Below are positions 1 through 64,000 of a stretch of DNA of 64,000 nucleotides, in pieces. The translations under genes and the position numbers were made by a program. Location of the stretch: positions 248,001-312,000 of the forward strand of contig NZ_NPKQ01000001.1 in assembly GCF_008329525.1 (NCBI RefSeq), read 5' to 3'. Numbering within the stretch: position 1 is the first letter of the stretch; every line of letters starts with the position of its first letter. This stretch comes from Tardiphaga sp. P9-11 (GTDB lineage: Bacteria; Pseudomonadota; Alphaproteobacteria; Rhizobiales; Xanthobacteraceae). The notes below the pieces were generated by a model. It made no database searches. It was not told the origin of the DNA and saw only the letters and a list, made by a program, of their open reading frames with translations.

Positions 1-681
1 CGCGTCAAGCTCGAGGTCGCGCGACAAAAGCTGTTCGCACTCAGTCTCAACACCGAGCAGATCGAGACCCTGCCGCAACAGCCGGTGGAAACGCTGCGCC
101 GGCAGGAAGTGCGCGCCCCCATATCTGGCCGCGTTGCGGAGCGCCGCGTCGAATTGGGCTCGCTAGTGGGCCGCGAGGGCCAGGAGAGCGAACTGTTCGT
201 GATCGTCGATCTCACAACTGTGTGGGCGGAGCTCGCCATTGCACCGAACGATCTCGGCGATATCCGCGAAGGCCAGCACATCACGATCGCCTCGGGCCAT
301 TCGGCACCCTCTCCGGCGACCATCATGTTCATCAGCCCGTTGCTCGACAAGGACACGCGCAATGCCCGCGTCATCGCACTGGTCGACAATATCGAGCGGC
401 GATGGCGACCGGGCGCGTTCGTCACGGCTGAGATTCCCGTCGATCAATCGGCGGCAACCATCATTGTCCCAAAAACCGCGCTGCAGACGCTCGAACGCGA
501 CAATGTTGTGTTCGTGCGCACCAATGACGGATTCGAGGCTCGCAAGGTGACGCTGGGGCGACAGGATAGCCGCGTGGCGGAGGTCACTGCGGGTCTGACA
601 TCGGGCGAGCGCATCGCTATCGCCAATACATTCGTCCTGAAGGCTGATCTCGGCAAAGCCGCGGTCGAGCACCAGCACTAG
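1..681 (+). CDS. RND efflux periplasmic adaptor (HlyD/CusB-like), 5' end missing
   Basis: The reading frame is open from base 1, so the true start lies before the window; a GTG at 85 is only an internal codon. The visible part is the C-terminal half of a membrane-fusion protein: an end of the hairpin/lipoyl region (around VRAPISGRV), then the beta-barrel and membrane-proximal domains. Such proteins bridge an inner-membrane RND pump and an outer-membrane channel. The pump gene starts 8 bp after the TAG stop, so the two are one operon. The substrate is probably a metal cation, inferred from the CzcA-like partner. The family is clear; the specificity is not. Confidence 0.88.
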   Translation, partial: RVKLEVARQKLFALSLNTEQIETLPQQPVETLRRQEVRAPISGRVAERRVELGSLVGREGQESELFVIVDLTTVWAELAIAPNDLGDIREGQHITIASGHSAPSPATIMFISPLLDKDTRNARVIALVDNIERRWRPGAFVTAEIPVDQSAATIIVPKTALQTLERDNVVFVRTNDGFEARKVTLGRQDSRVAEVTAGLTSGERIAIANTFVLKADLGKAAVEHQH

Positions 682-689
682 GGGCGGAC

Positions 690-3600
690 ATGATCAGTCG
701 CATTCTCTCGCTGTCGATCCAGCGCCGCTGGACCGTCGTGCTGCTCACGCTTGGCATCATGCTGTTCGGCGCATGGTCGCTGGTCCGGCTGCCGATCGAC
801 GCCGTACCGGATATCACCAACAAACAAGTGCAGGTGAATACGGTGGCGCCGGCGCTGTCGCCGGCCGAGATCGAAAAGCAGGTCGCCTTCCCCATCGAAA
901 CCGCGCTGGCGGGCATCGCAGGGCTAGACAGCACACGCTCGCTGTCGCGCAACGGCTTCTCGCAGGTGACGGCGATCTTCAGCGAAGCTACCGATATCTA
1001 CTTCGCGCGCCAGCAAGTCAATGAACGCCTGATCGAGCTGCGCGCCAGTCTGCCGCCGGGGGCGGATCCGAAGATGGGGGCGATCTCCACAGGTCTCGGC
1101 GAGATCTATATGTGGTCGATCGACTTCACGCCGTCCAGCAGCGGCGTCTATGTCACGCCGGAAGGTGAGCGACTGACCACCGATGTCGCGCGCGCAGCCT
1201 ATCTGCGCACGGTGCAGGACTGGATCGTCAAGCCGCAGATCCGCGGCGTGCCGGGTGTGGCCGGCGTCGATTCCATCGGCGGCTATGCCAAGCAGTTCCA
1301 GATCCGGCCCGATCCGATGAAACTCGTCGGTCTCGGCCTGTCGTTCGGCGATATCATCCGTGCCATCGAGGCCAACAATGTGAGCCGCGGTGCCAGCGTC
1401 ATCGAGCGCAACGGCGAAGGCATCGCGGTGCGGTCCGGCGGGCGGCTTGAAACCATCGACGATATCCGCAATGTCGTGGTCAGTACGCGAGCAGCCACGC
1501 CGGTTCGTATCAGCGATATCGCCGACGTCGCTATTGGCGGCGAGATCCGCACCGGCAGCGGGAGCGTCAATGGCCATGAAGCTGTCATCGGCACCGCGCT
1601 GATGCTGGTCGGCAGCAACAGCCGCACCGTCGCCAAGGCCGTGGATGCGAAGCTCAACCAGGTTCGCCGCACGCTGCCCGCGGGCATTGTCATCACGACG
1701 GTGCTGGATCGCACGACGCTGGTCGATGCCACGTTGAAGACCGTAGCGACCAATCTCGGCGAGGGCGCACTCCTCGTGATCGCCGTGCTGTTCCTGTTGC
1801 TCGGCAATTTCCGCGCCGCGCTGATTGCCGCATTGGTGATTCCGGTCGCCATGCTGATGACCGCAACGGGCATGCTGCGCGGGCACATCAGCGCCAATCT
1901 GATGAGCCTCGGCGCGCTGGATTTCGGACTGATCGTCGATGGCGCGGTCATCATCGCCGAGAACGCGCTCAGGCATCTGGCCGAACGTCAGCACGCAGCG
2001 GGACGTGTGCTCACGCTTGAGGAACGGCTGCAGACTGTCCAGACCTCCGCCGAAGAGATGATCAAGCCCAGCGTCTACGGCCAAGCCATCATCATGCTGG
2101 TCTATGTGCCGCTGCTGACCTTCAGTGGCGTCGAGGGCAAGATGTTCCAGCCGATGGCACTCACCGTGCTGCTGGCACTGGCATCGGCCTTTGTATTATC
2201 GCTGACATTCGTGCCGGCGATGATCGCCATTCTCGTCACCGGCCGCGTCAGCGAGGGTGACAACGCCGCCGTGCGTTGGCTGAAGCGGATCTATGCGCCC
2301 GCGCTTGCGCGCACCATCCGCCGCCCGCTGGCCGCGATCGCCGGCGCTGTCGTGCTGTTTGCCGTCGCCCTGCTGATCTTCACACGGTCGGGACAGGAAT
2401 TCACGCCGACGCTTGACGAGAAAAACCTTGCGATGCATGCGCTGCGCATTCCTTCGACGGGCCTGCCGCAATCGCAGGCGATGCAACTGGATGTCGAACG
2501 CACCATCATGGCGCTGCCGCAGGTCGCGCTGGTCTTTTCCAAGACCGGTACTGCCGAGATGGCCTCGGACCCGATGCCACCGAATGCCTCCGACACCTTC
2601 ATCATCCTCAAGCCGCAGGCGCAGTGGCCCGACCCGACACTGGCGAAGGAAGCCCTACTGAAGCAGATCGAGGCCGCGGTCGAACAATTGCCTGGCAACC
2701 AGTACGAATTCACCCAACCAATCCAGATGCGCTTCAACGAGCTGATCGCCGGCGTCCGCGGCGATCTCGCCATCAAGATCTTTGGCGATGAGTTTGAACC
2801 CTTGCTGCAGTCGGCCAATCAGGTGGCGGCGATCCTGCGTGCGACCAAAGGCGCGGTGGACGTCAAGGTCGAGCAGACCAGCGGCCTCTCGGTGCTGGAT
2901 ATTGCCGTCGATAAGGCCGAGATCGCGCGGCGCGGGCTCAGCCTGTCGGCCGTGCAGGAGGTGATCGGCACGGCCATCGGCGGCCGCGATGCCGGGTTGG
3001 TCTTTGAAGGCGATCGCCGCTTCGAAATCGTGGTGCGGCTGCCGGAAGACATTCGAAACGATGTCGATGCGCTGAAGAACCTGCCGGTCTCACTGCCGTC
3101 CACCGCCCTTCTGGCACCAACCATTCCACTCGGACAGATCGCGGCGTTCAATTTCAGCGAAGGCCCTAACCAGATCAGCCGCGAAAACGGCAAGCGGCGC
3201 GTGGTGATCACCGCCAATGTCAGGGATCGCGACATCGCCTCGGTGGCAAGCGACGCGCGCGCCACAATCGATGCGCAGATGAAACTCCCTGCAGGGTACT
3301 GGATGACATGGGGCGGCCAGTTCGAGAACCTCGCAGCGGCGCGCGAACGACTCAGCCTCGTGGTGCCCGCCTGCTTCGTGCTGATCTTCCTGTTGCTGAT
3401 GAGCGCATTGGGATCGGCGCGCGACGCCCTGCTGGTGTTCAGCGCCGTGCCACTGGCACTGACCGGCGGCGTGCTGGCGCTGTGGTTGCGCGGCATGCCG
3501 TTCTCGGTCTCGGCTGCCGTAGGTTTCATCGCGCTATCAGGCATTGCCGTACTGAACGGACTGGTGATGCTGACCTATATCAAGCAGCTGATGCTTGAGG

Positions 3601-3845
3601 GCCGCGACAGATTGCAGGCGATCTCGGAGGGCGCGCTGACGCGGCTGCGGCCGGTGGCGATGACCGCGCTCGTCGCCTCACTTGGCTTCGTCCCGATGGC
3701 GCTAGCGACAGACACCGGCGCCGAGGTGCAGCGGCCGATCGCGACCGTCGTGATCGGCGGATTGATCAGCGCGACACTGCTGACGCTGCTGGTGTTGCCG
3801 GCGCTGTATGCATGGTTTGGGAGGGACGTGAAACGAGATGCGTAG
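690..3845 (+). CDS. czcA-like: CzcA/CusA-family heavy-metal efflux RND pump
   Basis: A protein of 1051 residues, the normal length for an inner-membrane proton-driven RND pump. The HME-subfamily signature in transmembrane helix 4 is present as DFGLIVDGAVIIAEN, with Asp411, Asp417 and Glu424 spaced like the proton-relay acids of CzcA. The porter-domain segment KTGTAEMASDPMPPN resembles CzcA (divalent cation) sequences more than copper/silver CusA. It is translated from ATG after a GGGG-rich Shine-Dalgarno and follows its adaptor gene directly. No outer-membrane component or metal regulator is visible downstream; these may precede the window. The stop codon lies inside a palindromic repeat. Confidence 0.93.
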   Translation: MISRILSLSIQRRWTVVLLTLGIMLFGAWSLVRLPIDAVPDITNKQVQVNTVAPALSPAEIEKQVAFPIETALAGIAGLDSTRSLSRNGFSQVTAIFSEATDIYFARQQVNERLIELRASLPPGADPKMGAISTGLGEIYMWSIDFTPSSSGVYVTPEGERLTTDVARAAYLRTVQDWIVKPQIRGVPGVAGVDSIGGYAKQFQIRPDPMKLVGLGLSFGDIIRAIEANNVSRGASVIERNGEGIAVRSGGRLETIDDIRNVVVSTRAATPVRISDIADVAIGGEIRTGSGSVNGHEAVIGTALMLVGSNSRTVAKAVDAKLNQVRRTLPAGIVITTVLDRTTLVDATLKTVATNLGEGALLVIAVLFLLLGNFRAALIAALVIPVAMLMTATGMLRGHISANLMSLGALDFGLIVDGAVIIAENALRHLAERQHAAGRVLTLEERLQTVQTSAEEMIKPSVYGQAIIMLVYVPLLTFSGVEGKMFQPMALTVLLALASAFVLSLTFVPAMIAILVTGRVSEGDNAAVRWLKRIYAPALARTIRRPLAAIAGAVVLFAVALLIFTRSGQEFTPTLDEKNLAMHALRIPSTGLPQSQAMQLDVERTIMALPQVALVFSKTGTAEMASDPMPPNASDTFIILKPQAQWPDPTLAKEALLKQIEAAVEQLPGNQYEFTQPIQMRFNELIAGVRGDLAIKIFGDEFEPLLQSANQVAAILRATKGAVDVKVEQTSGLSVLDIAVDKAEIARRGLSLSAVQEVIGTAIGGRDAGLVFEGDRRFEIVVRLPEDIRNDVDALKNLPVSLPSTALLAPTIPLGQIAAFNFSEGPNQISRENGKRRVVITANVRDRDIASVASDARATIDAQMKLPAGYWMTWGGQFENLAAARERLSLVVPACFVLIFLLLMSALGSARDALLVFSAVPLALTGGVLALWLRGMPFSVSAAVGFIALSGIAVLNGLVMLTYIKQLMLEGRDRLQAISEGALTRLRPVAMTALVASLGFVPMALATDTGAEVQRPIATVVIGGLISATLLTLLVLPALYAWFGRDVKRDA

Positions 3846-3917
3846 CCCGGATGCAGCGAAGCGCATCCGGGATATTCGTTGCGGCCCCGGGTTTCGCTTC
3901 CCTGCACCCAGGCTACG
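3841..3917. repeat. Short palindromic intergenic repeat (CGTAGCC...GGCTACG)
   Basis: The ends CGTAGCC (3841-3847) and GGCTACG (3911-3917) are inverted repeats, and an inner perfect hairpin pairs CCCGGATGC (3846-3854) with GCATCCGGG (3863-3871). The element overlaps the stop codon of the RND pump gene and ends 10 bp before the stop of the convergent matB gene. It could also act as a terminator-like structure for both genes, although there is no T-run. Confidence 0.75.
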
Positions 3918-3927
3918 GTCTTGGCTG

Positions 3928-5454
3928 TTACTTCGCGTAGAGCTTCCCATAGGTGTCGCGCAGTACGTTCTTCTGCACCTTGCCCATGGTGTTGCGCGGA
4001 AGATCATCCACAAAGATCACGCGCTTCGGCATCTTGAACTTGGCGATCTGGCCATCCAGCGCCTTGAGGACACTCGCCTCGTCGATCGCGGTCTTCTTGT
4101 CGCTCACGACCACGGCGGTGACGCCCTCGCCGAAGTCCGCATGCGGCACACCGATCACGGCGCTTTCGATCACGCCCGGCATGGCGTCGATCTCGCTCTC
4201 GATTTCCTTCGGGTAGACATTGAAACCGCCGGAGATCACCAGATCCTTGCCACGGCCGAGAATGTGGACATAGCCCTTGGCGTCGATCTTGCCGAGGTCG
4301 CCAGTGATGAAGAAGCCGTCGTCGCGGAATTCCGCCTTGGTTTTCTCGGGCATCCGCCAGTAGCCCTGGAACACGTTCGGGCCCTTCACCTCGATCATGC
4401 CGATGGTGTCACGCTCGAATTCCTTGCCGGTTTCCGGATCGGTGACCCGGACCGACACGCCGGGTAGCGGGAAGCCCACCGCGCCGGGCACGCGCTCGCC
4501 GTCATAGGGGTTCGACGTGTTCATGTTGGTTTCGGTCATGCCGTAACGCTCGAGCACGGCGTGGCCGGTGCGCGCAAACCATTCGCGATGGGTATCGGCC
4601 AACAGCGGCGCGGAACCGGAGATGAACAGCCGCATGTGGCCGCAAGTTTCTTTCGACAAGTTCGGTGACTGCAGGATGCGCGTGTAGAAAGTCGGCACGC
4701 CCATCAGCACGGTGGCGCGGGACATCAGCTTGATGATGAGTTCCGGATCGAGCTTCGGCAGGAAGATCATCGACGCGCGCGCAAACAGCGTCACGTTGCT
4801 CGCCACGAACAGACCATGGGTATGATAGATCGGCAGCGCGTGGATCAAGACATCGTTCTTGGTGAAGCGCCAGTATTCGACGAGGCTCAGCGAATTCGAG
4901 GCCAGATTGTCGTGGCTGAGCATCGCGCCCTTGGAGCGGCCGGTGGTGCCCGACGTATAGAGGATCGCGGCGAGATCCTCGTTGTTGCGCGCGACCGTAT
5001 TGAAGTCCGGTTTTTCCTTCGCCGCCGCATCGGTCAGCGAGCCCTTGCCGTCGGCGCCCAGCGTCTCGACCTTCGCGCCGACCTTGGCGGCCATCGCCGC
5101 AAAGCCGTCGCGCTTGGAGGGGTCGCACACCACCAGCGACGGTTCGGCGTCGGTAATGAAGTAATCGAGCTCGTGAAGCGTATAGGCGGTGTTGAGCGGT
5201 AGATAGACCGCGCCGGCACGCACCGTCGCCAGATACAGCACGAGACCCGCCACAGACTTCTCGGTCTGCGCCGCGACGCGGTCACCCGGCTTGACGCCGC
5301 GGGCCACCAGCACATTCGCCGTCTGGCCGGCCTGCGCGATCAGATCGCCATAACTGATGTGCTTGCCCTCGGGCGTCTCGATGGCGAGACGCGAGGCGTC
5401 GTCGAGTTTGTCGAACAGGCGAGAAAACAGGTTGGCATTGGTCGCAGCGGTCAT
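3928..5454 (-). CDS. matB: Malonyl-CoA synthetase (MatB type)
   Basis: 508 residues of an ANL-superfamily acyl-CoA synthetase; it activates malonate to malonyl-CoA with ATP and CoA. Visible motifs are YTSGTTGRSKGAMLSH (A3 loop), YGMTETNM (A5), GRGKDLVISGGFN (A8 hinge) and a C-terminal NTMGKVQK with the catalytic lysine near residue 492. The sequence closely resembles the well-known Rhodopseudomonas malonyl-CoA synthetase, including the short N-terminus. No malonyl-CoA decarboxylase (matA) or dicarboxylate carrier is adjacent, so malonate use would rely on genes elsewhere. Specificity for malonate over methylmalonate cannot be settled from sequence alone. Confidence 0.88.
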   Translation of the reverse strand: MTAATNANLFSRLFDKLDDASRLAIETPEGKHISYGDLIAQAGQTANVLVARGVKPGDRVAAQTEKSVAGLVLYLATVRAGAVYLPLNTAYTLHELDYFITDAEPSLVVCDPSKRDGFAAMAAKVGAKVETLGADGKGSLTDAAAKEKPDFNTVARNNEDLAAILYTSGTTGRSKGAMLSHDNLASNSLSLVEYWRFTKNDVLIHALPIYHTHGLFVASNVTLFARASMIFLPKLDPELIIKLMSRATVLMGVPTFYTRILQSPNLSKETCGHMRLFISGSAPLLADTHREWFARTGHAVLERYGMTETNMNTSNPYDGERVPGAVGFPLPGVSVRVTDPETGKEFERDTIGMIEVKGPNVFQGYWRMPEKTKAEFRDDGFFITGDLGKIDAKGYVHILGRGKDLVISGGFNVYPKEIESEIDAMPGVIESAVIGVPHADFGEGVTAVVVSDKKTAIDEASVLKALDGQIAKFKMPKRVIFVDDLPRNTMGKVQKNVLRDTYGKLYAK

Positions 5455-5861
5455 GGCAAGGTCACGCAGTGCAGGAGTGCGGGAGCGACCGGTGCAGCTA
5501 GCCCGCCGATCGCGTCAATTTGTCCCTTCCCTTAGCAAGAATGGCCATATCTAGGCAACGCATCCTGCATGGGGATCGCCCCGTATCCGGCCCATGAGCG
5601 CCTCGGAGCAGCGTCATCCCGTCGCGGTCTCCGCGTGATTGTATCAAACGCGATGCATCGAACGCGTTATTGCCTCGCGCGAACGGGATGCGCCCGCAAA
5701 AGTTTCAGCGACAATGAAAAATATAGCCTGAAACTGGCCCTGAAACCTCGCGTAGCTCGGACATTGACGGCGCAATCTGGCCTCCAGGAGATTGCCGCGG
5801 TTGATGCCATTCATTGCACCAGTGAGATCGCTGGTCACTCACATCATTCGGGAGACGATCC
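5455..5861. other. Intergenic region between divergent matB and fasciclin gene
   Basis: About 400 bases with no convincing gene. It must hold the promoters of matB (minus) and the fasciclin gene (plus), but no clear -35/-10 pair was found. The segment around 5705-5760 is locally AT-richer and contains the short direct repeats CTGAAACT and CTGAAACC. A GGGAG Shine-Dalgarno precedes the 5862 start. Confidence 0.5.
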
Positions 5862-6449
5862 ATGTCCAAGCGCATTGCACTTCTTTCGGCCGTCGCATTC
5901 AGCACCCTCGCCATGTCAGGCGCCGTGCTTGCCCCCGCGCAGGCCGAAGACAAGAAGATGATGAAGAGCGAAATGTCGGGCGAGAAGACCGTGATGGTCG
6001 GCGGCGCACCGATGTATCCCTCGAAGAACATCGTCGAGAACGCCGTCAACTCGAAGGATCACACCACGCTGGTCGCCGCCGTGAAGGCTGCCGGTCTGGT
6101 CGATACTCTCTCCAGCAAGGGCCCGTTCACGGTGTTCGCACCGACCAACGCCGCTTTCGGCAAACTGCCGGCCGGTACCGTCGACACGCTGGTGAAGCCT
6201 GAGAGCAAGGCGACCCTCACCAAGATCCTGACCTACCATGTGGTCCCCGGCAAGCTGAACGCCGCCGATCTCAAGGACGGCCAGAAGCTGAAGACCGTGG
6301 AAGGCGAAGAGCTAACCGTGAAGGCTTCGGACGGCAAGGTGATGATCGTCGACGCCAAGGGCGGTTCCTCGACCGTCACCATCGCCGACGTCAACCAATC
6401 GAACGGTGTGATTCACGTCATCGATACTGTCCTGATGCCGAAGGCCTAA
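5862..6449 (+). CDS. Exported fasciclin (FAS1) domain protein
   Basis: 195 residues with a Sec signal peptide (MSKRIALLSAVAFSTLAMSG..., cleavage probably after APAQA near residue 28) followed by one FAS1 domain. The two FAS1 hallmarks are visible: FTVFAPTNAAFGKLPAGT (H1-type) and a final GVIHVIDTVLMP (H2-type), with a YHVVPGKL segment between. Such small proteins (MPB70-like) are secreted and thought to act in adhesion or cell-surface stress responses. It stands alone, with its own Shine-Dalgarno and a strong terminator after it. The precise role is unknown. Confidence 0.92.
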   Translation: MSKRIALLSAVAFSTLAMSGAVLAPAQAEDKKMMKSEMSGEKTVMVGGAPMYPSKNIVENAVNSKDHTTLVAAVKAAGLVDTLSSKGPFTVFAPTNAAFGKLPAGTVDTLVKPESKATLTKILTYHVVPGKLNAADLKDGQKLKTVEGEELTVKASDGKVMIVDAKGGSSTVTIADVNQSNGVIHVIDTVLMPKA

Positions 6450-6530
6450 TCTGGGGCCTCAGCGCGACCAAACTCGCGCATCCTGACTTGTCCCCACAGG
6501 ATGCGCGCGTGTCCCCACGGGCGCAAAAAG

Positions 6531-6561
6531 AGCGAGCCGGGGCCACCCGGCTCGCTTTTTT
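6531..6561 (+). terminator. Rho-independent terminator after the fasciclin gene
   Basis: A perfect 11-bp stem, AGCGAGCCGGG (6531-6541) with CCCGGCTCGCT (6546-6556), a 4-base loop and a run of six T. Confidence 0.92.
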
Positions 6562-6694
6562 GTGATCGGCATGAGCTGACACAACGGGGGTTCTTATAAG
6601 AGCCGCCGTAACGAACGACCGGTTATGCCGTATAGCTGGTAACTTCTCGCGTCACCGAGCACCGTCAAACCACCGCTCAGCTCAGGATATGCCT

Positions 6695-7330
6695 ATGTCG
6701 AGCATGACAGCTACCAACGATCAACCGGCTGCCAGCAGCGCCAAGACAAAAGTGATCCAGCCGGCCTGGGTGCGCATCGTGCACTGGGTCAATGCCGTGG
6801 CAATCGTACTGATGATCATGTCGGGCTGGCAGATCTACAACGCCTCGCCGCTGTTCAACTTCACCTTCTCACATTCGATCACCATCGGCGGCTGGCTCGG
6901 CGGCGCCATTCAATGGCATCTCGCCGCGATGTGGCTGTTGGTGATCAACGGTCTCGTCTATCTTACCCTCGGCGTCGTCACCGGGCGCTTCCGCAAGAAA
7001 CTGCTGCCGATCTCTGCGAAGGGCGTGCTCGATGACACCAAGGCTGCGCTGACCGGCAAGCTCTCCCATGAAGACATCACCAGATACAACCAGGTGCAGA
7101 AGCTGCTTTATACCGGGATCATCCTTGTCGGCATCCTGATCGTGCTGTCCGGGCTGTCGATCTGGAAGCCGGTTCAGTTCCACTATCTCACAGCCTTGTT
7201 CGGCGGCTACGATATCGCACGCTATGTGCATTTCTTCATGATGGCGGCCATCGTTGGCTTCCTCGTCATCCACGTCGCTCTGGCCCTGATCGTGCCGAAA
7301 AGCCTGCGTGCAATGATTATCGGGCGCTGA
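6695..7330 (+). CDS. Cytochrome b561-type membrane subunit
   Basis: About 211 residues with four to five hydrophobic helices and conserved histidines (VRIVHWVNA near the N-terminus, IQWHLAAMW, ARYVHFFMM and VIHVALAL), typical of the di-haem cytochrome b561 / Ni-Fe hydrogenase b-subunit superfamily. The ATG at 6689 is too close to the AGGA at 6684-6687; the ATG at 6695 has a 7-base spacing and is preferred. The gene lies 12 bp before a periplasmic molybdopterin oxidoreductase. The pair resembles YedZ/YedY-like or sulfite-dehydrogenase-like systems in which the cytochrome exchanges electrons between the quinone pool and the molybdoenzyme. Confidence 0.85.
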   Translation: MSSMTATNDQPAASSAKTKVIQPAWVRIVHWVNAVAIVLMIMSGWQIYNASPLFNFTFSHSITIGGWLGGAIQWHLAAMWLLVINGLVYLTLGVVTGRFRKKLLPISAKGVLDDTKAALTGKLSHEDITRYNQVQKLLYTGIILVGILIVLSGLSIWKPVQFHYLTALFGGYDIARYVHFFMMAAIVGFLVIHVALALIVPKSLRAMIIGR

Positions 7331-7342
7331 GGAAACACGACC

Positions 7343-8125
7343 ATGATCCGGAAAATCCGCTCCCTCATCATTCCCGGTGTCGACAAGGACCTCCTCGTCA
7401 AGGACGCTACGAAACTGATGCCCGACCTGTCGCGCCGTCGCTTCATCGCGTCCGGAGCAAGCTTCGGCGCGTTGACGCTGCTCACCGGCTGCGATGTCAG
7501 CGACAGTCTCTCGGCCGAGAACTTGCTGACGCATATGTCGAAGTTCAACGACATGGTGCAGGCCCGGATCTTCAATCCGAACACGCTGGCGCCTACTTAT
7601 TCAGAGAAGGACATCAAGCGTCCGTTCCCGTTCAACGCCTTCTATGCCGAGGACGACGCGCCGAATGTGGACGGCAAGGAATGGAAGCTCGAAGTCTCCG
7701 GTCTGGTCCAGAACAAGAAATCCTGGACACTGGACGAACTGCACAAGCTGCCGGAAGTGTCGCAGATCACCCGTCACATCTGCGTGGAAGGCTGGAGCGC
7801 CATCGGCTCATGGCAAGGCACGCCGCTGCGCGATTTCCTCAAGCTTGTTGGAGCGGACACCAATGCGAAGTGGATCCATTTCCGCTGCGCCGAGGACTAT
7901 GCGAGCTCGCTCGACATGCCCACGGCAATGCATCCGCAGACGCAAATGACCTTCAAATTCGACAACCAGTTGCTGCCGCGAGCCTATGGCTTCCCGATGA
8001 AGATCCGCGTGCCGACCAAGCTCGGTTTCAAGAATCCAAAATATGTCGTCGCGATGGAAGTCACCAACGACTACAAGGGCGGCTATTGGGAAGATCAAGG
8101 CTATAACGATTTCAGCGGGAGCTAA
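7343..8125 (+). CDS. Tat-exported molybdopterin-dependent oxidoreductase
   Basis: 260 residues of the sulfite-oxidase fold (oxidoreductase molybdopterin-binding domain). A twin-arginine signal sits unusually far in, after about 31 residues (LSRRRFIASGASFG), and ends in a lipobox-like LLTGC, so the enzyme may be a Tat lipoprotein facing the periplasm. The motif RHICVEGWSAIGSWQGTPL contains the cysteine that would ligate molybdenum. It is co-transcribed with the preceding cytochrome b. The substrate (sulfite, methionine sulfoxide or another S-/N-oxide) cannot be told from the sequence. The last 14 bases overlap the convergent MFS gene. Confidence 0.88.
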   Translation: MIRKIRSLIIPGVDKDLLVKDATKLMPDLSRRRFIASGASFGALTLLTGCDVSDSLSAENLLTHMSKFNDMVQARIFNPNTLAPTYSEKDIKRPFPFNAFYAEDDAPNVDGKEWKLEVSGLVQNKKSWTLDELHKLPEVSQITRHICVEGWSAIGSWQGTPLRDFLKLVGADTNAKWIHFRCAEDYASSLDMPTAMHPQTQMTFKFDNQLLPRAYGFPMKIRVPTKLGFKNPKYVVAMEVTNDYKGGYWEDQGYNDFSGS

Positions 8126-9299
8126 TCGGTTTCTGAAACATCGACATGGCAGCGCCAATCGCCAGCGTTGCCGCCGAGACCACCAGCGCCGACGTCAGGC
8201 TTCCCGTCGCATCGGTAATGGCGCCGACCGCAATCGGACCCAGGGTCTGGCCCATGCCGAACACAATCGTCACCGCTGCAATGGCCTTCGACCATGCCGC
8301 ACGGGGATAGTTGAAGCGCACGAAAGCCGTGGTCGCCGCAACCACCGCAAAGAATGCAACGCCAAACACGGCAGCGGAGATACCGAGCACCACAGGCGAA
8401 TGCCCGAGCAGCGGCATCGCCGCGCCCACCGCATTGGTACCGAGAATAATCGCCATTGCGCGGCCGCTCTGGCCCCGCGCGAGCACGCCGCGCCAGAGCC
8501 AGGGCGAGGCAAACGAGCTGACGCCGATCAGACACCAGAACGCGCTCTGAGCCACCGCGCTGCCGCCGCCATCGCGCACATAGGCGATCATGAAGGTCAT
8601 GTAGGCGATATAGCCGGCGCCAAACATGAAATAGGCAATGAGGTAAATCCACATCGGACGGAGCGCGAGCGGCGCATCATCGACTTCTGACGTGTCATCG
8701 GATGCATCGACGTGCGGCCGCAACAGCGGCAGGCCGATCACGACTGACACGAGCCCGAGAACCAGCCAGACGATCCACCACGAGCCCGGGCCAAAGCCCT
8801 GCAGCACGAACGGCGCGATCAGGCCCGACAGCAGGATGCCCATGCCGGGTCCTGCATAAAACAGGCTCAGCAGGTAGGAGGAGCGTTCGGGATAGGCGAG
8901 GCCGATAGTGGCAGCGAGTGCGCCGCCAGCGACGAACGACACCGCCGCGCCAAAACCCGTGACCAGCCGCGCGATACTCAACAATGTAAAATCCGCCGTG
9001 ACACCGCACACGACGAGCGACATCACGCAGGCCACCGTACCGCTCTGGATCACCGCGAGCAGACCGAAGCGCCTGCCGAGCCCCGCGGCCACCAGCGCGC
9101 CAGCGAGATAGCCGGCGGCATTGACGGTATTCATGAAGCCGGCAGCCGAATACGACCATTGCAGGCTGTCGCGCATATCGGGCAACACCAGCGAATAGGC
9201 AAACCGGCCAATGCCGAGCCCGATGGCCGGCGCAAGCGACAGGACGAGAATCAGCAACGCCGGATTGCGGCGCGTCGGCAAAGGCACAGATGACGTCAC
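8112..9299 (-). CDS. MFS transporter, YbfB/YjiJ family
   Basis: 395 residues with about twelve hydrophobic helices, consistent with a major-facilitator transporter. The N-terminal helix carries the GIGRFAYSLVLPDMRDSL pattern typical of the YbfB/YjiJ group. The start is a GTG at 9297-9299, six bases after a GGAG Shine-Dalgarno. Its end overlaps the convergent molybdoenzyme gene by 14 bp, so the two messages are antisense at their 3' ends. The substrate is unknown. Confidence 0.85.
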   Translation of the reverse strand: MTSSVPLPTRRNPALLILVLSLAPAIGLGIGRFAYSLVLPDMRDSLQWSYSAAGFMNTVNAAGYLAGALVAAGLGRRFGLLAVIQSGTVACVMSLVVCGVTADFTLLSIARLVTGFGAAVSFVAGGALAATIGLAYPERSSYLLSLFYAGPGMGILLSGLIAPFVLQGFGPGSWWIVWLVLGLVSVVIGLPLLRPHVDASDDTSEVDDAPLALRPMWIYLIAYFMFGAGYIAYMTFMIAYVRDGGGSAVAQSAFWCLIGVSSFASPWLWRGVLARGQSGRAMAIILGTNAVGAAMPLLGHSPVVLGISAAVFGVAFFAVVAATTAFVRFNYPRAAWSKAIAAVTIVFGMGQTLGPIAVGAITDATGSLTSALVVSAATLAIGAAMSMFQKPISSR

Positions 9300-9433
9300 G
9301 GGGATCTCCGCTGCGCCGGCAATGTCGCAGGTTTCACGGAAGCCGCAATCACCCCTTCAACACTGTCTTGCCATTCCCGCAATGACGTCTTAGCACTCGC
9401 GGCAATCAGTAACGGATGCAAGGGCACTAGATT

Positions 9434-10546
9434 ATGGCAACGCACAAATTGCTGCTTCTCCCCGGCGACGGCATTGGCCCTGAAGTGATGGCTGAGGTGA
9501 AGCGCCTGATCGACTGGATCGATGCCCAGGGCATCGCCAAATTCACGATCGAGAACGGCTTAGTTGGCGGCGCCGCCTATGATGCCGACAAGCTCCCCAT
9601 CACCGACGCCACCATGGTCAAAGCGGATGCGGCCGACGCCATCATCTTCGGAGCCGTCGGCGGCCCGAAGTGGGACAGTGTGCCTTATGAGCATCGCCCC
9701 GAGGCTGGCCTGCTGCGCCTGCGCAAGGATCTCGGCCTGTTCGCCAATCTGCGCCCGGCCGTGTGCTATCCGGCACTGGCGGAATCATCGAGCCTGAAGC
9801 GCGAGGTGGTCGAAGGCCTCGATATCATGATCGTGCGCGAGCTCACCGGCGGTGTCTATTTCGGCGAGCCGAAGACCATTACCGATCTCGGCAATGGCCA
9901 GAAGCGCGCAGTGGATACGCAGGTCTACGACACCTATGAAATCGAGCGCATCGCGCGCGTCGCTTTCGATCTGGCGCGCAAGCGTCAGAATAAGGTGACG
10001 TCGATGGAAAAACGCAACGTCATGAAATCGGGCGTGCTCTGGAACGAGGTCGTCACCCAAGTCCACAATCGCGAATACAAGGACGTCACGCTCGAGCATC
10101 AGCTCGCTGACTCCGGCGGCATGAATCTCGTGAAGTGGCCGAAGCAGTTCGACGTCATCGTCACCGACAACCTGTTCGGCGACATGCTCTCCGACATCGC
10201 AGCGATGCTCACGGGCTCACTCGGCATGTTGCCCTCGGCCTCGCTCGGCGAAGTCAATGCCAAGACCGGGAAGCGCAAGGCGATGTATGAGCCCGTGCAC
10301 GGTTCGGCGCCGGATATCGCCGGCAAGGGCATGGCCAATCCCCTGGCGATGATCGCCTCCTTCGGCATGGCGCTGCGCTATTCGCTGGATATGGGCGATC
10401 TTGCCGACAAGGTCGACCAGGCCATCGCCGCGGTTCTGGCAAAGGGCCTGCGCACGGCCGATATCAAGTCGGAAGGCGCGACAGTGGTCAGCACATCCGG
10501 TATGGGCGAAGCGCTGCTGACGGAATTGCAGGCGCTGCACGCCTAG
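9434..10546 (+). CDS. leuB: 3-isopropylmalate dehydrogenase
   Basis: 370 residues, the usual LeuB length. It performs the NAD-dependent oxidative decarboxylation of 3-isopropylmalate, the third step of leucine synthesis. Seen are the N-terminal [12 protein letters not shown], the substrate-loop arginines ([15 protein letters not shown]), the metal-binding [12 protein letters not shown] and the NAD-binding [14 protein letters not shown]. The gene is monocistronic: it follows a divergent MFS gene and ends at a bidirectional terminator. leuC and leuD lie elsewhere in the window on the other strand. Confidence 0.97.
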
Positions 10547-10572
10547 GCGCGCAAATTTCTCTCCACAAATAA

Positions 10573-10599
10573 AAAATGCCCGGCTCAGCCGGGCATTTT
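10573..10599. terminator. Bidirectional terminator between leuB and the convergent gene
   Basis: Perfect 12-bp inverted repeat AAAATGCCCGGC (10573-10584) and GCCGGGCATTTT (10588-10599) with a TCA loop, A-run on one side and T-run on the other, so it can stop transcription from both strands. Confidence 0.9.
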
Positions 10600-10621
10600 C
10601 GTATTCAAACCTGCGCTGCGC

Positions 10622-10999
10622 TCAGTAGAGCGGGAAGCGCTCCGGATAGCCGCCGAGATCCCACTGCGAGTTAAGCGGGCTGCGGTCCAGCGAACGATTG
10701 TTGTTGTCGCGGGCGAAGGAGTAGCCGGGGGGGTAGGCGTAGTCGGTGAACTTGCGATCGCCCGGGAGCACTTCGACGCCGGCATCGAGCCAGGAGCGAC
10801 GCGTCACGTAAACGCGGGTGCGGCCCTGCTGATAGGATACGTTCGGGCCGCGCGCGCCGTACAAAGCGTCACGGTCAGAGACTCTAACCTTCTTCTTGGT
10901 GGCGGCATCGGCCGGCGCAGCGGCAACAGCGGTCGCGATGACGGCAACCGTCGCGAACAACATGGCGAGAGTTTTCGCGGCGGGGAATTTCAAGGTCAT
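10622..10999 (-). CDS. Small exported protein of unknown function
   Basis: 125 residues. A Sec signal peptide (TLAMLFATVAVIATAVAAAPADAA) is followed by a basic, then Asp/Tyr/Pro-rich mature part (RDALYGARGPNVSYQQ, RRSWLDAGVEVLPGDRKF, YPPGYSF). No domain was recognised. It lies convergent to leuB and shares the terminator with it. The clear signal peptide and Shine-Dalgarno-sized leader argue for a real gene. Confidence 0.75.
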   Translation of the reverse strand: MTLKFPAAKTLAMLFATVAVIATAVAAAPADAATKKKVRVSDRDALYGARGPNVSYQQGRTRVYVTRRSWLDAGVEVLPGDRKFTDYAYPPGYSFARDNNNRSLDRSPLNSQWDLGGYPERFPLY

Positions 11000-11207
11000 C
11001 AGGTCCTCAGGTCCTCATTGCGGTCAAAACATCGGCAGTCAGGAGATCGGCCTTCAACAGCCGAGTCGGCAAATCCGATTTGCGGTCAATTTAGCTGGCC
11101 GGGGTATCCGGCCACAAGGTCTATCCGGCCACAGTCGTCGATATAATGCGCGAGGTCGCCGAATGTTGCATGTAATCCAAGGTCTTGGTCCTGCCATCAC
11201 GAAGGGG

Positions 11208-12011
11208 TCACAGACTGCCGCGGAGCAACGGATTCTGGGCGCCGGTCACCCAATCCGCCGAGGTCGCCGACAGCGCCGCGCCGCTGATGCAACCGGCCCG
11301 CTTCAAATCTGCCTGCGCGAAGACTTCCTGCAGCCGCGGCTCATTGCCGGCGGTGAGCAGCACCAACCGGTTCAGCGTGCAAGCGATAGCGGCCCGCCGC
11401 GCCGGCAGGCCCTCGCCCTGGCACGACCAGCCGGAAATCCTAAGATTGGCAGCCTCCAGGGTCTTCATGAAGCCGAGGCAGCGCTTGCCGTCCTTCGGCC
11501 GGTCAACAAAGCCGACCAGGGCGACCGGCCCGAATTTACTGTCGATGATGCCCTCGCCCACCACTTCGCGGACGCCACCGGGGTCCATGCGGCCCGCGAT
11601 GTCCGCTGCCGGCGGACCTGCTCGCTCAGCCTCGGCACCAGGGCGATACAATTCCAGCTCGGCGACCGGGGGGTCTCCCGGTGAAGCCCAGCGCAGGACA
11701 TCCTTGCGGCCGCCGTCAGGATGTCTCAAAATCTCATAAGAGGCTGTTTTACCTAACAAATCGAACTGACTGACGGCAAAAGCGGGATGGGAACGACTAG
11801 CGACGCTCCAGCCGGCCCTTCCGGCCGGTTCGCTGCTGAGGTCGAATTCCAGTCCGTCAAACACCGTGACTGCGGCCATGACAACCAGCGCCAGCGCCCC
11901 CATATAGGCAAGCAGACGCACGGCGATGGCGCCGCACTCGTCGGCAAAGCTCTGCAGGGCCGGATGGACGCCTGCCGACTTTGGGTGGTGCGAAACCGGA
12001 ATTGAACGCAT
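11208..12011 (-). CDS. Conserved membrane-anchored hypothetical protein
   Basis: About 267 residues from the ATG at 12011 (an in-frame TTG lies 12 bases upstream). One membrane helix near residues 30-52 (RLLAYMGALALVVMAAVTVFDGL) is followed by a soluble, probably periplasmic, domain with three cysteines (CLGFM, SWSCQGEG and AACTLN-like segments) and a conserved-looking C-terminal ADWVTGAQNPLLRG. No known family was recognised. It is divergent from asd, with about 115 bp between the starts. No strong Shine-Dalgarno was seen. Confidence 0.7.
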   Translation of the reverse strand: MRSIPVSHHPKSAGVHPALQSFADECGAIAVRLLAYMGALALVVMAAVTVFDGLEFDLSSEPAGRAGWSVASRSHPAFAVSQFDLLGKTASYEILRHPDGGRKDVLRWASPGDPPVAELELYRPGAEAERAGPPAADIAGRMDPGGVREVVGEGIIDSKFGPVALVGFVDRPKDGKRCLGFMKTLEAANLRISGWSCQGEGLPARRAAIACTLNRLVLLTAGNEPRLQEVFAQADLKRAGCISGAALSATSADWVTGAQNPLLRGSL

Positions 12012-12126
12012 CAACACACGCAAACACGCTTAGGACGTTGTCTTTGCGACGTTTCTCGCATAGAAGCGCGGCTCTTCCCTTTCCGCGGTAGGCGGGGGTG
12101 AAGCATTTTTCTTCGGAGAGTGAACG

Positions 12127-13161
12127 ATGGGTTACAAAGTCGCGCTGGTCGGAGCGACCGGCAATGTCGGGCGTGAAATGCTCAGCATTCTGGATGAACG
12201 TAAATTCCCCGCTGACGAGGTCGTGGCGCTTGCGTCCCGCCGCAGCATGGGCGTTGAGGTTTCCTTCGGCGACAGAACCCTGAAATGCAAAGACCTCGCG
12301 ACCTATGACTTCAGCGATGTCGACATCTGCCTGATGTCGGCCGGCGGAGCCGTGTCCAAGGAATGGTCGCCTAAGATTGGCGCAGCTGGTGCCGTCGTGA
12401 TCGACAACTCGTCGACCTGGCGCATGGACCCGGACGTGCCGTTGATCGTTCCGGAAGTGAACGCCGATGCGGTCGCTGGCTTCACCAAAAAGAACATCAT
12501 CGCAAATCCGAACTGCTCGACTGCGCAGCTCGTGGTGGCGCTGAAGCCGCTGCACGACAAGGCCAAGATCACGCGCGTCGTGGTCTCGACCTATCAGTCG
12601 GTGTCGGGTGCCGGCAAGGATGCGATGGACGAGTTGTTCTCGCAGACCAAGGCCGTCTACACCAACTCTGAGCTGGTCAATACCAAGTTCCCGAAGCGTA
12701 TCGCCTTCAACGTCATCCCGCAGATCGACGTGTTCATGGAGGACGGCTACACCAAGGAAGAGTGGAAGATGATGATGGAGACCAAGAAAATTCTTGATCC
12801 CAAAATCAAGATGTCCGCGACCTGCGTGCGCGTGCCGGTGTTCGTCGGTCACTCGGAAGCGGTCAACATCGAATTCGAGAACCCGATCTCGGAAGATGAA
12901 GCCCGCGACATCCTGCGCAATGCGCCAGGCTGCCTCGTGATCGACAAGCGCGAGCCGGGTGGCTATGTGACGCCCTACGAAGCTGCCGGCGAAGACGCCA
13001 CCTATATCAGCCGCATCCGCACGGATTCGACGGTCGATAACGGTCTTGTTCTTTGGTGCGTGTCGGACAACCTGCGCAAGGGCGCGGCGCTCAACGCCGT
13101 GCAGATCGCGGAATGCCTGATCAACCGCAAGCTGATCACGGCGAAGAAGAAGGCCGCATAA
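12127..13161 (+). CDS. asd: Aspartate-semialdehyde dehydrogenase
   Basis: 344 residues. The enzyme reduces aspartyl phosphate to aspartate semialdehyde, a branch point to lysine/diaminopimelate, threonine and methionine. Seen are the NADP-binding VALVGATGNVGREML, the active-site cysteine in NPNCSTAQLV and the later VFVGHSEAVNIEF with the catalytic histidine. A GGAGAG Shine-Dalgarno precedes the ATG. It is single-gene and ends in its own terminator. With dapF further on, the window carries two steps of the diaminopimelate route. Confidence 0.97.
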   Translation: MGYKVALVGATGNVGREMLSILDERKFPADEVVALASRRSMGVEVSFGDRTLKCKDLATYDFSDVDICLMSAGGAVSKEWSPKIGAAGAVVIDNSSTWRMDPDVPLIVPEVNADAVAGFTKKNIIANPNCSTAQLVVALKPLHDKAKITRVVVSTYQSVSGAGKDAMDELFSQTKAVYTNSELVNTKFPKRIAFNVIPQIDVFMEDGYTKEEWKMMMETKKILDPKIKMSATCVRVPVFVGHSEAVNIEFENPISEDEARDILRNAPGCLVIDKREPGGYVTPYEAAGEDATYISRIRTDSTVDNGLVLWCVSDNLRKGAALNAVQIAECLINRKLITAKKKAA

Positions 13162-13189
13162 ACTTCACGCAGCCTCGAAGAAATAGCAA

Positions 13190-13220
13190 AGCCCGGTCGC
13201 ACAAGCGTCCGGGCTCTTTC
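13190..13220 (+). terminator. Terminator after asd
   Basis: Stem AGCCCGG (13190-13196) and CCGGGCT (13209-13215), extended inward by a CGC/GCG pairing, followed by CTTTCTTTC. Confidence 0.75.
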
Positions 13221-13260
13221 TTTCAGAGCGTGTGGAATTCGCCTCATGGCGAGGTTGGAA

Positions 13261-13911
13261 TCAGGAGGCCTTTGCCTGACTGACCGGCAGGAATTCTTTC
13301 GCAGCCTGATCCAGCACCGAGAGCGAGCCCACAGCCACGCCGAAATAGGCGCCGTGCAATTCGAGCTCGCCCTTCGCGACCTTGCTGCTCACGAACGGGA
13401 ACGTCATCAGGTTCTCAAGGCTGCGAAACACGGCCGCCTTTTCGATACGGGTGGCGAAATCCACGATCGTTTCATGATTGCGAATCTCGACCTTCTCATC
13501 GGGCTTGATGAACATCGACATCCAGCGGCCGATGAAGTCGCCCGGCGACAGCGGCGCGGCATTGTCGACGAAAGCGCGGATGCCGCCGCATTGCGCATGG
13601 CCGAGAATGACGATGTGTTTCACCTTCAAGACCTGCACCGCGTATTCCAGCGCCGCCGAGACGCCATGGGCGCCGCCATCGGGCTGATAGACCGGCACGA
13701 GGTTGGCGATGTTGCGCACCACGAACAGTTCGCCCGGGCTGGCGTCGAAGATCACCTCCGGCGACACGCGCGAGTCGCAGCAGCCGATCACCATGACTTC
13801 CGGCGACTGGCCCTTTTCCGATAATTCGCGGAAGCGCGACTGCTCGGTCGGCAATCGCTCCGATGTAAAGGTCTGGTAGCCGGCAATCAGCTGCTTCGGA
13901 AATGATGTCAT
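13261..13911 (-). CDS. Beta-class carbonic anhydrase
   Basis: About 216 residues from ATG 13911; an upstream in-frame codon at 13932 falls in the repeat and is less likely. The zinc ligands are visible as CCDSRVSP near the N-terminal third and the HAQCGG pair later, with the Asp-Arg dyad in the first motif. The enzyme interconverts CO2 and bicarbonate in the cytoplasm. Length and the FVVRNIANLVP segment fit the bacterial clade. It is convergent to asd and has a palindromic repeat immediately upstream (13927-13994), where its promoter would be expected. Confidence 0.94.
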   Translation of the reverse strand: MTSFPKQLIAGYQTFTSERLPTEQSRFRELSEKGQSPEVMVIGCCDSRVSPEVIFDASPGELFVVRNIANLVPVYQPDGGAHGVSAALEYAVQVLKVKHIVILGHAQCGGIRAFVDNAAPLSPGDFIGRWMSMFIKPDEKVEIRNHETIVDFATRIEKAAVFRSLENLMTFPFVSSKVAKGELELHGAYFGVAVGSLSVLDQAAKEFLPVSQAKAS

Positions 13912-13926
13912 GGTCTGCCTCGTTCG

Positions 13927-13994
13927 GAGCATGATCCCGAAAAGTGGATAGGATTTCGCCGACGAACGGGTTCGTTTGTCGGGGGATCATGCTC
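13927..13994. repeat. Palindromic repeat GAGCATGATCCC...GGGATCATGCTC, copy A
   Basis: Perfect 12-base inverted ends enclose about 44 bases containing AAAAGTGGAT, TTTCGCCGAC and a GAACGGGTTCGTTTGTC core. A second, inverted copy lies at 17071-17141. Elements of this kind are dispersed through Rhizobiales genomes. Confidence 0.85.
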
Positions 13995-14118
13995 AAACAT
14001 ACGGTCCCCACGGATAACCATAGGACGCCGGCGTGAACAAGCCTTCCGGGCGACGTGCTGAAATGTTATCGCGAATGCCTGAATAACGAATAGGCCATAG
14101 TTACAGGGAAATGACGCC

Positions 14119-14997
14119 ATGATCCGTCCGCGCCGCAGCCATTTGTTCATGCCCGGCTCGAATCCGCGTGCGCTGGAGAAGGCCCGTACCGTACCGGCCG
14201 ACGGCATCATCCTGGACCTCGAAGACGCCGTGGCGCCAGACGCCAAGGGAACCGCGCGCGACGCCATTGCGCAGACGCTGGCCGCGGGTGGCTTCGGCAA
14301 GCGCGAGGTCATCATCCGCATCAATGCGCTGGATTCGCCCTGGTGGATTGACGACGTCACCATGGCCGGCAAGGCCAGGCCCGACGGCATCCTGGTGCCG
14401 AAGATTTCCAGCGTCGAGGATCTCTCGGCCGTTGCCGATCGCCTGAGCGATATCGGTGCCAACATGTCGATTAAGGTCTGGGCGATGATCGAGACGTCGC
14501 GTGCCATCCTGCATGCCGAAGAGCTCGCCGCCGCTTCGCGCGATTCCGAAATGCGACTGGCCGGCTTCGTGTTCGGCCCCAACGATATCGCCCGTGAGAC
14601 CCGCATCCGCATGATGCCCGGCCGCGCCGCAATGCTGCCGATGATCACCCATTGCGTGCTGGCGACACGGCTGCACGGCCTCGAGATTCTCGACGGCCCC
14701 TACAGCAATTTCAGCGACACCAAGGGCTTCATCGAGGAAGCCGAACAGGGCCGCGACATCGGCTTCGACGGCAAGACGCTGATCCATCCGAGCCAGATCG
14801 AGGCCTGCAACAAGGTCTTCACGCCGCCGGACGACGAAGTCGCCCAGGCCCGCCGCATCATTGCGGCCTTCGAGCAGCCGGAAAACGCCGGCCGCGGCGC
14901 GATCCAGCTCGACGGCAAGATGGTCGAGCGGCTGCACGCGGACATGGCAAAGCGCACAATTGCGATCTCGGACGCGATTGCGGCGATGGGGAGCTGA
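14119..14997 (+). CDS. HpcH/HpaI aldolase / CitE-like CoA-ester lyase
   Basis: 292 residues of the CitE-like TIM-barrel family (citramalyl-CoA, malyl-CoA or beta-methylmalyl-CoA lyases and thioesterases). Seen are RPRRSHLFMPGSNPRALEKA at the N-terminus, the DLEDAVAP magnesium site, an active-site-type MIETSRAIL, and the GFDGKTLIHPSQIE signature near the C-terminus. It is single, between two repeats, and no citrate-lyase alpha or gamma subunit is present, so it is not part of a citrate lyase complex. The true substrate is undetermined. Confidence 0.87.
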   Translation: MIRPRRSHLFMPGSNPRALEKARTVPADGIILDLEDAVAPDAKGTARDAIAQTLAAGGFGKREVIIRINALDSPWWIDDVTMAGKARPDGILVPKISSVEDLSAVADRLSDIGANMSIKVWAMIETSRAILHAEELAAASRDSEMRLAGFVFGPNDIARETRIRMMPGRAAMLPMITHCVLATRLHGLEILDGPYSNFSDTKGFIEEAEQGRDIGFDGKTLIHPSQIEACNKVFTPPDDEVAQARRIIAAFEQPENAGRGAIQLDGKMVERLHADMAKRTIAISDAIAAMGS

Positions 14998-15002
14998 CCC
15001 CA

Positions 15003-15057
15003 CTCGTCATTCCGGGGCACCGCCAGCTCTTGCCGGATGCGAACCCAGAATGACGAG
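15003..15057. repeat. Short palindromic repeat (CTCGTCATTCCGGGG type)
   Basis: CTCGTCATTCCGG (from 15003) pairs with CCAGAATGACGAG (15045-15057) with one mismatch. It lies between the convergent CitE-like and glycosyltransferase genes and resembles the element at 34302-34347. Confidence 0.75.
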
Positions 15058-15076
15058 CTCGTGCTGTTTGGCTGGT

Positions 15077-15868
15077 CTACTTGTTGGAGACCCGCTTCAT
15101 CGCCCACGCATAGAAACTTCCCGGCATCGGCGCGTCTTTGCCGCGCCCCTTCGGCGAGATGTGAAAGCCCAATATCTTGGGATCACCTACCAGCGCCGCA
15201 AAGTCGGACGGCTCGAAGAACAACTTCGGCTCCGCGTGAACCGAATAATACGACTTCCTCGGCAGCGCGTGATGCTGCGAGCCGTGGCGCTTCGCCAGCG
15301 CTGTCAGCGATGCCGGGCCGAAGATCGCGACACGGACGTCGCTCGCGCGCTTCGAACTGTCGCGCCATTTACGCCATGCGAAAGTGAGGCGATGACGCAG
15401 TGACATCCAGTCGGGCGTCAGCTCGTCCTGTTTGATCAGTGCTTCGAACGCCGCAACAATCGGATGATCGGGTGGTAGGTACAGCACCGAATTGCCGAGT
15501 TGTCGGCGCTTTTCCCAGGCGAAATAGGGCTTTGCCGGATCTATCTCGATGGGCTTCAGCAGCAACACATCCGCATCCAGCCAGAGGCCGCGCCCCTCGG
15601 CCATCAGCCGGATGCGAAAAAAATCGCTGAACTGCAGCGGGGTCCAGCCAACCCACGCGCCATCGGGACCTGAAGGTCGCAGCCGCTCGGCGAAGGCGCG
15701 CGGCAGTATCGTGTCCGCATCGGCATTGCTCACGCCATCCGGCAGATCGGTGATCGGTGCAAAACTGTAGAGCGTGACGCGATGGCCGGCCTCGACCTGC
15801 GAGCGCAGGCACAGCCTGCGCAAAGCATCGAGGGGGCCTTCCCAAAAGGTGACGACGTCAAGAATCAC
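15077..15868 (-). CDS. Glycosyltransferase with DXD motif (sugar-binding region family)
   Basis: 263 residues. The LWLDADVLL segment is the DXD nucleotide-sugar/metal site of the Gly_transf_sug family (Och1/capsular-synthesis related), and the N-terminal LDVVTFWEGPLDALRRLCL and FSDFFRIRLMAEGRG fit that fold. It is the last gene of a metallopeptidase-leuD-glycosyltransferase series, with 20 bp between the leuD stop and this start. That position is odd for a glycosyltransferase; the link to leucine synthesis is probably only co-transcription. The acceptor is unknown. Confidence 0.8.
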   Translation of the reverse strand: MILDVVTFWEGPLDALRRLCLRSQVEAGHRVTLYSFAPITDLPDGVSNADADTILPRAFAERLRPSGPDGAWVGWTPLQFSDFFRIRLMAEGRGLWLDADVLLLKPIEIDPAKPYFAWEKRRQLGNSVLYLPPDHPIVAAFEALIKQDELTPDWMSLRHRLTFAWRKWRDSSKRASDVRVAIFGPASLTALAKRHGSQHHALPRKSYYSVHAEPKLFFEPSDFAALVGDPKILGFHISPKGRGKDAPMPGSFYAWAMKRVSNK

Positions 15869-15888
15869 GCGTCACCTTCCGGAGTGAA

Positions 15889-16494
15889 TCAGGCCCAGGC
15901 GCGCGCGGTCTTGGCCTTGGCTTCGTAGCTGTCGATGGAGGCCTTCTTCTCCATGGTCAGGCCGATATCGTCGAGACCATTGAGCAGGCAGTGCTTGCGA
16001 AACGGATCGATCTCGAACTTCACCGTGCCGCCGTCCGGGCCACGAATTTCCTGGTTCGGCAAATCGATCGTGATCGTCGCATTGGCGCCGCGTTCGGCAT
16101 CGTCGAACAACGCGTCGAGATCCTTCTGCGAGACGCGGATCGGCAGCACGCCGTTCTTGAAGCAGTTGTTGTAGAAGATGTCGCCGAACGAGGTCGAGAT
16201 CACGCAGCGGATACCGAAATCCAGCAACGCCCATGGCGCATGTTCACGCGACGAACCGCAGCCGAAATTGTCGCCGGCGACCATGATCTTAGCGTTGCGA
16301 TAGGCCGGCTTGTTGAGCACGAAATCCGGGTTCTCGCTGCCATCGTCGAGATAGCGTGCTTCCGAGAACAGGCCCTTGCCGAGACCGGTGCGCTTGATGG
16401 TCTTCAGGTACTGCTTCGGGATGATCATGTCGGTATCGACATTGATGATCTTCAGCGGCGCCGCGACGCCTTCCAGCGTGGTGAACTTGTCCAT
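15889..16494 (-). CDS. leuD: 3-isopropylmalate dehydratase small subunit
   Basis: 201 residues from ATG 16494, which is preceded by AGGA with 8-base spacing; longer in-frame extension upstream is rejected. The protein is the swivelling aconitase-like domain that pairs with LeuC to isomerise 2- and 3-isopropylmalate. Seen are [16 protein letters not shown] and [17 protein letters not shown]. It lies 28 bp after a metallopeptidase gene. Its partner leuC is about 4.5 kb away on the same strand, so the two subunits are not in one operon. Confidence 0.96.
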
Positions 16495-16522
16495 GGCAAA
16501 AGTCCTCGATTGAGCGAGCGTT

Positions 16523-16966
16523 TTAGCCCGATCGGGGCGGCGCTCCAAGTGGCATTTCTGCAGCCTCGTCAGTCACCTGCGCCTCGATCGCCTCCATATC
16601 GGCGTCCGAGAGACCGAAATGGTGCCCGATCTCGTGGATCAGCACGTGGCGGACGATATGGCCGAGAGTTTCATCGTGTTCGGCCCAGTAATCCAGGATC
16701 GGCCGGCGATACAGCCAGATCATGTTCGGCAACTGGCCGGTATTGTCCTGGCTCTGGAACGGCAGTCCGACACCCTGGAACAGGCCGAGCAGATCGAATT
16801 CGGTCTCCGCCTGCATCTCCTCCAGCACCTCGTCGGTGGGGAAATCATCGACCCGGATGATCACGCCCGCGCAGAGCTTGCGGAAGTCCTCCGGCAGGAG
16901 AGTCAGCATAGCATGGGCCATGTCCTCCATTTCCGCGAGATCGGGTGCTTTTGCCTGATGCCACAT
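16523..16966 (-). CDS. Small metallopeptidase-like protein (zincin fold)
   Basis: 147 residues from ATG 16966 (AGGG Shine-Dalgarno); the frame is open much further upstream but runs through a repeat. The motif [14 protein letters not shown] is an HExxH zinc site with a downstream acidic residue, as in the small 'metallopeptidase family / possible zinc metallo-peptidase' proteins common in Rhizobiales and actinobacteria. No signal peptide. It is followed by leuD after 28 bp. Substrate and role are unknown. Confidence 0.84.
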
Positions 16967-17070
16967 GGTTCCCTGTCTAGCCAATTCCCGCGACATGGCA
17001 ATGCGCCGGTACAGCGCTGTTCGGCCGGTTGACGGGCGGGCGTCAATCGGAGACTTTGCGGCATTGTTTT

Positions 17071-17141
17071 GAAGCATGATCTCCTGACAAACGAACCCGT
17101 TTGTCGGCGAAAACCGGCATCCACTTTTCGGGATCATGTCC
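17071..17141. repeat. Palindromic repeat, copy B (inverted relative to 13927-13994)
   Basis: Read on the minus strand this matches copy A over nearly its whole length: CATGATCCCGAAAAGTGGAT, then TTTCGCCGACAAACGGGTTC, then GTTTGTC and GATCATGCTTC. The outer ends are also inverted repeats (AGCATGATC at 17073 and GATCATGTCC at 17132). It fills the space between the divergent metallopeptidase and small exported protein genes. Confidence 0.85.
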
Positions 17142-17162
17142 ATGGCGGTTTGGGGCGTTACG

Positions 17163-17468
17163 ATGCGGATCATGATGGCGGCACTGGGATTGGCGGTTGC
17201 GCTCGGCGGCTTGCCTATGGCCGAAACCGCGCAGGCGCAGACGGCCACGCAGGTCGCCCAGGCTCGCCCGAATTCCGACGTCTCGGCTCAGACCCGCCAG
17301 CGCCCGCGCGTTCGCATTTATCGCACCCCGGACGAACGCGGCGTCTACCCCAGCTACAATCCAGGCCCGAATGCCGTGCGCGACTGCACCGCCAATCTGG
17401 TGCAGGAATATCGCCCGAGCGGCACCGTGATCGTACCGCGCATGAACTGCTACTGGCGCCGCGGCTGA
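17163..17468 (+). CDS. Small exported protein with a cysteine pair
   Basis: About 101 residues from ATG 17163; an in-frame ATG at 17136 lies within the repeat and is less likely. A signal peptide (MRIMMAALGLAVALGG... AQAQ) precedes a mature domain with RVRIYRTPDERGVYPSYNPGPN and the two cysteines RDCTANL and MNCYW, likely a disulfide. The domain is not recognised. It is the first of four small secreted-protein genes in a row. Confidence 0.75.
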   Translation: MRIMMAALGLAVALGGLPMAETAQAQTATQVAQARPNSDVSAQTRQRPRVRIYRTPDERGVYPSYNPGPNAVRDCTANLVQEYRPSGTVIVPRMNCYWRRG

Positions 17469-17703
17469 GCCGATCCTTCATACTTTATTGGAATGACGTC
17501 AGGCCGGCACTTTGCAACTGCAAAGATAACATTCGCATGCGCTGACTTTCGTTCCGGCGATGCGTCACAAAACCCTGCGACATATCGCACCGAGCATATT
17601 CACATCGCGTTCACCTCCTGCGCCCTAGCGTCTTGCACGTGGGCGATGATCCATTCGTGAAGCTGCATCTCGACATGAACGCAGCAGACTCAGGAGAGAA
17701 CAC
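17469..17703. other. Intergenic leader of the His-rich gene
   Basis: About 235 bases with no gene seen. It ends in CAGGAGAGAACAC before the ATG at 17704. No obvious sigma-70 promoter; a terminator for 17163-17468 was not found either. Confidence 0.4.
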
Positions 17704-17994
17704 ATGAACGTGCAGAAGTTTTTTGGCCTTGCCGCCATCGCAGGATTGCTATTCGTCGCAGCGCCGACGCAGCAGGCCAATGCCGTCTCGCTGAACGGCC
17801 CGGGCATCGCATCATCCGTACAAGGCGGTGAGAAGCTGACGACCGAGGTGCAGTATCGTCATCACCATAATCGTGGCTATCGCGGGCATCACGGCATGCG
17901 CCGTCACCACGGCTGGCATCGTCCGCATCACATTCGCCGCCATCATGGTTGGCACCGGCCGCACCATGTGCGTCGTCACGGCTGGCGCTACTGA
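17704..17994 (+). CDS. Small secreted histidine-rich repeat protein
   Basis: 96 residues. Signal peptide with cleavage around QQANA; the mature N-terminus begins AVSLNGPGIASSVQ and reaches TEVQYRHHH. The C-terminal half is a His/Arg/Trp array containing a tandem pair HHGWHRPHHIRR / HHGWHRPHHVRR. Fifteen or more histidines suggest metal (Ni, Cu, Zn) binding, but this is inference. The AVSL...PG...T-VQ segment is shared with the protein at 18859-19530, so the two are paralogues. An independent terminator follows. Confidence 0.8.
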   Translation: MNVQKFFGLAAIAGLLFVAAPTQQANAVSLNGPGIASSVQGGEKLTTEVQYRHHHNRGYRGHHGMRRHHGWHRPHHIRRHHGWHRPHHVRRHGWRY

Positions 17995-18012
17995 CACTCA
18001 GGCTAAAGTCCA

Positions 18013-18042
18013 AACAGGCGTGCGCAAGCACGCCTGTTCTCG
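18013..18042 (+). terminator. Terminator after the His-rich gene
   Basis: Perfect 11-bp stem AACAGGCGTGC (18013-18023) and GCACGCCTGTT (18028-18038) with a GCAA tetraloop; the 3' side is CTCGTT, a weak T-run. Confidence 0.8.
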
Positions 18043-18157
18043 TTGACGGGATGGTGACCGCGTCTCTCTGTCGCGGGAAACCATTGCAGCATTATGCGTT
18101 ATGGGGTGAAGGCGACGAAAGACGATCGATGGAAAGCGATCGAGGCAAGGAACAAAC

Positions 18158-18613
18158 ATGAAGAACTGGATAGGCGCAGCCATACTGGCTGCAACGGTTT
18201 CACTCGGCAGCGCATTTGCAAGTGCGCCCGCAATGGCCGACGCGCAGACGTCACAGAAGGTTGCGGCTGACAACAAGGCGAAGGCAACGGACTTCAGCGC
18301 TCAACGGCGCCATCATCACTTCCACCACCGCCATCACTTCGGACATCATCGCCATCTCGGCCACCGGCACCACGGATATCGCGGCTATTACGGCCCGCGC
18401 TATGGCTATGGCTATCGTCCGTACCGCTCCTATTACGGGCCGGCCTATTACGGACGGCCTTATGCCTATCGCCCCGCTTACTATGGCGGATATGGCTACC
18501 GGCCCTACGGCTATTACGGCGGCTATCGTCCCTACGGCGCTTATGGTTACGGCCCTGGCATCGGCTTCGGCGGCGGCCCGCTCAGCGTAGGCTTCAGCTT
18601 CGGCCGCTGGTAA
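18158..18613 (+). CDS. Secreted His/Tyr/Gly-rich low-complexity protein
   Basis: 151 residues. Signal peptide ending near APAMADA, a short polar linker, a histidine block (RRHHHFHHRHHFGHHRHLG), then a long run of YGPR, YRPY and YYGGY-type repeats and a glycine-rich GFGGGPLSVGFSFGRW tail. No catalytic domain. Such sequences are typical of surface or matrix proteins of low complexity; metal binding by the His block is plausible. It has its own terminator. Confidence 0.78.
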   Translation: MKNWIGAAILAATVSLGSAFASAPAMADAQTSQKVAADNKAKATDFSAQRRHHHFHHRHHFGHHRHLGHRHHGYRGYYGPRYGYGYRPYRSYYGPAYYGRPYAYRPAYYGGYGYRPYGYYGGYRPYGAYGYGPGIGFGGGPLSVGFSFGRW

Positions 18614-18638
18614 CTCTGATCGAACAAACAGACATCGA

Positions 18639-18667
18639 CAGGCGCCGTTTCCGGCGCCTGTTTTTTT
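18639..18667 (+). terminator. Rho-independent terminator
   Basis: Perfect 9-bp stem CAGGCGCCG (18639-18647) and CGGCGCCTG (18652-18660), TTTC loop, then seven T. Confidence 0.92.
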
Positions 18668-18858
18668 GTGCGTGTCACGCTACCCCGCCGGCGTCATTCA
18701 TGACGCGTTCAGATCGACACCCTTAATTTTTGGTCAAGGCGACACAACTCACATCGAACGACACTGCGCAGATGCACCATCTGCGCCAACGCATAGTTGC
18801 GTCATCGATGTGTCCTGAATGTTCCAGGCGCGACATTGATCGAGGGAGGATGTTTCCA

Positions 18859-19530
18859 ATGACAAATGTTCAAGGCCTCACAACAGGCCCAGGTTTCGGG
18901 CAGCTCATCAAGCGCTCGTTCGGCGTCGCCGCCGCAACTGCGATGATGATGTCGCTGGCACCATCGGCGCGCGCGGTATCGCTGATCAATCCCGGCGCAG
19001 CGCCCGCGGCTAAGCACGCGAATGACGCGCTGTTCACACAGGTCCAGCATCACGGCGGACGCGGCGGTGGCGGTGCGCCTCACGGAGGTGGAGGTGGCTT
19101 CCGCGGCGGTGGTGGCGGAGGCCACGCCTTTCATGGCGGAGGCGGCGGCGGATTTCGCGGCGGCGGTATGCCGGCGTTTCGCGGTGGCGGCGGAGGCTTC
19201 CGCGCCGCAGCGCCTGCATTCCGCGGCGGAGGAGGTTTCCGTCCGGGCCCGGCCTTTGTCGGCGGCGGTTTCCGGCGCGGCCCCGCATTCCACGGCGGGT
19301 ATCGTCACTTCGCGCCGGCGCGCTATTACGACCACCGGCACCACTTCCGCCCGCGCTATTACGGCTATGCGCCGAATTACTATTACGGCCCGCGCTACTA
19401 CCAGCCACGCCGCTTCTGCCGCGTCGTCTGGACCTATTACGGACCGCGCAAGATCTGCCGCTATCGCCCCTGGCATCACCGCCACTGGCACCACCGGCGG
19501 CACCACCATCGCTTCAATGTGTATTGGTGA
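18859..19530 (+). CDS. Secreted Gly/His/Tyr-rich protein, paralogue of the His-rich protein
   Basis: About 223 residues. The ATG at 18859 lies 8 bases after GGGAGGA (18844-18850), so it is chosen over upstream in-frame starts. The signal peptide ends near SARA and the mature part starts AVSLINPGAAPAAKHAND and reaches TQVQHHGG, the same pattern as the 17704 gene. Then come GGGGGFRGGGG-type repeats, HFAPARYY/YYGPRYY repeats and a C-terminal cluster with two cysteines (RFCRVVW, RKICRYR) and an HRHWHHRRHHHR tail. Function unknown; possibly a surface, metal-binding or matrix protein. Confidence 0.8.
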   Translation: MTNVQGLTTGPGFGQLIKRSFGVAAATAMMMSLAPSARAVSLINPGAAPAAKHANDALFTQVQHHGGRGGGGAPHGGGGGFRGGGGGGHAFHGGGGGGFRGGGMPAFRGGGGGFRAAAPAFRGGGGFRPGPAFVGGGFRRGPAFHGGYRHFAPARYYDHRHHFRPRYYGYAPNYYYGPRYYQPRRFCRVVWTYYGPRKICRYRPWHHRHWHHRRHHHRFNVYW

Positions 19531-19566
19531 GCATACGTAACCACCTCGACTTAGCTCCATATCCTC

Positions 19567-19670
19567 CGTCATGGCCGGGCAGCGCGAAGCGAGCTTCGCT
19601 AGCTGACCCGGCCATCCACGTCTTACCGGTGGGCAAGACGTGGATACGCGAGACAAGCCCGCGCACGACG
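19567..19670. repeat. Palindromic repeat (GTCATGGCCGGG ... AAGACGTGG family), copy 1
   Basis: Begins CGTCATGGCCGGGC and contains CCACGTCTT (19616-19624) pairing with AAGACGTGG (19635-19643), then GACAAGCCCGCGCACGACG. It shares the CCGGCCAT-CACG and AAGACGTGGAT blocks with the element at 39704-39791. Confidence 0.75.
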
Positions 19671-19685
19671 GCTGAGTACTGATCG

Positions 19686-20855
19686 CTATTCCCCCAACTG
19701 AAACGCCTCGAACCGCCCGAGCTCGTCCTCGATTCGCCGCTTCCATTCCTTGCGCGGCGTTTTCGGTTTTGCACCCTCGCCGACCCAGCTCCATTGCTGC
19801 ATCAGCAATTTGCGCTTCTGCCGGTCGGTCTTGAGATCGACGGCCGCAACGATCTTGTCGTCCACCAACACCGGCAGTGCGAAATAGCCGAGCTGGCGTT
19901 TTTCCTTCGGCACATAGGCCTCGAAACGATGGTCGTGGCCGAAGAACAAATTCGTGCGCTTGCGCTGGATCACCAGCGGATCGAACGGCGACAGCACATG
20001 CACCAGCCCTGCCTCGCCTTCGCTGACGTCTTCGAGCGCTGCAGGTGTCGTCCAATGTTCCTGCTTGCCAGCGCCATCGAGTGCAACGGCAACCAACTCG
20101 CCCTTGCGCACGCGCGCCTCGATCAGCTTACGGATGCCGACTTTGCTCGGTGCATCGAGATGACAGATCGAATCCAGGCTGACGATGCCCTGCGAGCGCA
20201 ACGCGCGATCCAGCAGATAGGCGAATTTCTGTACTGATGTTGCTGGCTTCGGCAACGTGTCCCAACCGAAATGCCGCAGCAGAAGATCATAGGTCTTCAG
20301 CATGCCCTGGCGTTCGGAAATTGTAAGATGCCCTTCATAGAACGCCAGCTGCAGCGCGCGCTTCGACGGCTTGCGGCTCGCCCATTCATGATCCTTCTCG
20401 CGCAACACGTCATCGTCGATGTCGCGGATCGACAGCGGGCCGGCCTTGGCCAGCCGCATCACCTTGCGCTTGTCCGCCGGCGTCACCGACGCGAACCAGC
20501 CATGGCCCTCCCTACGATAGTATTTCATGTCCGGCACGAAGAAGCCGATGTCATCGGTCGACACATAGGCCAGCGCATGGGTCCAGTATTCGAACACGCT
20601 CTTATCGTGCGTCTGCGCCTGCCTGAGATCCGTGCGTTTGTAGTTCGGGATGCGCGAAAACAGGATGTGATGATGACTGCGCTCGATCACGTTGATGGTG
20701 TCGATCTGCACATAGCCGAGATGTTGCACGGCGGCTCTTACGGCGTCCGCACCATCACCGAACGGCGCACGCGCATCAAGCCGCTGCGCGTGCAACCAGA
20801 TGCGGCGGGCGGCGGTGTTGGTGAGATCAACAGACTTGGTTACGACACGAGGCAT
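19686..20855 (-). CDS. ycaQ-like: YcaQ-family winged-helix DNA glycosylase
   Basis: 389 residues of the HTH_42/AlkX-YcaQ family, which unhooks interstrand crosslinks and removes bulky alkylated bases. The segment LGYVQIDTINVIERSHHHILFSRI contains the QxD catalytic motif (Gln-Ile-Asp) and the His-rich loop typical of the family, and the protein has the normal length. Later segments (VFEYWTHALAYV, YFALPVLV) also match. It is monocistronic, flanked by two dispersed repeats. Confidence 0.87.
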   Translation of the reverse strand: MPRVVTKSVDLTNTAARRIWLHAQRLDARAPFGDGADAVRAAVQHLGYVQIDTINVIERSHHHILFSRIPNYKRTDLRQAQTHDKSVFEYWTHALAYVSTDDIGFFVPDMKYYRREGHGWFASVTPADKRKVMRLAKAGPLSIRDIDDDVLREKDHEWASRKPSKRALQLAFYEGHLTISERQGMLKTYDLLLRHFGWDTLPKPATSVQKFAYLLDRALRSQGIVSLDSICHLDAPSKVGIRKLIEARVRKGELVAVALDGAGKQEHWTTPAALEDVSEGEAGLVHVLSPFDPLVIQRKRTNLFFGHDHRFEAYVPKEKRQLGYFALPVLVDDKIVAAVDLKTDRQKRKLLMQQWSWVGEGAKPKTPRKEWKRRIEDELGRFEAFQLGE

Positions 20856-20878
20856 AGCGCAAACATAGCCCCCTCAGC

Positions 20879-20964
20879 CGTTATTGCGAGGAGCCTTTTG
20901 GCGACGAAGCAATCCAGTCTTCGTTTGTGGCTTTCTGGATTGCTTCGCTGCGCTCGCAATAACG
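20879..20964. repeat. Palindromic repeat (CGTTATTGCGAG type)
   Basis: Two nested perfect 12-bp inverted repeats: CGTTATTGCGAG (20879-20890) with CTCGCAATAACG (20953-20964), and GAAGCAATCCAG with CTGGATTGCTTC inside. This is a classic short interspersed element of Bradyrhizobium-type genomes. It sits between the divergent ycaQ-like start and the leuC stop. Confidence 0.85.
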
Positions 20965-20984
20965 CGGAGAGGACGGAGGCTAGA

Positions 20985-22400
20985 TTAGTGCCACTCTCTG
21001 ATATCAACGAAGTGCCCGGCGATGGCCGCTGCAGCCGCCATTGCCGGCGACACCAGATGGGTGCGGCCCTTGTGGCCCTGACGGCCCTCGAAGTTGCGGT
21101 TCGAGGTTGCAGCGCAGCGCTCTTCCGGCGCCAGCTTGTCGGGGTTCATCGCCAGGCACATGGAGCAGCCCGGCTCGCGCCATTCGAAGCCGGCCTTTAG
21201 GAAAATCTTGTCGAGACCTTCGGCTTCCGCCTGTTCCTTCACCAGACCCGAACCCGGCACGATCATCGCCGAGACATGGCCGTTGACGGTCTTGCCATCG
21301 ACGACCTTGGCCGCAGCGCGCAGATCCTCAATGCGGCCATTGGTGCAGGAGCCGATGAAGACGCGATCCAGCTTGATGTCGGTGATCTTCGTACCCGCAG
21401 TCAGGCCCATATAGGCCAGAGCGCGTTCCTTGGAGAGACGCTTGGCTTCATCGGCGATATCAGCGGGATTCGGCACCTTGCCGGTGATCGAGATGACGTC
21501 TTCCGGTGAGGTGCCCCAGGTGACGATGGGCGGCAGCTTGGCGGCGTCGAGCCGGATCTCGTGATCGAAATGCGCGCCTTCGTCGGAACGCAGTGTTTCC
21601 CAATAGCGCACGGCCTGCTCCCACATCTCGCCTTTCGGCGACATCGGGCGGCCCTTGAGGAATTCATAGGCCTTCTGGTCGGGCGCGATCAGGCCGGCGC
21701 GGGCGCCGCCTTCGATCGACATGTTGCAGACCGTCATGCGGCCTTCCATCGACAGCGCACGGATGGCCTCGCCAGCATATTCCAGCACATAGCCTGTGCC
21801 GCCGGCGGTGCCGATCTCGCCGATGATGGCCAGGATAATGTCCTTGCCGGTGACGCCGTCGGGCAGAATGCCATCGACGGTGACGCGCATGTTCTTGGCC
21901 TTCTTCTGGATCAGCGTCTGCGTCGCCAGCACGTGCTCCACTTCCGAGGTGCCGATGCCATGCGCCAGCGCGCCGAATGCACCATGGGTCGAGGTGTGGC
22001 TGTCACCACAAACGATGGTCGTGCCCGGCAGCGTAAAGCCCTGCTCGGGGCCGATGACATGGACGATGCCCTGGCGCTTGTCGAACTCGTTGTAATATTC
22101 GATGCCAAATTCGCGCACGTTCTCGGCCAGCGTCGCGATCTGCTCGGTGCTTTCCGGATCGGGATTGGGCTGCGTGCGATCGGTGGTCGGCACGTTGTGA
22201 TCGACAACGGCAAGCGTCTTCTCCGGCGCATGGACTTTGCGGCCGGTCATGCGCAGACCTTCGAAGGCCTGCGGGCTCGTGACTTCATGCACCAGATGGC
22301 GATCGATATAGAGCAGGGCTGTGCCGTCATCGGCTTCATGCACCAGATGATCGTTCCAGATCTTGTCGTACAGCGTGGTCGGTTTTGCAGAGTCGGTCAT
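20985..22400 (-). CDS. leuC: 3-isopropylmalate dehydratase large subunit
   Basis: 471 residues, the usual LeuC length. The three cysteines binding the 4Fe-4S cluster are visible in [13 protein letters not shown] and in [13 protein letters not shown]. The N-terminus ([14 protein letters not shown]) and [14 protein letters not shown] are canonical. With LeuD it isomerises isopropylmalate. It stands alone; a leucine-responsive leader was not seen in the upstream 110 bases. Confidence 0.97.
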
Positions 22401-22749
22401 GAGATCAGGCCTCGAAAGAAAACGGTGGGCCAGTTGCGTGCTGCTGAAAGCGGGCCGGTTTGACGGCGCGAGACACGCGACTGAAAAATGGCGGTCGCAG
22501 AGTAGGCGTCAGAGCTTTCGAAGCGCCGCCACGACAGAGGTCGTAAAGCGTCCGAAGAAGCGCCCGGGCAGCCGGCTATGATCGTCGATGACGATGCGAA
22601 GCGCGTGCTGGTGCAGATCTAGAAACATTCCAGTGATATAGCACTCGGCTTCAATTTCGCCAATGCGGCGAAGGCATGCGAGCTCCGCACAACAAAAAAG
22701 CGCGGCTTGCGCCGCGCTTTTCGTCTCGCACATTCGATGGTGCGGAATA
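22401..22749. other. Intergenic region between leuC and rplS
   Basis: About 350 bases. It holds the rplS terminator (22694-22721) and the upstream region of leuC. A 74-codon minus-strand frame (22509-22733) runs through the terminator and looks non-coding. No attenuator with leucine codons was recognised. Confidence 0.5.
22694..22721 (-). terminator. Terminator of rplS
   Basis: Perfect 11-bp stem AAAAGCGCGGC (22696-22706) and GCCGCGCTTTT (22711-22721), TTGC loop, followed on the minus strand by a T-run. Confidence 0.92.
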
Positions 22750-23148
22750 TTACTTGGCAGCAGCCACAGCAGCGACCTTGGCCGGACGCTCGGTCTTCTT
22801 CTCGGTGATGCGGGCCGATTTGCCGCGCAGATCGCGCAGGTAATACAGCTTGGCGCGACGCACCTTGCCGCGACGCACGACCTTGATCGAGTCGATCATC
22901 GGGGAGAGCAGCGGGAACACGCGCTCGACACCCTCGCCATAGGAAATCTTGCGAACGGTGAAGCTCTCATTGATGCCACCGCCGTTGCGGCCGATGCAGA
23001 CGCCTTCATAGGCCTGCACGCGGGAGCGCTCACCTTCGACAACCTTCACGTTGACGATGAGGGTGTCGCCGGGACCGAATTCCGGGATCGACTTGGTGGC
23101 GGAAAGGCGGTCGAACTGCTCTTTTTCAAGCGTCTGGATAATGTTCAT
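22750..23148 (-). CDS. rplS: 50S ribosomal protein L19
   Basis: 132 residues from the ATG at 23148 ([15 protein letters not shown]). The [20 protein letters not shown] and [18 protein letters not shown] segments are canonical L19; a short Lys/Ala tail makes it slightly longer than the E. coli protein. It follows trmD by 121 bp and ends in a strong terminator. It is the last gene of the ffh-rpsP-rimM-trmD-rplS series. Confidence 0.97.
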
Positions 23149-23269
23149 CAAAATCTCCATCGGCGGCGCGCCCAGACATTGCGCGGGCTGCGCACGAAAC
23201 TCTTACCCTGCCAGTGCACGGATTTGGCGCTGCTATACGGGAAAGCAAAGCCGTTGTCACCCGTCTGTG

Positions 23270-24025
23270 TCACTCGCTCGTCGTGATTTTTGGCGGTTTT
23301 CGCTTTTTGCCTGATTCTGGTGCTTTCGGACGCTCCGCCCACAAATCGGGCCGCCGCGCGGCCGTCAGCGCCTCCGCTTCGGCCAGCCGCCACTTGGCGA
23401 CCTTGGCGTGATCGCCCGAGATCAGTACATCCGGGATCGGGCGGCCTTCAAAGGCCTGCGGGCGGGTATATTGCGGGTATTCCAGTAGCCCATCCGAAAA
23501 ACTTTCGTCGGTTCCGGAGGCCAACTTACCCATGACCCCCGGCAGAAGCCGCACGCAGGCGTCAATCAGCGTCATGGCGGCGATTTCACCGCCGGACAGC
23601 ACATAGTCCCCGATCGAGACTTCCTCGAGCCCGCGCGCGTCGATGACGCGCTGGTCGATGCCCTCGAAGCGGCCGCAGACGATCAGCGGTCCCGGCCCGG
23701 AAGCCAGCTCAGCCACCCGCGCCTGGGTCAATGGCCGACCGCGCGGGCTCATCACGAGCTTTGGGCGGCCTTCCGAGGCGTCCACCGCGTCGATCGCCGC
23801 CGCCAGCACATCAGCCCTCAGCACCATGCCTGGGCCGCCGCCAGCCGGCGTATCGTCTACGCTGCGATGCTTGTCGGTGGCAGAGGCGCGGATGTCCCGC
23901 GCCTCCAGCGCCCACAGGCCGGAGGCCAGCGCCTTGCCAGCGAGACTAATGCCCAGCGGCCCCGGAAACATCTCGGGAAACAGCGTCAGCACCGTCGCGC
24001 GCCATGGTGTGGGTTCGGAAGTCAT
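23270..24025 (-). CDS. trmD: tRNA (guanine37-N1)-methyltransferase
   Basis: 251 residues of the trefoil-knot SPOUT family. Visible are [16 protein letters not shown] at the N-terminus, [33 protein letters not shown] and the SAM-binding [15 protein letters not shown]. It methylates G37 next to the anticodon, preventing frameshifts. In relatives it usually follows rimM; here it follows an HxlR regulator gene by 48 bp. It therefore probably shares the regulator's promoter or has one of its own. Confidence 0.96.
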
Positions 24026-24073
24026 GGCTCTCCATCGCGCGTCCGAAGCAAAGCGTCAAACGGGCAGTGCCGC

Positions 24074-24508
24074 TTACGCCGCCGAGATCTGTTCGCTGGT
24101 GTCGCCTGCATCGAACGCTGCACGCGAAGCCTTGATCTCGGCAAAGCTGCGTTCGGCCCAGTCAATCAAGCCCGCCAGCGGCCCGAGCGCCGACTGTCCC
24201 AGTGGCGACAGCCGATATTCGACCGATGGCGGCTTGGTCGGAAATACGTGACGAGTGACCAGCCCGTCGCGCTGCAAATCGCGCAGGCTCTGGGTGAGCA
24301 TACGCTTCGAGATATCCGGCACGGCGCGATGAAGCTCGCTGAAGCGGCGCGGCTTGGCGGCCAGAGCCACGATCAGCAGCGACGTCCATTTGTCGCCGAT
24401 ACGATCCAGCACGTTGCGCACCGGGCAGGCGTCGGCATCGAAGCCCCGCGCCTGCCATTCGTCGAATTGGGTGGCCAGGGGGGCATCGAAAGAAGCGTTA
24501 CGGGGCAT
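24074..24508 (-). CDS. HxlR-family transcriptional regulator (QorR/YtfH-like)
   Basis: About 144 residues from ATG 24508, which has AGGA at 8-base spacing. The winged-helix HxlR motif is clear: [23 protein letters not shown] (the conserved N-terminal cysteine can be redox- or electrophile-sensing), [30 protein letters not shown], and [10 protein letters not shown]-like winged hairpin. It is divergent from a quinone-reductase-like gene exactly as E. coli ytfH (qorR) is from ytfG (qorB). A palindrome sits in the shared promoter. It is therefore likely a repressor of both genes. Confidence 0.88.
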
Positions 24509-24532
24509 CAGGAAGTTCCTTTCGGCCAAAGC

Positions 24533-24552
24533 AGGTCACTTGCAGGTAACCT
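24533..24552. promoter_or_regulatory. Candidate HxlR operator palindrome
   Basis: The 20 bases AGGTCACTTGCAGGTAACCT match their reverse complement at 16 of 20 positions (AGGTyACyTGCArGTrACCT). The site lies 24 bases before the regulator start and about 88 bases before the reductase start, between the two divergent genes. Confidence 0.55.
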
Positions 24553-24639
24553 GGCGATAAAAAACTGCCTCCTTACGGGATGGTTCAGCAGTCTCTACTC
24601 AAGACCTATCGTCGATTAGAGACCATAGGAGATTTTGCC

Positions 24640-25509
<870 letters not shown>

Positions 25510-25525
25510 GCCTTAGGCCTTGGCG

Positions 25526-26050
25526 TTACGCCGCGGTGGGATCGTCGCCGATGATCTCACCGGGCAATTCGATCACGACCTTGCCAACTACAAGATCGAC
25601 CGTCGGCACCACCGCGTTGGTGAAAGGCAACAGCAGGGTCGCGCCTTCCGGCGGCGCGATCTCGATGATATCGCCGGCGCCGAAATTATGGATGCCGACG
25701 ACACGGCCGATCGCATCGCCCGCGGCATTGACCGCAGCGAGGCCGATCAGGTCGGCGTGGTAATATTCATCGTCTTCGGTGTCAGGCAGCGCGTCGCGCG
25801 CCACATAGAGCTCGACGCCATTGAGGCGCTCGGCGTCTTCGCGAGACGCAACGCCCTTCAGCGTCGCGACCAGATGGCCCTTGGCCTCGCGCACATCATC
25901 GACCTCGAAGCTCCGCTTGCCGTCCTTGGTGGCAAGCGGACCGTAGTCGAGCACGGCGAATGGATCTTCGGTGAAGGTCCATAGCCGGACCTGACCGCGC
26001 ACACCATGCGGCGCGCCGATGCGCGCGACGCAGATTTGCGCGGTTGGCAT
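25526..26050 (-). CDS. rimM: Ribosome maturation factor RimM
   Basis: 174 residues. The N-terminal [20 protein letters not shown] motif is diagnostic, and the PRC-barrel part ([33 protein letters not shown]) follows. RimM binds S19 and aids 30S assembly. It starts 6 bp after rpsP. Downstream, where trmD normally follows at once, the convergent quinone-reductase gene intervenes. Confidence 0.96.
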
Positions 26051-26056
26051 TCCGCC

Positions 26057-26389
26057 TTACTTCTTCGCAGCGGCTTCAGCAGCAGCCTTGCGCTCCTTGC
26101 GCGGCACAGCCTTCTCGGGATTGTTACGGGCTTCGCGCTTGGCAACGCCGGCCGCATCGAGGAAGCGGGCGACGCGATCCGACGGCTGCGCACCCTTGGC
26201 AATCCAGGCCTTGGTCTTGTCGAGGTCGAGCTTCAGGCGCAGCTCATTGTCCTTGGCGAGCAGCGGATTGAAGTAGCCGAGACGCTCGATGAAGCGACCA
26301 TCGCGCGGAAAACGCGAGTCAGCGACGACGACGTGATAGACGGGGCGCTTCTTGGTGCCTGCGCGAGCAAGGCGGATAACGACGGACAT
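26057..26389 (-). CDS. rpsP: 30S ribosomal protein S16
   Basis: 110 residues. [24 protein letters not shown] and the [12 protein letters not shown] segment are canonical S16. The C-terminus has a Lys/Ala-rich extension, normal in alphaproteobacteria. It lies 49 bp after ffh and 6 bp before rimM. Confidence 0.97.
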
Positions 26390-26438
26390 GGGATTCTCCT
26401 AAGTGTGTTCTGTTCGAATGTGAGTTGAATGGATCGCG

Positions 26439-27956
26439 TTATTTCTTTTTCCCGAGACCGGGAAAGCCACCGAGTCCCGGTAGCGTCGGTTTGCCCAAGC
26501 CTGGCAGGCCCGGGAAATCTTTCGGCAATGACGGCATACCCTGCGGCATCCCGCCGGGCATTTTCTCGGCCATCGCCTTCATCTGTTCGGGCGACGGCAT
26601 GCCGCCGCCACCAAAACCCATGGCCTGCGCAATGCCGGCCATCGGGCCGCGCTTGCCGGAGCCCATGGCCTTCATCATGTCGGCCATGTTCCGGTGCATC
26701 TTCAGCACCTTGTTGACTTCCTCGACCTTCAGGCCGGCGCCGGCAGCGATACGCTTCTTCCGACTGGCCTTGAGGATGTCGGGATTCTTGCGCTCCTGAC
26801 GCGTCATCGAATCGATGACGGCGATCTGGCGCTTCACGACGCGATCATCGAGACCGGCAGAGGCGATCTGGTTCTTCATCTTGGCGATGCCGGGCATCAT
26901 GCCCATCAGGCCGGAGAGACCGCCCATATTGGTCATCTGGATCAGCTGCTCACGCATGTCGGTGAGATCGAACTGACCCTTGCGCATGCGCTCGGCAGTG
27001 CGCGCAGCCTTTTCCGCGTCGATATTCGCAGCGGCGCGCTCGACCAGCGAGACAACGTCGCCCATACCGAGAATGCGGCCGGCGATCCGGCTCGGATGAA
27101 AGTCTTCCAGCGCGTCGGTCTTTTCACCGGTACCGATCAGCTTGATCGGCTTGCCGGTGACGGCGCGCATCGACAGCGCAGCACCGCCGCGGCCATCGCC
27201 GTCGACACGCGTCAGCGCGATGCCGGTGAGGCCGACGCGTTCGTTGAAGGATCGCGCGAGATTGACCGCGTCCTGACCGGTCAGCGAATCCGCGACCAGC
27301 AGCACTTCATGCGGATTGGCGATCGCTTTGATCTCGATCGCTTCCGACATCATTTCTTCGTCGAGCGTCGTGCGGCCGGCCGTGTCGAGCAGCACCACAT
27401 CATAGCCGCCGAGCTTGGCGGCAGAGAGCGCACGCTTGGCTATCTCGGCGGGCTTCTGGCCCTCGACGATCGGCAGCGTCTGGATGTCGAGATCGCGGCC
27501 GAGCACCGCGAGCTGCTCCATGGCAGCCGGACGATAAACGTCGAGCGAGGCCATCAGCACCTTGCGCTTGTCGCGCTGGGTGAGACGGCGCGCGAGTTTC
27601 GCGGTGGTGGTGGTCTTACCGGAGCCCTGCAGACCGACCATCATGATGGCGACGGGCGGGACAGCCTGAAGATCGATACCGCCTTCGCCGTCGGCGCCAA
27701 GCGTGGCGACCAGCTCGTCATGGACGATCTTGACGACCATCTGGCCAGGCGTGACCGACTTGACGACGGTGGCACCAATGGCCTGCTCGCGAACGCGATC
27801 GATAAAGGACCGGACGACGTCGAGCGAGACGTCGGCCTCGAGCAGCGCGCGGCGCACTTCGCGCATCGCGGCATCGACGTCAGCCTCCGACAGCGCACCG
27901 CGCCCGGTGAGCCGGTCGAGAATTCCGCCAAGTCGTTCCGACAGATTGTCGAACAT
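26439..27956 (-). CDS. ffh: Signal recognition particle protein
   Basis: 505 residues from ATG 27956 (MFDNLSERLGG). The GTPase P-loop MVGLQGSGKTTTTAKLA, the DTAGRT and the closing TRVDGDGRGGAAL segments are present, and the C-terminal M domain is Met/Gly-rich, ending in PGLGKPTLPGLG repeats. Ffh binds signal sequences and 4.5S RNA and interacts with FtsY, encoded at 32737. It is the first gene of the ffh-rpsP-rimM series. Confidence 0.97.
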   Translation of the reverse strand: MFDNLSERLGGILDRLTGRGALSEADVDAAMREVRRALLEADVSLDVVRSFIDRVREQAIGATVVKSVTPGQMVVKIVHDELVATLGADGEGGIDLQAVPPVAIMMVGLQGSGKTTTTAKLARRLTQRDKRKVLMASLDVYRPAAMEQLAVLGRDLDIQTLPIVEGQKPAEIAKRALSAAKLGGYDVVLLDTAGRTTLDEEMMSEAIEIKAIANPHEVLLVADSLTGQDAVNLARSFNERVGLTGIALTRVDGDGRGGAALSMRAVTGKPIKLIGTGEKTDALEDFHPSRIAGRILGMGDVVSLVERAAANIDAEKAARTAERMRKGQFDLTDMREQLIQMTNMGGLSGLMGMMPGIAKMKNQIASAGLDDRVVKRQIAVIDSMTRQERKNPDILKASRKKRIAAGAGLKVEEVNKVLKMHRNMADMMKAMGSGKRGPMAGIAQAMGFGGGGMPSPEQMKAMAEKMPGGMPQGMPSLPKDFPGLPGLGKPTLPGLGGFPGLGKKK

Positions 27957-28300
27957 CGCTACTTCGCTTCCGATATCGCCATCCCTGTGATGACGAAGAA
28001 CCAAACACTTTTGCGCCCGAGGGCGCATCGCGCTGTCGGGCGTTGGCCTCCGGTCTCGAGGACCGGTCGGCGGGTCGAAAAGAAAACTTTTCGAGGATTG
28101 GCGGGGATTTACAGCGCCGGTGCCGGGCGAGTCAAGGAAATATGGCCGTCACGCCGCCGCGCCAAACAGCAACCCTTTCAAGATAAAGGATATTTTCGAC
28201 GGAGAGCGATTAAATTGACATTTGGCAATTGGATTTCTGCACCACCTAGCCTATGTGAGTGATTGCTCACCACAAGTTCCCCTCACCGCCACCGGTTTAC
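27957..28300. other. Divergent intergenic region between ffh and the MBL hydrolase
   Basis: About 344 bases. On the ffh side are three compact inverted repeats: GCGCCC-GGGCGC near 28014, CCGGTC/GACCGG near 28050, and TCGAAAAG (28075-28082) with CTTTTCGA (28087-28094). They could fold in the ffh leader. On the other side is TTGACA at 28215-28220 and the palindrome at 28255-28270. Confidence 0.45.
28255..28270. promoter_or_regulatory. Palindrome upstream of the MBL gene, candidate operator
   Basis: GTGAGTGATTGCTCAC is symmetrical in its outer five bases and partly inside. It lies 30 bases before the ATG at 28301. TetR-type operators have this style, but no adjacent regulator is present. Confidence 0.35.
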
Positions 28301-29365
28301 ATGACCATCACCCGCCGCAAGCTTCTCGCATCCGCAGGCGGCCTCGCCGCAGCGGCGGGACTATCGGCCATCTGGGCTTCCCGCATGACCAATTATGACG
28401 GCCCCGTCTCCGATCACTTCGACGGCAAGATCTTCTTCGATCCAGATGGCGCGCCGCCGAGGTCACTCGGCGAAGTGCTGCGCTGGCAATTCGGCGGCGG
28501 CCGTACCCGCGAGGTCTGGCCGGATTGGGTCGAGAACGAATTTGCCGATACACCGCCGGCAAAGGTCGAGGGCACGGGTGTTCGATTTTCCTATGTCGGC
28601 CACGCGAGTTGGCTGATTCAGACCGCCGGGATCAACATCCTGTTCGATCCGGTGTGGTCCGACCGCGTCTCGCCATTCTCCTTTGCCGGGCCGAAGCGCC
28701 ACAGCGCGCCGGGTATCGCGTTCGAGCGGCTGCCTAAGATCGATGTCGTGCTGGTGTCGCACGGTCACTACGACCATCTCGATCTTCCCACACTGTCGAA
28801 GCTATCAGCCAAATTTGCGCCGCGCGTGATCACGCCGCTCGGTAACGACGTCACGATGAAGAGCGCCGACAGCACGATCAAGGCCGAGGCCTATGACTGG
28901 AAGGATCGCGTCGAGCTCGGCAATGGCCTCGCCGTCACGCTGGTGCCGACGCGGCACTGGACCGCGCGCGGCCTGTTCGACCGCAACAAATCGCTGTGGG
29001 CGAGCTTCGTGCTGGAGACGCCAGCCGGCAAGATCTACATCGTCGGCGATAGCGGCTATGGCGACGGCGGGCACTTCCGCCGCGTGCGCGAGGCGCATGG
29101 TGCTATCAGGCTCGCGATCCTGCCGATCGGTGCCTATGAGCCGCGCTGGTTCATGAAGGACCAGCACATGAATCCGGAAGATGCGGTGAAGGCGCTTGGC
29201 GATTGCGGCGCGCAGCAGGCGCTGGCGAGCCATCACAGCACATTCCAACTCACCGACGAGGCGATCGATGGGCCGGTGAAAGGACTAGCCGCGGCATGCA
29301 GTGCGGCAGAGTTGCCGCGCGAGACGTTCAGGACATTGAAGCCTGGACAAGTGGTGGAGATCTAG
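28301..29365 (+). CDS. MBL-fold metallo-hydrolase, exported
   Basis: 354 residues from ATG 28301. A twin-arginine-like leader (ITRRKLLASAGGLAAAAG) ends in a hydrophobic stretch. The zinc motif HGHYDHLD (HxHxDH), RHWTARGLFDRNKSLWASF, the IVGDSGYGDGGHF aspartate and a late ASHHSTFQL fit the beta-lactamase superfamily 2 / NAPE-PLD-like group. Such enzymes cleave phosphodiesters or lactones; the substrate here is unknown. Divergent from ffh, convergent to the SIMPL gene. Confidence 0.86.
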   Translation: MTITRRKLLASAGGLAAAAGLSAIWASRMTNYDGPVSDHFDGKIFFDPDGAPPRSLGEVLRWQFGGGRTREVWPDWVENEFADTPPAKVEGTGVRFSYVGHASWLIQTAGINILFDPVWSDRVSPFSFAGPKRHSAPGIAFERLPKIDVVLVSHGHYDHLDLPTLSKLSAKFAPRVITPLGNDVTMKSADSTIKAEAYDWKDRVELGNGLAVTLVPTRHWTARGLFDRNKSLWASFVLETPAGKIYIVGDSGYGDGGHFRRVREAHGAIRLAILPIGAYEPRWFMKDQHMNPEDAVKALGDCGAQQALASHHSTFQLTDEAIDGPVKGLAAACSAAELPRETFRTLKPGQVVEI

Positions 29366-29371
29366 CGGGCT

Positions 29372-30079
29372 TTACTGCGCCGGCTTGATCTCCCAGCTCA
29401 CGCTGACATTCACGCGCAGCACTTCCTCGCCTTGCGCCACCGGAGCGGAGGCCACGTCGGCGGCCATCTTGCGCAGCATCATCGGCGCCGGCGCGCTGCC
29501 GGAGTCCTCGGAGATGTTGATCGGCGCGCCAAGCGTGATGCCTGCCGCCTTGGCATAGATCTCCGCCTTGCGCCGCGCATCGGCAATCGCTTGGGTGCGC
29601 GCATCGTCGAGCAGTTGCGACGCCTTGGTCACCATGAAATTGATGCCGCCGACCTCATTGGCGCCCGAGGACACCAGCGTGTCGATGGCGCCGGCGACCT
29701 TGGTCACATCGCGCACGCGAATGGTGACGCGGTTGCTGGCGCGATAACCCGAGACGACGTTGGGACCAGGATTGGGACGGGTCTGCTGTGCATATTGCGG
29801 AAACAGCGACAGCCGCGACGTCTGCATGTCCTTCTCGGCGATGCCGGCGCTCTTCAACGCCGTCAGCACTTTGGCCATCGCGGCGTTGTTAGCTTCCGCA
29901 GCCTCGCGAGCGGTCTTGGCGTCGGTGGTCACGCCGCCATCGACGACAGCGAGATCCGGCGGCACCGAGACGGTGCCTTCGCCGGACACGGAGATCATTG
30001 GCGGTGGATTGACCTGCGCGAGGGCAGGAGTGGCGATAAGCGCAATGCCGAAAACGGCGAGAGTCAGATGATTTGTCAT
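29372..30079 (-). CDS. Exported SIMPL (DUF541) domain protein
   Basis: 235 residues from ATG 30079. Signal peptide ending at TPALAQ, then the SIMPL/DUF541 domain: ISVSGEGTVSVPPDLAVVDGGV at its start, TSRLSLFPQY in the middle and a VSVSWEIKP ending. Members include E. coli YggE (oxidative-stress related) and BP26 surface antigens. It lies 53 bp after the GyrI-like gene and is probably co-transcribed. Function unknown. Confidence 0.87.
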   Translation of the reverse strand: MTNHLTLAVFGIALIATPALAQVNPPPMISVSGEGTVSVPPDLAVVDGGVTTDAKTAREAAEANNAAMAKVLTALKSAGIAEKDMQTSRLSLFPQYAQQTRPNPGPNVVSGYRASNRVTIRVRDVTKVAGAIDTLVSSGANEVGGINFMVTKASQLLDDARTQAIADARRKAEIYAKAAGITLGAPINISEDSGSAPAPMMLRKMAADVASAPVAQGEEVLRVNVSVSWEIKPAQ

Positions 30080-30132
30080 GCCCGATCTCTCGCGACCGTC
30101 CAAGGCTTCTTTATGGCAGCGTTGTCGTTCAG

Positions 30133-30867
30133 CTACTTCAACGGCACATAGACATTGATGACCAGCTTGTCTTCCGCCGTCTTCAAGGGATCGACCATGT
30201 ATTCCTCGATGAACGTGTCTTTCGCCTCTAGCTTCTTGTCATCGAGGTGATTGGTGATCGCCTCATAGGTGTTGTCCATATTGTCGTAGGAGCCGCGATG
30301 GACGAACTTCAGCGCCTTGCCGTCGGGTGACAGGCCCATCTTCATCGCCTTCGGCAGATTCTTCACCTCCTGATCGACCGGGATTTCCGCGAGGAAGGTG
30401 AAGCCGGTATCGTCTGTCGTGGTGTAGACGATCATCGGGTTGCCCGATGATTTGACGCCCTGTTTGTCGAGCACGGTGGTGATCTGCTTGAACGCATCCA
30501 TCAGCGTATCGAAGGCCGAATCCCAATTGGCCTTGCCGACGAACGTCACCATCTGCTTCGGCGACAGCGTGATTTCCTCGCCGAACGGATCGGCAACCTG
30601 GACCTGAGGCGCAGGGGGCGTTGCGGGGGCCTGCGCTGCAGCGGGCGGCGGTGCCGGCGCGACGGGGGCCGGCGTCTCCGGTGTGGCGGGAGCGGGAGTG
30701 GTAGGAGCCGCTGCCGCCGGAGCTGGTGTCGCGGGCGGGGTGGCCGGGGTGCTTGCCGCTGGCGGCGTGGCGGGTGGAGATTGCGCCCAGGCCGCGGCGT
30801 TTAGCGTCAGCGCGGCTGCCGGGATCAGCGCCACAGTGGCGAAGCGGGACAGGCGAGAACGGGTCAT
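30133..30867 (-). CDS. Exported protein with GyrI-like effector-binding domain and Pro/Ala linker
   Basis: 244 residues from ATG 30867. A signal peptide (RFATVALIPAAALTLNAAAWAQ) is followed by about 60 residues of PPATPAP/TPAPATPE repeats, a likely wall-spanning or flexible linker. The C-terminal part (VTFVGKANWDSAF, MIVYTTTDDTGFTFLAEIPV, KFVHRGSYDNMDNTYEAI, EEYMVDP) is the GyrI-like / AraC effector-binding fold, unusual outside the cytoplasm. It precedes the SIMPL gene in one transcription unit and is divergent from dapF. Confidence 0.82.
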   Translation of the reverse strand: MTRSRLSRFATVALIPAAALTLNAAAWAQSPPATPPAASTPATPPATPAPAAAAPTTPAPATPETPAPVAPAPPPAAAQAPATPPAPQVQVADPFGEEITLSPKQMVTFVGKANWDSAFDTLMDAFKQITTVLDKQGVKSSGNPMIVYTTTDDTGFTFLAEIPVDQEVKNLPKAMKMGLSPDGKALKFVHRGSYDNMDNTYEAITNHLDDKKLEAKDTFIEEYMVDPLKTAEDKLVINVYVPLK

Positions 30868-31061
30868 TCGAAGGGTCTCCAGTGACATCCTGCAGCGCAG
30901 CGGCCGGCAATATGCGCGATATGGCATCATGGTAACACGCAGCCGCGGCTTTCGTCCCCTCTCCAAATTGCGCAGGGCCATTCAAAACAGCCGACACAGA
31001 ATAGCCGCACTGGCCAATCCGCCCGGCCTCGCCATATAAGGCTGGGATAACGGGACACGAC

Positions 31062-31934
31062 ATGAGTGCATTGGCCAACCATTCCTTCGCCAAGATGAAC
31101 GGCATCGGCAACGAGATCGTCGTCATCGACCTGCGCGACACCGCCTCCGGCATCACGCCGGCCGACGCCCGCGCCGTGGCCGCGCCCGAAGGCGTGCCTT
31201 ATGACCAGTTGATGGTGCTGCAGAAGCCCCGTCTCGCCGGCACCGACGCCTTTGTTTCGATCTACAACAATGACGGCTCCGAAGCCGGCGCCTGCGGCAA
31301 TGGCATGCGCTGCGTGGCGCGGCAGACTTTCGCTGGCGGTGACAAGACGGCGCTGACCTTCGAGACGAAGGCTGGCCTGATCAATTGCTGGCAAGGCCCG
31401 GCGCCGGATCTCTATACGGTGGACATGGGCACGCCGAAGTTCGGCTGGCGGGACATTCCCCTCGCCGAGGAATTCCGCGACACCCGCGGCATCGAGCTGC
31501 AGATCGGGCCGATCGACGCGCCGATTTTGCACACGCCGTCAGTGGTGAGCATGGGCAATCCCCATGCGATCTTCTGGGTGGACGACATCCTGGCCTATGA
31601 TCTCGAAAAGTTCGGCCCGCTGCTGGAAAACCATCCGATCTTCCCGGATCGCGCCAATATCACGCTGGCCCATATCGTCGACCGCGATCACATCGTGATG
31701 CGCACCTGGGAGCGCGGCGCCGGCCTCACCAAGGCCTGCGGCTCCGCGGCTTGCGCAACCGCTGTTGCTGCCGCGCGTCTGCGCCGGACCAACCGCACCG
31801 TGCATATGACGCTGCCCGGCGGCGAGCTGACCATCGAATGGCGTCAGAGCGACGACCATGTGCTAATGACCGGGCCGGCGGCGTTTGAATATGAAGGCCG
31901 TTTCGATCCGAAGCTGTTTGCTTCGATCGCATAG
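31062..31934 (+). CDS. dapF: Diaminopimelate epimerase
   Basis: 290 residues. The two catalytic cysteines are visible in [11 protein letters not shown] and KACGSAACA, in the two half-domains. The N-terminal [17 protein letters not shown] is canonical. It interconverts LL- and meso-diaminopimelate for peptidoglycan and lysine. It is convergent with the pseudouridine synthase, with stops 3 bp apart. Confidence 0.97.
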
Positions 31935-31937
31935 GCC

Positions 31938-32708
31938 CTACTCCCCGTTCCAGCCGCACGCTTTGAGCCGCTCATGCAGGTGCGGCGGGGCCGGCGCGAC
32001 AACGCGGATCGGGTCCTTGTTGCGCGAGATCGGAATCACGATCTCCCGCGCGTGCAGATGCAGCGTCGGCTCGCCAAATCTTGGCCCGTTGCCATAGATG
32101 TTGTCGCCAACGATCGGAAAACCTGACGATGCCGAGTGCACGCGCAGTTGATGCGTGCGCCCCGTCACCGGCTCCAGCGCCAGCCAGCTCATGCCGCCAC
32201 CGCGGCCGAGCACGGTGAAATTCGAGACGGCCTTCAGTCCCTCGGGATCCGGCTTCATCCACCAGCCCCGATCGGCATTGAGCCGACCGAGCGGCATGTC
32301 GATCACGCCAGAATCCTCCGCAGGGCCGCCCTCGACCACCGCCCAATAAGTCTTTCTGATGCGGCTGTGCTTGAACAGCAGACCGAGCGATGCCGTGGCC
32401 TTCCGATGACGCCCGAGCACCAGGCAGCCGGACGTGTCGCGATCGAGCCTATGGGCCAGAACGGGCGCGCGCGGCAGGCCATAGCGCAGGAATTCGAACG
32501 AGGTTTCCAGATTGGCGCCGCCTTTGGGGCCGCGATGCACCGGCAGGCCGGCCGGCTTGTCGATCACCAGCATCAACCCGTCACGGTGCAGCACCCGCCC
32601 CAGGATTTCGGCCTCGGTCAGCTCCACCGCGTCGGTGCGGGGTTCCAGCCGGGGCTCGACCTCCGACCTGATATCTTCGTCACTTTCGCTGGCGTTGCTT
32701 TGATTCAT
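31938..32708 (-). CDS. RluA-family RNA pseudouridine synthase
   Basis: 256 residues. The catalytic motif LAHRLDRDTSGCLVLG (with the active-site Asp), the N-terminal DKPAGLPVHRGPKG and the RTHQLRVHSASSGFPIVGD segment are diagnostic. There is no S4 domain, so it is a short single-domain member whose target (rRNA or tRNA) cannot be told. Its start is only 28 bp from the ftsY start on the opposite strand, leaving very little room for two promoters. Confidence 0.92.
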   Translation of the reverse strand: MNQSNASESDEDIRSEVEPRLEPRTDAVELTEAEILGRVLHRDGLMLVIDKPAGLPVHRGPKGGANLETSFEFLRYGLPRAPVLAHRLDRDTSGCLVLGRHRKATASLGLLFKHSRIRKTYWAVVEGGPAEDSGVIDMPLGRLNADRGWWMKPDPEGLKAVSNFTVLGRGGGMSWLALEPVTGRTHQLRVHSASSGFPIVGDNIYGNGPRFGEPTLHLHAREIVIPISRNKDPIRVVAPAPPHLHERLKACGWNGE

Positions 32709-32736
32709 GGCGCGAAACGGCTAACACACCCCCGAC

Positions 32737-33681
32737 ATGAGCGACACTCCCGAAACGCCAAAACTGAGCTGGTGGCGACGGCTCTCCGGCGGGTTGAAGC
32801 GCACTTCGAGCGCCCTTGGCACCGCGGTCGCCGACCTCGTGACCAAGCGCAAGCTCGACCGCGCGATGCTCGAAGACATCGAGGACGTGCTGCTGCGCGC
32901 CGATCTGGGCACCGAAGTAGCGGCGCGGATTTCCGCCGCCGTCGGCCATGGCCGCTACGACAAGGCGATCTCCGCCGATGAAGTGAAGACCGTCGTGGCC
33001 ACTGAGGTCGAGAAGGTACTCTCGGCCGTAGCCAAGCCTCTGGTCATCGATACCGCCCACAAGCCGTTCGTGATCCTCGTCGTCGGCGTCAACGGTTCCG
33101 GCAAGACCACCACCATCGGCAAGCTGGCGTCCACATTCTCCGCCGAAGGCCGCAAGGTGATGCTCGCCGCCGGCGACACGTTTCGCGCGGCTGCCATCGA
33201 GCAGCTCAAGGTCTGGGGCGAACGCAACAAGGTGCCGGTCATCGCCGGCGCCCAAGGTTCGGATTCGGCGAGCCTGGCCTTCACCGCCGTCACCGCGGCG
33301 CGCGACGACAATCGCGACGTCCTGCTGATCGACACCGCCGGCCGGCTACAGAACAAGACCGAACTGATGGTCGAGCTCGAGAAAGTCGTGCGCGTGATCA
33401 AGAAGGTCGATGCCACAGCGCCGCATGCGGTGCTGCTGGTGCTCGACGCCACGGTAGGACAAAACGCGCTGTCGCAAGTCGAGGCGTTTCATCGTACGGC
33501 TGGCGTCACCGGCCTCGTAATGACCAAGCTCGACGGCACCGCGCGCGGCGGCATCCTCGTGGCGCTGTCCGAGAAGTACAAGCTGCCGGTGCATTTCATC
33601 GGCGTCGGCGAAGGCATTGACGATCTTGCGCCCTTCACCGCCAAAGACTTCGCGCAAGCGATTGCAGGGATTGAAAGCTGA
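32737..33681 (+). CDS. ftsY: Signal recognition particle receptor FtsY
   Basis: 314 residues. The NG domain is complete: [17 protein letters not shown] (G1), [11 protein letters not shown] (I-box region), DTAGRLQNK (G3) and [10 protein letters not shown] (G4). The acidic N-terminal A domain is short, as in other alphaproteobacteria. It docks SRP ribosomes at the membrane with Ffh. The next gene starts one base after its stop, so they form an operon. Confidence 0.97.
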
Positions 33682-33682
33682 C

Positions 33683-34294
33683 ATGACTGACGTGATCGAC
33701 AAGAAGCAGCCGCATCCGCTGTTCAAGCTCGCCACCGAGCTCGGGCCGCTGATCGTGTTCTTCGTCGCCAATGCGAAATTCAACCTGTTCGTCGCCACCG
33801 GCGCCTTCATGGTGGCGATCGTCACGGCGATGATCGCGTCTTATGTCGTGGTCAAGCATGTGCCGATCATGGCGCTGGTCACGGCCGTTATCGTGCTGGT
33901 GTTCGGCACGCTGACGCTGGTGCTGCATGACGAGACCTTCATCAAGGTCAAGCCGACCATCATCTATGGATTGTTCGCCGTAATCCTCGGCGGCGGCTTG
34001 CTGTTCGGCCGTTCCTTCATCGCCATCATGTTCGACCAGATGTTCAACCTGACGCCCGAAGGCTGGCGCGCGCTGACGCTGCGCTGGGCGCTGTTCTTCT
34101 TCGCGATGGCGCTTCTCAACGAAGCGATCTGGCGCACCCAGAGCACGGATTTCTGGGTGACCTTCAAGGCGTTCGGCGTGATCCCGCTGACCATGGTATT
34201 CGCTGTGGCGCAGATGCCGCTGATCAAGCGTTACAGCATTGAGCCGGCGACGCTCGCGGAAAGCGCCGCCGATGAAGGCGATGTGAGGAAGTAA
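33683..34294 (+). CDS. yciB: Septation protein A / YciB (IspZ family)
   Basis: 203 residues from ATG 33683, one base after the ftsY stop. Five or more hydrophobic helices; the conserved [18 protein letters not shown] and [16 protein letters not shown] segments identify the intracellular septation protein A family. It is an inner-membrane protein linked to cell division and envelope synthesis. The ftsY-ispZ pairing is usual in this group. Confidence 0.92.
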
Positions 34295-34301
34295 CTCTGA
34301 C

Positions 34302-34347
34302 CGTTATTCCGGAACGATCGCGCATCTTCACGCGCTCCGGAATGACG
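34302..34347. repeat. Short palindromic repeat between convergent genes
   Basis: CGTTATTCCGGA (34302-34313) and TCCGGAATGACG (34336-34347) pair with one G-U. It resembles the element at 15003-15057 and separates yciB from the convergent sod gene. No T-run. Confidence 0.7.
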
Positions 34348-34364
34348 AGACAGGGACGGATGCC

Positions 34365-35120
34365 TTAGACCGCCAGCGTACCGGCCTTTGCCGCCGCGTA
34401 GCGCTCGCCGACCTTGGTCCAGTTCACCGTATTCCACCACGCCTTGAGATAATCCGGGCGACGGTTCTGGTAGGTCAGATAGTAAGCATGCTCCCAGACG
34501 TCGTTGCCCATCAGCGCGCGCTTACCGTCCATGATCGGATTGTCCTGGTTCGGACGCGTCTCGATCGACAGCTTGCCATCCTTGTCGACGATCACGAACA
34601 CCCAGCCCGAGCCGAACTGACGGCCGCCGGCGGCGTTGAAGTCGGTCTGAAATTTCTCGAGACCACCCAGGTCGCGATCGATCGCGGCAAGCACGTCGCC
34701 TTCCGGCTTGCCGCCATTCGGGCCCATAATCTGCCAGAACATGGTGTGGTTGGCATGGCCGCCGAGATTATTGCGCACACCGGTACGGATCGCCTCAGGC
34801 ACGCTGCCGAGATTGCCGAGCACCTCGATCAGCGGCTTCTCGCCAATCACCGGCGTATCCTTCGCGAAATTGTTCATGTTCGCGACATAGGCGGCGTGAT
34901 GCTTGTCGTGATGGATTTCCATCGTCTTGGCATCGATATGCGGCTCGAACGCCGTGACCGGATAGGTCAGCGGCGGCAGAATGAAGGGTGCATTGCCGGC
35001 AGCGGGGGTGGCTGGCGCAGCCGCCTGGGCGAAAGCAAGACGGGGCGCGACAACCGCGGCAGCGATGCCGGTCGCAGCGAGCATGAGATGGCGTCGGGAC
35101 ATCGATGCGGAGGTCGTCAT
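34365..35120 (-). CDS. Tat-exported superoxide dismutase (Mn-type)
   Basis: 251 residues from ATG 35120 (GGGAG Shine-Dalgarno). Twin-arginine leader (SMSRRHLMLAATGIAAAVVAP) ending near AFAQA sends the enzyme to the periplasm. The metal ligands are visible: HHDKHHAAYV, HANHTMFW, DVWEHAYY with Asp and His. The NQDNPIM segment carries the Gln of Mn-type enzymes (Fe-type have it elsewhere), so Mn or cambialistic is likely. It is convergent to yciB and lies 275 bp from the pnp stop. Confidence 0.92.
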   Translation of the reverse strand: MTTSASMSRRHLMLAATGIAAAVVAPRLAFAQAAAPATPAAGNAPFILPPLTYPVTAFEPHIDAKTMEIHHDKHHAAYVANMNNFAKDTPVIGEKPLIEVLGNLGSVPEAIRTGVRNNLGGHANHTMFWQIMGPNGGKPEGDVLAAIDRDLGGLEKFQTDFNAAGGRQFGSGWVFVIVDKDGKLSIETRPNQDNPIMDGKRALMGNDVWEHAYYLTYQNRRPDYLKAWWNTVNWTKVGERYAAAKAGTLAV

Positions 35121-35339
35121 GGGGCTTCTCCCTGAGGAATTTTGCCGGTGCGTCAAACAAATACGCAACGCATCACTGCCAGTTTCGTTTGCAGGCATTG
35201 TGACGCAGTGGGACATAGCACATCACGTGTCGGAGAGATGGTTGGTGTTGTCGTTTCTATCTAACGAGCGCGGCGGTTCTTTTTCCTCTCTTGGGGGAGG
35301 GATGATGCATGCGTGCGCGGCAAAAATTCAGGGCACAAA

Positions 35340-35369
35340 ACAAAAAGGGCGGCCTTTAGGCCGCCCTTT
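35340..35369 (-). terminator. Terminator of pnp
   Basis: Perfect 11-bp stem AAAGGGCGGCC (35344-35354) and GGCCGCCCTTT (35359-35369), TTTA loop, T-rich side on the minus strand. Confidence 0.92.
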
Positions 35370-35395
35370 CGCAACTCATCTCGCGTGAGCGAAGA

Positions 35396-37540
35396 TTACT
35401 CGGCTGCAGTCGCGCCTTCGGCCTTCTGCTTGGCTTCGAGGTCTTCACCGGTCTCCTGATCGACAGCTTTCATCGACAGGCGAGTCTTGCCGCGATCGTC
35501 GAAGCCGAGCAGCTTGACCTTGACCTTATCGCCTTCCTTGACGACATCGGAGGTCTTCTGCACGCGGCCACCGGCGAGCTGGCTGATGTGAACCAGACCA
35601 TCCTTGGCGCCGAAGAAGTTCACGAATGCACCGAACTCCATGACCTTGACCACGGTGCCTTCGTAGATCGCGTTGAGCTCCGGATCCGAAGCGATCGACT
35701 TGATCCACTTAATCGCAGCCTTGATCGACTCACCATCCGACGAAGCCACCTTCACGGTACCATCGTCTTCGATATTGACCTTGGCGCCGGTCTTTTCGAC
35801 GATCTCGCGGATCACCTTGCCGCCGGTGCCGATCACTTCACGGATCTTGTCGGTGGCGATCTTGAAGGTCTCGATGCGCGGTGCGTATTCACCGAGCTCG
35901 GCGCGGGCGTTGTTGAGCGCCTTCGACATCTCACCGAGAATGTGAATGCGGCCTTCCTTGGCCTGGCCCAGAGCGACCTTCATGATCTCTTCGGTGATAC
36001 CGGCGATCTTGATGTCCATCTGCAGCGAGGTGATGCCGGTATCGGTACCAGCCACCTTGAAGTCCATGTCGCCGAGGTGATCTTCATCACCCAGGATGTC
36101 CGACAGAACCGCGTAGCGTGCGCCTTCGAGGATGAGGCCCATGGCGATACCCGCCGTCGGACGCTTCAAGGGAACGCCCGCATCCATCAGCGCCAGCGAA
36201 GCACCGCAAACCGATGCCATCGACGACGAACCGTTGGACTCGGTGATTTCCGACACCACGCGCACGGTGTACGGGAATTCGTGGTGACCCGGCAGAACCG
36301 GATGGATCGCGCGCCAGGCGAGCTTGCCGTGGCCGATTTCGCGACGCTTGGTGCCGCCCATACGACCGGTCTCGCCGACCGAGTAGGGAGGGAAGTTGTA
36401 GTGCAACAGGAACGTCTCTTTGTACGTTCCCGACAGCGAGTCGATGTACTGCTCATCCTCACCGGTGCCGAGCGTGGTCACGACCAGCGCCTGGGTTTCA
36501 CCGCGGGTGAACAGCGCCGAACCGTGGGCACGCGGCAGCACGCCGACTTCAGCAACGATCGGACGAACGGTCGTCAGGTCGCGACCATCGATACGCTTCT
36601 TGGTGTCGAGGATGTTCCAGCGAACGATCTTCGATTCCAGCTCCTTGAAAACGCCGGCGATGCGGAGCTTGTCGTATTTCGGCTCCTGACCTTCCGGGAA
36701 GTAGTGCGCCATGGCCTTCGCCTTGACGGCGCCAACGGCAGCGTAGCGGTCCTGCTTCACAGGGATCGCGTAGGCAGCGCGCAGTTCGGCTTCGACGAGA
36801 CCGAGCATTTCCTTCTCGATTTCGCTGTCGTCGATGGTCTTGACCTCGCGCGGCTCCTTGGCGGCCTTCTCGGCGAGCTCGATGATCGCCTTGATGACCG
36901 GCTGGAAGTGGCGGTGACCGAACATCACGGCGCCGAGCATCACGTCTTCGTTGAGCTCCTTGGCTTCCGATTCCACCATCAGCACGGCGTCGCCGGTGCC
37001 GGCAACGACGAGATCGAGATTGGTGTCGGCCATCTCGTCGAGGGTCGGGTTGAGGACGTATTCGTCATTGATGAAGCCGACGCGGGCCGCACCGATCGGG
37101 CCCTGGAACGGAGCGCCGGAAATCGTCAGCGCAGCCGAAGTGGCGACCAGCGCGAGAATGTCCGGATCGTTTTCCATGTCGTGCGACAGCACGGTGACGA
37201 CGATCTGGGTTTCGTTGCGCCAGCCATCGACGAACAGCGGGCGGATCGGACGGTCGATCAGGCGGGAGACCAGTGTCTCCTTCTCGGTCGGACGACCTTC
37301 GCGCTTGAAGTAGCCACCGGGAATGCGGCCGGCTGCGTAGGTCTTCTCGATGTAGTCGACGGTCAGCGGCAGGAAGTCGATGCCATCCTTGGCAGTCTTC
37401 GCGGCGACGACGGTGGCGATGACGACGGTCTCGCCATAGGTGGCGATGACAGCGCCGTCAGCCTGACGGGCAACCTTGCCGGTTTCCAGCTTGAGCGGAC
37501 GACCGCCCCAATCGATCTCGACGGAGTGAACATTAAACAT
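35396..37540 (-). CDS. pnp: Polynucleotide phosphorylase
   Basis: 714 residues. Two RNase PH-like cores, then the KH domain ([21 protein letters not shown]) and S1 domain ([28 protein letters not shown]) at the C-terminus. The N-terminal [21 protein letters not shown] is canonical. It degrades RNA 3' to 5' with phosphate and can add tails. It follows rpsO after a 312-bp gap with a terminator and a large palindrome, and it ends in a strong terminator. Confidence 0.97.
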
Positions 37541-37783
37541 CGTGGTTTTCTTTCATGGGTTCACGGAGGACGTGACGCCGGAACAACAAAAGCCATGCGC
37601 AAGACGGCAAGAAGCTGTTCGCGTGACAGTCGCGAAATCAGCGTCCGGCGATCCTGCCATGGCTCTCGTGTTCTGAATGGCGTCCATCCTTCCGATGGTC
37701 GCGGGGATCTTTGGGGGATCGCGCCGCGCGACGAGCACCTTGCCCGTCATCGTCCAGTTGCCGGAGTGCTTCTGGACGTTATC

Positions 37784-37806
37784 GTGCGGCCCACAGTGGC
37801 CCGCAC
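37784..37806. promoter_or_regulatory. 23-bp palindrome in the pnp leader
   Basis: Arms GTGCGGCCCAC and GTGGCCCGCAC around a central A; mismatched at three positions. It could form an RNA hairpin in an rpsO-pnp read-through transcript. Confidence 0.45.
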
Positions 37807-37817
37807 TACGATTCATG

Positions 37818-37844
37818 CAAAAACGCGCGCAAGAATTGCGCGCG
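37818..37844 (-). terminator. Terminator of rpsO
   Basis: Perfect 9-bp stem CGCGCGCAA (37824-37832) and TTGCGCGCG (37836-37844), GAA loop, and on the minus strand a TTTTT tail. Confidence 0.85.
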
Positions 37845-37852
37845 AGATTGGC

Positions 37853-38122
37853 TTAGCGGCGGATGTTGTGCTTCTCGAGCAACGCCTTGTAGCGCGCCTC
37901 GTCCTTGCGCTTGATGTAGTCAAGCAGCGAACGACGCGTGGAGACGAGCTTCAAAAGACCACGACGGGAATGGTTGTCCTTGGTGTGGGTCTTGAAGTGT
38001 CCGGTCAGGTTGGCAATGCGCTCGGAGAGGATCGCAACCTGGACTTCCGGCGAACCAGTGTCGCCGGTCTTGTTGGCATTGGTCTTGATGACTTCCGCTT
38101 TGCGTTCTGCGGTAATCGACAT
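37853..38122 (-). CDS. rpsO: 30S ribosomal protein S15
   Basis: 89 residues, canonical ([50 protein letters not shown]). It binds the central domain of 16S rRNA. It starts 2 bp after truB and is followed by its own terminator before pnp. Confidence 0.98.
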
Positions 38123-38124
38123 CG

Positions 38125-39267
38125 TCAGTTACTTTCTTTGCGGGCCGAACTGGCGGTCAGTCCGGTCAGGTTAAACACGCGCTTGGGGATGAGTTCGCCA
38201 TTGCCTACTTCAGCGAGGGCCAATAACCGCCCTGCCACCGTGACATAAACTGTGCCGCTACAATCGGGCGCATCCCGTCCGCGCAACAAAACGGCCTGGC
38301 CCCGATGGAGCCTTGCCGCATCCGCCCGTGTGACGGCCAGTGCCGGGATGTCGTCCAGCGCGGTCTCAACGGGCAGTAGCGCGTCGGCGAGGCTACCCTC
38401 GCCAGACGCGGCTCTATCGCACAAAGCCTGCAACTGTTCCAGCGGAATCATGTCGGCTTCGGCGAAAGGTCCGACCAGGGTGCGCCTGAGCGCACTGATA
38501 TGGCCATAGCAGCCGAGCAAGCGGCCGATATCGCGGGCCAGCGCGCGCACATAGGTGCCCTTGCCGCATTCGGCCTCGAACACGGCATGGTCGCTATCTG
38601 GCTGTTCTGTAAGGACTAATTCATGAATCACGACCGGCCGGGGAACCAGCGGCACGACCTCGCCGTCGCGGGCGAGGTCGTAGGCGCGCTCGCCCTGGAT
38701 CTTGATCGCGGAGTATTGCGGCGGGGTCTGCTCGATATTGCCGGTAAATTGCGGCAACAGCGCCTGGATCTGGTCGGCCGTGGGCCGGATCTCGCTGGTG
38801 AAGGTCGCGCGGCCCTCGGTGTCGTCGGTGTCGCGCTCCTCACCCCAGGCCACTGTGAAGCGATAGCGCTTGCGGCCATCCATCACGAACGGAACGGTCT
38901 TGGTGGCTTCGCCGAGCGCGATCGGCAGACCGCCGGAGGCCAGCGGATCGAGGGTGCCGGCATGGCCGGCGCGCTTGGCCTGGAACAGGCGCTTGGCGAC
39001 AGCCACCGCCTGGGTCGAGGTCATGCCGATCGGCTTGTCGAGGATCACCCAGCCATGAACGTCGCGCTTGTCGCGCCGGACCTGACCTTGATGACGTTGC
39101 TTGCCGCCCTGATGGCGCGGATCGTTATTGCCGCGAGGGCCCTGATGCTGACGCTGGTCATTATTCCCGCCGTTATCGTGCGGCACGGCCGGAGACAAAG
39201 TGGACTCGCCATTGCCCGTTTCAGCGAGGCGTGAATCGAGGGCGGCGTCTGGGGTCGTCATCGTCAT
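38125..39267 (-). CDS. truB: tRNA pseudouridine55 synthase
   Basis: 380 residues, about 70 longer than the core at the N-terminus. That extension is Asn/Gln/His/Arg-rich ([18 protein letters not shown]) and looks disordered; it may help RNA binding. The catalytic core is standard: [17 protein letters not shown] and [14 protein letters not shown] with the active-site Asp. Its ATG overlaps the rbfA stop in an ATGA, so the two are translationally coupled. Confidence 0.96.
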
Positions 39268-39680
39268 TCGTTTTCGTCCGAGTCTGGTTTGAGGTCGCGC
39301 GCAACGGCAGGCGTGCGCAGAAGTTTGTCGATGCGTTCGGCTTCGTCGAAGCGCTCATCGATGCGGAAGCGGAGATCCGGGGCGTATTTCAGGTTCACGC
39401 GATGCGCGGCCTCGGTTCGCAGGAAGCTCTTGTTCGCCGCCAGCGCTTTCAGCACCGGCTCGGTGTTCTGGCCACCAAGCGGCATCACATAGACGGTGGC
39501 GAGCTTGAGATCAGGAGACATCTTCACCTCCGGCACGGTGATGATGGTGGTCGCCAGCACGGGATCGTGGACTCCGCTTTGCGACAGGATATCGGCGATC
39601 GCATGGCGGATTAGTTCGCCGACGCGCAACTGACGTTGCGAGCCGCCCGGCGTCGCGGACTTCTGGTGATGCTTGGGCAT
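39264..39680 (-). CDS. rbfA: Ribosome-binding factor A
   Basis: 138 residues from ATG 39680. The N-terminal [16 protein letters not shown] and the [22 protein letters not shown]-like strand are typical; RbfA binds 30S precursors. The end overlaps the truB start by four bases. A dispersed repeat lies in the gap after infB (39704-39791). Confidence 0.95.
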
Positions 39681-39703
39681 CGGTTTCCCTACAAAACAAA
39701 ATT

Positions 39704-39791
39704 CGTCATAGCCGGGTTTGTCCCGGCCATTCACGCTAGTGCTGCTGAATCATTAAAGACGTGGATGCCCGGCAATATGCCGGGCATGACG
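39704..39791. repeat. Palindromic repeat (GTCAT-GCCGGG ... AAGACGTGG family), copy 2, inside the infB operon
   Basis: CGTCATAGCCGGG (39704-39716) and CCGGGCATGACG (39780-39791) form the ends; inside are CCGGCCATTCACG and AAGACGTGGATGCC, shared with the copy at 19567-19670. The element sits between infB and rbfA in the operon and would be transcribed. Confidence 0.8.
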
Positions 39792-39826
39792 TCTCATTCA
39801 CATCAGTCTCTCTGTAAGACTTGGAC

Positions 39827-42610
39827 TTACAGGGAGCGCTGGATGACCTCTACGCGGTAACACTCGATCACGTCGCCGGCGCGCATGTCGCCGTAGTTCT
39901 CGAACGCCATGCCACATTCCTGGCCTGACGTAACTTCCTTCACTTCGTCCTTGAAGCGCTTCAGCGTCGACAGCTTGCCTTCGTGCACGACGACGTTGTC
40001 GCGGATCAGGCGCACATTCGCGCCGCGTTCCACGGTTCCGTCGGTGACGCGGCAACCTGCAACCTTGCCGACCTTCGAGATGTTGAACACTTCGAGGATC
40101 TGCGCATTGCCCAGCATGGTTTCGCGCAGCGTCGGCGCGAGCAGACCGGACATGGCTTTCTTCACGTCATCCACGAGATCGTAGATGATGTTGTAGTAGC
40201 GGATTTCGATGCCGTTGCGCTTGGCGGCAGCGGCAGCTTCCTTGTTGGCGCGAACCGAGAAGCCGATGATGGCGGCGTTGAAGCCTTCCGCCAGCGTGAC
40301 GTCCGATTCCGAGATGCCGCCGACACCCGCATGCAGGATGCGCGCAGCGACTTCGTCGGTGCCGAGCTTCTCGAGCGAGCCGAGAATGGCTTCGAGCGAA
40401 CCCTGCACGTCGGCCTTGATGATCAGCGGGAAGTCCTTGCGACCCGAGGTCTTCAGCTGGCTCATCATCTGCTCGAGCGAGCCGCGCATGCCGTTGGTGG
40501 AGGCTGCGGACTTCTCGCGCTTCTGATGCGCACGGTAGCCGGTGATTTCACGGGCGCGGGCTTCGTTCTCGACCACGGCCATACGATCGCCGGCTTCCGG
40601 CGGGCCGTTAAAACCAAGTACCTCGACGGGCACCGACGGACCAGCCGCGGTGAGCGTCTCGCCTTGATCGGAGATCAGCGCGCGGACACGGCCCATTTCG
40701 GCACCGGCCACGATGATGTCACCCACCTTCAGGGTGCCGCGCTGAACCAGCACGGTCGCCACCGGACCACGACCACGATCGAGCTTGGCTTCGATCACGG
40801 TGCCTTCCGCCGGACGTTCCGAATTGGTCTTCAGATCGAGAATGTCGGCCTGCAGCGCGATCATTTCGAGCAGCTTGTCGAGATTGGTCTTGTTCTTCGC
40901 CGACACTTCGACGTCAACGACATCACCGCCGAAGGATTCGACCTGCACGTCATGCTGCAGCAACTCGGTGCGCACGCGCTCCGCCTTGGCGTCAGGCTTG
41001 TCGATCTTGTTGATCGCCACGATCATCGGCACACCCGCCGCCTTGGCGTGATTGATGGCTTCGATGGTCTGCGGCATGACGCCGTCATCGGCCGCCACCA
41101 CCAGGATGACGATATCCGTGACCTTGGCGCCGCGGGCACGCATCGCGGTGAACGCAGCGTGGCCAGGCGTATCGATGAAGGTGATCTTCTTGCCGCTCTC
41201 GGGCGACATGACCTGATAAGCACCGATATGCTGGGTGATGCCGCCGGCTTCGCCGGACACCACATTGGCATGGCGCAGCGCGTCAAGCAGCGAGGTCTTG
41301 CCGTGGTCGACGTGGCCCATGACGGTCACGACCGGCGAACGCGGCTCGGTATCGGTGGAATCGTCGACCTTGTCGAACAGACCTTCTTCAACGTCCGACT
41401 CGGCGACGCGCTTGACGGTGTGGCCGAGTTCTTCGGCGACCAGCTGCGCAGTATCGGCGTCGATGACGTCGTTGATCTTGTGGATCGCGCCCTGCTTCAT
41501 CAGCAGGCGGATCACGTCCACAGCACGCTCGGCCATACGGTTGGCGAGTTCCTGGATCGTGATCGCTTCAGGGATGACGACTTCGCGAACCAGCTTTTCC
41601 TTCGGCTCGTTCGACTGATGACCCTTCAGGCGCTGGGTACGGCGACGGAACGACGCGATCGAACGCTCGCGCACGTCACCGGCCGACAGCGCGGTGACGA
41701 CGGTGAGACGGCCGCGTTCCTTCTGCGGGCCGGGCTTGGCCGTGGGCTTCGGCGCGACCACGGGGCGCGCGGCGCCGCCGGGACCACGGCGGATCACGCG
41801 CGGACCTTCATCCTCGTCGGTGCCGTCGGCGGCAACGCCGGGCGCACGCGCAGGCGTGGCGGCAGTTGCACCGGGGCGAGCCGTCGTGGACGCGGGCTTG
41901 GCGGCCTTCGCATCGGCTTCAGCCTGACGGCGCTTGGCCTCGACTTCGGCGCGACGCTTGGTTTCTTCTTCCTGACGGTGACGCTCTTCCTCGGCCTTGC
42001 GACGGGCTTCGGCGGCTTCACGCTCTTCCTGTTCCTTGAATTCCTTGGTGTTGCGGCGGGCGGCCTCGATCTCGGCGAGACGACGCTCTTCCTGCTCGCG
42101 CACGCGGGCATCGGCCAGCGCGCTGGCGCGGGCATTGCGCTCTTCCTCGGTCAGGGTGCGCAGTACGACGCCCGAACCCGAACGGGCCGGGGGCTGCGAG
42201 CGCTGCGGCGCGCGCGACGGCGCTGCGGGTGCCGGGGCGGAGCTGCGTCCTGCGGGAGAAGGTGCAGCCGTGCGGGGAGCCGGTGCGGCTGGTGCAGGCG
42301 CAGCAGCGCGCGCAACCGGCGCCGCGGGCGCAGCAGTTGCAACGGGAGCAGCCGGCGCAGCAGCAACGGGAGCTGGTGCAGCAGTCTCGACAGGTGCCGG
42401 AGCGGCCGGTACCGGAGCGGCAGCGGCAGGCGCAGCCGCTGGCGCATCGCCGGGCATACGGCGCTTGCCGCGCTTCTCGACCACCACCTGCTTGGTGCGG
42501 CCATGGCTGAAGCTCTGGCGCACAGTGCCCTGCTCGACGCGCGGCTTGAGCGTCAAGGTCTTGCTGGGAACGCTCAGAGTCTTGTCGCCAGGCGTTTTCG
42601 TATCAACCAT
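39827..42610 (-). CDS. infB: Translation initiation factor IF-2
   Basis: 927 residues. An N-terminal low-complexity region (Ala/Pro-rich [10 protein letters not shown]-type runs, then a Glu/Arg/Lys helix [15 protein letters not shown]) precedes the conserved IF2_N and GTPase domains. GTPase motifs GHVDHGKTS (G1), DTPGHAAF (G3), NKID (G4) and SAK (G5) are all present. IF-2 brings initiator tRNA to the 30S subunit. It is 10 bp after the ylxR-like gene. Confidence 0.97.
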
Positions 42611-42619
42611 TCAGCAGTC

Positions 42620-43435
42620 CTAATCTTGTTGCGTTGTGCGCGGTCGCACATTTGTTGTGTCCAACGACGTATCCGTCGTCGGCGAATTATCGATCGGCGA
42701 GATCGTTGGCGTCAGCGGCGCCGGATCCGGCACAGCGGTTGTCAGCGAAGCTTTGGCGCTTCCGTTGATGTCGTCGTCAGCCAGCCGGTATTGGACCAGA
42801 GTCTGGCTGCGTGACAGGAACGTTTTGCCCGCCGGGCCCGTAAGCACGGCAGCATGTATCACATTTGACCGCCCCAATGCCAAATCCAATTCATCGGAGC
42901 TCAAAACCGTCATGATCGGCAATTTCGGCGCGTCATCGCCGGATTCCGCATCAAATTCCACGCGTTGCCGGGCAATGCCGTCCAGTTTGCGGATTCCATC
43001 GGGAGCGCCGTTGGAGGCGTGGAGCAGAACACCAACCGTTCCGCGGCGCAGGGCGTCCTCGACCTTGGTGAAGCCGGAGACCACCTGACCGGCCTTGGCA
43101 GTCATGGCCAGCGCCTCGATGACGCCGCGCACCATCAGCCTGTCGGTGTCGTCGGCCAGGGTCGGCGACGCTTTGACGGCTTTCTTGAAACCCTTGGCGA
43201 AGAGATTGCGTTTGGCGGCCTCGGCGACCGCCTTGCGGGAGGCCGTGACCCAGAGGCCGCGGCCGGGAAGCTTGCGCTTCAGGTCCGGGATCGCCTCGCC
43301 CGTGGGCGCGACGACGAACCGGATCAGATCATCGATCGGGCGCACGGTCCGGGTAACCGCACACATCCGTTCGGTCCCGGGCTTGGTGCTCCGGGGGCCG
43401 TTATCCAGATCTGCTTGGTCAGCAATGGCGAGCAT
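42620..43435 (-). CDS. YlxR-like RNA-binding protein (DUF448) with L7Ae-like second domain
   Basis: 271 residues from ATG 43435, 16 bp after nusA; the longer in-frame start overlaps nusA and is less likely. The N-terminal part carries the YlxR signature ERMCAVTRTVRPIDDLIRFVV and LPGRGLWVTASRKAV. A second domain (TKAGQVVSGFTKVEDALRRGTVGVLLHASNGA) resembles L7Ae/YlxQ proteins, so the two proteins found side by side in Firmicutes are fused here. The tail is Asp/Thr/Pro-rich. Position between nusA and infB is conserved. Confidence 0.88.
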   Translation of the reverse strand: MLAIADQADLDNGPRSTKPGTERMCAVTRTVRPIDDLIRFVVAPTGEAIPDLKRKLPGRGLWVTASRKAVAEAAKRNLFAKGFKKAVKASPTLADDTDRLMVRGVIEALAMTAKAGQVVSGFTKVEDALRRGTVGVLLHASNGAPDGIRKLDGIARQRVEFDAESGDDAPKLPIMTVLSSDELDLALGRSNVIHAAVLTGPAGKTFLSRSQTLVQYRLADDDINGSAKASLTTAVPDPAPLTPTISPIDNSPTTDTSLDTTNVRPRTTQQD

Positions 43436-43451
43436 GCGCGTGGCATTGTCC

Positions 43452-45056
43452 TTACGCTTCTTCGGTGGCGTCGAGCGGCGCACCCTTGTCGAGATCGGCC
43501 TGGGTGATCCAGCCGGCCACGACGCGGGCCTGCATGATCAGCTGCTCGGCGTCTTCACGCGAAATTTCGCTGGCATCAAGAATGCCCGGGTGCTTGGTCG
43601 GCTCGGAACCCTCCTTGCGCTCGGTCCAGCCCACCAGATCGTCGGTGGCGCAACCGGCGAGATCCTCGACAGTCTTGATGTCGTTTTCGCCGAACTTGAC
43701 CATCATCTTGAGAGTCACGCCCGGAACGTCCTTCAACGCGTCTTCCACACCCAGTTCCTTACGTTTGCCTTCGAGTTCAGCTTCGAGCTGCTCGAGATAT
43801 TCACGTGCGCGACTCTGCAATTCGGCCGCTGTTTCGTCGTCGAAGCCTTCGATGCCGGCCAGTTCCCTTGCATCGACCATCGAAAGTTCCTCCACCGAGG
43901 TGAAGCCTTCCGACGCGAGCAACTGACCGACGACTTCGTCGACGTTCAGCGCTTCCATGAAGACGCGCGTGGAATTTTCGAAATCGGCCTGGCGACGTTC
44001 GGATTCTTCCTGCTCGGTCAGGATGTCGATATCCCAGCCGGTCAGCTGCGAAGCCAGACGCACATTCTGGCCACGACGGCCGATCGCAAGGGATAGTTGG
44101 TTATTGGTGTCCGGAACGACAACCTCGATACGCTCACGATCTTCATCGATCACGACTTTCGAGACTTCCGCCGGCGCCAGCGCGTTCACCACGAAGGTGG
44201 CGATATCGGGCGACCACGGAATGATGTCGATCTTTTCGCCCTGCAACTCGTTGACCACGGCCTGCACGCGGGAACCACGCATACCGACGCAGGCGCCCAC
44301 CGGATCCACCGACGAGTCACGCGAGATCACACCAATCTTTGCGCGCGAACCGGGATCGCGGGCCACGGCCTTGATCTCGACGATACCGTCATAAATTTCA
44401 GGCACTTCCTGCGCGAACAGCTTGGCCATGAACTGCGGATGGGTGCGCGACAGGAAGATCTGCGGACCACGGGTCTCGCGGCGCACGTCGAACACATAGG
44501 CGCGGACGCGGTCGCCGTTGCGGAACACTTCGCGCGGCAGCATCTCGTCGCGGCGCACGATTGCTTCGCTGCGGCCGAGATCGACGATCACCGAGCCGTA
44601 TTCGACGCGCTTGACGATGCCGTTGACGATCTCGCCGATGCGATCCTTGAATTCCTGATACTGCCGGTCACGCTCGGCTTCGCGCACCTTCTGCACGATG
44701 ACCTGCTTGGCGGACTGTGCGGCGATACGGCCGTATTCCAGCGGCGGCAGCGTGTCGGCAATGGTGTCGCCAATCTGCGCACCGGGATTGGCGCGCTGCG
44801 CGTCGAACAGCGAGGTCTGGTTCGACGAGTTCTCGACGTCCTCGACCACCAGCATGTGGCGGGTCAGCGACAACTGGCCGGTCTTGGGATGAATCTCGGC
44901 ATGCACATCGGTTTCGGAACCGTAGCGCGCCCGGGCCGCTTTCGCGATCGCCTCTTCCATCGCCTGGATGACGATGTTGCGATCGATCGATTTTTCGCGC
45001 GCGACGGCGTCGGCGATCTGCAGCAGTTCGAGTTTATTGGCGCTGACAGCGGCCAT
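43452..45056 (-). CDS. nusA: Transcription termination/antitermination protein NusA
   Basis: 534 residues. N-terminal RNAP-binding domain, S1 domain ([23 protein letters not shown]), two KH domains (around [17 protein letters not shown] and [20 protein letters not shown]), and C-terminal helix-hairpin-helix acidic repeats ([28 protein letters not shown]). It modulates pausing and termination. It starts 3 bp after rimP. Confidence 0.97.
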
Positions 45057-45059
45057 AGC

Positions 45060-45839
45060 TCATTCTCCTTCGATGGGATCGATTTCGCCTCGGCGCGCAC
45101 GGTCGGCGGCCAGACGATGTTCTTTGGTATTCTTCGGCAAAGGCTTCTTGGCAGCTTTCGCGACCTTGAGTTTCGGCTTCGGCGCAAAGCTCTTCTTGGG
45201 ATCGCTGCGCTTGGCATGCGGTGCCGCCGGCGGCGCCAGACCGAGCTCCCGCTTGAGATCAAGCTCGGCGTGCTTGCCGCGGCGCATGGACTCGGCGATC
45301 AGCTCGTCGGTCAACACCAGGCTGGCATTGGAGATGTCTTCCAGCGGCAACCGCGTGATGGGGTCTTCGCCATCGCGGGCACCTTCGCGGTCGATCAATA
45401 CGACGTCGCCTTCGATGGCGCCGAGCAGACCTCGGAAACGTTTGCGACCGCCAACGGCGACAGCCATCTCGACCTTAACCAGATAGCCATTATAACGCTC
45501 GAAATCGGAGCGTCGGACCAGCGGGCGATCGATGCCCGGCGACGAAATTTCGAGACGGTAGGCGCGCTGGATCGGATCGGCGACATCCATCACCGGCGAC
45601 AGCGCGTTCGAGATCGCTTCGCAATCCTCTACCAGCATGGTGCCGTCCGGGCGCTCCGCCATAATCTGCACGGTGCAGCCGAGCTCGCCGGAAATCTTGA
45701 TCCGCACCAGCCGGTAGCCGAGGTTTTCGAGCACCGGCGTTGCAACAGCCGACACGCGCGCCGCAGCACCCGGCTCGATCACCAGGCGCGGCTCGGAAAG
45801 CAGCTCGGTATCAACGGTTTCTGGCTTTTGGTCGGTCAT
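45060..45839 (-). CDS. rimP: Ribosome maturation factor RimP
   Basis: 259 residues from ATG 45839. Segments [21 protein letters not shown] and [14 protein letters not shown] identify RimP. About 70 residues of Lys/Ala/Pro-rich tail ([18 protein letters not shown]) extend beyond the usual end, common in this group. It is the first gene of the operon, behind a 200-base leader with an attenuator-like hairpin. Confidence 0.95.
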
Positions 45840-45982
45840 GTCCAGGATCGAAGTATTCCGGTTTGAAGATGTCTGAATGCGCGTGCAGCCTGCAGAAGTG
45901 AAACGTGTCGCGTCGGGCTTTCGGCCCTTCTTGGACCCGGACAAACCCACCGGAAATCATCGGCCAGGGGTCCATTCAGGTA

Positions 45983-46016
45983 ATAAAAAAGAGCGGGTCC
46001 CGAGGGGCCCACTCTC
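45983..46016 (-). terminator. Attenuator-like hairpin in the rimP leader
   Basis: On the minus strand a GC-rich 11-bp stem (45990-46000 with 46005-46015, one G-U, one mismatch) is followed by TTTTTTATTA. It lies about 150 nt upstream of rimP and downstream of the candidate promoter, so it is within the leader rather than at the end of a gene. Confidence 0.6.
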
Positions 46017-46052
46017 AAACGCGATCGTATGAGAACCTAATAAGTTGAGGGC

Positions 46053-46081
46053 GATATAGCCGTTTTCCAGCGCCCCGGCAA
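46053..46081 (-). promoter_or_regulatory. Candidate sigma-70-type promoter of the rimP operon
   Basis: On the minus strand TTGCCG (46076-46081), a 17-base spacer and TATATC (46053-46058). A start near 46046 would give a leader of about 205 nt that includes the hairpin. Confidence 0.5.
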
Positions 46082-46208
46082 GGCCGCAGTGGCTGCTCCG
46101 CAATATTTCTGCAACCCGCGGTAGCCCAATCCTTCGACTAACCGTTCATTCATGAACCCCATCTAGGGTGCGCGAGCCTTTCCGTATGGTGGTGTTGAGT
46201 ATTTTTTG

Positions 46209-47312
46209 ATGGCTGAGGCGAAATCGCTCATTCCGGGACTTGAGAACATCGTCAGAGATGGCGATCCCAAGCGCCGGGGCGAGGCTGTCCGTAAGATTTC
46301 GGAACTTTTCCTGAAGGGCGCGTCCCGTTATCAGCCCTCCCATGTCGATCTGTTCGACGGCATCCTCACGACTCTGGTTCCACAGACCGAAGTCGAGGCG
46401 CGTAGCGCGCTGGCCGAGCGGCTGTCCGATCTCGTCAACGCCCCCCCGCAGCTTATAGCCCTGCTGGTCCGCGACGAAGAGATCCTGATCGCCGGGCCGC
46501 TGCTGCGCCGCTCGCCTTTGATCGACGAACCAACACTGATCGATATCGCCAAAGCCCAGGGCCAGTCGCATCTGCTGGCGATTTCCGACCGCTCGACGCT
46601 GACGCCGCGCCTCACCGACGTGATCGTCCGCCGCGGCGACCGCGATGTGATCCGCCGCGTCGCCGGCAATGCCGGCGCAGCCTTCTCGCAGAACGGCTAT
46701 ACCGGCCTCATTCGCCGCGCCAGCGATGATGGCGTGCTCGCCGTGATGGTCGGGCAGCGCGACGATCTCGCGCCCGATCAGCTCAAACACCTTCTGGCAC
46801 AGTCTGTCGAAGTGGTTCGCCGCCGACTGTTCGACGCCGCCGCACCTGAACTGCGCAACGCGATCAACCGTGCGATGCATGACATCACCGGCGCGCCGAC
46901 GCATCTAGCCGTCACCCGCGACTTCGCCACCGCGCAGCGTGCCGTTCGCAAGCTGCTCCAAGCTGACGAGATGGACGAAGGCGCGCTTTTGCGCTTCGCC
47001 CGCGCCCATCAATATGAGGAAACTGCCGCTGCCCTGGCCGCTTTGTCGGGCGTGCGGATCGGCACCATCGACCAGCTCCTCAAGGGCGACCGCGACGATC
47101 CGATGCTGATCCTCGGCAAGTCGATCGGCATTTCCTGGGCCACCGTTCGCGCCCTGATGACGCTGCGCCTCGGCCCCGGTCGTTCGCCTGCGGCCGCCGA
47201 TGTCGAGGAAGCCCGGCAGAATTTCGAGCGCCTGGTGCCCGCCACTGCACAGCGCGTGCTGACCTTCTGGCAGACCCGCGAGACCACCTCAGCGATCCCC
47301 CTGCCGCTCTGA
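46209..47312 (+). CDS. DUF2336 domain protein
   Basis: 367 residues, entirely helical in appearance, with repeated short helices (VRRGDRDVIRRVAGNAGAAFSQNGYTGLIRRA) like HEAT-type arrays. DUF2336 proteins are found throughout alphaproteobacteria; their role is unsettled. No signal peptide. The start is the ATG at 46209, with a T-rich leader and no strong Shine-Dalgarno. It overlaps the convergent LysR gene by 24 bp. Confidence 0.85.
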   Translation: MAEAKSLIPGLENIVRDGDPKRRGEAVRKISELFLKGASRYQPSHVDLFDGILTTLVPQTEVEARSALAERLSDLVNAPPQLIALLVRDEEILIAGPLLRRSPLIDEPTLIDIAKAQGQSHLLAISDRSTLTPRLTDVIVRRGDRDVIRRVAGNAGAAFSQNGYTGLIRRASDDGVLAVMVGQRDDLAPDQLKHLLAQSVEVVRRRLFDAAAPELRNAINRAMHDITGAPTHLAVTRDFATAQRAVRKLLQADEMDEGALLRFARAHQYEETAAALAALSGVRIGTIDQLLKGDRDDPMLILGKSIGISWATVRALMTLRLGPGRSPAAADVEEARQNFERLVPATAQRVLTFWQTRETTSAIPLPL

Positions 47313-48242
47313 TCCGCCGGGGCCCTCCGGAGCCGCAACCCGCCGCTCCCGTTTGCGCCACTCCGCCACAAAACTCACGAAAGCCGCCAAAGCTGGCGGC
47401 GGTTGCCTACGGCTCGGATAGTACAAAAACGGCCCAGGGAATGGCGGCAGCCAGTCCTCCAGCACGCTGATCAACCTCCCGGTCGCGAGGTCGTCCCGCA
47501 CATAACCCTCAAACACCGCGTAAAAGCCAAGTCCGTCCCGGGCCGCTTCCAGCCCGAGCCGGGAATAGCTCGCCAGCAGCGGCCCCCGCGGCGGGATCCT
47601 GACCACCTGGCCGTCCTTTTCGAACTCCCATTCCGGGATGGAACCGTTGTCAAAACGCGTTCTGATGCAGCAATGCTGCAGCAATTGCTGCGGCGCGGTA
47701 GGGCGTCCATGCTGCGCAATATATTGCGAAGACGCCACCATCACGAAGCGCTGCGGCGGTCCCAGGGAGACTGCGATCATGTCCTGTGCCAGATCCTCGC
47801 CATAGCGAATGCCGGCGTCGAATCCCTTGGCGACGATGTCGATCAAGGACGTCTCGGCAACGATCTCAAGCTCAACCTGCGGATATTGCTGCAAGAATGG
47901 CGTTACCATCGGTGCCACGACGATGTCGATGGCTGGTGCTGGACCGTTGATTCTAAGTCGGCCAGACGGCACATCACCGAAACCGCGAACTTGCTGCAAT
48001 GCAGCATGGACGTCACCCATGGCCGGAACGATTTTGCGTTGCAGCAATTCTCCAGCTTCGGTGAGCGCAACACTGCGTGTTGTGCGATGCAGCAAACGAA
48101 CGCCGAGCCGCTCTTCCATATCGCGCAGCCGCTGGCTCAGGCTGGACACCGACACATGGGTCTCCACCGCGGCCCGCCGGAAATTCCGGGTCCGGGCCAC
48201 CGCCAGAAAGGCTGCCAGATCGCGCAGATCGAGATCGCTCAT
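47289..48242 (-). CDS. LysR-family transcriptional regulator
   Basis: 317 residues with the N-terminal winged helix (FLAVARTRNFRRAAVETHVSVSSLSQRLRDMEERLGVRLLHRTTRSVALTEAG-type, shown here in part) and the periplasmic-binding-like effector domain. It is divergent from an aldo-keto reductase and probably regulates it. A palindrome (48242-48261) lies at the regulator's start codon. Confidence 0.92.
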   Translation of the reverse strand: MSDLDLRDLAAFLAVARTRNFRRAAVETHVSVSSLSQRLRDMEERLGVRLLHRTTRSVALTEAGELLQRKIVPAMGDVHAALQQVRGFGDVPSGRLRINGPAPAIDIVVAPMVTPFLQQYPQVELEIVAETSLIDIVAKGFDAGIRYGEDLAQDMIAVSLGPPQRFVMVASSQYIAQHGRPTAPQQLLQHCCIRTRFDNGSIPEWEFEKDGQVVRIPPRGPLLASYSRLGLEAARDGLGFYAVFEGYVRDDLATGRLISVLEDWLPPFPGPFLYYPSRRQPPPALAAFVSFVAEWRKRERRVAAPEGPGGSERQGDR

Positions 48243-48261
48243 TGTTCGACAGAGTGAACAA
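48242..48261. promoter_or_regulatory. Candidate LysR binding palindrome
   Basis: TTGTTC (48242-48247), eight bases, GAACAA (48256-48261): a 20-bp perfect-armed palindrome touching the LysR start codon, in the shared region with the divergent reductase. Confidence 0.4.
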
Positions 48262-48360
48262 CCCTTTCAGGATTGTCCAGCTTATCGGATCAATGGCGCG
48301 GGCTCATATCGGGGCGGCAGCGGCAAAGGATCGGTCCGGCCGCCTTCTGGGAGAACCACC

Positions 48361-49362
<1,002 letters not shown>

Positions 49363-49367
49363 GTCGA

Positions 49368-49402
49368 CTGAACCGACCCTCCCCACGGGAGGGTCGGTTC
49401 AG
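49368..49402. terminator. Strong hairpin between convergent genes
   Basis: Perfect 16-bp inverted repeat CTGAACCGACCCTCCC (49368-49383) and GGGAGGGTCGGTTCAG (49387-49402), loop CAC. There is no T-run on either side; it probably protects or ends both convergent messages. Confidence 0.65.
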
Positions 49403-49403
49403 C

Positions 49404-50204
49404 TCATAAATACGCGCTCAAATCCCTGATGCTCGGTGCATCCCCGTTCAGCGGATTCGCCGGGTCGCGGCCGTAGCGCAGCGTCTCGAAGCGCATGTTG
49501 CGGGCGTCGATCATCAGCAAGCGCCCGACCAGCCCCTCGCCGAAGCCGACGATCTCGCGGATCGCTTCCAGCGCCATCATCGAGCCAACCATGCCGGCCA
49601 GCGCGCCCATCACGCCGGCTTCCTGGCAGCTTGGCACCGTGCCCGGCGGTGGCGCTTCGGGGAACAGGCAGCGATAGGTCGGGTTCAACGCGCCCGATGC
49701 ATTGGCCTCATGTGCGCGGATCGTGGTCAGCGACGCATCGAACGTGCCGAGGGCGGCCGAGATCAAGGTTTTTCTCGCGAGATAGCAGGCGTCCGACAGC
49801 AGATAGCGCGTGGTGAAGTTGTCGGAACCGTCGAGCACGATGTCGTAGCCCGACAACAGCGCCATCGCATTCGCCGCATTAAGTCTGACAGCGTGACCGA
49901 TAAATTTCACATGCGGATTGAGCGCATGGATTTTCGCGGCGGCACTCTCGGTTTTGAGCGCGCCGATATCCGGCGTCGCGTGAATGATTTGCCGCTGCAA
50001 ATTCGACAGCGACACCGTGTCGTCATCGACCACACCGAGCGTGCCGATGCCCGCGGCTGCGAGATACATCAGCGCCGGTGCGCCAAGGCCGCCAGCGCCG
50101 ATCACCAGCACTTTCGCACTCTGCAGCGCAGCCTGGCCGGGGCCGCCGACCTCGCGCAACACGATATGGCGCGCATAGCGCTCGAGCTCGTCGGCATTCA
50201 GCAT
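49404..50204 (-). CDS. MoeB/ThiF/HesA-family adenylyltransferase
   Basis: 266 residues from ATG 50204; the frame upstream is a non-coding extension. The nucleotide-binding ERYARHIVLREVGGPGQ, VLVIGAGGLGAPAL and DGSDNFTTRYLLSDAC segments are diagnostic E1-like. A CQEAGVMGALAG and no rhodanese domain point to a MoeB-type protein that adenylates the C-terminal glycine of MoaD or ThiS. No partner is adjacent. The window's molybdoenzyme (7343) would need such an activity. Confidence 0.9.
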   Translation of the reverse strand: MLNADELERYARHIVLREVGGPGQAALQSAKVLVIGAGGLGAPALMYLAAAGIGTLGVVDDDTVSLSNLQRQIIHATPDIGALKTESAAAKIHALNPHVKFIGHAVRLNAANAMALLSGYDIVLDGSDNFTTRYLLSDACYLARKTLISAALGTFDASLTTIRAHEANASGALNPTYRCLFPEAPPPGTVPSCQEAGVMGALAGMVGSMMALEAIREIVGFGEGLVGRLLMIDARNMRFETLRYGRDPANPLNGDAPSIRDLSAYL

Positions 50205-50313
50205 CGTGTCGTTACGTCCAGCATTGTTGTGAACCCTTCCCGCGCTGTCACCGACCCACGAGATGTGCTTAATTCCACTGAAATCAATCACCAGCTTCAA
50301 GACCGGACATGTC

Positions 50314-51675
50314 ATGAGATCGATGCTTTCAGCAACATTGATGATCGTGGCAGCCTCTGCGGCGCACGCCCAGGTCCAGGCAACATCTCCCGCGGTGCAG
50401 GGTGTGAAACCCAAGCCAGTCACCACGACGCCGATCCGCCCCGCGCTGCAGACCCCTGCCGACACCGCCAACGCCATGGCGCAGGCGGAGCGGCTCGGAA
50501 TCCAGTCGGATCTGGCATGGACCGGGCAATATAACGGCGCCATCACCGGCGAAGTTTCGGATCGCATGGTCAATGCGATCAAGACGTTCCAGAAGGACAA
50601 TGGCGCCAAGCAAACCGGCGTGCTGAACCCGCAGGAGCGCGATCTGCTGCGCGCCGCGGCGAAGAAGCTTCAGGACAATGTCGGCTGGAAAATGGTCACC
50701 GACGCGGTGACCGGCGCACGGCTCGGCATTCCCGCCAAACTCGTGCCGCAACAAGCCTCCGACGCGAACGGCAGCAAGTGGTCGTCATCCACCGGCACGA
50801 TCCAGATCACGCTGGCGCGCCGCAAGGAGGACGCACCCTCCACCGCCAAGCTCGCCGAGGCGGAGCGCAAGGAGCCCGGTCGCAAGATCGACTATCAGGT
50901 GGTGAAGCCGGATTTCTTCGTGCTGTCGGGCCTGCAGAACCAGAAGAAGTTCTATATCCGCGGCCAATTCAAGGATTCCGAAGTCCGCATTCTCTCGATC
51001 TTCTACGATCAGGCCACCGAAGGCACGATGGAGCCTGTGGTGATCGCGATGTCGTCGGCCTTCAACGCATTCCCTGCGGGTTCGCAGGCCATGGGCCCGC
51101 CGCCGCGCAAGAAGGTCGAATATGCGTCGGGGATCGTAGTGAGCGACGACGGCGCCATCGTCACCGACCGACAGGCGGTGGATGGCTGCATGTCCATCGT
51201 CGTGGCCGGCTATGGCAACGCCGACAAAGTCGCCGAAGACAAGGTGCGCGATCTCGCACTGCTGCGCATCTATGGCGCGCGCGAGTTGAAACCGCTGTCG
51301 CTTGGCACCGGCGCAGCAAAACCCAATCTCGATCTCATCGGAATCGCCGATCCCCAGAACCAGGGCGGCGGCGCAGCCATCACCAGTGTGAAGGCAACCG
51401 CGGCGCCAGTCGGCACCGGCAGCGAACTGGCGCTCTCCCCCGCACCGGCGCTCGGCTTTTCCGGCGCTGCCGCGATGGACGGCGACGGCAAATTCGCGGG
51501 CCTCGCGCAATTGAAGCCGTTGCTTGTGGCCGGTCCGCCGAACGCGACGCCGCAGGCGGCTCTGGTATCAGCGGATCTCGTGCGCAATTTCGTGAAGGCG
51601 AATGGCGTGAGCGTGACCGGCGCCTCGACTGACGCCAAGGCTGCAATGATGCGCGTGATCTGCGTGCGGAAGTAG
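50314..51675 (+). CDS. Exported peptidoglycan-binding and trypsin-like pseudoprotease
   Basis: 453 residues from ATG 50314 (signal peptide MRSMLSATLMIVAASAAHAQ). A PG_binding_1-type domain spans about residues 55-115 (AQAERLGIQ, DRMVNAIKTFQKDNG). The C-terminal half is a trypsin-like fold: SGIVVSDDGAIVTD, then DLALLR with Asp313 and GFSGAA with Ser383. The catalytic histidine position is Gln287 (TDRQAVDGC). It is thus probably inactive or non-classical. Divergent from MoeB-like, convergent with PilZ. Confidence 0.85.
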   Translation: MRSMLSATLMIVAASAAHAQVQATSPAVQGVKPKPVTTTPIRPALQTPADTANAMAQAERLGIQSDLAWTGQYNGAITGEVSDRMVNAIKTFQKDNGAKQTGVLNPQERDLLRAAAKKLQDNVGWKMVTDAVTGARLGIPAKLVPQQASDANGSKWSSSTGTIQITLARRKEDAPSTAKLAEAERKEPGRKIDYQVVKPDFFVLSGLQNQKKFYIRGQFKDSEVRILSIFYDQATEGTMEPVVIAMSSAFNAFPAGSQAMGPPPRKKVEYASGIVVSDDGAIVTDRQAVDGCMSIVVAGYGNADKVAEDKVRDLALLRIYGARELKPLSLGTGAAKPNLDLIGIADPQNQGGGAAITSVKATAAPVGTGSELALSPAPALGFSGAAAMDGDGKFAGLAQLKPLLVAGPPNATPQAALVSADLVRNFVKANGVSVTGASTDAKAAMMRVICVRK

Positions 51676-51706
51676 CTTTCAGGATTCGAAGCGCGCCACC
51701 GCGTCT

Positions 51707-52384
51707 CTAATCCACTTCCTCATACATCGAATCCATCTGCGCCGCGAACGGCGTTGCGCGCGGCGGCGATGCTGCGGGGGCGCGGATGATCCGGCGTTCA
51801 AGCTGTTCGCGATTCTGCTGCTCGACGAACTTCACTGCGAAGCCGCCCTGGAGATGGCGCACCACGCGGCCGACGCAGGCGCCGACGGCGAGCGGCGTTC
51901 CGACCTCGGGCTGCACATCGGCAGATACGGCCGCGCCCGACACCGACATGTCGATGACGAAGCAGCTCTTCATCGAGCCGTCGGCGAAGGTCAGCATGGA
52001 ATGCGGGCTCGCAGGGATGAGGCGCGCCTGCTTGCGCTCTTCGCGCACCGTGGGGTCTTTCTGGAATTTCTCCAGCCAGGTCAGCTTGTCCGAGAGCTTC
52101 TGACGCATCGGCGGCGTCATGTTGAGTTCGAGCAGGAAGCTGCCGGAGATGGTGTCGCTGATGCGGCCTTCGAGCTGGCCGAAATCACCAAAATAGGGCG
52201 TGATCCGATCGCCGATACGGCCGATCACAGGCACATCGATGATCATCCGGAACGGCGAGACGCGGCTGGTCCGGCAGGCAAAGCTGCGCGGGGTGCCCTC
52301 GGCATCCAGCCAGTTCGACAGCGTATATTGACCGCTGACGACAACGTTGACGGCACGCTGCTTGAGGAATTTTTCGACGGACAC
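51707..52384 (-). CDS. PilZ-domain protein
   Basis: 225 residues. The C-terminal part has the PilZ strands (ERKQARLIPASPHSMLTFADGSMKSCFVIDMSVSGAAVSAD), but the cyclic-di-GMP motif RxxxR is partial (RKQAR) and followed by DMSVSGAAV, close to the D/NxSxxG signature. The N-terminal half (VSPFRMIIDVPVIGRIGDRI) is a second PilZ-like or YcgR-N-like module. No signal peptide. It may sense c-di-GMP to control surface behaviour. AT-rich DNA upstream (52450-52500) could hold its promoter. Confidence 0.8.
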   Translation of the reverse strand: MSVEKFLKQRAVNVVVSGQYTLSNWLDAEGTPRSFACRTSRVSPFRMIIDVPVIGRIGDRITPYFGDFGQLEGRISDTISGSFLLELNMTPPMRQKLSDKLTWLEKFQKDPTVREERKQARLIPASPHSMLTFADGSMKSCFVIDMSVSGAAVSADVQPEVGTPLAVGACVGRVVRHLQGGFAVKFVEQQNREQLERRIIRAPAASPPRATPFAAQMDSMYEEVD

Positions 52385-52551
52385 AGGTTCACCCTCTACG
52401 GTACCTTTTCACCACCATAGAAAAAACGACCACGCCAGCATTTGCGCCCGCCTTGGTTATTGCGTTACTTATATACCCTTTCAAGTTGAAGAAATATTAC
52501 CGGCAAGATCCCGGCGGTCTTAGGGCCCCGAGACCGGGGGGATACCCTGCC

Positions 52552-53349
52552 TCAGCCGGGCACGCGCCCCTTGATGGCATTGGCGCGGGCACTGCAGACG
52601 ATACGGCCCGCTGCATCCTCCGAAAGCCCCGCTTGGACGCGCGATTTGAGCTGCACGATCTCCTCCGGCGTCATCACCGTCAAAGCTGCCGTCACCGATG
52701 GCCCAGCGGACGAGGCCGACCAGAAGTCGTCGAAATCGCTGAACTCACGGGTCACATCGATCACGCGGGTTTCGATGTCCACCAGGCCGGCAGAGGTCCA
52801 CAGCGACTGCATCACATCGAGGCGTGACGCGTCCACGCTCGGCGGCAACGACGGCATGTGCCCCATTTTCCTGAGTTCACCGAGGATCGGCTGCAGCGGA
52901 AAACCGCCGCCATCCATATCCCAGGCATAGGCCGCCACTATGCCGCCGGGCGACACGACACGGACCATTTCCGCAACGCCCTTCGATGGCTCCGGCACGA
53001 AGAAGATCACCAGCGCCATCACGGCGACATCGAAGGATTTGTCGGAAAACGGCAGCGCCATCGCGTCGCCCAGATGAAACGCCGCCATCGCGGCACCCGG
53101 CCGCTTCCGCGCATAGGCAAGCTGCGGCTCCGAGGGATCGATGCCGTCGATCACCGACGGCGCATGGCGCTCGGCGATGAGCTGCGTGAACGCACCATTG
53201 CCACAGCCGACATCGACCCATGCGAGCCCCGGTTTTGGCGCCACCCAGTCGAGGAAGATTTCGCCGGCGCTGCGGCTCCACACGCCCATCATGCGCTCAT
53301 AGGAAGCGCCATCGTTGAAGCGGATGGAGGGAGATGATGCGTCGGTCAT
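52552..53349 (-). CDS. Class I SAM-dependent methyltransferase
   Basis: 265 residues from ATG 53349 with GAGGA upstream. Motif I is VDVGCGNGAFTQLIAE, motif II-like SVIDGIDPSEPQLAYA, and the DAMALPFSDKSFDVAVMALV segment is typical. Substrate unknown. It is divergent from the RutA-like gene with about 185 bp between the starts. Confidence 0.87.
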   Translation of the reverse strand: MTDASSPSIRFNDGASYERMMGVWSRSAGEIFLDWVAPKPGLAWVDVGCGNGAFTQLIAERHAPSVIDGIDPSEPQLAYARKRPGAAMAAFHLGDAMALPFSDKSFDVAVMALVIFFVPEPSKGVAEMVRVVSPGGIVAAYAWDMDGGGFPLQPILGELRKMGHMPSLPPSVDASRLDVMQSLWTSAGLVDIETRVIDVTREFSDFDDFWSASSAGPSVTAALTVMTPEEIVQLKSRVQAGLSEDAAGRIVCSARANAIKGRVPG

Positions 53350-53535
53350 GGGTGTCCTCAATACGGTGTTGGCGGCAGATCATGGACGGAAATGCATCGC
53401 CTGCAACCTCTTCCTTCATGGTGAGATCGTGTGGTCGGCGCAAAAGCCCGTATCGGCACGGTTGTTGCTTTGCTCAACGCAAGCAGAATGGTTCGCGATG
53501 CCCCGGGGCGTCGCGCGGTTGCGGAGGAGAGCAAG

Positions 53536-54636
53536 ATGAAGGTCGGCGTATTCATTCCAATCGGAAACAACGGCTGGTTACTCTCTGAAAATGCGCCGCA
53601 ATACATGCCGACATTCGATCTCAACAAGGAGGTCACGCTCAAGGCCGAACATTACGGCCTCGATTTTGTACTCTCGATGATCAAATTGCGGGGCTTCGGC
53701 GGGAAAACGGAATTCTGGGATCACAATCTGGAATCCTTCACCCTGATGGCCGGCCTGGCCGCAGTAACCAAGCGAATAAAGTTGTTCGCCACGGCAGCGA
53801 CGCTCGTGGTGCCTCCCGCGATTGCCGCGCGCATGGCCGTGACCATCGATTCGATTTCACATGGCCGCTTCGGCCTCAATCTCATCACCGGATGGCAACG
53901 TCCCGAATATTCGCAGATGGGGCTTTGGCCCGGCGACGAATACTTTGCGCGCCGCTACGAGTATCTCTCGGAATATGTCGAGATCCTCCGCGACCTCTGG
54001 CAGACCGGCGCCTCGGATCGCAAAGGTGAGTTCTTCCAGATGGAGGACTGCCGGGTCAGCCCACAGCCGCAAGCCGACATGAAGATCATTTGCGCCGGCC
54101 AGAGCGGCGCCGGAATGGCCTTCTCCGCAAAATACGCCGACTACAATTTCTGCTTCGGCAAAGGCGTCAACACCCCGACCGATTTCGCGCCCGCCGCCGA
54201 ACGGCTGATCGAGGCCACGCGGGAGAGCGGCCGGCACGTAACGACCTATGTCCTGTTCATGGTGATCGCGGCAGAGACCGACGAAGTCGCATTTGCAAAG
54301 TGGGAGCACTACAAAGCCGGTGTCGATCACGACGCGGTGGCGTGGCTCGGCGTTCAGGGCGCTGCCGATACCAAGTCCGGAAAAGATACCAACATTCGCC
54401 AGATGGCGGACCCGACATCGGCGGTCAACATCAACATGGGGACCTTCATCGGCTCATTCGCCAATGTCGCCCGCATGCTCGACGAGGTCGCCACCGTGCC
54501 GGGCACCGAAGGCGTGTTGCTCACCTTCGACGACTTCGTTCAGGGCGTTGAAGACTTTGGACAGCGCATCCAGCCGTTGATGGCCTCGCGTGTGGGCGTC
54601 GCGGAAGCTGCAGCGGCTGCGTTGAAGGACATGTGA
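53536..54636 (+). CDS. rutA: RutA-like pyrimidine oxygenase (LLM flavin monooxygenase)
   Basis: 366 residues from ATG 53536, right after GGAGGAGAG. The luciferase-like monooxygenase family signature and the high similarity along its whole length to E. coli RutA ([66 protein letters not shown]) support the call. RutA opens the uracil ring using FMNH2. None of rutB-rutG are near, so either the pathway is elsewhere or this copy acts on a different ring. Confidence 0.86.
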
Positions 54637-54684
54637 CGGTCGATATTCCGTAACGACGTGTCAGCAAATCGAACCGATGCGATT

Positions 54685-55590
54685 TCACCTCTGACACTTC
54701 GGGCACCAGAACGTCGATCGCCCGTTCTGCACGAAGCGCTTCACGATGCCTGAGCAGCCATCGGTCTGGCAGGGTTCGCCTTCGCGGTCATAGACCTGGA
54801 ACGAATGCTGGAAGTAGCCGAGCTCGCCATCGGTCTGGCGATGGTCGCGCAGCGACGAGCCACCAGCCTTGATGGCCTGGTTCAGCACCTCATGGATCGC
54901 CGTGACCAGTCGCCTGGAATGATCGGTTGGTTCGCCTTTTTTGGTCGCCAGTGTCGCCGCCAATCGCCGCGGCGACAGATGCGAACGAAACAGCGCTTCG
55001 CAGACATAGATATTGCCGAGGCCCGCGACGACGCTCTGATCGAGCAGCGCGGCCTTGAGGCTGGTCTTCTTGCCCGCGGTCGCGCCGGCCAGCATGGCCG
55101 CATCGAAGGCGTTGCCGAGCGGTTCGGGGCCGATGTCTTTCAGGAACGGCTCCTGATCGATCTCGCTCCGCGCAAAGATCTTCATGAAGCCGAAACGACG
55201 GGGGTCGTTGTAGATCACCGATGGGCCCGACGACATGTGGAAGACCACATGATCGTGTGCCCGCTCGTCGCTGCGCGGATGATGGAAGGCGCCGGGCATC
55301 ACATTTTCTTCATCACCCGCGACAGCAGCGGGCGCATCGGACACCACCCGGAACGAGCCGGACATGCCGAGATGCATCAGCAGCACATCGCCGGAATCCA
55401 GGTCCGCCAGCAGATATTTGGCGCGGCGGCCGAGGCTGGTGATGGTCCGGTCCTGCAACCTTCCGGCAAAATCCGGCTGAAACGGAAACCGCAGGTCTTT
55501 CCGGCGCAATTCCAGGCGGGTGATCTTCGATCCCTCCATGGCCGGCTGCAGGCCGCGGCGGACGGTCTCGACTTCGGGTAATTCAGGCAT
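54685..55590 (-). CDS. mutM: Formamidopyrimidine-DNA glycosylase
   Basis: 301 residues. The N-terminus [14 protein letters not shown] provides the catalytic Pro2 and Glu3; the C-terminal zinc finger has CQTDGC and CPKC. The helix-two-turn-helix is between. It removes 8-oxoguanine. It is divergent from ubiE, with about 100 bp between starts, as in most relatives. Confidence 0.97.
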
Positions 55591-55691
55591 GATTCACGTC
55601 ATTCACCTTGAGGTGCTGACGTGATAGCCCCATTGCTGTGGGCGCGCTATGGTCCGTCGCGATCAGACTTTTGAGATGAAAAACCTTTGAG

Positions 55692-56462
55692 ATGAAGACA
55701 ATGGATCAGCCGGGCGAAACCACCCATTTCGGCTTCAGGGACGTCCCCGTGGGCGACAAGCAGACCCTGGTGAACGATGTGTTCCACAGCGTCGCCCAGC
55801 GCTACGACCTGATGAACGATCTGATGTCCGGCGGCATGCATCGCGTCTGGAAGGACGTGATGATCAACGCGCTCAACCCACCGCGCTCGGATGCCCCCTT
55901 TGCCCTGCTGGACGTTGCCGGCGGCACCGGCGACATCTCGTTCCGCGCCGCCAGGGCGTCAGGCCTCGGCTTCAGCTCGACCGTCTGCGACATCAATACG
56001 GGCATGCTGGACGTCGGCCGCGAGCGCGCCATCAAGCAGCATCTCGAACATCAGGTGACCTTCGTCGAGGGTAACGCCGAAGAGTTGCCATTCGCCGACA
56101 AGAGCTATGACGCCTATACGATCGCCTTCGGCATCCGCAACGTGCCGCGCATCGACCGCGCGCTCGCTGAAGCCTATCGCGTGCTGAAGCCGGGCAGCCG
56201 TTTTCTCTGCCTCGAATTCTCAACCGTCGATGTGCCGGGCCTCGACAAGATCTATGACCTGTTCTCGTTCAAGGTTATCCCGCCGCTCGGTAAGGCGGTC
56301 ACCGGCGACTCCGAATCCTATCAGTATCTCGTGGAATCGATCCGCAAGTTTCCGAAGCCGCCAATTTTCGCCGACATGATCCGCAATGCAGGCTTTTCGC
56401 GCGTGAAGTACGAACTCCTCTCAGGCGGCATCGTCGCGCTGCATTCGGGCTGGCGTTTGTGA
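55692..56462 (+). CDS. ubiE: Demethylmenaquinone / 2-methoxy-6-polyprenyl-1,4-benzoquinol methyltransferase
   Basis: 256 residues from ATG 55692; an ATG three codons later is an alternative. Seen are the SAM-binding [16 protein letters not shown] and the UbiE signatures [18 protein letters not shown] and [13 protein letters not shown]. Two copies of TTTGAGATGAA upstream (55668 and 55687 regions) look like a small tandem duplication. Its stop overlaps the GTG start of ubiB by four bases. Both work in ubiquinone synthesis. Confidence 0.95.
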
Positions 56463-58027
56463 TCGCTGCTTTCTCTCATATGGCGCGGCTTGCCCGCGCC
56501 GGTTTCGTGTTTGCGCGCGAAGGCGTGTTCGGCGTCGTCGATCCTTCGCTGGTGCCGCCACCGGGGCAACTCGCACTGCGCATGGCGCGGCTGATCGAAC
56601 GACCCGGCGCAAAATCCGGCGCACGGCTGTCGCGCGCGCTGACGCGGCTCGGCCCGGCCTATCTCAAGCTTGGGCAGTTTCTCGCGACCCGTCCCGACGT
56701 GGTCGGCGTTGCCATGGCGCGCGATCTCGAAAGCCTGCAGGACAGGCTGCCGCCATTCTCCCTGACCGAAGCCGAAGGCGTCGTCGCCGCTTCGCTGGAA
56801 CGCCCTGTGGCGCAGCTCTATGCGAGCTTCAGCCCGCCGGTCGCCGCGGCCTCGATCGCGCAGGTGCATCGCGCCGAGATCGACAAGGATGGTGTCCGCA
56901 AAACCTACGCCGTGAAAGTGCTGCGCCCAAACGTCGCCGCGCAATTCCGCCGCGACCTCGGCGATTTCGCTTATGTCGCGCACAAGGCCGAAGAACATTT
57001 TTCTGAAGCGCGCCGCCTTCGCCTGATCGAAATCATCACCACCATGTCGCGCTCGGTGGCGATGGAGATGGATCTGCGATTGGAAGCTGCGGCACTCTCC
57101 GAGATGGCGGAGAACACCCGCAACGATCCCGACTTCCGCGTGCCGGAAGTAGACTGGGATCGCACCTCGCATAACGTGCTGACGATGGAGTGGATCGACG
57201 GCATCGCGCTGAACGATCACAAGCGCCTGGAAGAATCCAACGTCGATCTTCCGGATCTCGGCCGCAAGGTGATCCAGAGCTTTCTGCGCCACGCGCTGCG
57301 TGACGGCTTTTTCCACGCCGATATGCATCCGGGCAATCTGTTCCTCGATCCAGACGGCCGCCTCGTCGCTGTCGATTTCGGCATCATGGGCCGGCTCGGG
57401 CTGAAGGAGCGCCGCTTCCTCGCCGAGATTCTGCTGGGCTTCATCACCCGCAACTATCGCCGCGTCGCCGAAGTACACTTCGAGGCCGGCTATGTGCCCG
57501 GTCACCATTCAGTAGAAAATTTCGCGCAGGCGATCCGCGCCATCGGCGAGCCGATTCACAATCGCACGGCCGAAGAAATCTCGATGGCCAAGCTGCTGAC
57601 GCTGCTGCTCGAGGTCACCGGCCTCTTTGACATGCGCACGCGGCCGGAATTGATCCTGCTGCAGAAGACCATGGTCGTGGTCGAAGGCGTCGCGCGAAGC
57701 TTCGATCCCAAGCTCGATATCTGGAAGGTCGCCGATCCCGTCGTCCGCGAATGGATCGAACGCAATCTCGGACCGCTCGGCAAAATCCAGGGCGCCCTCT
57801 CCGGCGCCGGTGAACTCGGCAAGGTCGCCGGCAGCCTGCCGGCCATGGCGACCCGCGCACTGACGATGCTCGAACAGTTGGAGACCATGACCCGTGACGG
57901 CGTCCGGCTCGACGATGCGACCATCGCCGCCATCGCACGGGCGCGAGCCAAGCAGCTCCGCTGGCGCACGGTCGGCGTCTGGGTGATCGCGCTGTCGTTC
58001 CTGGGACTGCTGCTCTCGATTCGCTAA
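56459..58027 (+). CDS. ubiB: Ubiquinone biosynthesis kinase-like protein UbiB
   Basis: 522 residues from the GTG at 56459 in a GTGA overlap with ubiE. The ADCK/UbiB signature KxGQ is present in [16 protein letters not shown], with the atypical Ala-rich loop AAASIAQVH and the AVKVL lysine; ADMHPGN and VDFGIMG give the kinase Asp residues. Two C-terminal hydrophobic helices anchor it to the membrane. It is required for ubiquinone production. Confidence 0.95.
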
Positions 58028-58039
58028 CGATTGATTGCA

Positions 58040-58071
58040 ATGACGGCACTTTATGCTAGCACTGCTGTCAT
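58040..58071. promoter_or_regulatory. Palindromic element in front of the RHH-coaBC gene
   Basis: ATGACGGCA (58040-58048) and TGCTGTCAT (58063-58071) are inverted half-sites differing at one position, flanking a perfect 8-bp palindrome TGCTAGCA (58054-58061). The whole lies 19-50 bases before the ATG. The half-sites resemble TGCTATCA-type sites of FitA-like antitoxins. Confidence 0.55.
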
Positions 58072-58089
58072 AATGAGCGTGAGATCATC

Positions 58090-59550
58090 ATGGCCAGCCT
58101 GACTATCCGCAAACTCGACGACGCGATCCGGGATGAGCTGAGATTGCGTGCGGCCAGGAATGGCCGGTCGGTCGAGGACGAGGTGCGGGTCATTTTGCGC
58201 GCGGCGTCGCAAGACGGCCTCAAGCCTGACGCAAGTTTTTCGCAAGACACGCCACCCCCCGAAAACCAACCCAAGCCCTTGAAAAACATCGGTGATCAGC
58301 TCCGTGTGACGCTAATCATCGGCGGCGGCATCGCGGCCTATAAATCGCTCGATCTGATCCGCCGGCTGAAGGAGCGCCACATCCATGTCCGCGTGGTGCT
58401 GACCCGCGCCGCGCAGCAATTCGTCACGCCACTGGCCGCCAGCGCCCTCTCCAACGAGCGCGCCTATACCGACCTATTCGACCCGCAGAGCGAATTCGAC
58501 GCCGGGCATATCCGTCTTGCGCGCGAATGCGATCTGATCGTCGTGGCGCCTGCCACTGCGGACCTGATGGCGAAGATGGCCAATGGTCATGCCGACGATC
58601 TGGCCTCCGCGATTCTTCTGGCCGCCGACAAACCGATCATGATTGCGCCGGCGATGAATCCGCTGATGTGGAATAACGCTGCGACGCGCCGCAACGTCGC
58701 GCAATTGCAGCGCGACGGCATCAGGATGATCGGGCCGAATGCCGGCGAGATGGCGGAGCGCAACGAAGCCGGCGTGGGTCGCATGGCAGAGCCGACCGAA
58801 ATCGCCATCGCGGCTCACATATTCCTGCGGCCGCCCCGCGCGCAGCCGCTGGCGGGCAAACGCGTGCTGATCACGGCGGGCCCGACCCATGAGCCCATCG
58901 ATCCCGTGCGCTACATCGCCAATCGCTCGTCAGGCAAACAGGGCTATGCGATCGCCGCCGCGGCGCGCGCTGCCGGCGCCGAGGTCATTCTCGTGTCTGG
59001 CCCGGTCGATCTTGATGACGTCGAAGGCGCCACCATGACCCATGTCGAATCCGCACGCGACATGCTCGCTGCGGTCGAGGCGGCACTTCCCGTCGACATC
59101 GCGATCTTCGCGGCAGCCGTGGCCGACTGGCGTGCCGTCAATGAGGGCGTGCAGAAACTGAAGAAGACGGCAGGCAACGCCATGCCGCCACTGCAGCTCA
59201 TGGAAAATCCCGACATCCTCGCGACGATCTCGAAACTCCCCGAGCATCGGCCGCCGCTGGTGATCGGCTTCGCCGCCGAGACCGAGCACCTGATCGACAA
59301 TGCGAAAGCCAAGATTGCGCGCAAGGGTTGCGACTGGATCGTCGCCAACGACGTCTCGCCCGCGACCGGCATCATGGGCGGAGACAACAACACCGTGCAT
59401 CTGCTGACGCGAGCTAAGGACAGCGCCGATATCGCCGTTGATTCATGGGCACCGATGAGCAAGGAACAGGTCGCAATGACCTTGGTCGCGCGAATCGCCG
59501 ACGCGGTGACATCAGATAAATCGACGCAATCCACGAAAGATACATCATGA
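58090..59550 (+). CDS. coaBC: CoaBC with N-terminal ribbon-helix-helix (FitA-like) domain
   Basis: 486 residues. Residues 1-40 ([20 protein letters not shown]...[13 protein letters not shown]) are an RHH DNA-binding domain of the FitA/VapB type. A Pro-rich linker of about 30 residues follows, then CoaC ([26 protein letters not shown] with the His, PAMNPLMW with the Asn) and CoaB ([36 protein letters not shown]). The usual ACG cysteine motif is absent: [14 protein letters not shown]. CoaBC converts phosphopantothenate to phosphopantetheine. The ATG of dut overlaps the stop. No methionine codon separates the two modules. Confidence 0.93.
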
Positions 59551-60011
59551 GCGCCGCCATCCCCGTTCAGGTCGACGTCCAGCAGCTCCCGCATGGTGCA
59601 GGCCTCGCGCTGCCGGCCTATCAGACCGCACATGCTGCCGGCCTCGATCTGCTCGCCGCGGTTCCCGAGGACCAGCCGATGATTCTCGCTCGCGGTAAAT
59701 ATGCGCTGGTGCCGACCGCGCTGACTATCGCACTACCGGCGGGCTATGAAGCGCAGGTGCGCCCGCGCTCGGGCCTTGCCGCCAAGCACGGCGTGACCGT
59801 GCTGAATTCACCGGGCACCATCGATGCCGATTACCGCGGCGAGATCGGCGTGCTCCTGATCAATCACGGCGCGACGGATTTCACGATCAGGCGCGGCGAG
59901 CGAATCGCACAGATGGTGATCGCACCGGTCACGCATGCGGAACTCGTGGTGGCCGCGGCGCTGAGCGAGACCGAACGCGGCAGCGGCGGCTTCGGATCGA
60001 CCGGCCGATAG
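59547..60011 (+). CDS. dut: dUTPase
   Basis: 154 residues. The five dUTPase motifs are visible: [52 protein letters not shown] and the glycine-rich [11 protein letters not shown] end. It hydrolyses dUTP to dUMP. Its ATG overlaps the coaBC stop (ATGA), a coupling conserved in relatives. Confidence 0.97.
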
Positions 60012-60180
60012 CGCGCATTTCGTCACATCGCGCAGTATTTGAATCAAAGGCACGCGCATTTTTTAACGTGGGACTCTGCGTTCACGGTCTGGACTCTTAC
60101 CCGGCGACTCCCGAAGCGGATATTGTCAAACGATTCGCGATCGGGCGGGGCTGGTCGGGAAGACGTGCGGTTTGGGGCGA

Positions 60181-62706
60181 ATGATGTCAGGCGTGATCGC
60201 GGCGATGCGTCGGACCTTGCTGTCGTGCACTTTCATGGTGCGCGACGGGCTTGTCGGAATCGGTGCGTCTGCGCTTCTGGCCACCTCCTCGGCATCGGCC
60301 GCTGACGAACCCTTTATTTCGCAGACCCTCGCCAATCTGCTCGATCTCGACCGCCAGGAAATCGCGGCGCTGACGACAGCCACGGCGGTGCTCGGTTTTT
60401 CGGTCGTCTCCGCCATCCTGTTGATGCACAACCGCATTCGCTCCGCCAAGACCGAGGCGAAGCTACGCATCGAGTTGCACGCCCTGCAGGTCGAAGCCGA
60501 CCGCTTTCGCGCGTTGTTGTTTACCGAGCCGCAGGTACTAATCGCCTGGGCCGCAGGCGAAACCCGTCCCGACATTTCCGGCGACACCGCATTGATGATG
60601 TCGCAGGATCCGCAGCAGCATCAGCCGCAGCGCATCCTCGCATTCGGAACATGGCTGCCGCCGGAACCGGCGCTGCGCATGGACCACGCTGTCGACGCGC
60701 TGCTCGATGCCGGCGAAGGCTTCGTGCTCAATCTGACGACCTCAAACGGCCGCGCCATCGAGGCGATGGGCCGCGCCATCGGCGGCCAGGCCATTGTCCG
60801 GATTCGCGAATTGAGCGGTTTGCGCCGCGAACTCGCCGAAGTCTCGCTACGTCACAAGGAACTGGCGGAAGAAACCGAAGTACTCCGCGGCTTTGCCAAT
60901 GCTGCGCCATGGCCGATCTGGGCCAAGCAGGCTGACGGTCGATTGAGCTTCGTCAATGCTGCCTATGCGCGTGCGACTGAAGCGGCTGATGCGGGCGATG
61001 CGGTCGGTCGCAACCTGGAACTGCTGGATAGCGACGACCGCAGCAATCTCGCGCGGGCGCTGAACGACAACCAGCCATTTGCCGCACGCGTGCCGATCGT
61101 GATCTCGGGCGAACGCCGTATCTTCGACGTCCACGCCGCCAAGGTCGCCGGCGGCAGCGCCGGCATGGCGATCGACGCCGGCGAAGCCGCGGCACTCAGC
61201 GCAGCACTGGTGCGCATGGCCGAGGCGCATCGCCGCACACTCGATCAATTGTCGTCCGGCGTCGCCGTGTTCGACGGCCAGCGCCGCCTCACCTTCTATA
61301 ACGACGCCTATCGCCGGCTGTGGGATCTCGACCGGGCCTTTCTCGACGGCAATCCCGACGATTCCAGCGTGCTGGATCGCCTGCGCGCCGCGCGAAAACT
61401 GCCGGAGCAGCCGGACTTCCGCGCCTGGAAGGCTAAGCTGCACGAAGCCTATCGGGCCGTCGAAGCCCATAAGGATGTCTGGTATCTGCCGGACAGTCGC
61501 GCGATGTCGATCGTCACCACGCCGAATCCCGAAGGTGGCGTCACCTATCTGTTCGACGATGTGACCGAGAGCCTCGAACTGGCACGGCGCTTCGATGGCC
61601 TGATCCGCGTTCAGCGCGAAACGCTCGATAATCTTGCCGAAGCCGTCGCCGTGTTCGGCAGCAACGGCCGCGCGCAACTGTTCAATCCGGCTTTCGCCAA
61701 GATGTGGAAGCTGTCGGACGAAGCGCTGGAACAGCGTCCGCATATCGAGATGGTCGAGACCTGGTGCCGGCCATTGTTCGACGACACTCCGACATGGCAG
61801 GCGATCCGCAGCGCCATTACCGGCATCGACAATCGCAAATCGGTTCCGCTCAAGCTCGAACGCAGGGATGGCAGCGTGCTGGCCTGCATGACCATGCCGC
61901 TGCCCGACGGCGCGACCATGCTGACGTTCCAGGACATTTCCGATGCCGAAAATGTCGAGCGCGCGCTGCGCGAGCGCAACGAGGCGCTGGAGACGGCCGA
62001 CCAGATGAAGGTCGACTTCGTCCATCACGTCTCCTACGAGCTGCGTTCGCCGCTCACCACGATCATCGGCTTCGCGCATTTGCTCAGTGATCCCGTGACG
62101 GGCCCGCTGATGCCCAAGCAGGCCGAATATCTCGACTACATCACCACCTCGACCGGCGCGCTGCTGGCGATCATCAATAATATTCTGGATCTCGCCACCA
62201 TCGATGCCGGCGCCATGACGCTGAATCTCGGCCCGATCGATATCCGCAAGACCATCTCCGCGGCGGCCGAAGGCATTCAGGATCGCCTGGTGCGTGACCA
62301 CATCGCGCTGCAGATCGACGTCGATCCGGCCATCGGCAGCTTCACCGGTGACGAAAGCCGCGTCGTGCAAGTGCTCTATAATTTGCTGGCCAATGCCGTC
62401 GGCTTCTCGCCGCATGACGCCGCGATCACGCTAACCGCACGCCGTTCCGACCACGCCATCACCTTCACCGTCACCGATCGCGGCCCCGGCATTCCGCCTG
62501 AAGTGAAAGACAAGGTGTTCGACTGGTTCGAGAGTCACGCCAATGGCTCGCGCCATCGCGGCGCGGGACTTGGCCTGTCATTGGTGCGTTCTTTTGTCGA
62601 ACTGCATGGCGGCAAGGTCCGCGTCGATTCCGCCGTCGGCAAGGGTACCACCGTCAGCTGCGACTTCCCCATCGACCAGACCGCGCATCGCAACGCTGCC
62701 GAATGA
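60181..62706 (+). CDS. divL: DivL-type PAS-domain tyrosine pseudokinase
   Basis: About 841 residues from ATG 60181. Signal/anchor region then one membrane helix (ATAVLGFSVVSAILLMHN), several PAS domains (around 240-340, 350-460 and 480-590), then a HisKA/HATPase pair. At the phosphoacceptor position the sequence is HHVSYELRSPLTTIIGFAHLL: Tyr619 replaces His, the hallmark of DivL, a cell-cycle regulator that controls CckA. N-box, G1 (DRGPGIPPEV) and G2 (GAGLGLSLV) are present. Followed by tsaE with an ATGA overlap. Confidence 0.9.
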   Translation: MMSGVIAAMRRTLLSCTFMVRDGLVGIGASALLATSSASAADEPFISQTLANLLDLDRQEIAALTTATAVLGFSVVSAILLMHNRIRSAKTEAKLRIELHALQVEADRFRALLFTEPQVLIAWAAGETRPDISGDTALMMSQDPQQHQPQRILAFGTWLPPEPALRMDHAVDALLDAGEGFVLNLTTSNGRAIEAMGRAIGGQAIVRIRELSGLRRELAEVSLRHKELAEETEVLRGFANAAPWPIWAKQADGRLSFVNAAYARATEAADAGDAVGRNLELLDSDDRSNLARALNDNQPFAARVPIVISGERRIFDVHAAKVAGGSAGMAIDAGEAAALSAALVRMAEAHRRTLDQLSSGVAVFDGQRRLTFYNDAYRRLWDLDRAFLDGNPDDSSVLDRLRAARKLPEQPDFRAWKAKLHEAYRAVEAHKDVWYLPDSRAMSIVTTPNPEGGVTYLFDDVTESLELARRFDGLIRVQRETLDNLAEAVAVFGSNGRAQLFNPAFAKMWKLSDEALEQRPHIEMVETWCRPLFDDTPTWQAIRSAITGIDNRKSVPLKLERRDGSVLACMTMPLPDGATMLTFQDISDAENVERALRERNEALETADQMKVDFVHHVSYELRSPLTTIIGFAHLLSDPVTGPLMPKQAEYLDYITTSTGALLAIINNILDLATIDAGAMTLNLGPIDIRKTISAAAEGIQDRLVRDHIALQIDVDPAIGSFTGDESRVVQVLYNLLANAVGFSPHDAAITLTARRSDHAITFTVTDRGPGIPPEVKDKVFDWFESHANGSRHRGAGLGLSLVRSFVELHGGKVRVDSAVGKGTTVSCDFPIDQTAHRNAAE

Positions 62707-64000
62707 GCGAGCCCGACTTCACTGAGCCTGCGGCTTTCTCACTGGCACTCGCCAATGAAAACGCCACCGCGCAGTTAATGGCCGACCTCGCGCTGCTGAT
62801 TGGCCCCGGCGATGTGATCACGCTGTCGGGCGATCTCGGCGCCGGCAAGACGGCCGCGGCGCGCGCAATGATCCGCTATCTCGCCAGCGATTCCGAACTC
62901 GAAGTACCGAGCCCGACCTTCACGCTGGCGCAGAGCTACGACCTGCCGTCGTTTCCTCTCATCCATGCCGACCTCTATCGCATCAACGATGCGAGCGAAC
63001 TCGAAGAGATCGGCCTGGCGCCGCTGCCGGATGGCGTGGTCGCGCTGATCGAATGGCCGGAGCGCGCCGATGGCACGCTGCCGCCGGATCGTATCGACAT
63101 CGCGCTCAGCCATCGCCCGGCGCTGGGCTCCGTGGCGCGTGCGGCAGAGATCACCGGTCACGGCAAGGCCGCATCGATCGTTCTGCGCCTGAAAGCACTG
63201 CGTGAATTTCTTGAAGAAGCGCGCTTTCTCGACGCCACGCGCCAGCGCATGGCCGGCGATGCGTCGACGCGCTCCTATGCGCGGCTGGTCCGCGGTGATG
63301 ACGTCTTCATTCTGATGAATGCACCGAAGCGGCCGGATGGTGCGCCCATTTACGACGGTAAATCCTATAGCGCGGCCGTGCATCTGGCCGAAGACGTCAA
63401 ACCGTTTGTCGCCATTGCGAACGGCCTGCGCGCGCAGGGTATCTCTGCGCCAGCGATCCATCACGCCGATCTCGACGCGGGCTTTCTGATCACCGAGGAT
63501 TTTGGCACAACCCCCGTGATCGAAGGCGAGCCGCCGGCACCGATGGCCGAGCGCTATCAGATCGCAACCGACATGCTCGCTTTGCTACACAGCAAGCCAC
63601 TGCCAGCGACGCTGCCGTTGCTGCCGCATGTGGACTACGCCATCCCCGTCTTCGATACCGACGCACTGCTGGTCGAGATCGGCCTGATGCCGGAATGGTA
63701 TCTGCCGGATCGCGACGCGCCGCTCACCGATGGGGCCCGCACTGAATTCGTCACGATGTGGCGCGAACTGCTGGCGAAGCCTGCCGCAGCGCCAAAGACC
63801 TGGGTGCTGCGCGACTTCCATTCGCCGAACATCATCTGGCTCGACGACCGCGAGGGCATCAACAAGGTCGGCGTGATCGATTTCCAGGACACGGTGCTCG
63901 GTCCCGCCGCCTATGATCTCGTCTCGCTGCTGCAGGACGCGCGTATCGACGTGCCCGAACAGCTGGAGCTGACCATGCTGACGCGCTATATCAAGGCGCG
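62703..64000 (+). CDS. tsaE: TsaE fused to an AmgK-like phosphotransferase (3' end missing)
   Basis: 432 codons are visible; no stop is reached before the window ends. The N-terminal 150 residues are TsaE: Walker A GDLGAGKT (residues 43-50), the PSPTFTLAQSYDL and HADLYRINDASELEEIGL segments, the ATPase of t6A tRNA modification. The C-terminal part from about residue 165 is an aminoglycoside-phosphotransferase-like kinase (RMAGDASTRSYARLV, WVLRDFHSPNIIWL, GVIDFQDTVLGPAAYDLVSLL), close to AmgK cell-wall recycling sugar kinases. The start overlaps the divL stop. The fusion is known in this group. Confidence 0.93.
   Translation, partial: MSEPDFTEPAAFSLALANENATAQLMADLALLIGPGDVITLSGDLGAGKTAAARAMIRYLASDSELEVPSPTFTLAQSYDLPSFPLIHADLYRINDASELEEIGLAPLPDGVVALIEWPERADGTLPPDRIDIALSHRPALGSVARAAEITGHGKAASIVLRLKALREFLEEARFLDATRQRMAGDASTRSYARLVRGDDVFILMNAPKRPDGAPIYDGKSYSAAVHLAEDVKPFVAIANGLRAQGISAPAIHHADLDAGFLITEDFGTTPVIEGEPPAPMAERYQIATDMLALLHSKPLPATLPLLPHVDYAIPVFDTDALLVEIGLMPEWYLPDRDAPLTDGARTEFVTMWRELLAKPAAAPKTWVLRDFHSPNIIWLDDREGINKVGVIDFQDTVLGPAAYDLVSLLQDARIDVPEQLELTMLTRYIKA

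Follow-up and report, generated by a model that had tools for sequence, protein, structure and literature searches.

The coaBC gene of the window, by which we mean the whole 64,000-nucleotide stretch analysed (C12:248001-312000 of a 6.16-Mb genome), encodes a predicted ribbon-helix-helix (RHH) DNA-binding domain of the FitA type joined to CoaBC, an essential enzyme of coenzyme A synthesis. Judging from this sequence and those of its relatives, we consider it highly probable that the product is an autorepressing "trigger enzyme" that arose by domestication of a fitA antitoxin together with the operator of its module. RHH proteins bind as dimers, and in the mechanism proposed here RHH dimers, tethered to the CoaC/CoaB oligomer through a flexible linker, would occupy TGNNNNCA boxes in the ubiB-coaBC interval and obstruct the coaBC-dut promoter; a high level of CoaBC would then shut its own promoter. 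Both the RHH domain and the operator would descend from a fitA-fitB module formerly located directly upstream of coaBC, whose PIN toxin would have been lost and whose antitoxin DNA-binding part would have become an in-frame extension of CoaBC, on one or perhaps several occasions.

The original prediction had described an in-frame fusion of RHH domain, linker and CoaBC, and this was borne out by a continuous ORF (58090-59550) with Pfam and TIGR00521 matches (Table 1). Pfam FitA-like_RHH covers residues 2-39 (E 1.1e-15 for the whole protein, 1.1e-16 for the N-terminal piece), and the 60.9 bits scored with PF22513, against a gathering score of 27, place the domain in the FitA-like RHH family. When the RHH was compared with PDB sequences by phmmer, two FitA (Trafficking protein A) chains, 2h1o/2bsq, ranked first (E about 0.008). 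Residues 72-469 correspond to a complete CoaBC (6tgv chain, E 9.1e-69), with Pfam Flavoprotein at residues 72-233 and DFP at residues 254-439, and the NCBIfam TIGR00521 score (382.5 bits; cut-off 219.7) is that of a full-length CoaC plus CoaB protein. It is the sole match in the window's genome at E 0.001. The PAMN motif and many invariant columns are common to fused and unfused CoaBC, and the window protein, whose activity is putative, appears to keep the conserved enzyme motifs. An enzyme and a predicted DNA-binding domain thus share a single chain, which is the architecture of a trigger enzyme; the window has no FitAB pair, as no PIN gene lies directly downstream and the RHH continues straight into CoaBC. 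The gene is preceded by ubiB in 28 of the 31 relatives checked. Co-transcription of coaBC and dut is likely because the dut ATG overlaps the coaBC stop, and dut would be transcribed from the coaBC promoter.

Table 1. Coordinates of the RHH-CoaBC gene, its domains, candidate operator units and neighbours in the window.
Feature	Position	Strand	Evidence and remarks
ubiB-type ABC1 kinase gene, usual left neighbour	56459..58027	+	Pfam ABC1 E 3.4e-75
Candidate operator unit A, TGATTGCA-A-TGACGGCA	58032..58048		11/14 of family consensus; position similar in fused relatives
Candidate operator unit B, TGCTAGCA-C-TGCTGTCA	58054..58070		12/14 of family consensus; 22 bp from unit A, start to start
Whole RHH-CoaBC gene	58090..59550	+	single continuous ORF, ATG start, 486 aa
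RHH domain, FitA type, residues 1-40	58090..58209	+	PF22513 E 1e-16; predicted DNA-binding
Variable Pro-rich linker, residues about 41-72	58210..58305	+	pN/pS 0.82; mean identity 28% over residues 41-69
CoaC domain, residues about 73-236	58306..58797	+	Pfam Flavoprotein; TIGR00521; PAMN motif
CoaB domain, residues about 254-469	58849..59496	+	Pfam DFP E 1.1e-68; chain 1u7u E 8.6e-43
dut (dUTPase)	59547..60011	+	Pfam dUTPase E 5.2e-33; ATG overlaps coaBC stop (ATGA)

One segment of CoaC (about 58744-58785) reads MAE plus one extra residue in the window and likewise in most of the Hyphomicrobiales loci listed, and MACG in the Roseovarius, Ruegeria and Parvibaculum loci. The active-site cysteine of E. 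coli CoaBC is thus missing where MAE is read, as in the window protein.

A fusion of this kind could be produced by gene calling if CoaBC truly started at GTG 58306 and the RHH lay in a frame of its own or were not translated. Within the window linker or at its end just two codons are start-like, TTG 58279 and GTG 58306; the latter is in frame and would yield a normal-looking CoaBC start. The window frame has no stop or break, however. Of the 92 fused loci, only 14 have GTG at the position corresponding to 58306, and 55 have GTC; a start inside the linker, named in the original prediction as one outcome that would refute it, therefore looks unlikely. Moreover, the frame persists through a linker of high variability, L061/G236 being the one exception noticed (here and below G denotes genomes, L loci and f1, f16, f24 and f32 families), and we regard the artefact as hardly credible. 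The apparent RHH loss in G236 was set aside as a frame break in a MAG, at seven consecutive C, its sequence being the same as that of L061.

Between ubiB and coaBC lies a candidate operator of two 17-bp units, TGNNNNCA-N-TGNNNNCA, 22-23 bp apart, which in the window gives four TGNNNNCA boxes (58032-58039, 58041-58048, 58054-58061 and 58063-58070). A palindrome had been proposed here as an TGCTAGCA core with two flanking half-sites. The palindrome is real; its register was incomplete, the first half-site TGATTGCA having been missed, and the core-and-flanks layout is replaced by that of four boxes. The window units are degenerate (Table 1) and weak evidence if taken alone; a repeat search at its thresholds reported nothing at the operator, and the stricter pattern of the 16-genome scan described below did not pick up the window's copy. 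Its significance derives from relatives, which carry conserved units.

To compare relatives, 186 loci with a CoaBC core were collapsed to 169 by merging identical 350-base stretches, and five further RHH loci were added by hand. The loci were chosen by similarity or long open frames, and the frequencies given here are not population estimates; nor are the locus counts independent, since the loci are related. Upstream of fused genes we found 17-bp units close to TGATNGCANTGCNATCA, often two of them. Counts and spacing are partly circular, because the consensus was drawn from these same loci: in the 150 bp preceding the start, the top unit scores at least 12/14 in 85 of 92 fused loci and 14/14 in 45; units of at least 11 within 320 bp (93 loci, comprising the 92 and the frame-broken L061) number two in 66, one in 25 and none in 2; and the spacing is 22 or 23 bp, about two helical turns, in 64 of the 66 two-unit loci. 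By comparison, none of 67 unfused loci scores 11 or more (maximum 10, scanning the 250 bp before the CoaBC core with no mapped start used), nor does any of nine XRE-fused loci (maximum 8), and over the 14 fixed positions the group means of shuffles lay between 8.1 and 8.9, no shuffle exceeding 12. A better test is given by families f24 and f16, which came to light later: with the consensus unchanged, all eight of their RHH-fused loci score 12-14, and f1, f16 and f24 loci without the RHH reach at most 9 (n=16). The predicted co-occurrence of fusion and palindrome thus holds, also beyond Nitrobacteraceae, and the units conserved in fused relatives support the notion of a FitA-style operator.

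Seven fused loci score below 12 in the 150-bp interval. Two of them (L057 and L059) score 10 and another two 11; the remaining three, L056, L149 and L160, have units far upstream, at -156 to -291, with scores of 11, 13 and 13. A leader of more than 130 bp separates the last operator unit from the start codon in these three loci.

Positions G2, C7, G11 and C16 are invariant among 78 distinct units, which makes a repeated 8-bp box, TGNNNNCA, the likely true element. The arrangement of the boxes resembles a repeat of TGNNNNCA more than a strict dyad. Covariation of the dyad was rejected as proof of a palindrome because it is weak: one of eight pairs stands out, a result reached by 16 of 1000 shuffles.

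Scanning 16 genomes with a stricter pattern, we found that nine of 12 exact sites lie at coaBC or fitAB-coaBC; five of the 16 genomes have none. A wider regulon is unsupported, because three of the 12 sites lie elsewhere versus seven sites for a reversed control pattern. A looser pattern matches the window's genome twice, at unit B of coaBC and on contig C16, the latter match being inside an open frame of 228 residues that resembles a TRAP-transporter subunit. In another genome a perfect operator-like palindrome (G065:C1:1399620-1399636; L213) was noticed 4.3 kb upstream of coaBC, shortly after the apparent end of another gene.

How the operator might act was considered in relation to the promoter. 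A search of positions 57950-58150 of the window gave no sigma-70-type promoter match. Across the fused loci, promoter-like sites (at least 8/12) are in modest excess, at 56 of 92 loci versus 24% of shuffles, and such a site overlaps the operator in 52 of the 54 loci having both within 120 bp, although overlap is easy to get in so short a stretch. We infer that the fused RHH binds operator DNA and represses, rather than activates, coaBC; the autoregulated coaBC-dut operon envisaged in the original prediction is accordingly likely, as far as can be judged from sequence. The RHH could instead bind the operator and activate, or act chiefly on promoter architecture, with no autorepression of coaBC. 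The position of the unit relative to the start ranges from about -30 to -290, and the coaBC promoter considered here is a predicted one, both of which leave room for such a role. The overlap of promoter-like site and operator, easy as it is to obtain, argues against it, as does the negative autoregulation of the type II systems RelBE, Kis-Kid and VapBC in the text available of PMC3920265, and we consider such a role improbable.

The RHH-CoaBC fusion is widespread in the window's family, where 292 of 296 genomes match the query and, among the matches listed, all but that in G236 begin at residue 1 or 2. One genome was taken from each of 46 other genera and 45 matched; the RHH is present in 27 of the 44 informative ones and absent in 17 (G020, with its CoaBC match in two pieces, is counted; G004 ends at a contig edge and is uninformative). 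Carriers include Bradyrhizobium, Rhodopseudomonas, Afipia, Nitrobacter and Pseudolabrys, and the RHH is absent from CoaBC of the Xanthobacter, Ancylobacter, Roseovarius and Ruegeria loci. A survey of the class with the window protein matched 299 of 385 genomes, residue 1 being reached, among the matches listed, by G000 and G024 only, both of the same family. The fusions of f16 and f24 were seen by reading locus N-termini, no genome of either family being among the class-survey matches listed.

The fusion is old and maintained. R7 is found in all 92 fused sequences and T5 in 88. For the window's genus (105 pairs from 15 loci) pN/pS was lowest for the RHH (0.085), followed by CoaC (0.138), CoaB (0.186) and the linker (0.816); the linker is therefore near-free while the frame is kept, and the RHH, the most constrained part measured, is under stronger purifying selection than the enzyme part. 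These values bear on the possibility that the RHH is an inert or purely structural (dimerisation) remnant and the palindromes relics of fitAB. Such ancestry could supply both without any present function. Yet the RHH is held more tightly than the enzyme, operators accompany the fusion and are absent where there is no RHH, and units persist far upstream in the three long-leader loci; we judge a remnant very improbable.

The ancestry of the domain is suggested by relatives in which open fitA and fitB frames stand directly upstream of coaBC. Nine such genomes were found in three families: G079; G044, G074 and G096, of one genus of the window's family; G535, of f24; and G616, G1055, G639 and G449, of f16. 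In G079, the interval from ubiB to coaBC holds FitA (PF22513 E 1.1e-19) and PIN (PF01850 E 1.7e-11), preceded by a perfect 14/14 unit; the best unit in the other eight scores 12 in six and 10 in G044 and G074, so that seven of the nine carry this operator (at least 12/14). Pfam confirmed the FitA-type RHH in the seven tested (G079, G535, G1055, G616, G639, G449 and G044) and the PIN domain in both frames tested (G079 and G535). UbiB was matched upstream of every module except that of G1055, for which the upstream stretch searched gave no match; the three decayed modules described next are included in this count. Decayed modules precede coaBC in three more genomes: G009 keeps FitA and has its PIN gene reduced to its two ends, in G472 the PIN gene is truncated and two perfect units persist, and G578 has a PIN gene, a disrupted FitA and no operator. 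A FitA-type gene precedes coaBC in eleven loci, of which seven score at least 12, three 10 and one 7. Not every unfused relative has fitAB; in g10 it was seen in G079 and G009 only, of six genomes read.

Because relatives carry fitA-fitB directly upstream of coaBC, the RHH is probably best read as a domesticated antitoxin. The original prediction, noting no PIN gene nearby, had dismissed a leftover antitoxin overlapping another gene; the former statement holds for the window, and the reading of the domain has to be corrected in the light of these modules. The order fitAB, toxin loss, fusion is the one we infer, since the reverse would need the toxin to be regained. One clade of f24 contains three states, namely fitAB (G535), neither (G551) and fused RHH-CoaBC (G398, G428 and G498). 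With regard to a single origin of the RHH fusion, a clade of the fused CoaBC cores (16 of 48 rows) was rejected on a quick LG+G4 tree (p-AU 2e-46). The core trees (126, 106 and 48 rows) include part of the fused loci only, L191 being left out of the 126-row tree as short, and many of their branches are weak; the failure of the fused cores to form a clade fits several fusions, losses, or both.

It might also be asked whether RHH-CoaBC still acts as antitoxin to an unlinked PIN toxin. Five of eight unlinked FitA-type genes in other family members have a PIN frame directly after them, and the other three are without the pattern searched for. Against this, the REPPRF-type C-terminal tail of several stand-alone FitA proteins is unrecognisable in the fused linkers, which evolve near-neutrally, and we find a retained antitoxin role extremely unlikely.

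Domestication into an autorepressing enzyme may be set beside known systems. PutA (proline dehydrogenase) is, as proposed for RHH-CoaBC, a metabolic enzyme that represses its own gene region, and its DNA-binding domain is an N-terminal RHH. It is a different enzyme of a different pathway, catabolic where RHH-CoaBC is biosynthetic, and for RHH-CoaBC the operator and the fitAB modules of relatives point to an antitoxin origin. BirA and NadR have HTH-type DNA-binding domains, and we know of no toxin-antitoxin ancestry for these trigger enzymes. In the accessible part of one account, PutA binds only the putA-putP spacer, and BirA, NadR and other trigger enzymes unite enzyme and transcription factor in a single chain (PMC8249747), as RHH-CoaBC does; BirA and NadR serve pathways other than that of CoA. 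FitA-FitB (VapBC-like) shares with RHH-CoaBC the RHH family and, in relatives, operator and place as well, but has a PIN toxin where RHH-CoaBC has CoaBC; FitA dimers, and four FitA-FitB heterodimers on a 36-bp operator, are described in the text available of PMC3920265. BzdR joins an XRE domain to a shikimate-kinase-like domain, a regulator evolved by HTH-enzyme joining according to the sections seen of PMC3602430; its enzyme domain lost activity, whereas RHH-CoaBC keeps its conserved motifs and has no second match in its genome.

The Mycobacterium CoaBC (6TGV) is the same enzyme as the CoaBC part of the window protein and lacks an N-terminal DNA-binding domain, since the alignment starts at residue 6 of the 415-residue 6tgv chain. 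In the excerpt available of PMC7794376 it forms a dodecamer built around CoaC, and CoA and acyl-CoAs inhibit its CoaB activity. If the window protein were also a dodecamer, its twelve RHH domains could pair into six dimers, sufficient to occupy four boxes simultaneously. Control by a ligand, CoA or its thioesters, is speculative.

In the open-licence literature we found no paper on a CoaBC with an RHH, DNA-binding or antitoxin fusion. The locus offers a candidate transcriptional loop for coaBC in Bradyrhizobium, Rhodopseudomonas, Afipia and Nitrobacter. It also offers a natural series, close relatives included, from toxin-antitoxin module to enzyme-repressor fusion (G535 with fitAB, G551 with neither, G398 and G428 fused), so that the domestication of an antitoxin for metabolic control can be tested directly.

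Other DNA-binding domains are joined to CoaBC as well, with Cro/C1-type HTH domains fused in two further lineages (f32-type; G357). In f32, CoaBC matches cover the N-terminal HTH part of L092 in seven genomes, and HTH_3 (PF01381) was above cut-off in the four f32-type loci tested (L092, L076, L082 and L119). The f32-type HTH-CoaBC loci noticed were L113-L119, L076, L082 and L092. TTAC-N7-GTAA stands just before the start in five of eight distinct f32-type loci (present in L113/L092, L114, L115, L116/L082 and L119; absent from L117, L118 and L076) and in neither of the two parsable unfused f32 loci, L248 and L249 being left out. G357 (f16) has a different HTH_3-CoaBC fusion (L190:1820-3247), preceded in this single genome by tandem GGATATATCC palindromes 19 bp apart (L190:1785-1820); in the other 27 genomes of its family no CoaBC match reaches the first 30 residues of the query.

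Judging from L172 and L173, described below, the junction of ubiB and coaBC seems to attract toxin-antitoxin genes; these two loci and the HTH fusions suggest either that coaBC under a bound repressor is repeatedly favoured or that the site often receives toxin-antitoxin modules. A broader proposal, which we put forward tentatively and think rather doubtful, is that the stretch before coaBC in Hyphomicrobiales repeatedly lets an essential enzyme capture toxin-antitoxin repressors, with independent fusions of FitA in three or more families and fusions of Cro/C1-type HTH in two or more further lineages; in each case CoaBC would replace the toxin as co-repressor, and occupancy of CoaB by CoA thioesters would set the grip of the multimer on the tandem operator.

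Some further loci deserve mention. L244 and L245 (G1057 and G494) carry on CoaBC an N-terminal domain of about 65 residues that looks HTH-like; with no Pfam or NCBIfam match for this domain, and nothing meaningful in a PDB sequence search with that of L244, it was left uncounted as DNA-binding. Upstream of L244 stands AGGATAAATCCT. Between ubiB and coaBC, and directly before the latter, L172 (G021) has a HicA gene with a HicB-like partner, and L173 (G030) a gene with weak likeness to an antidote gene.
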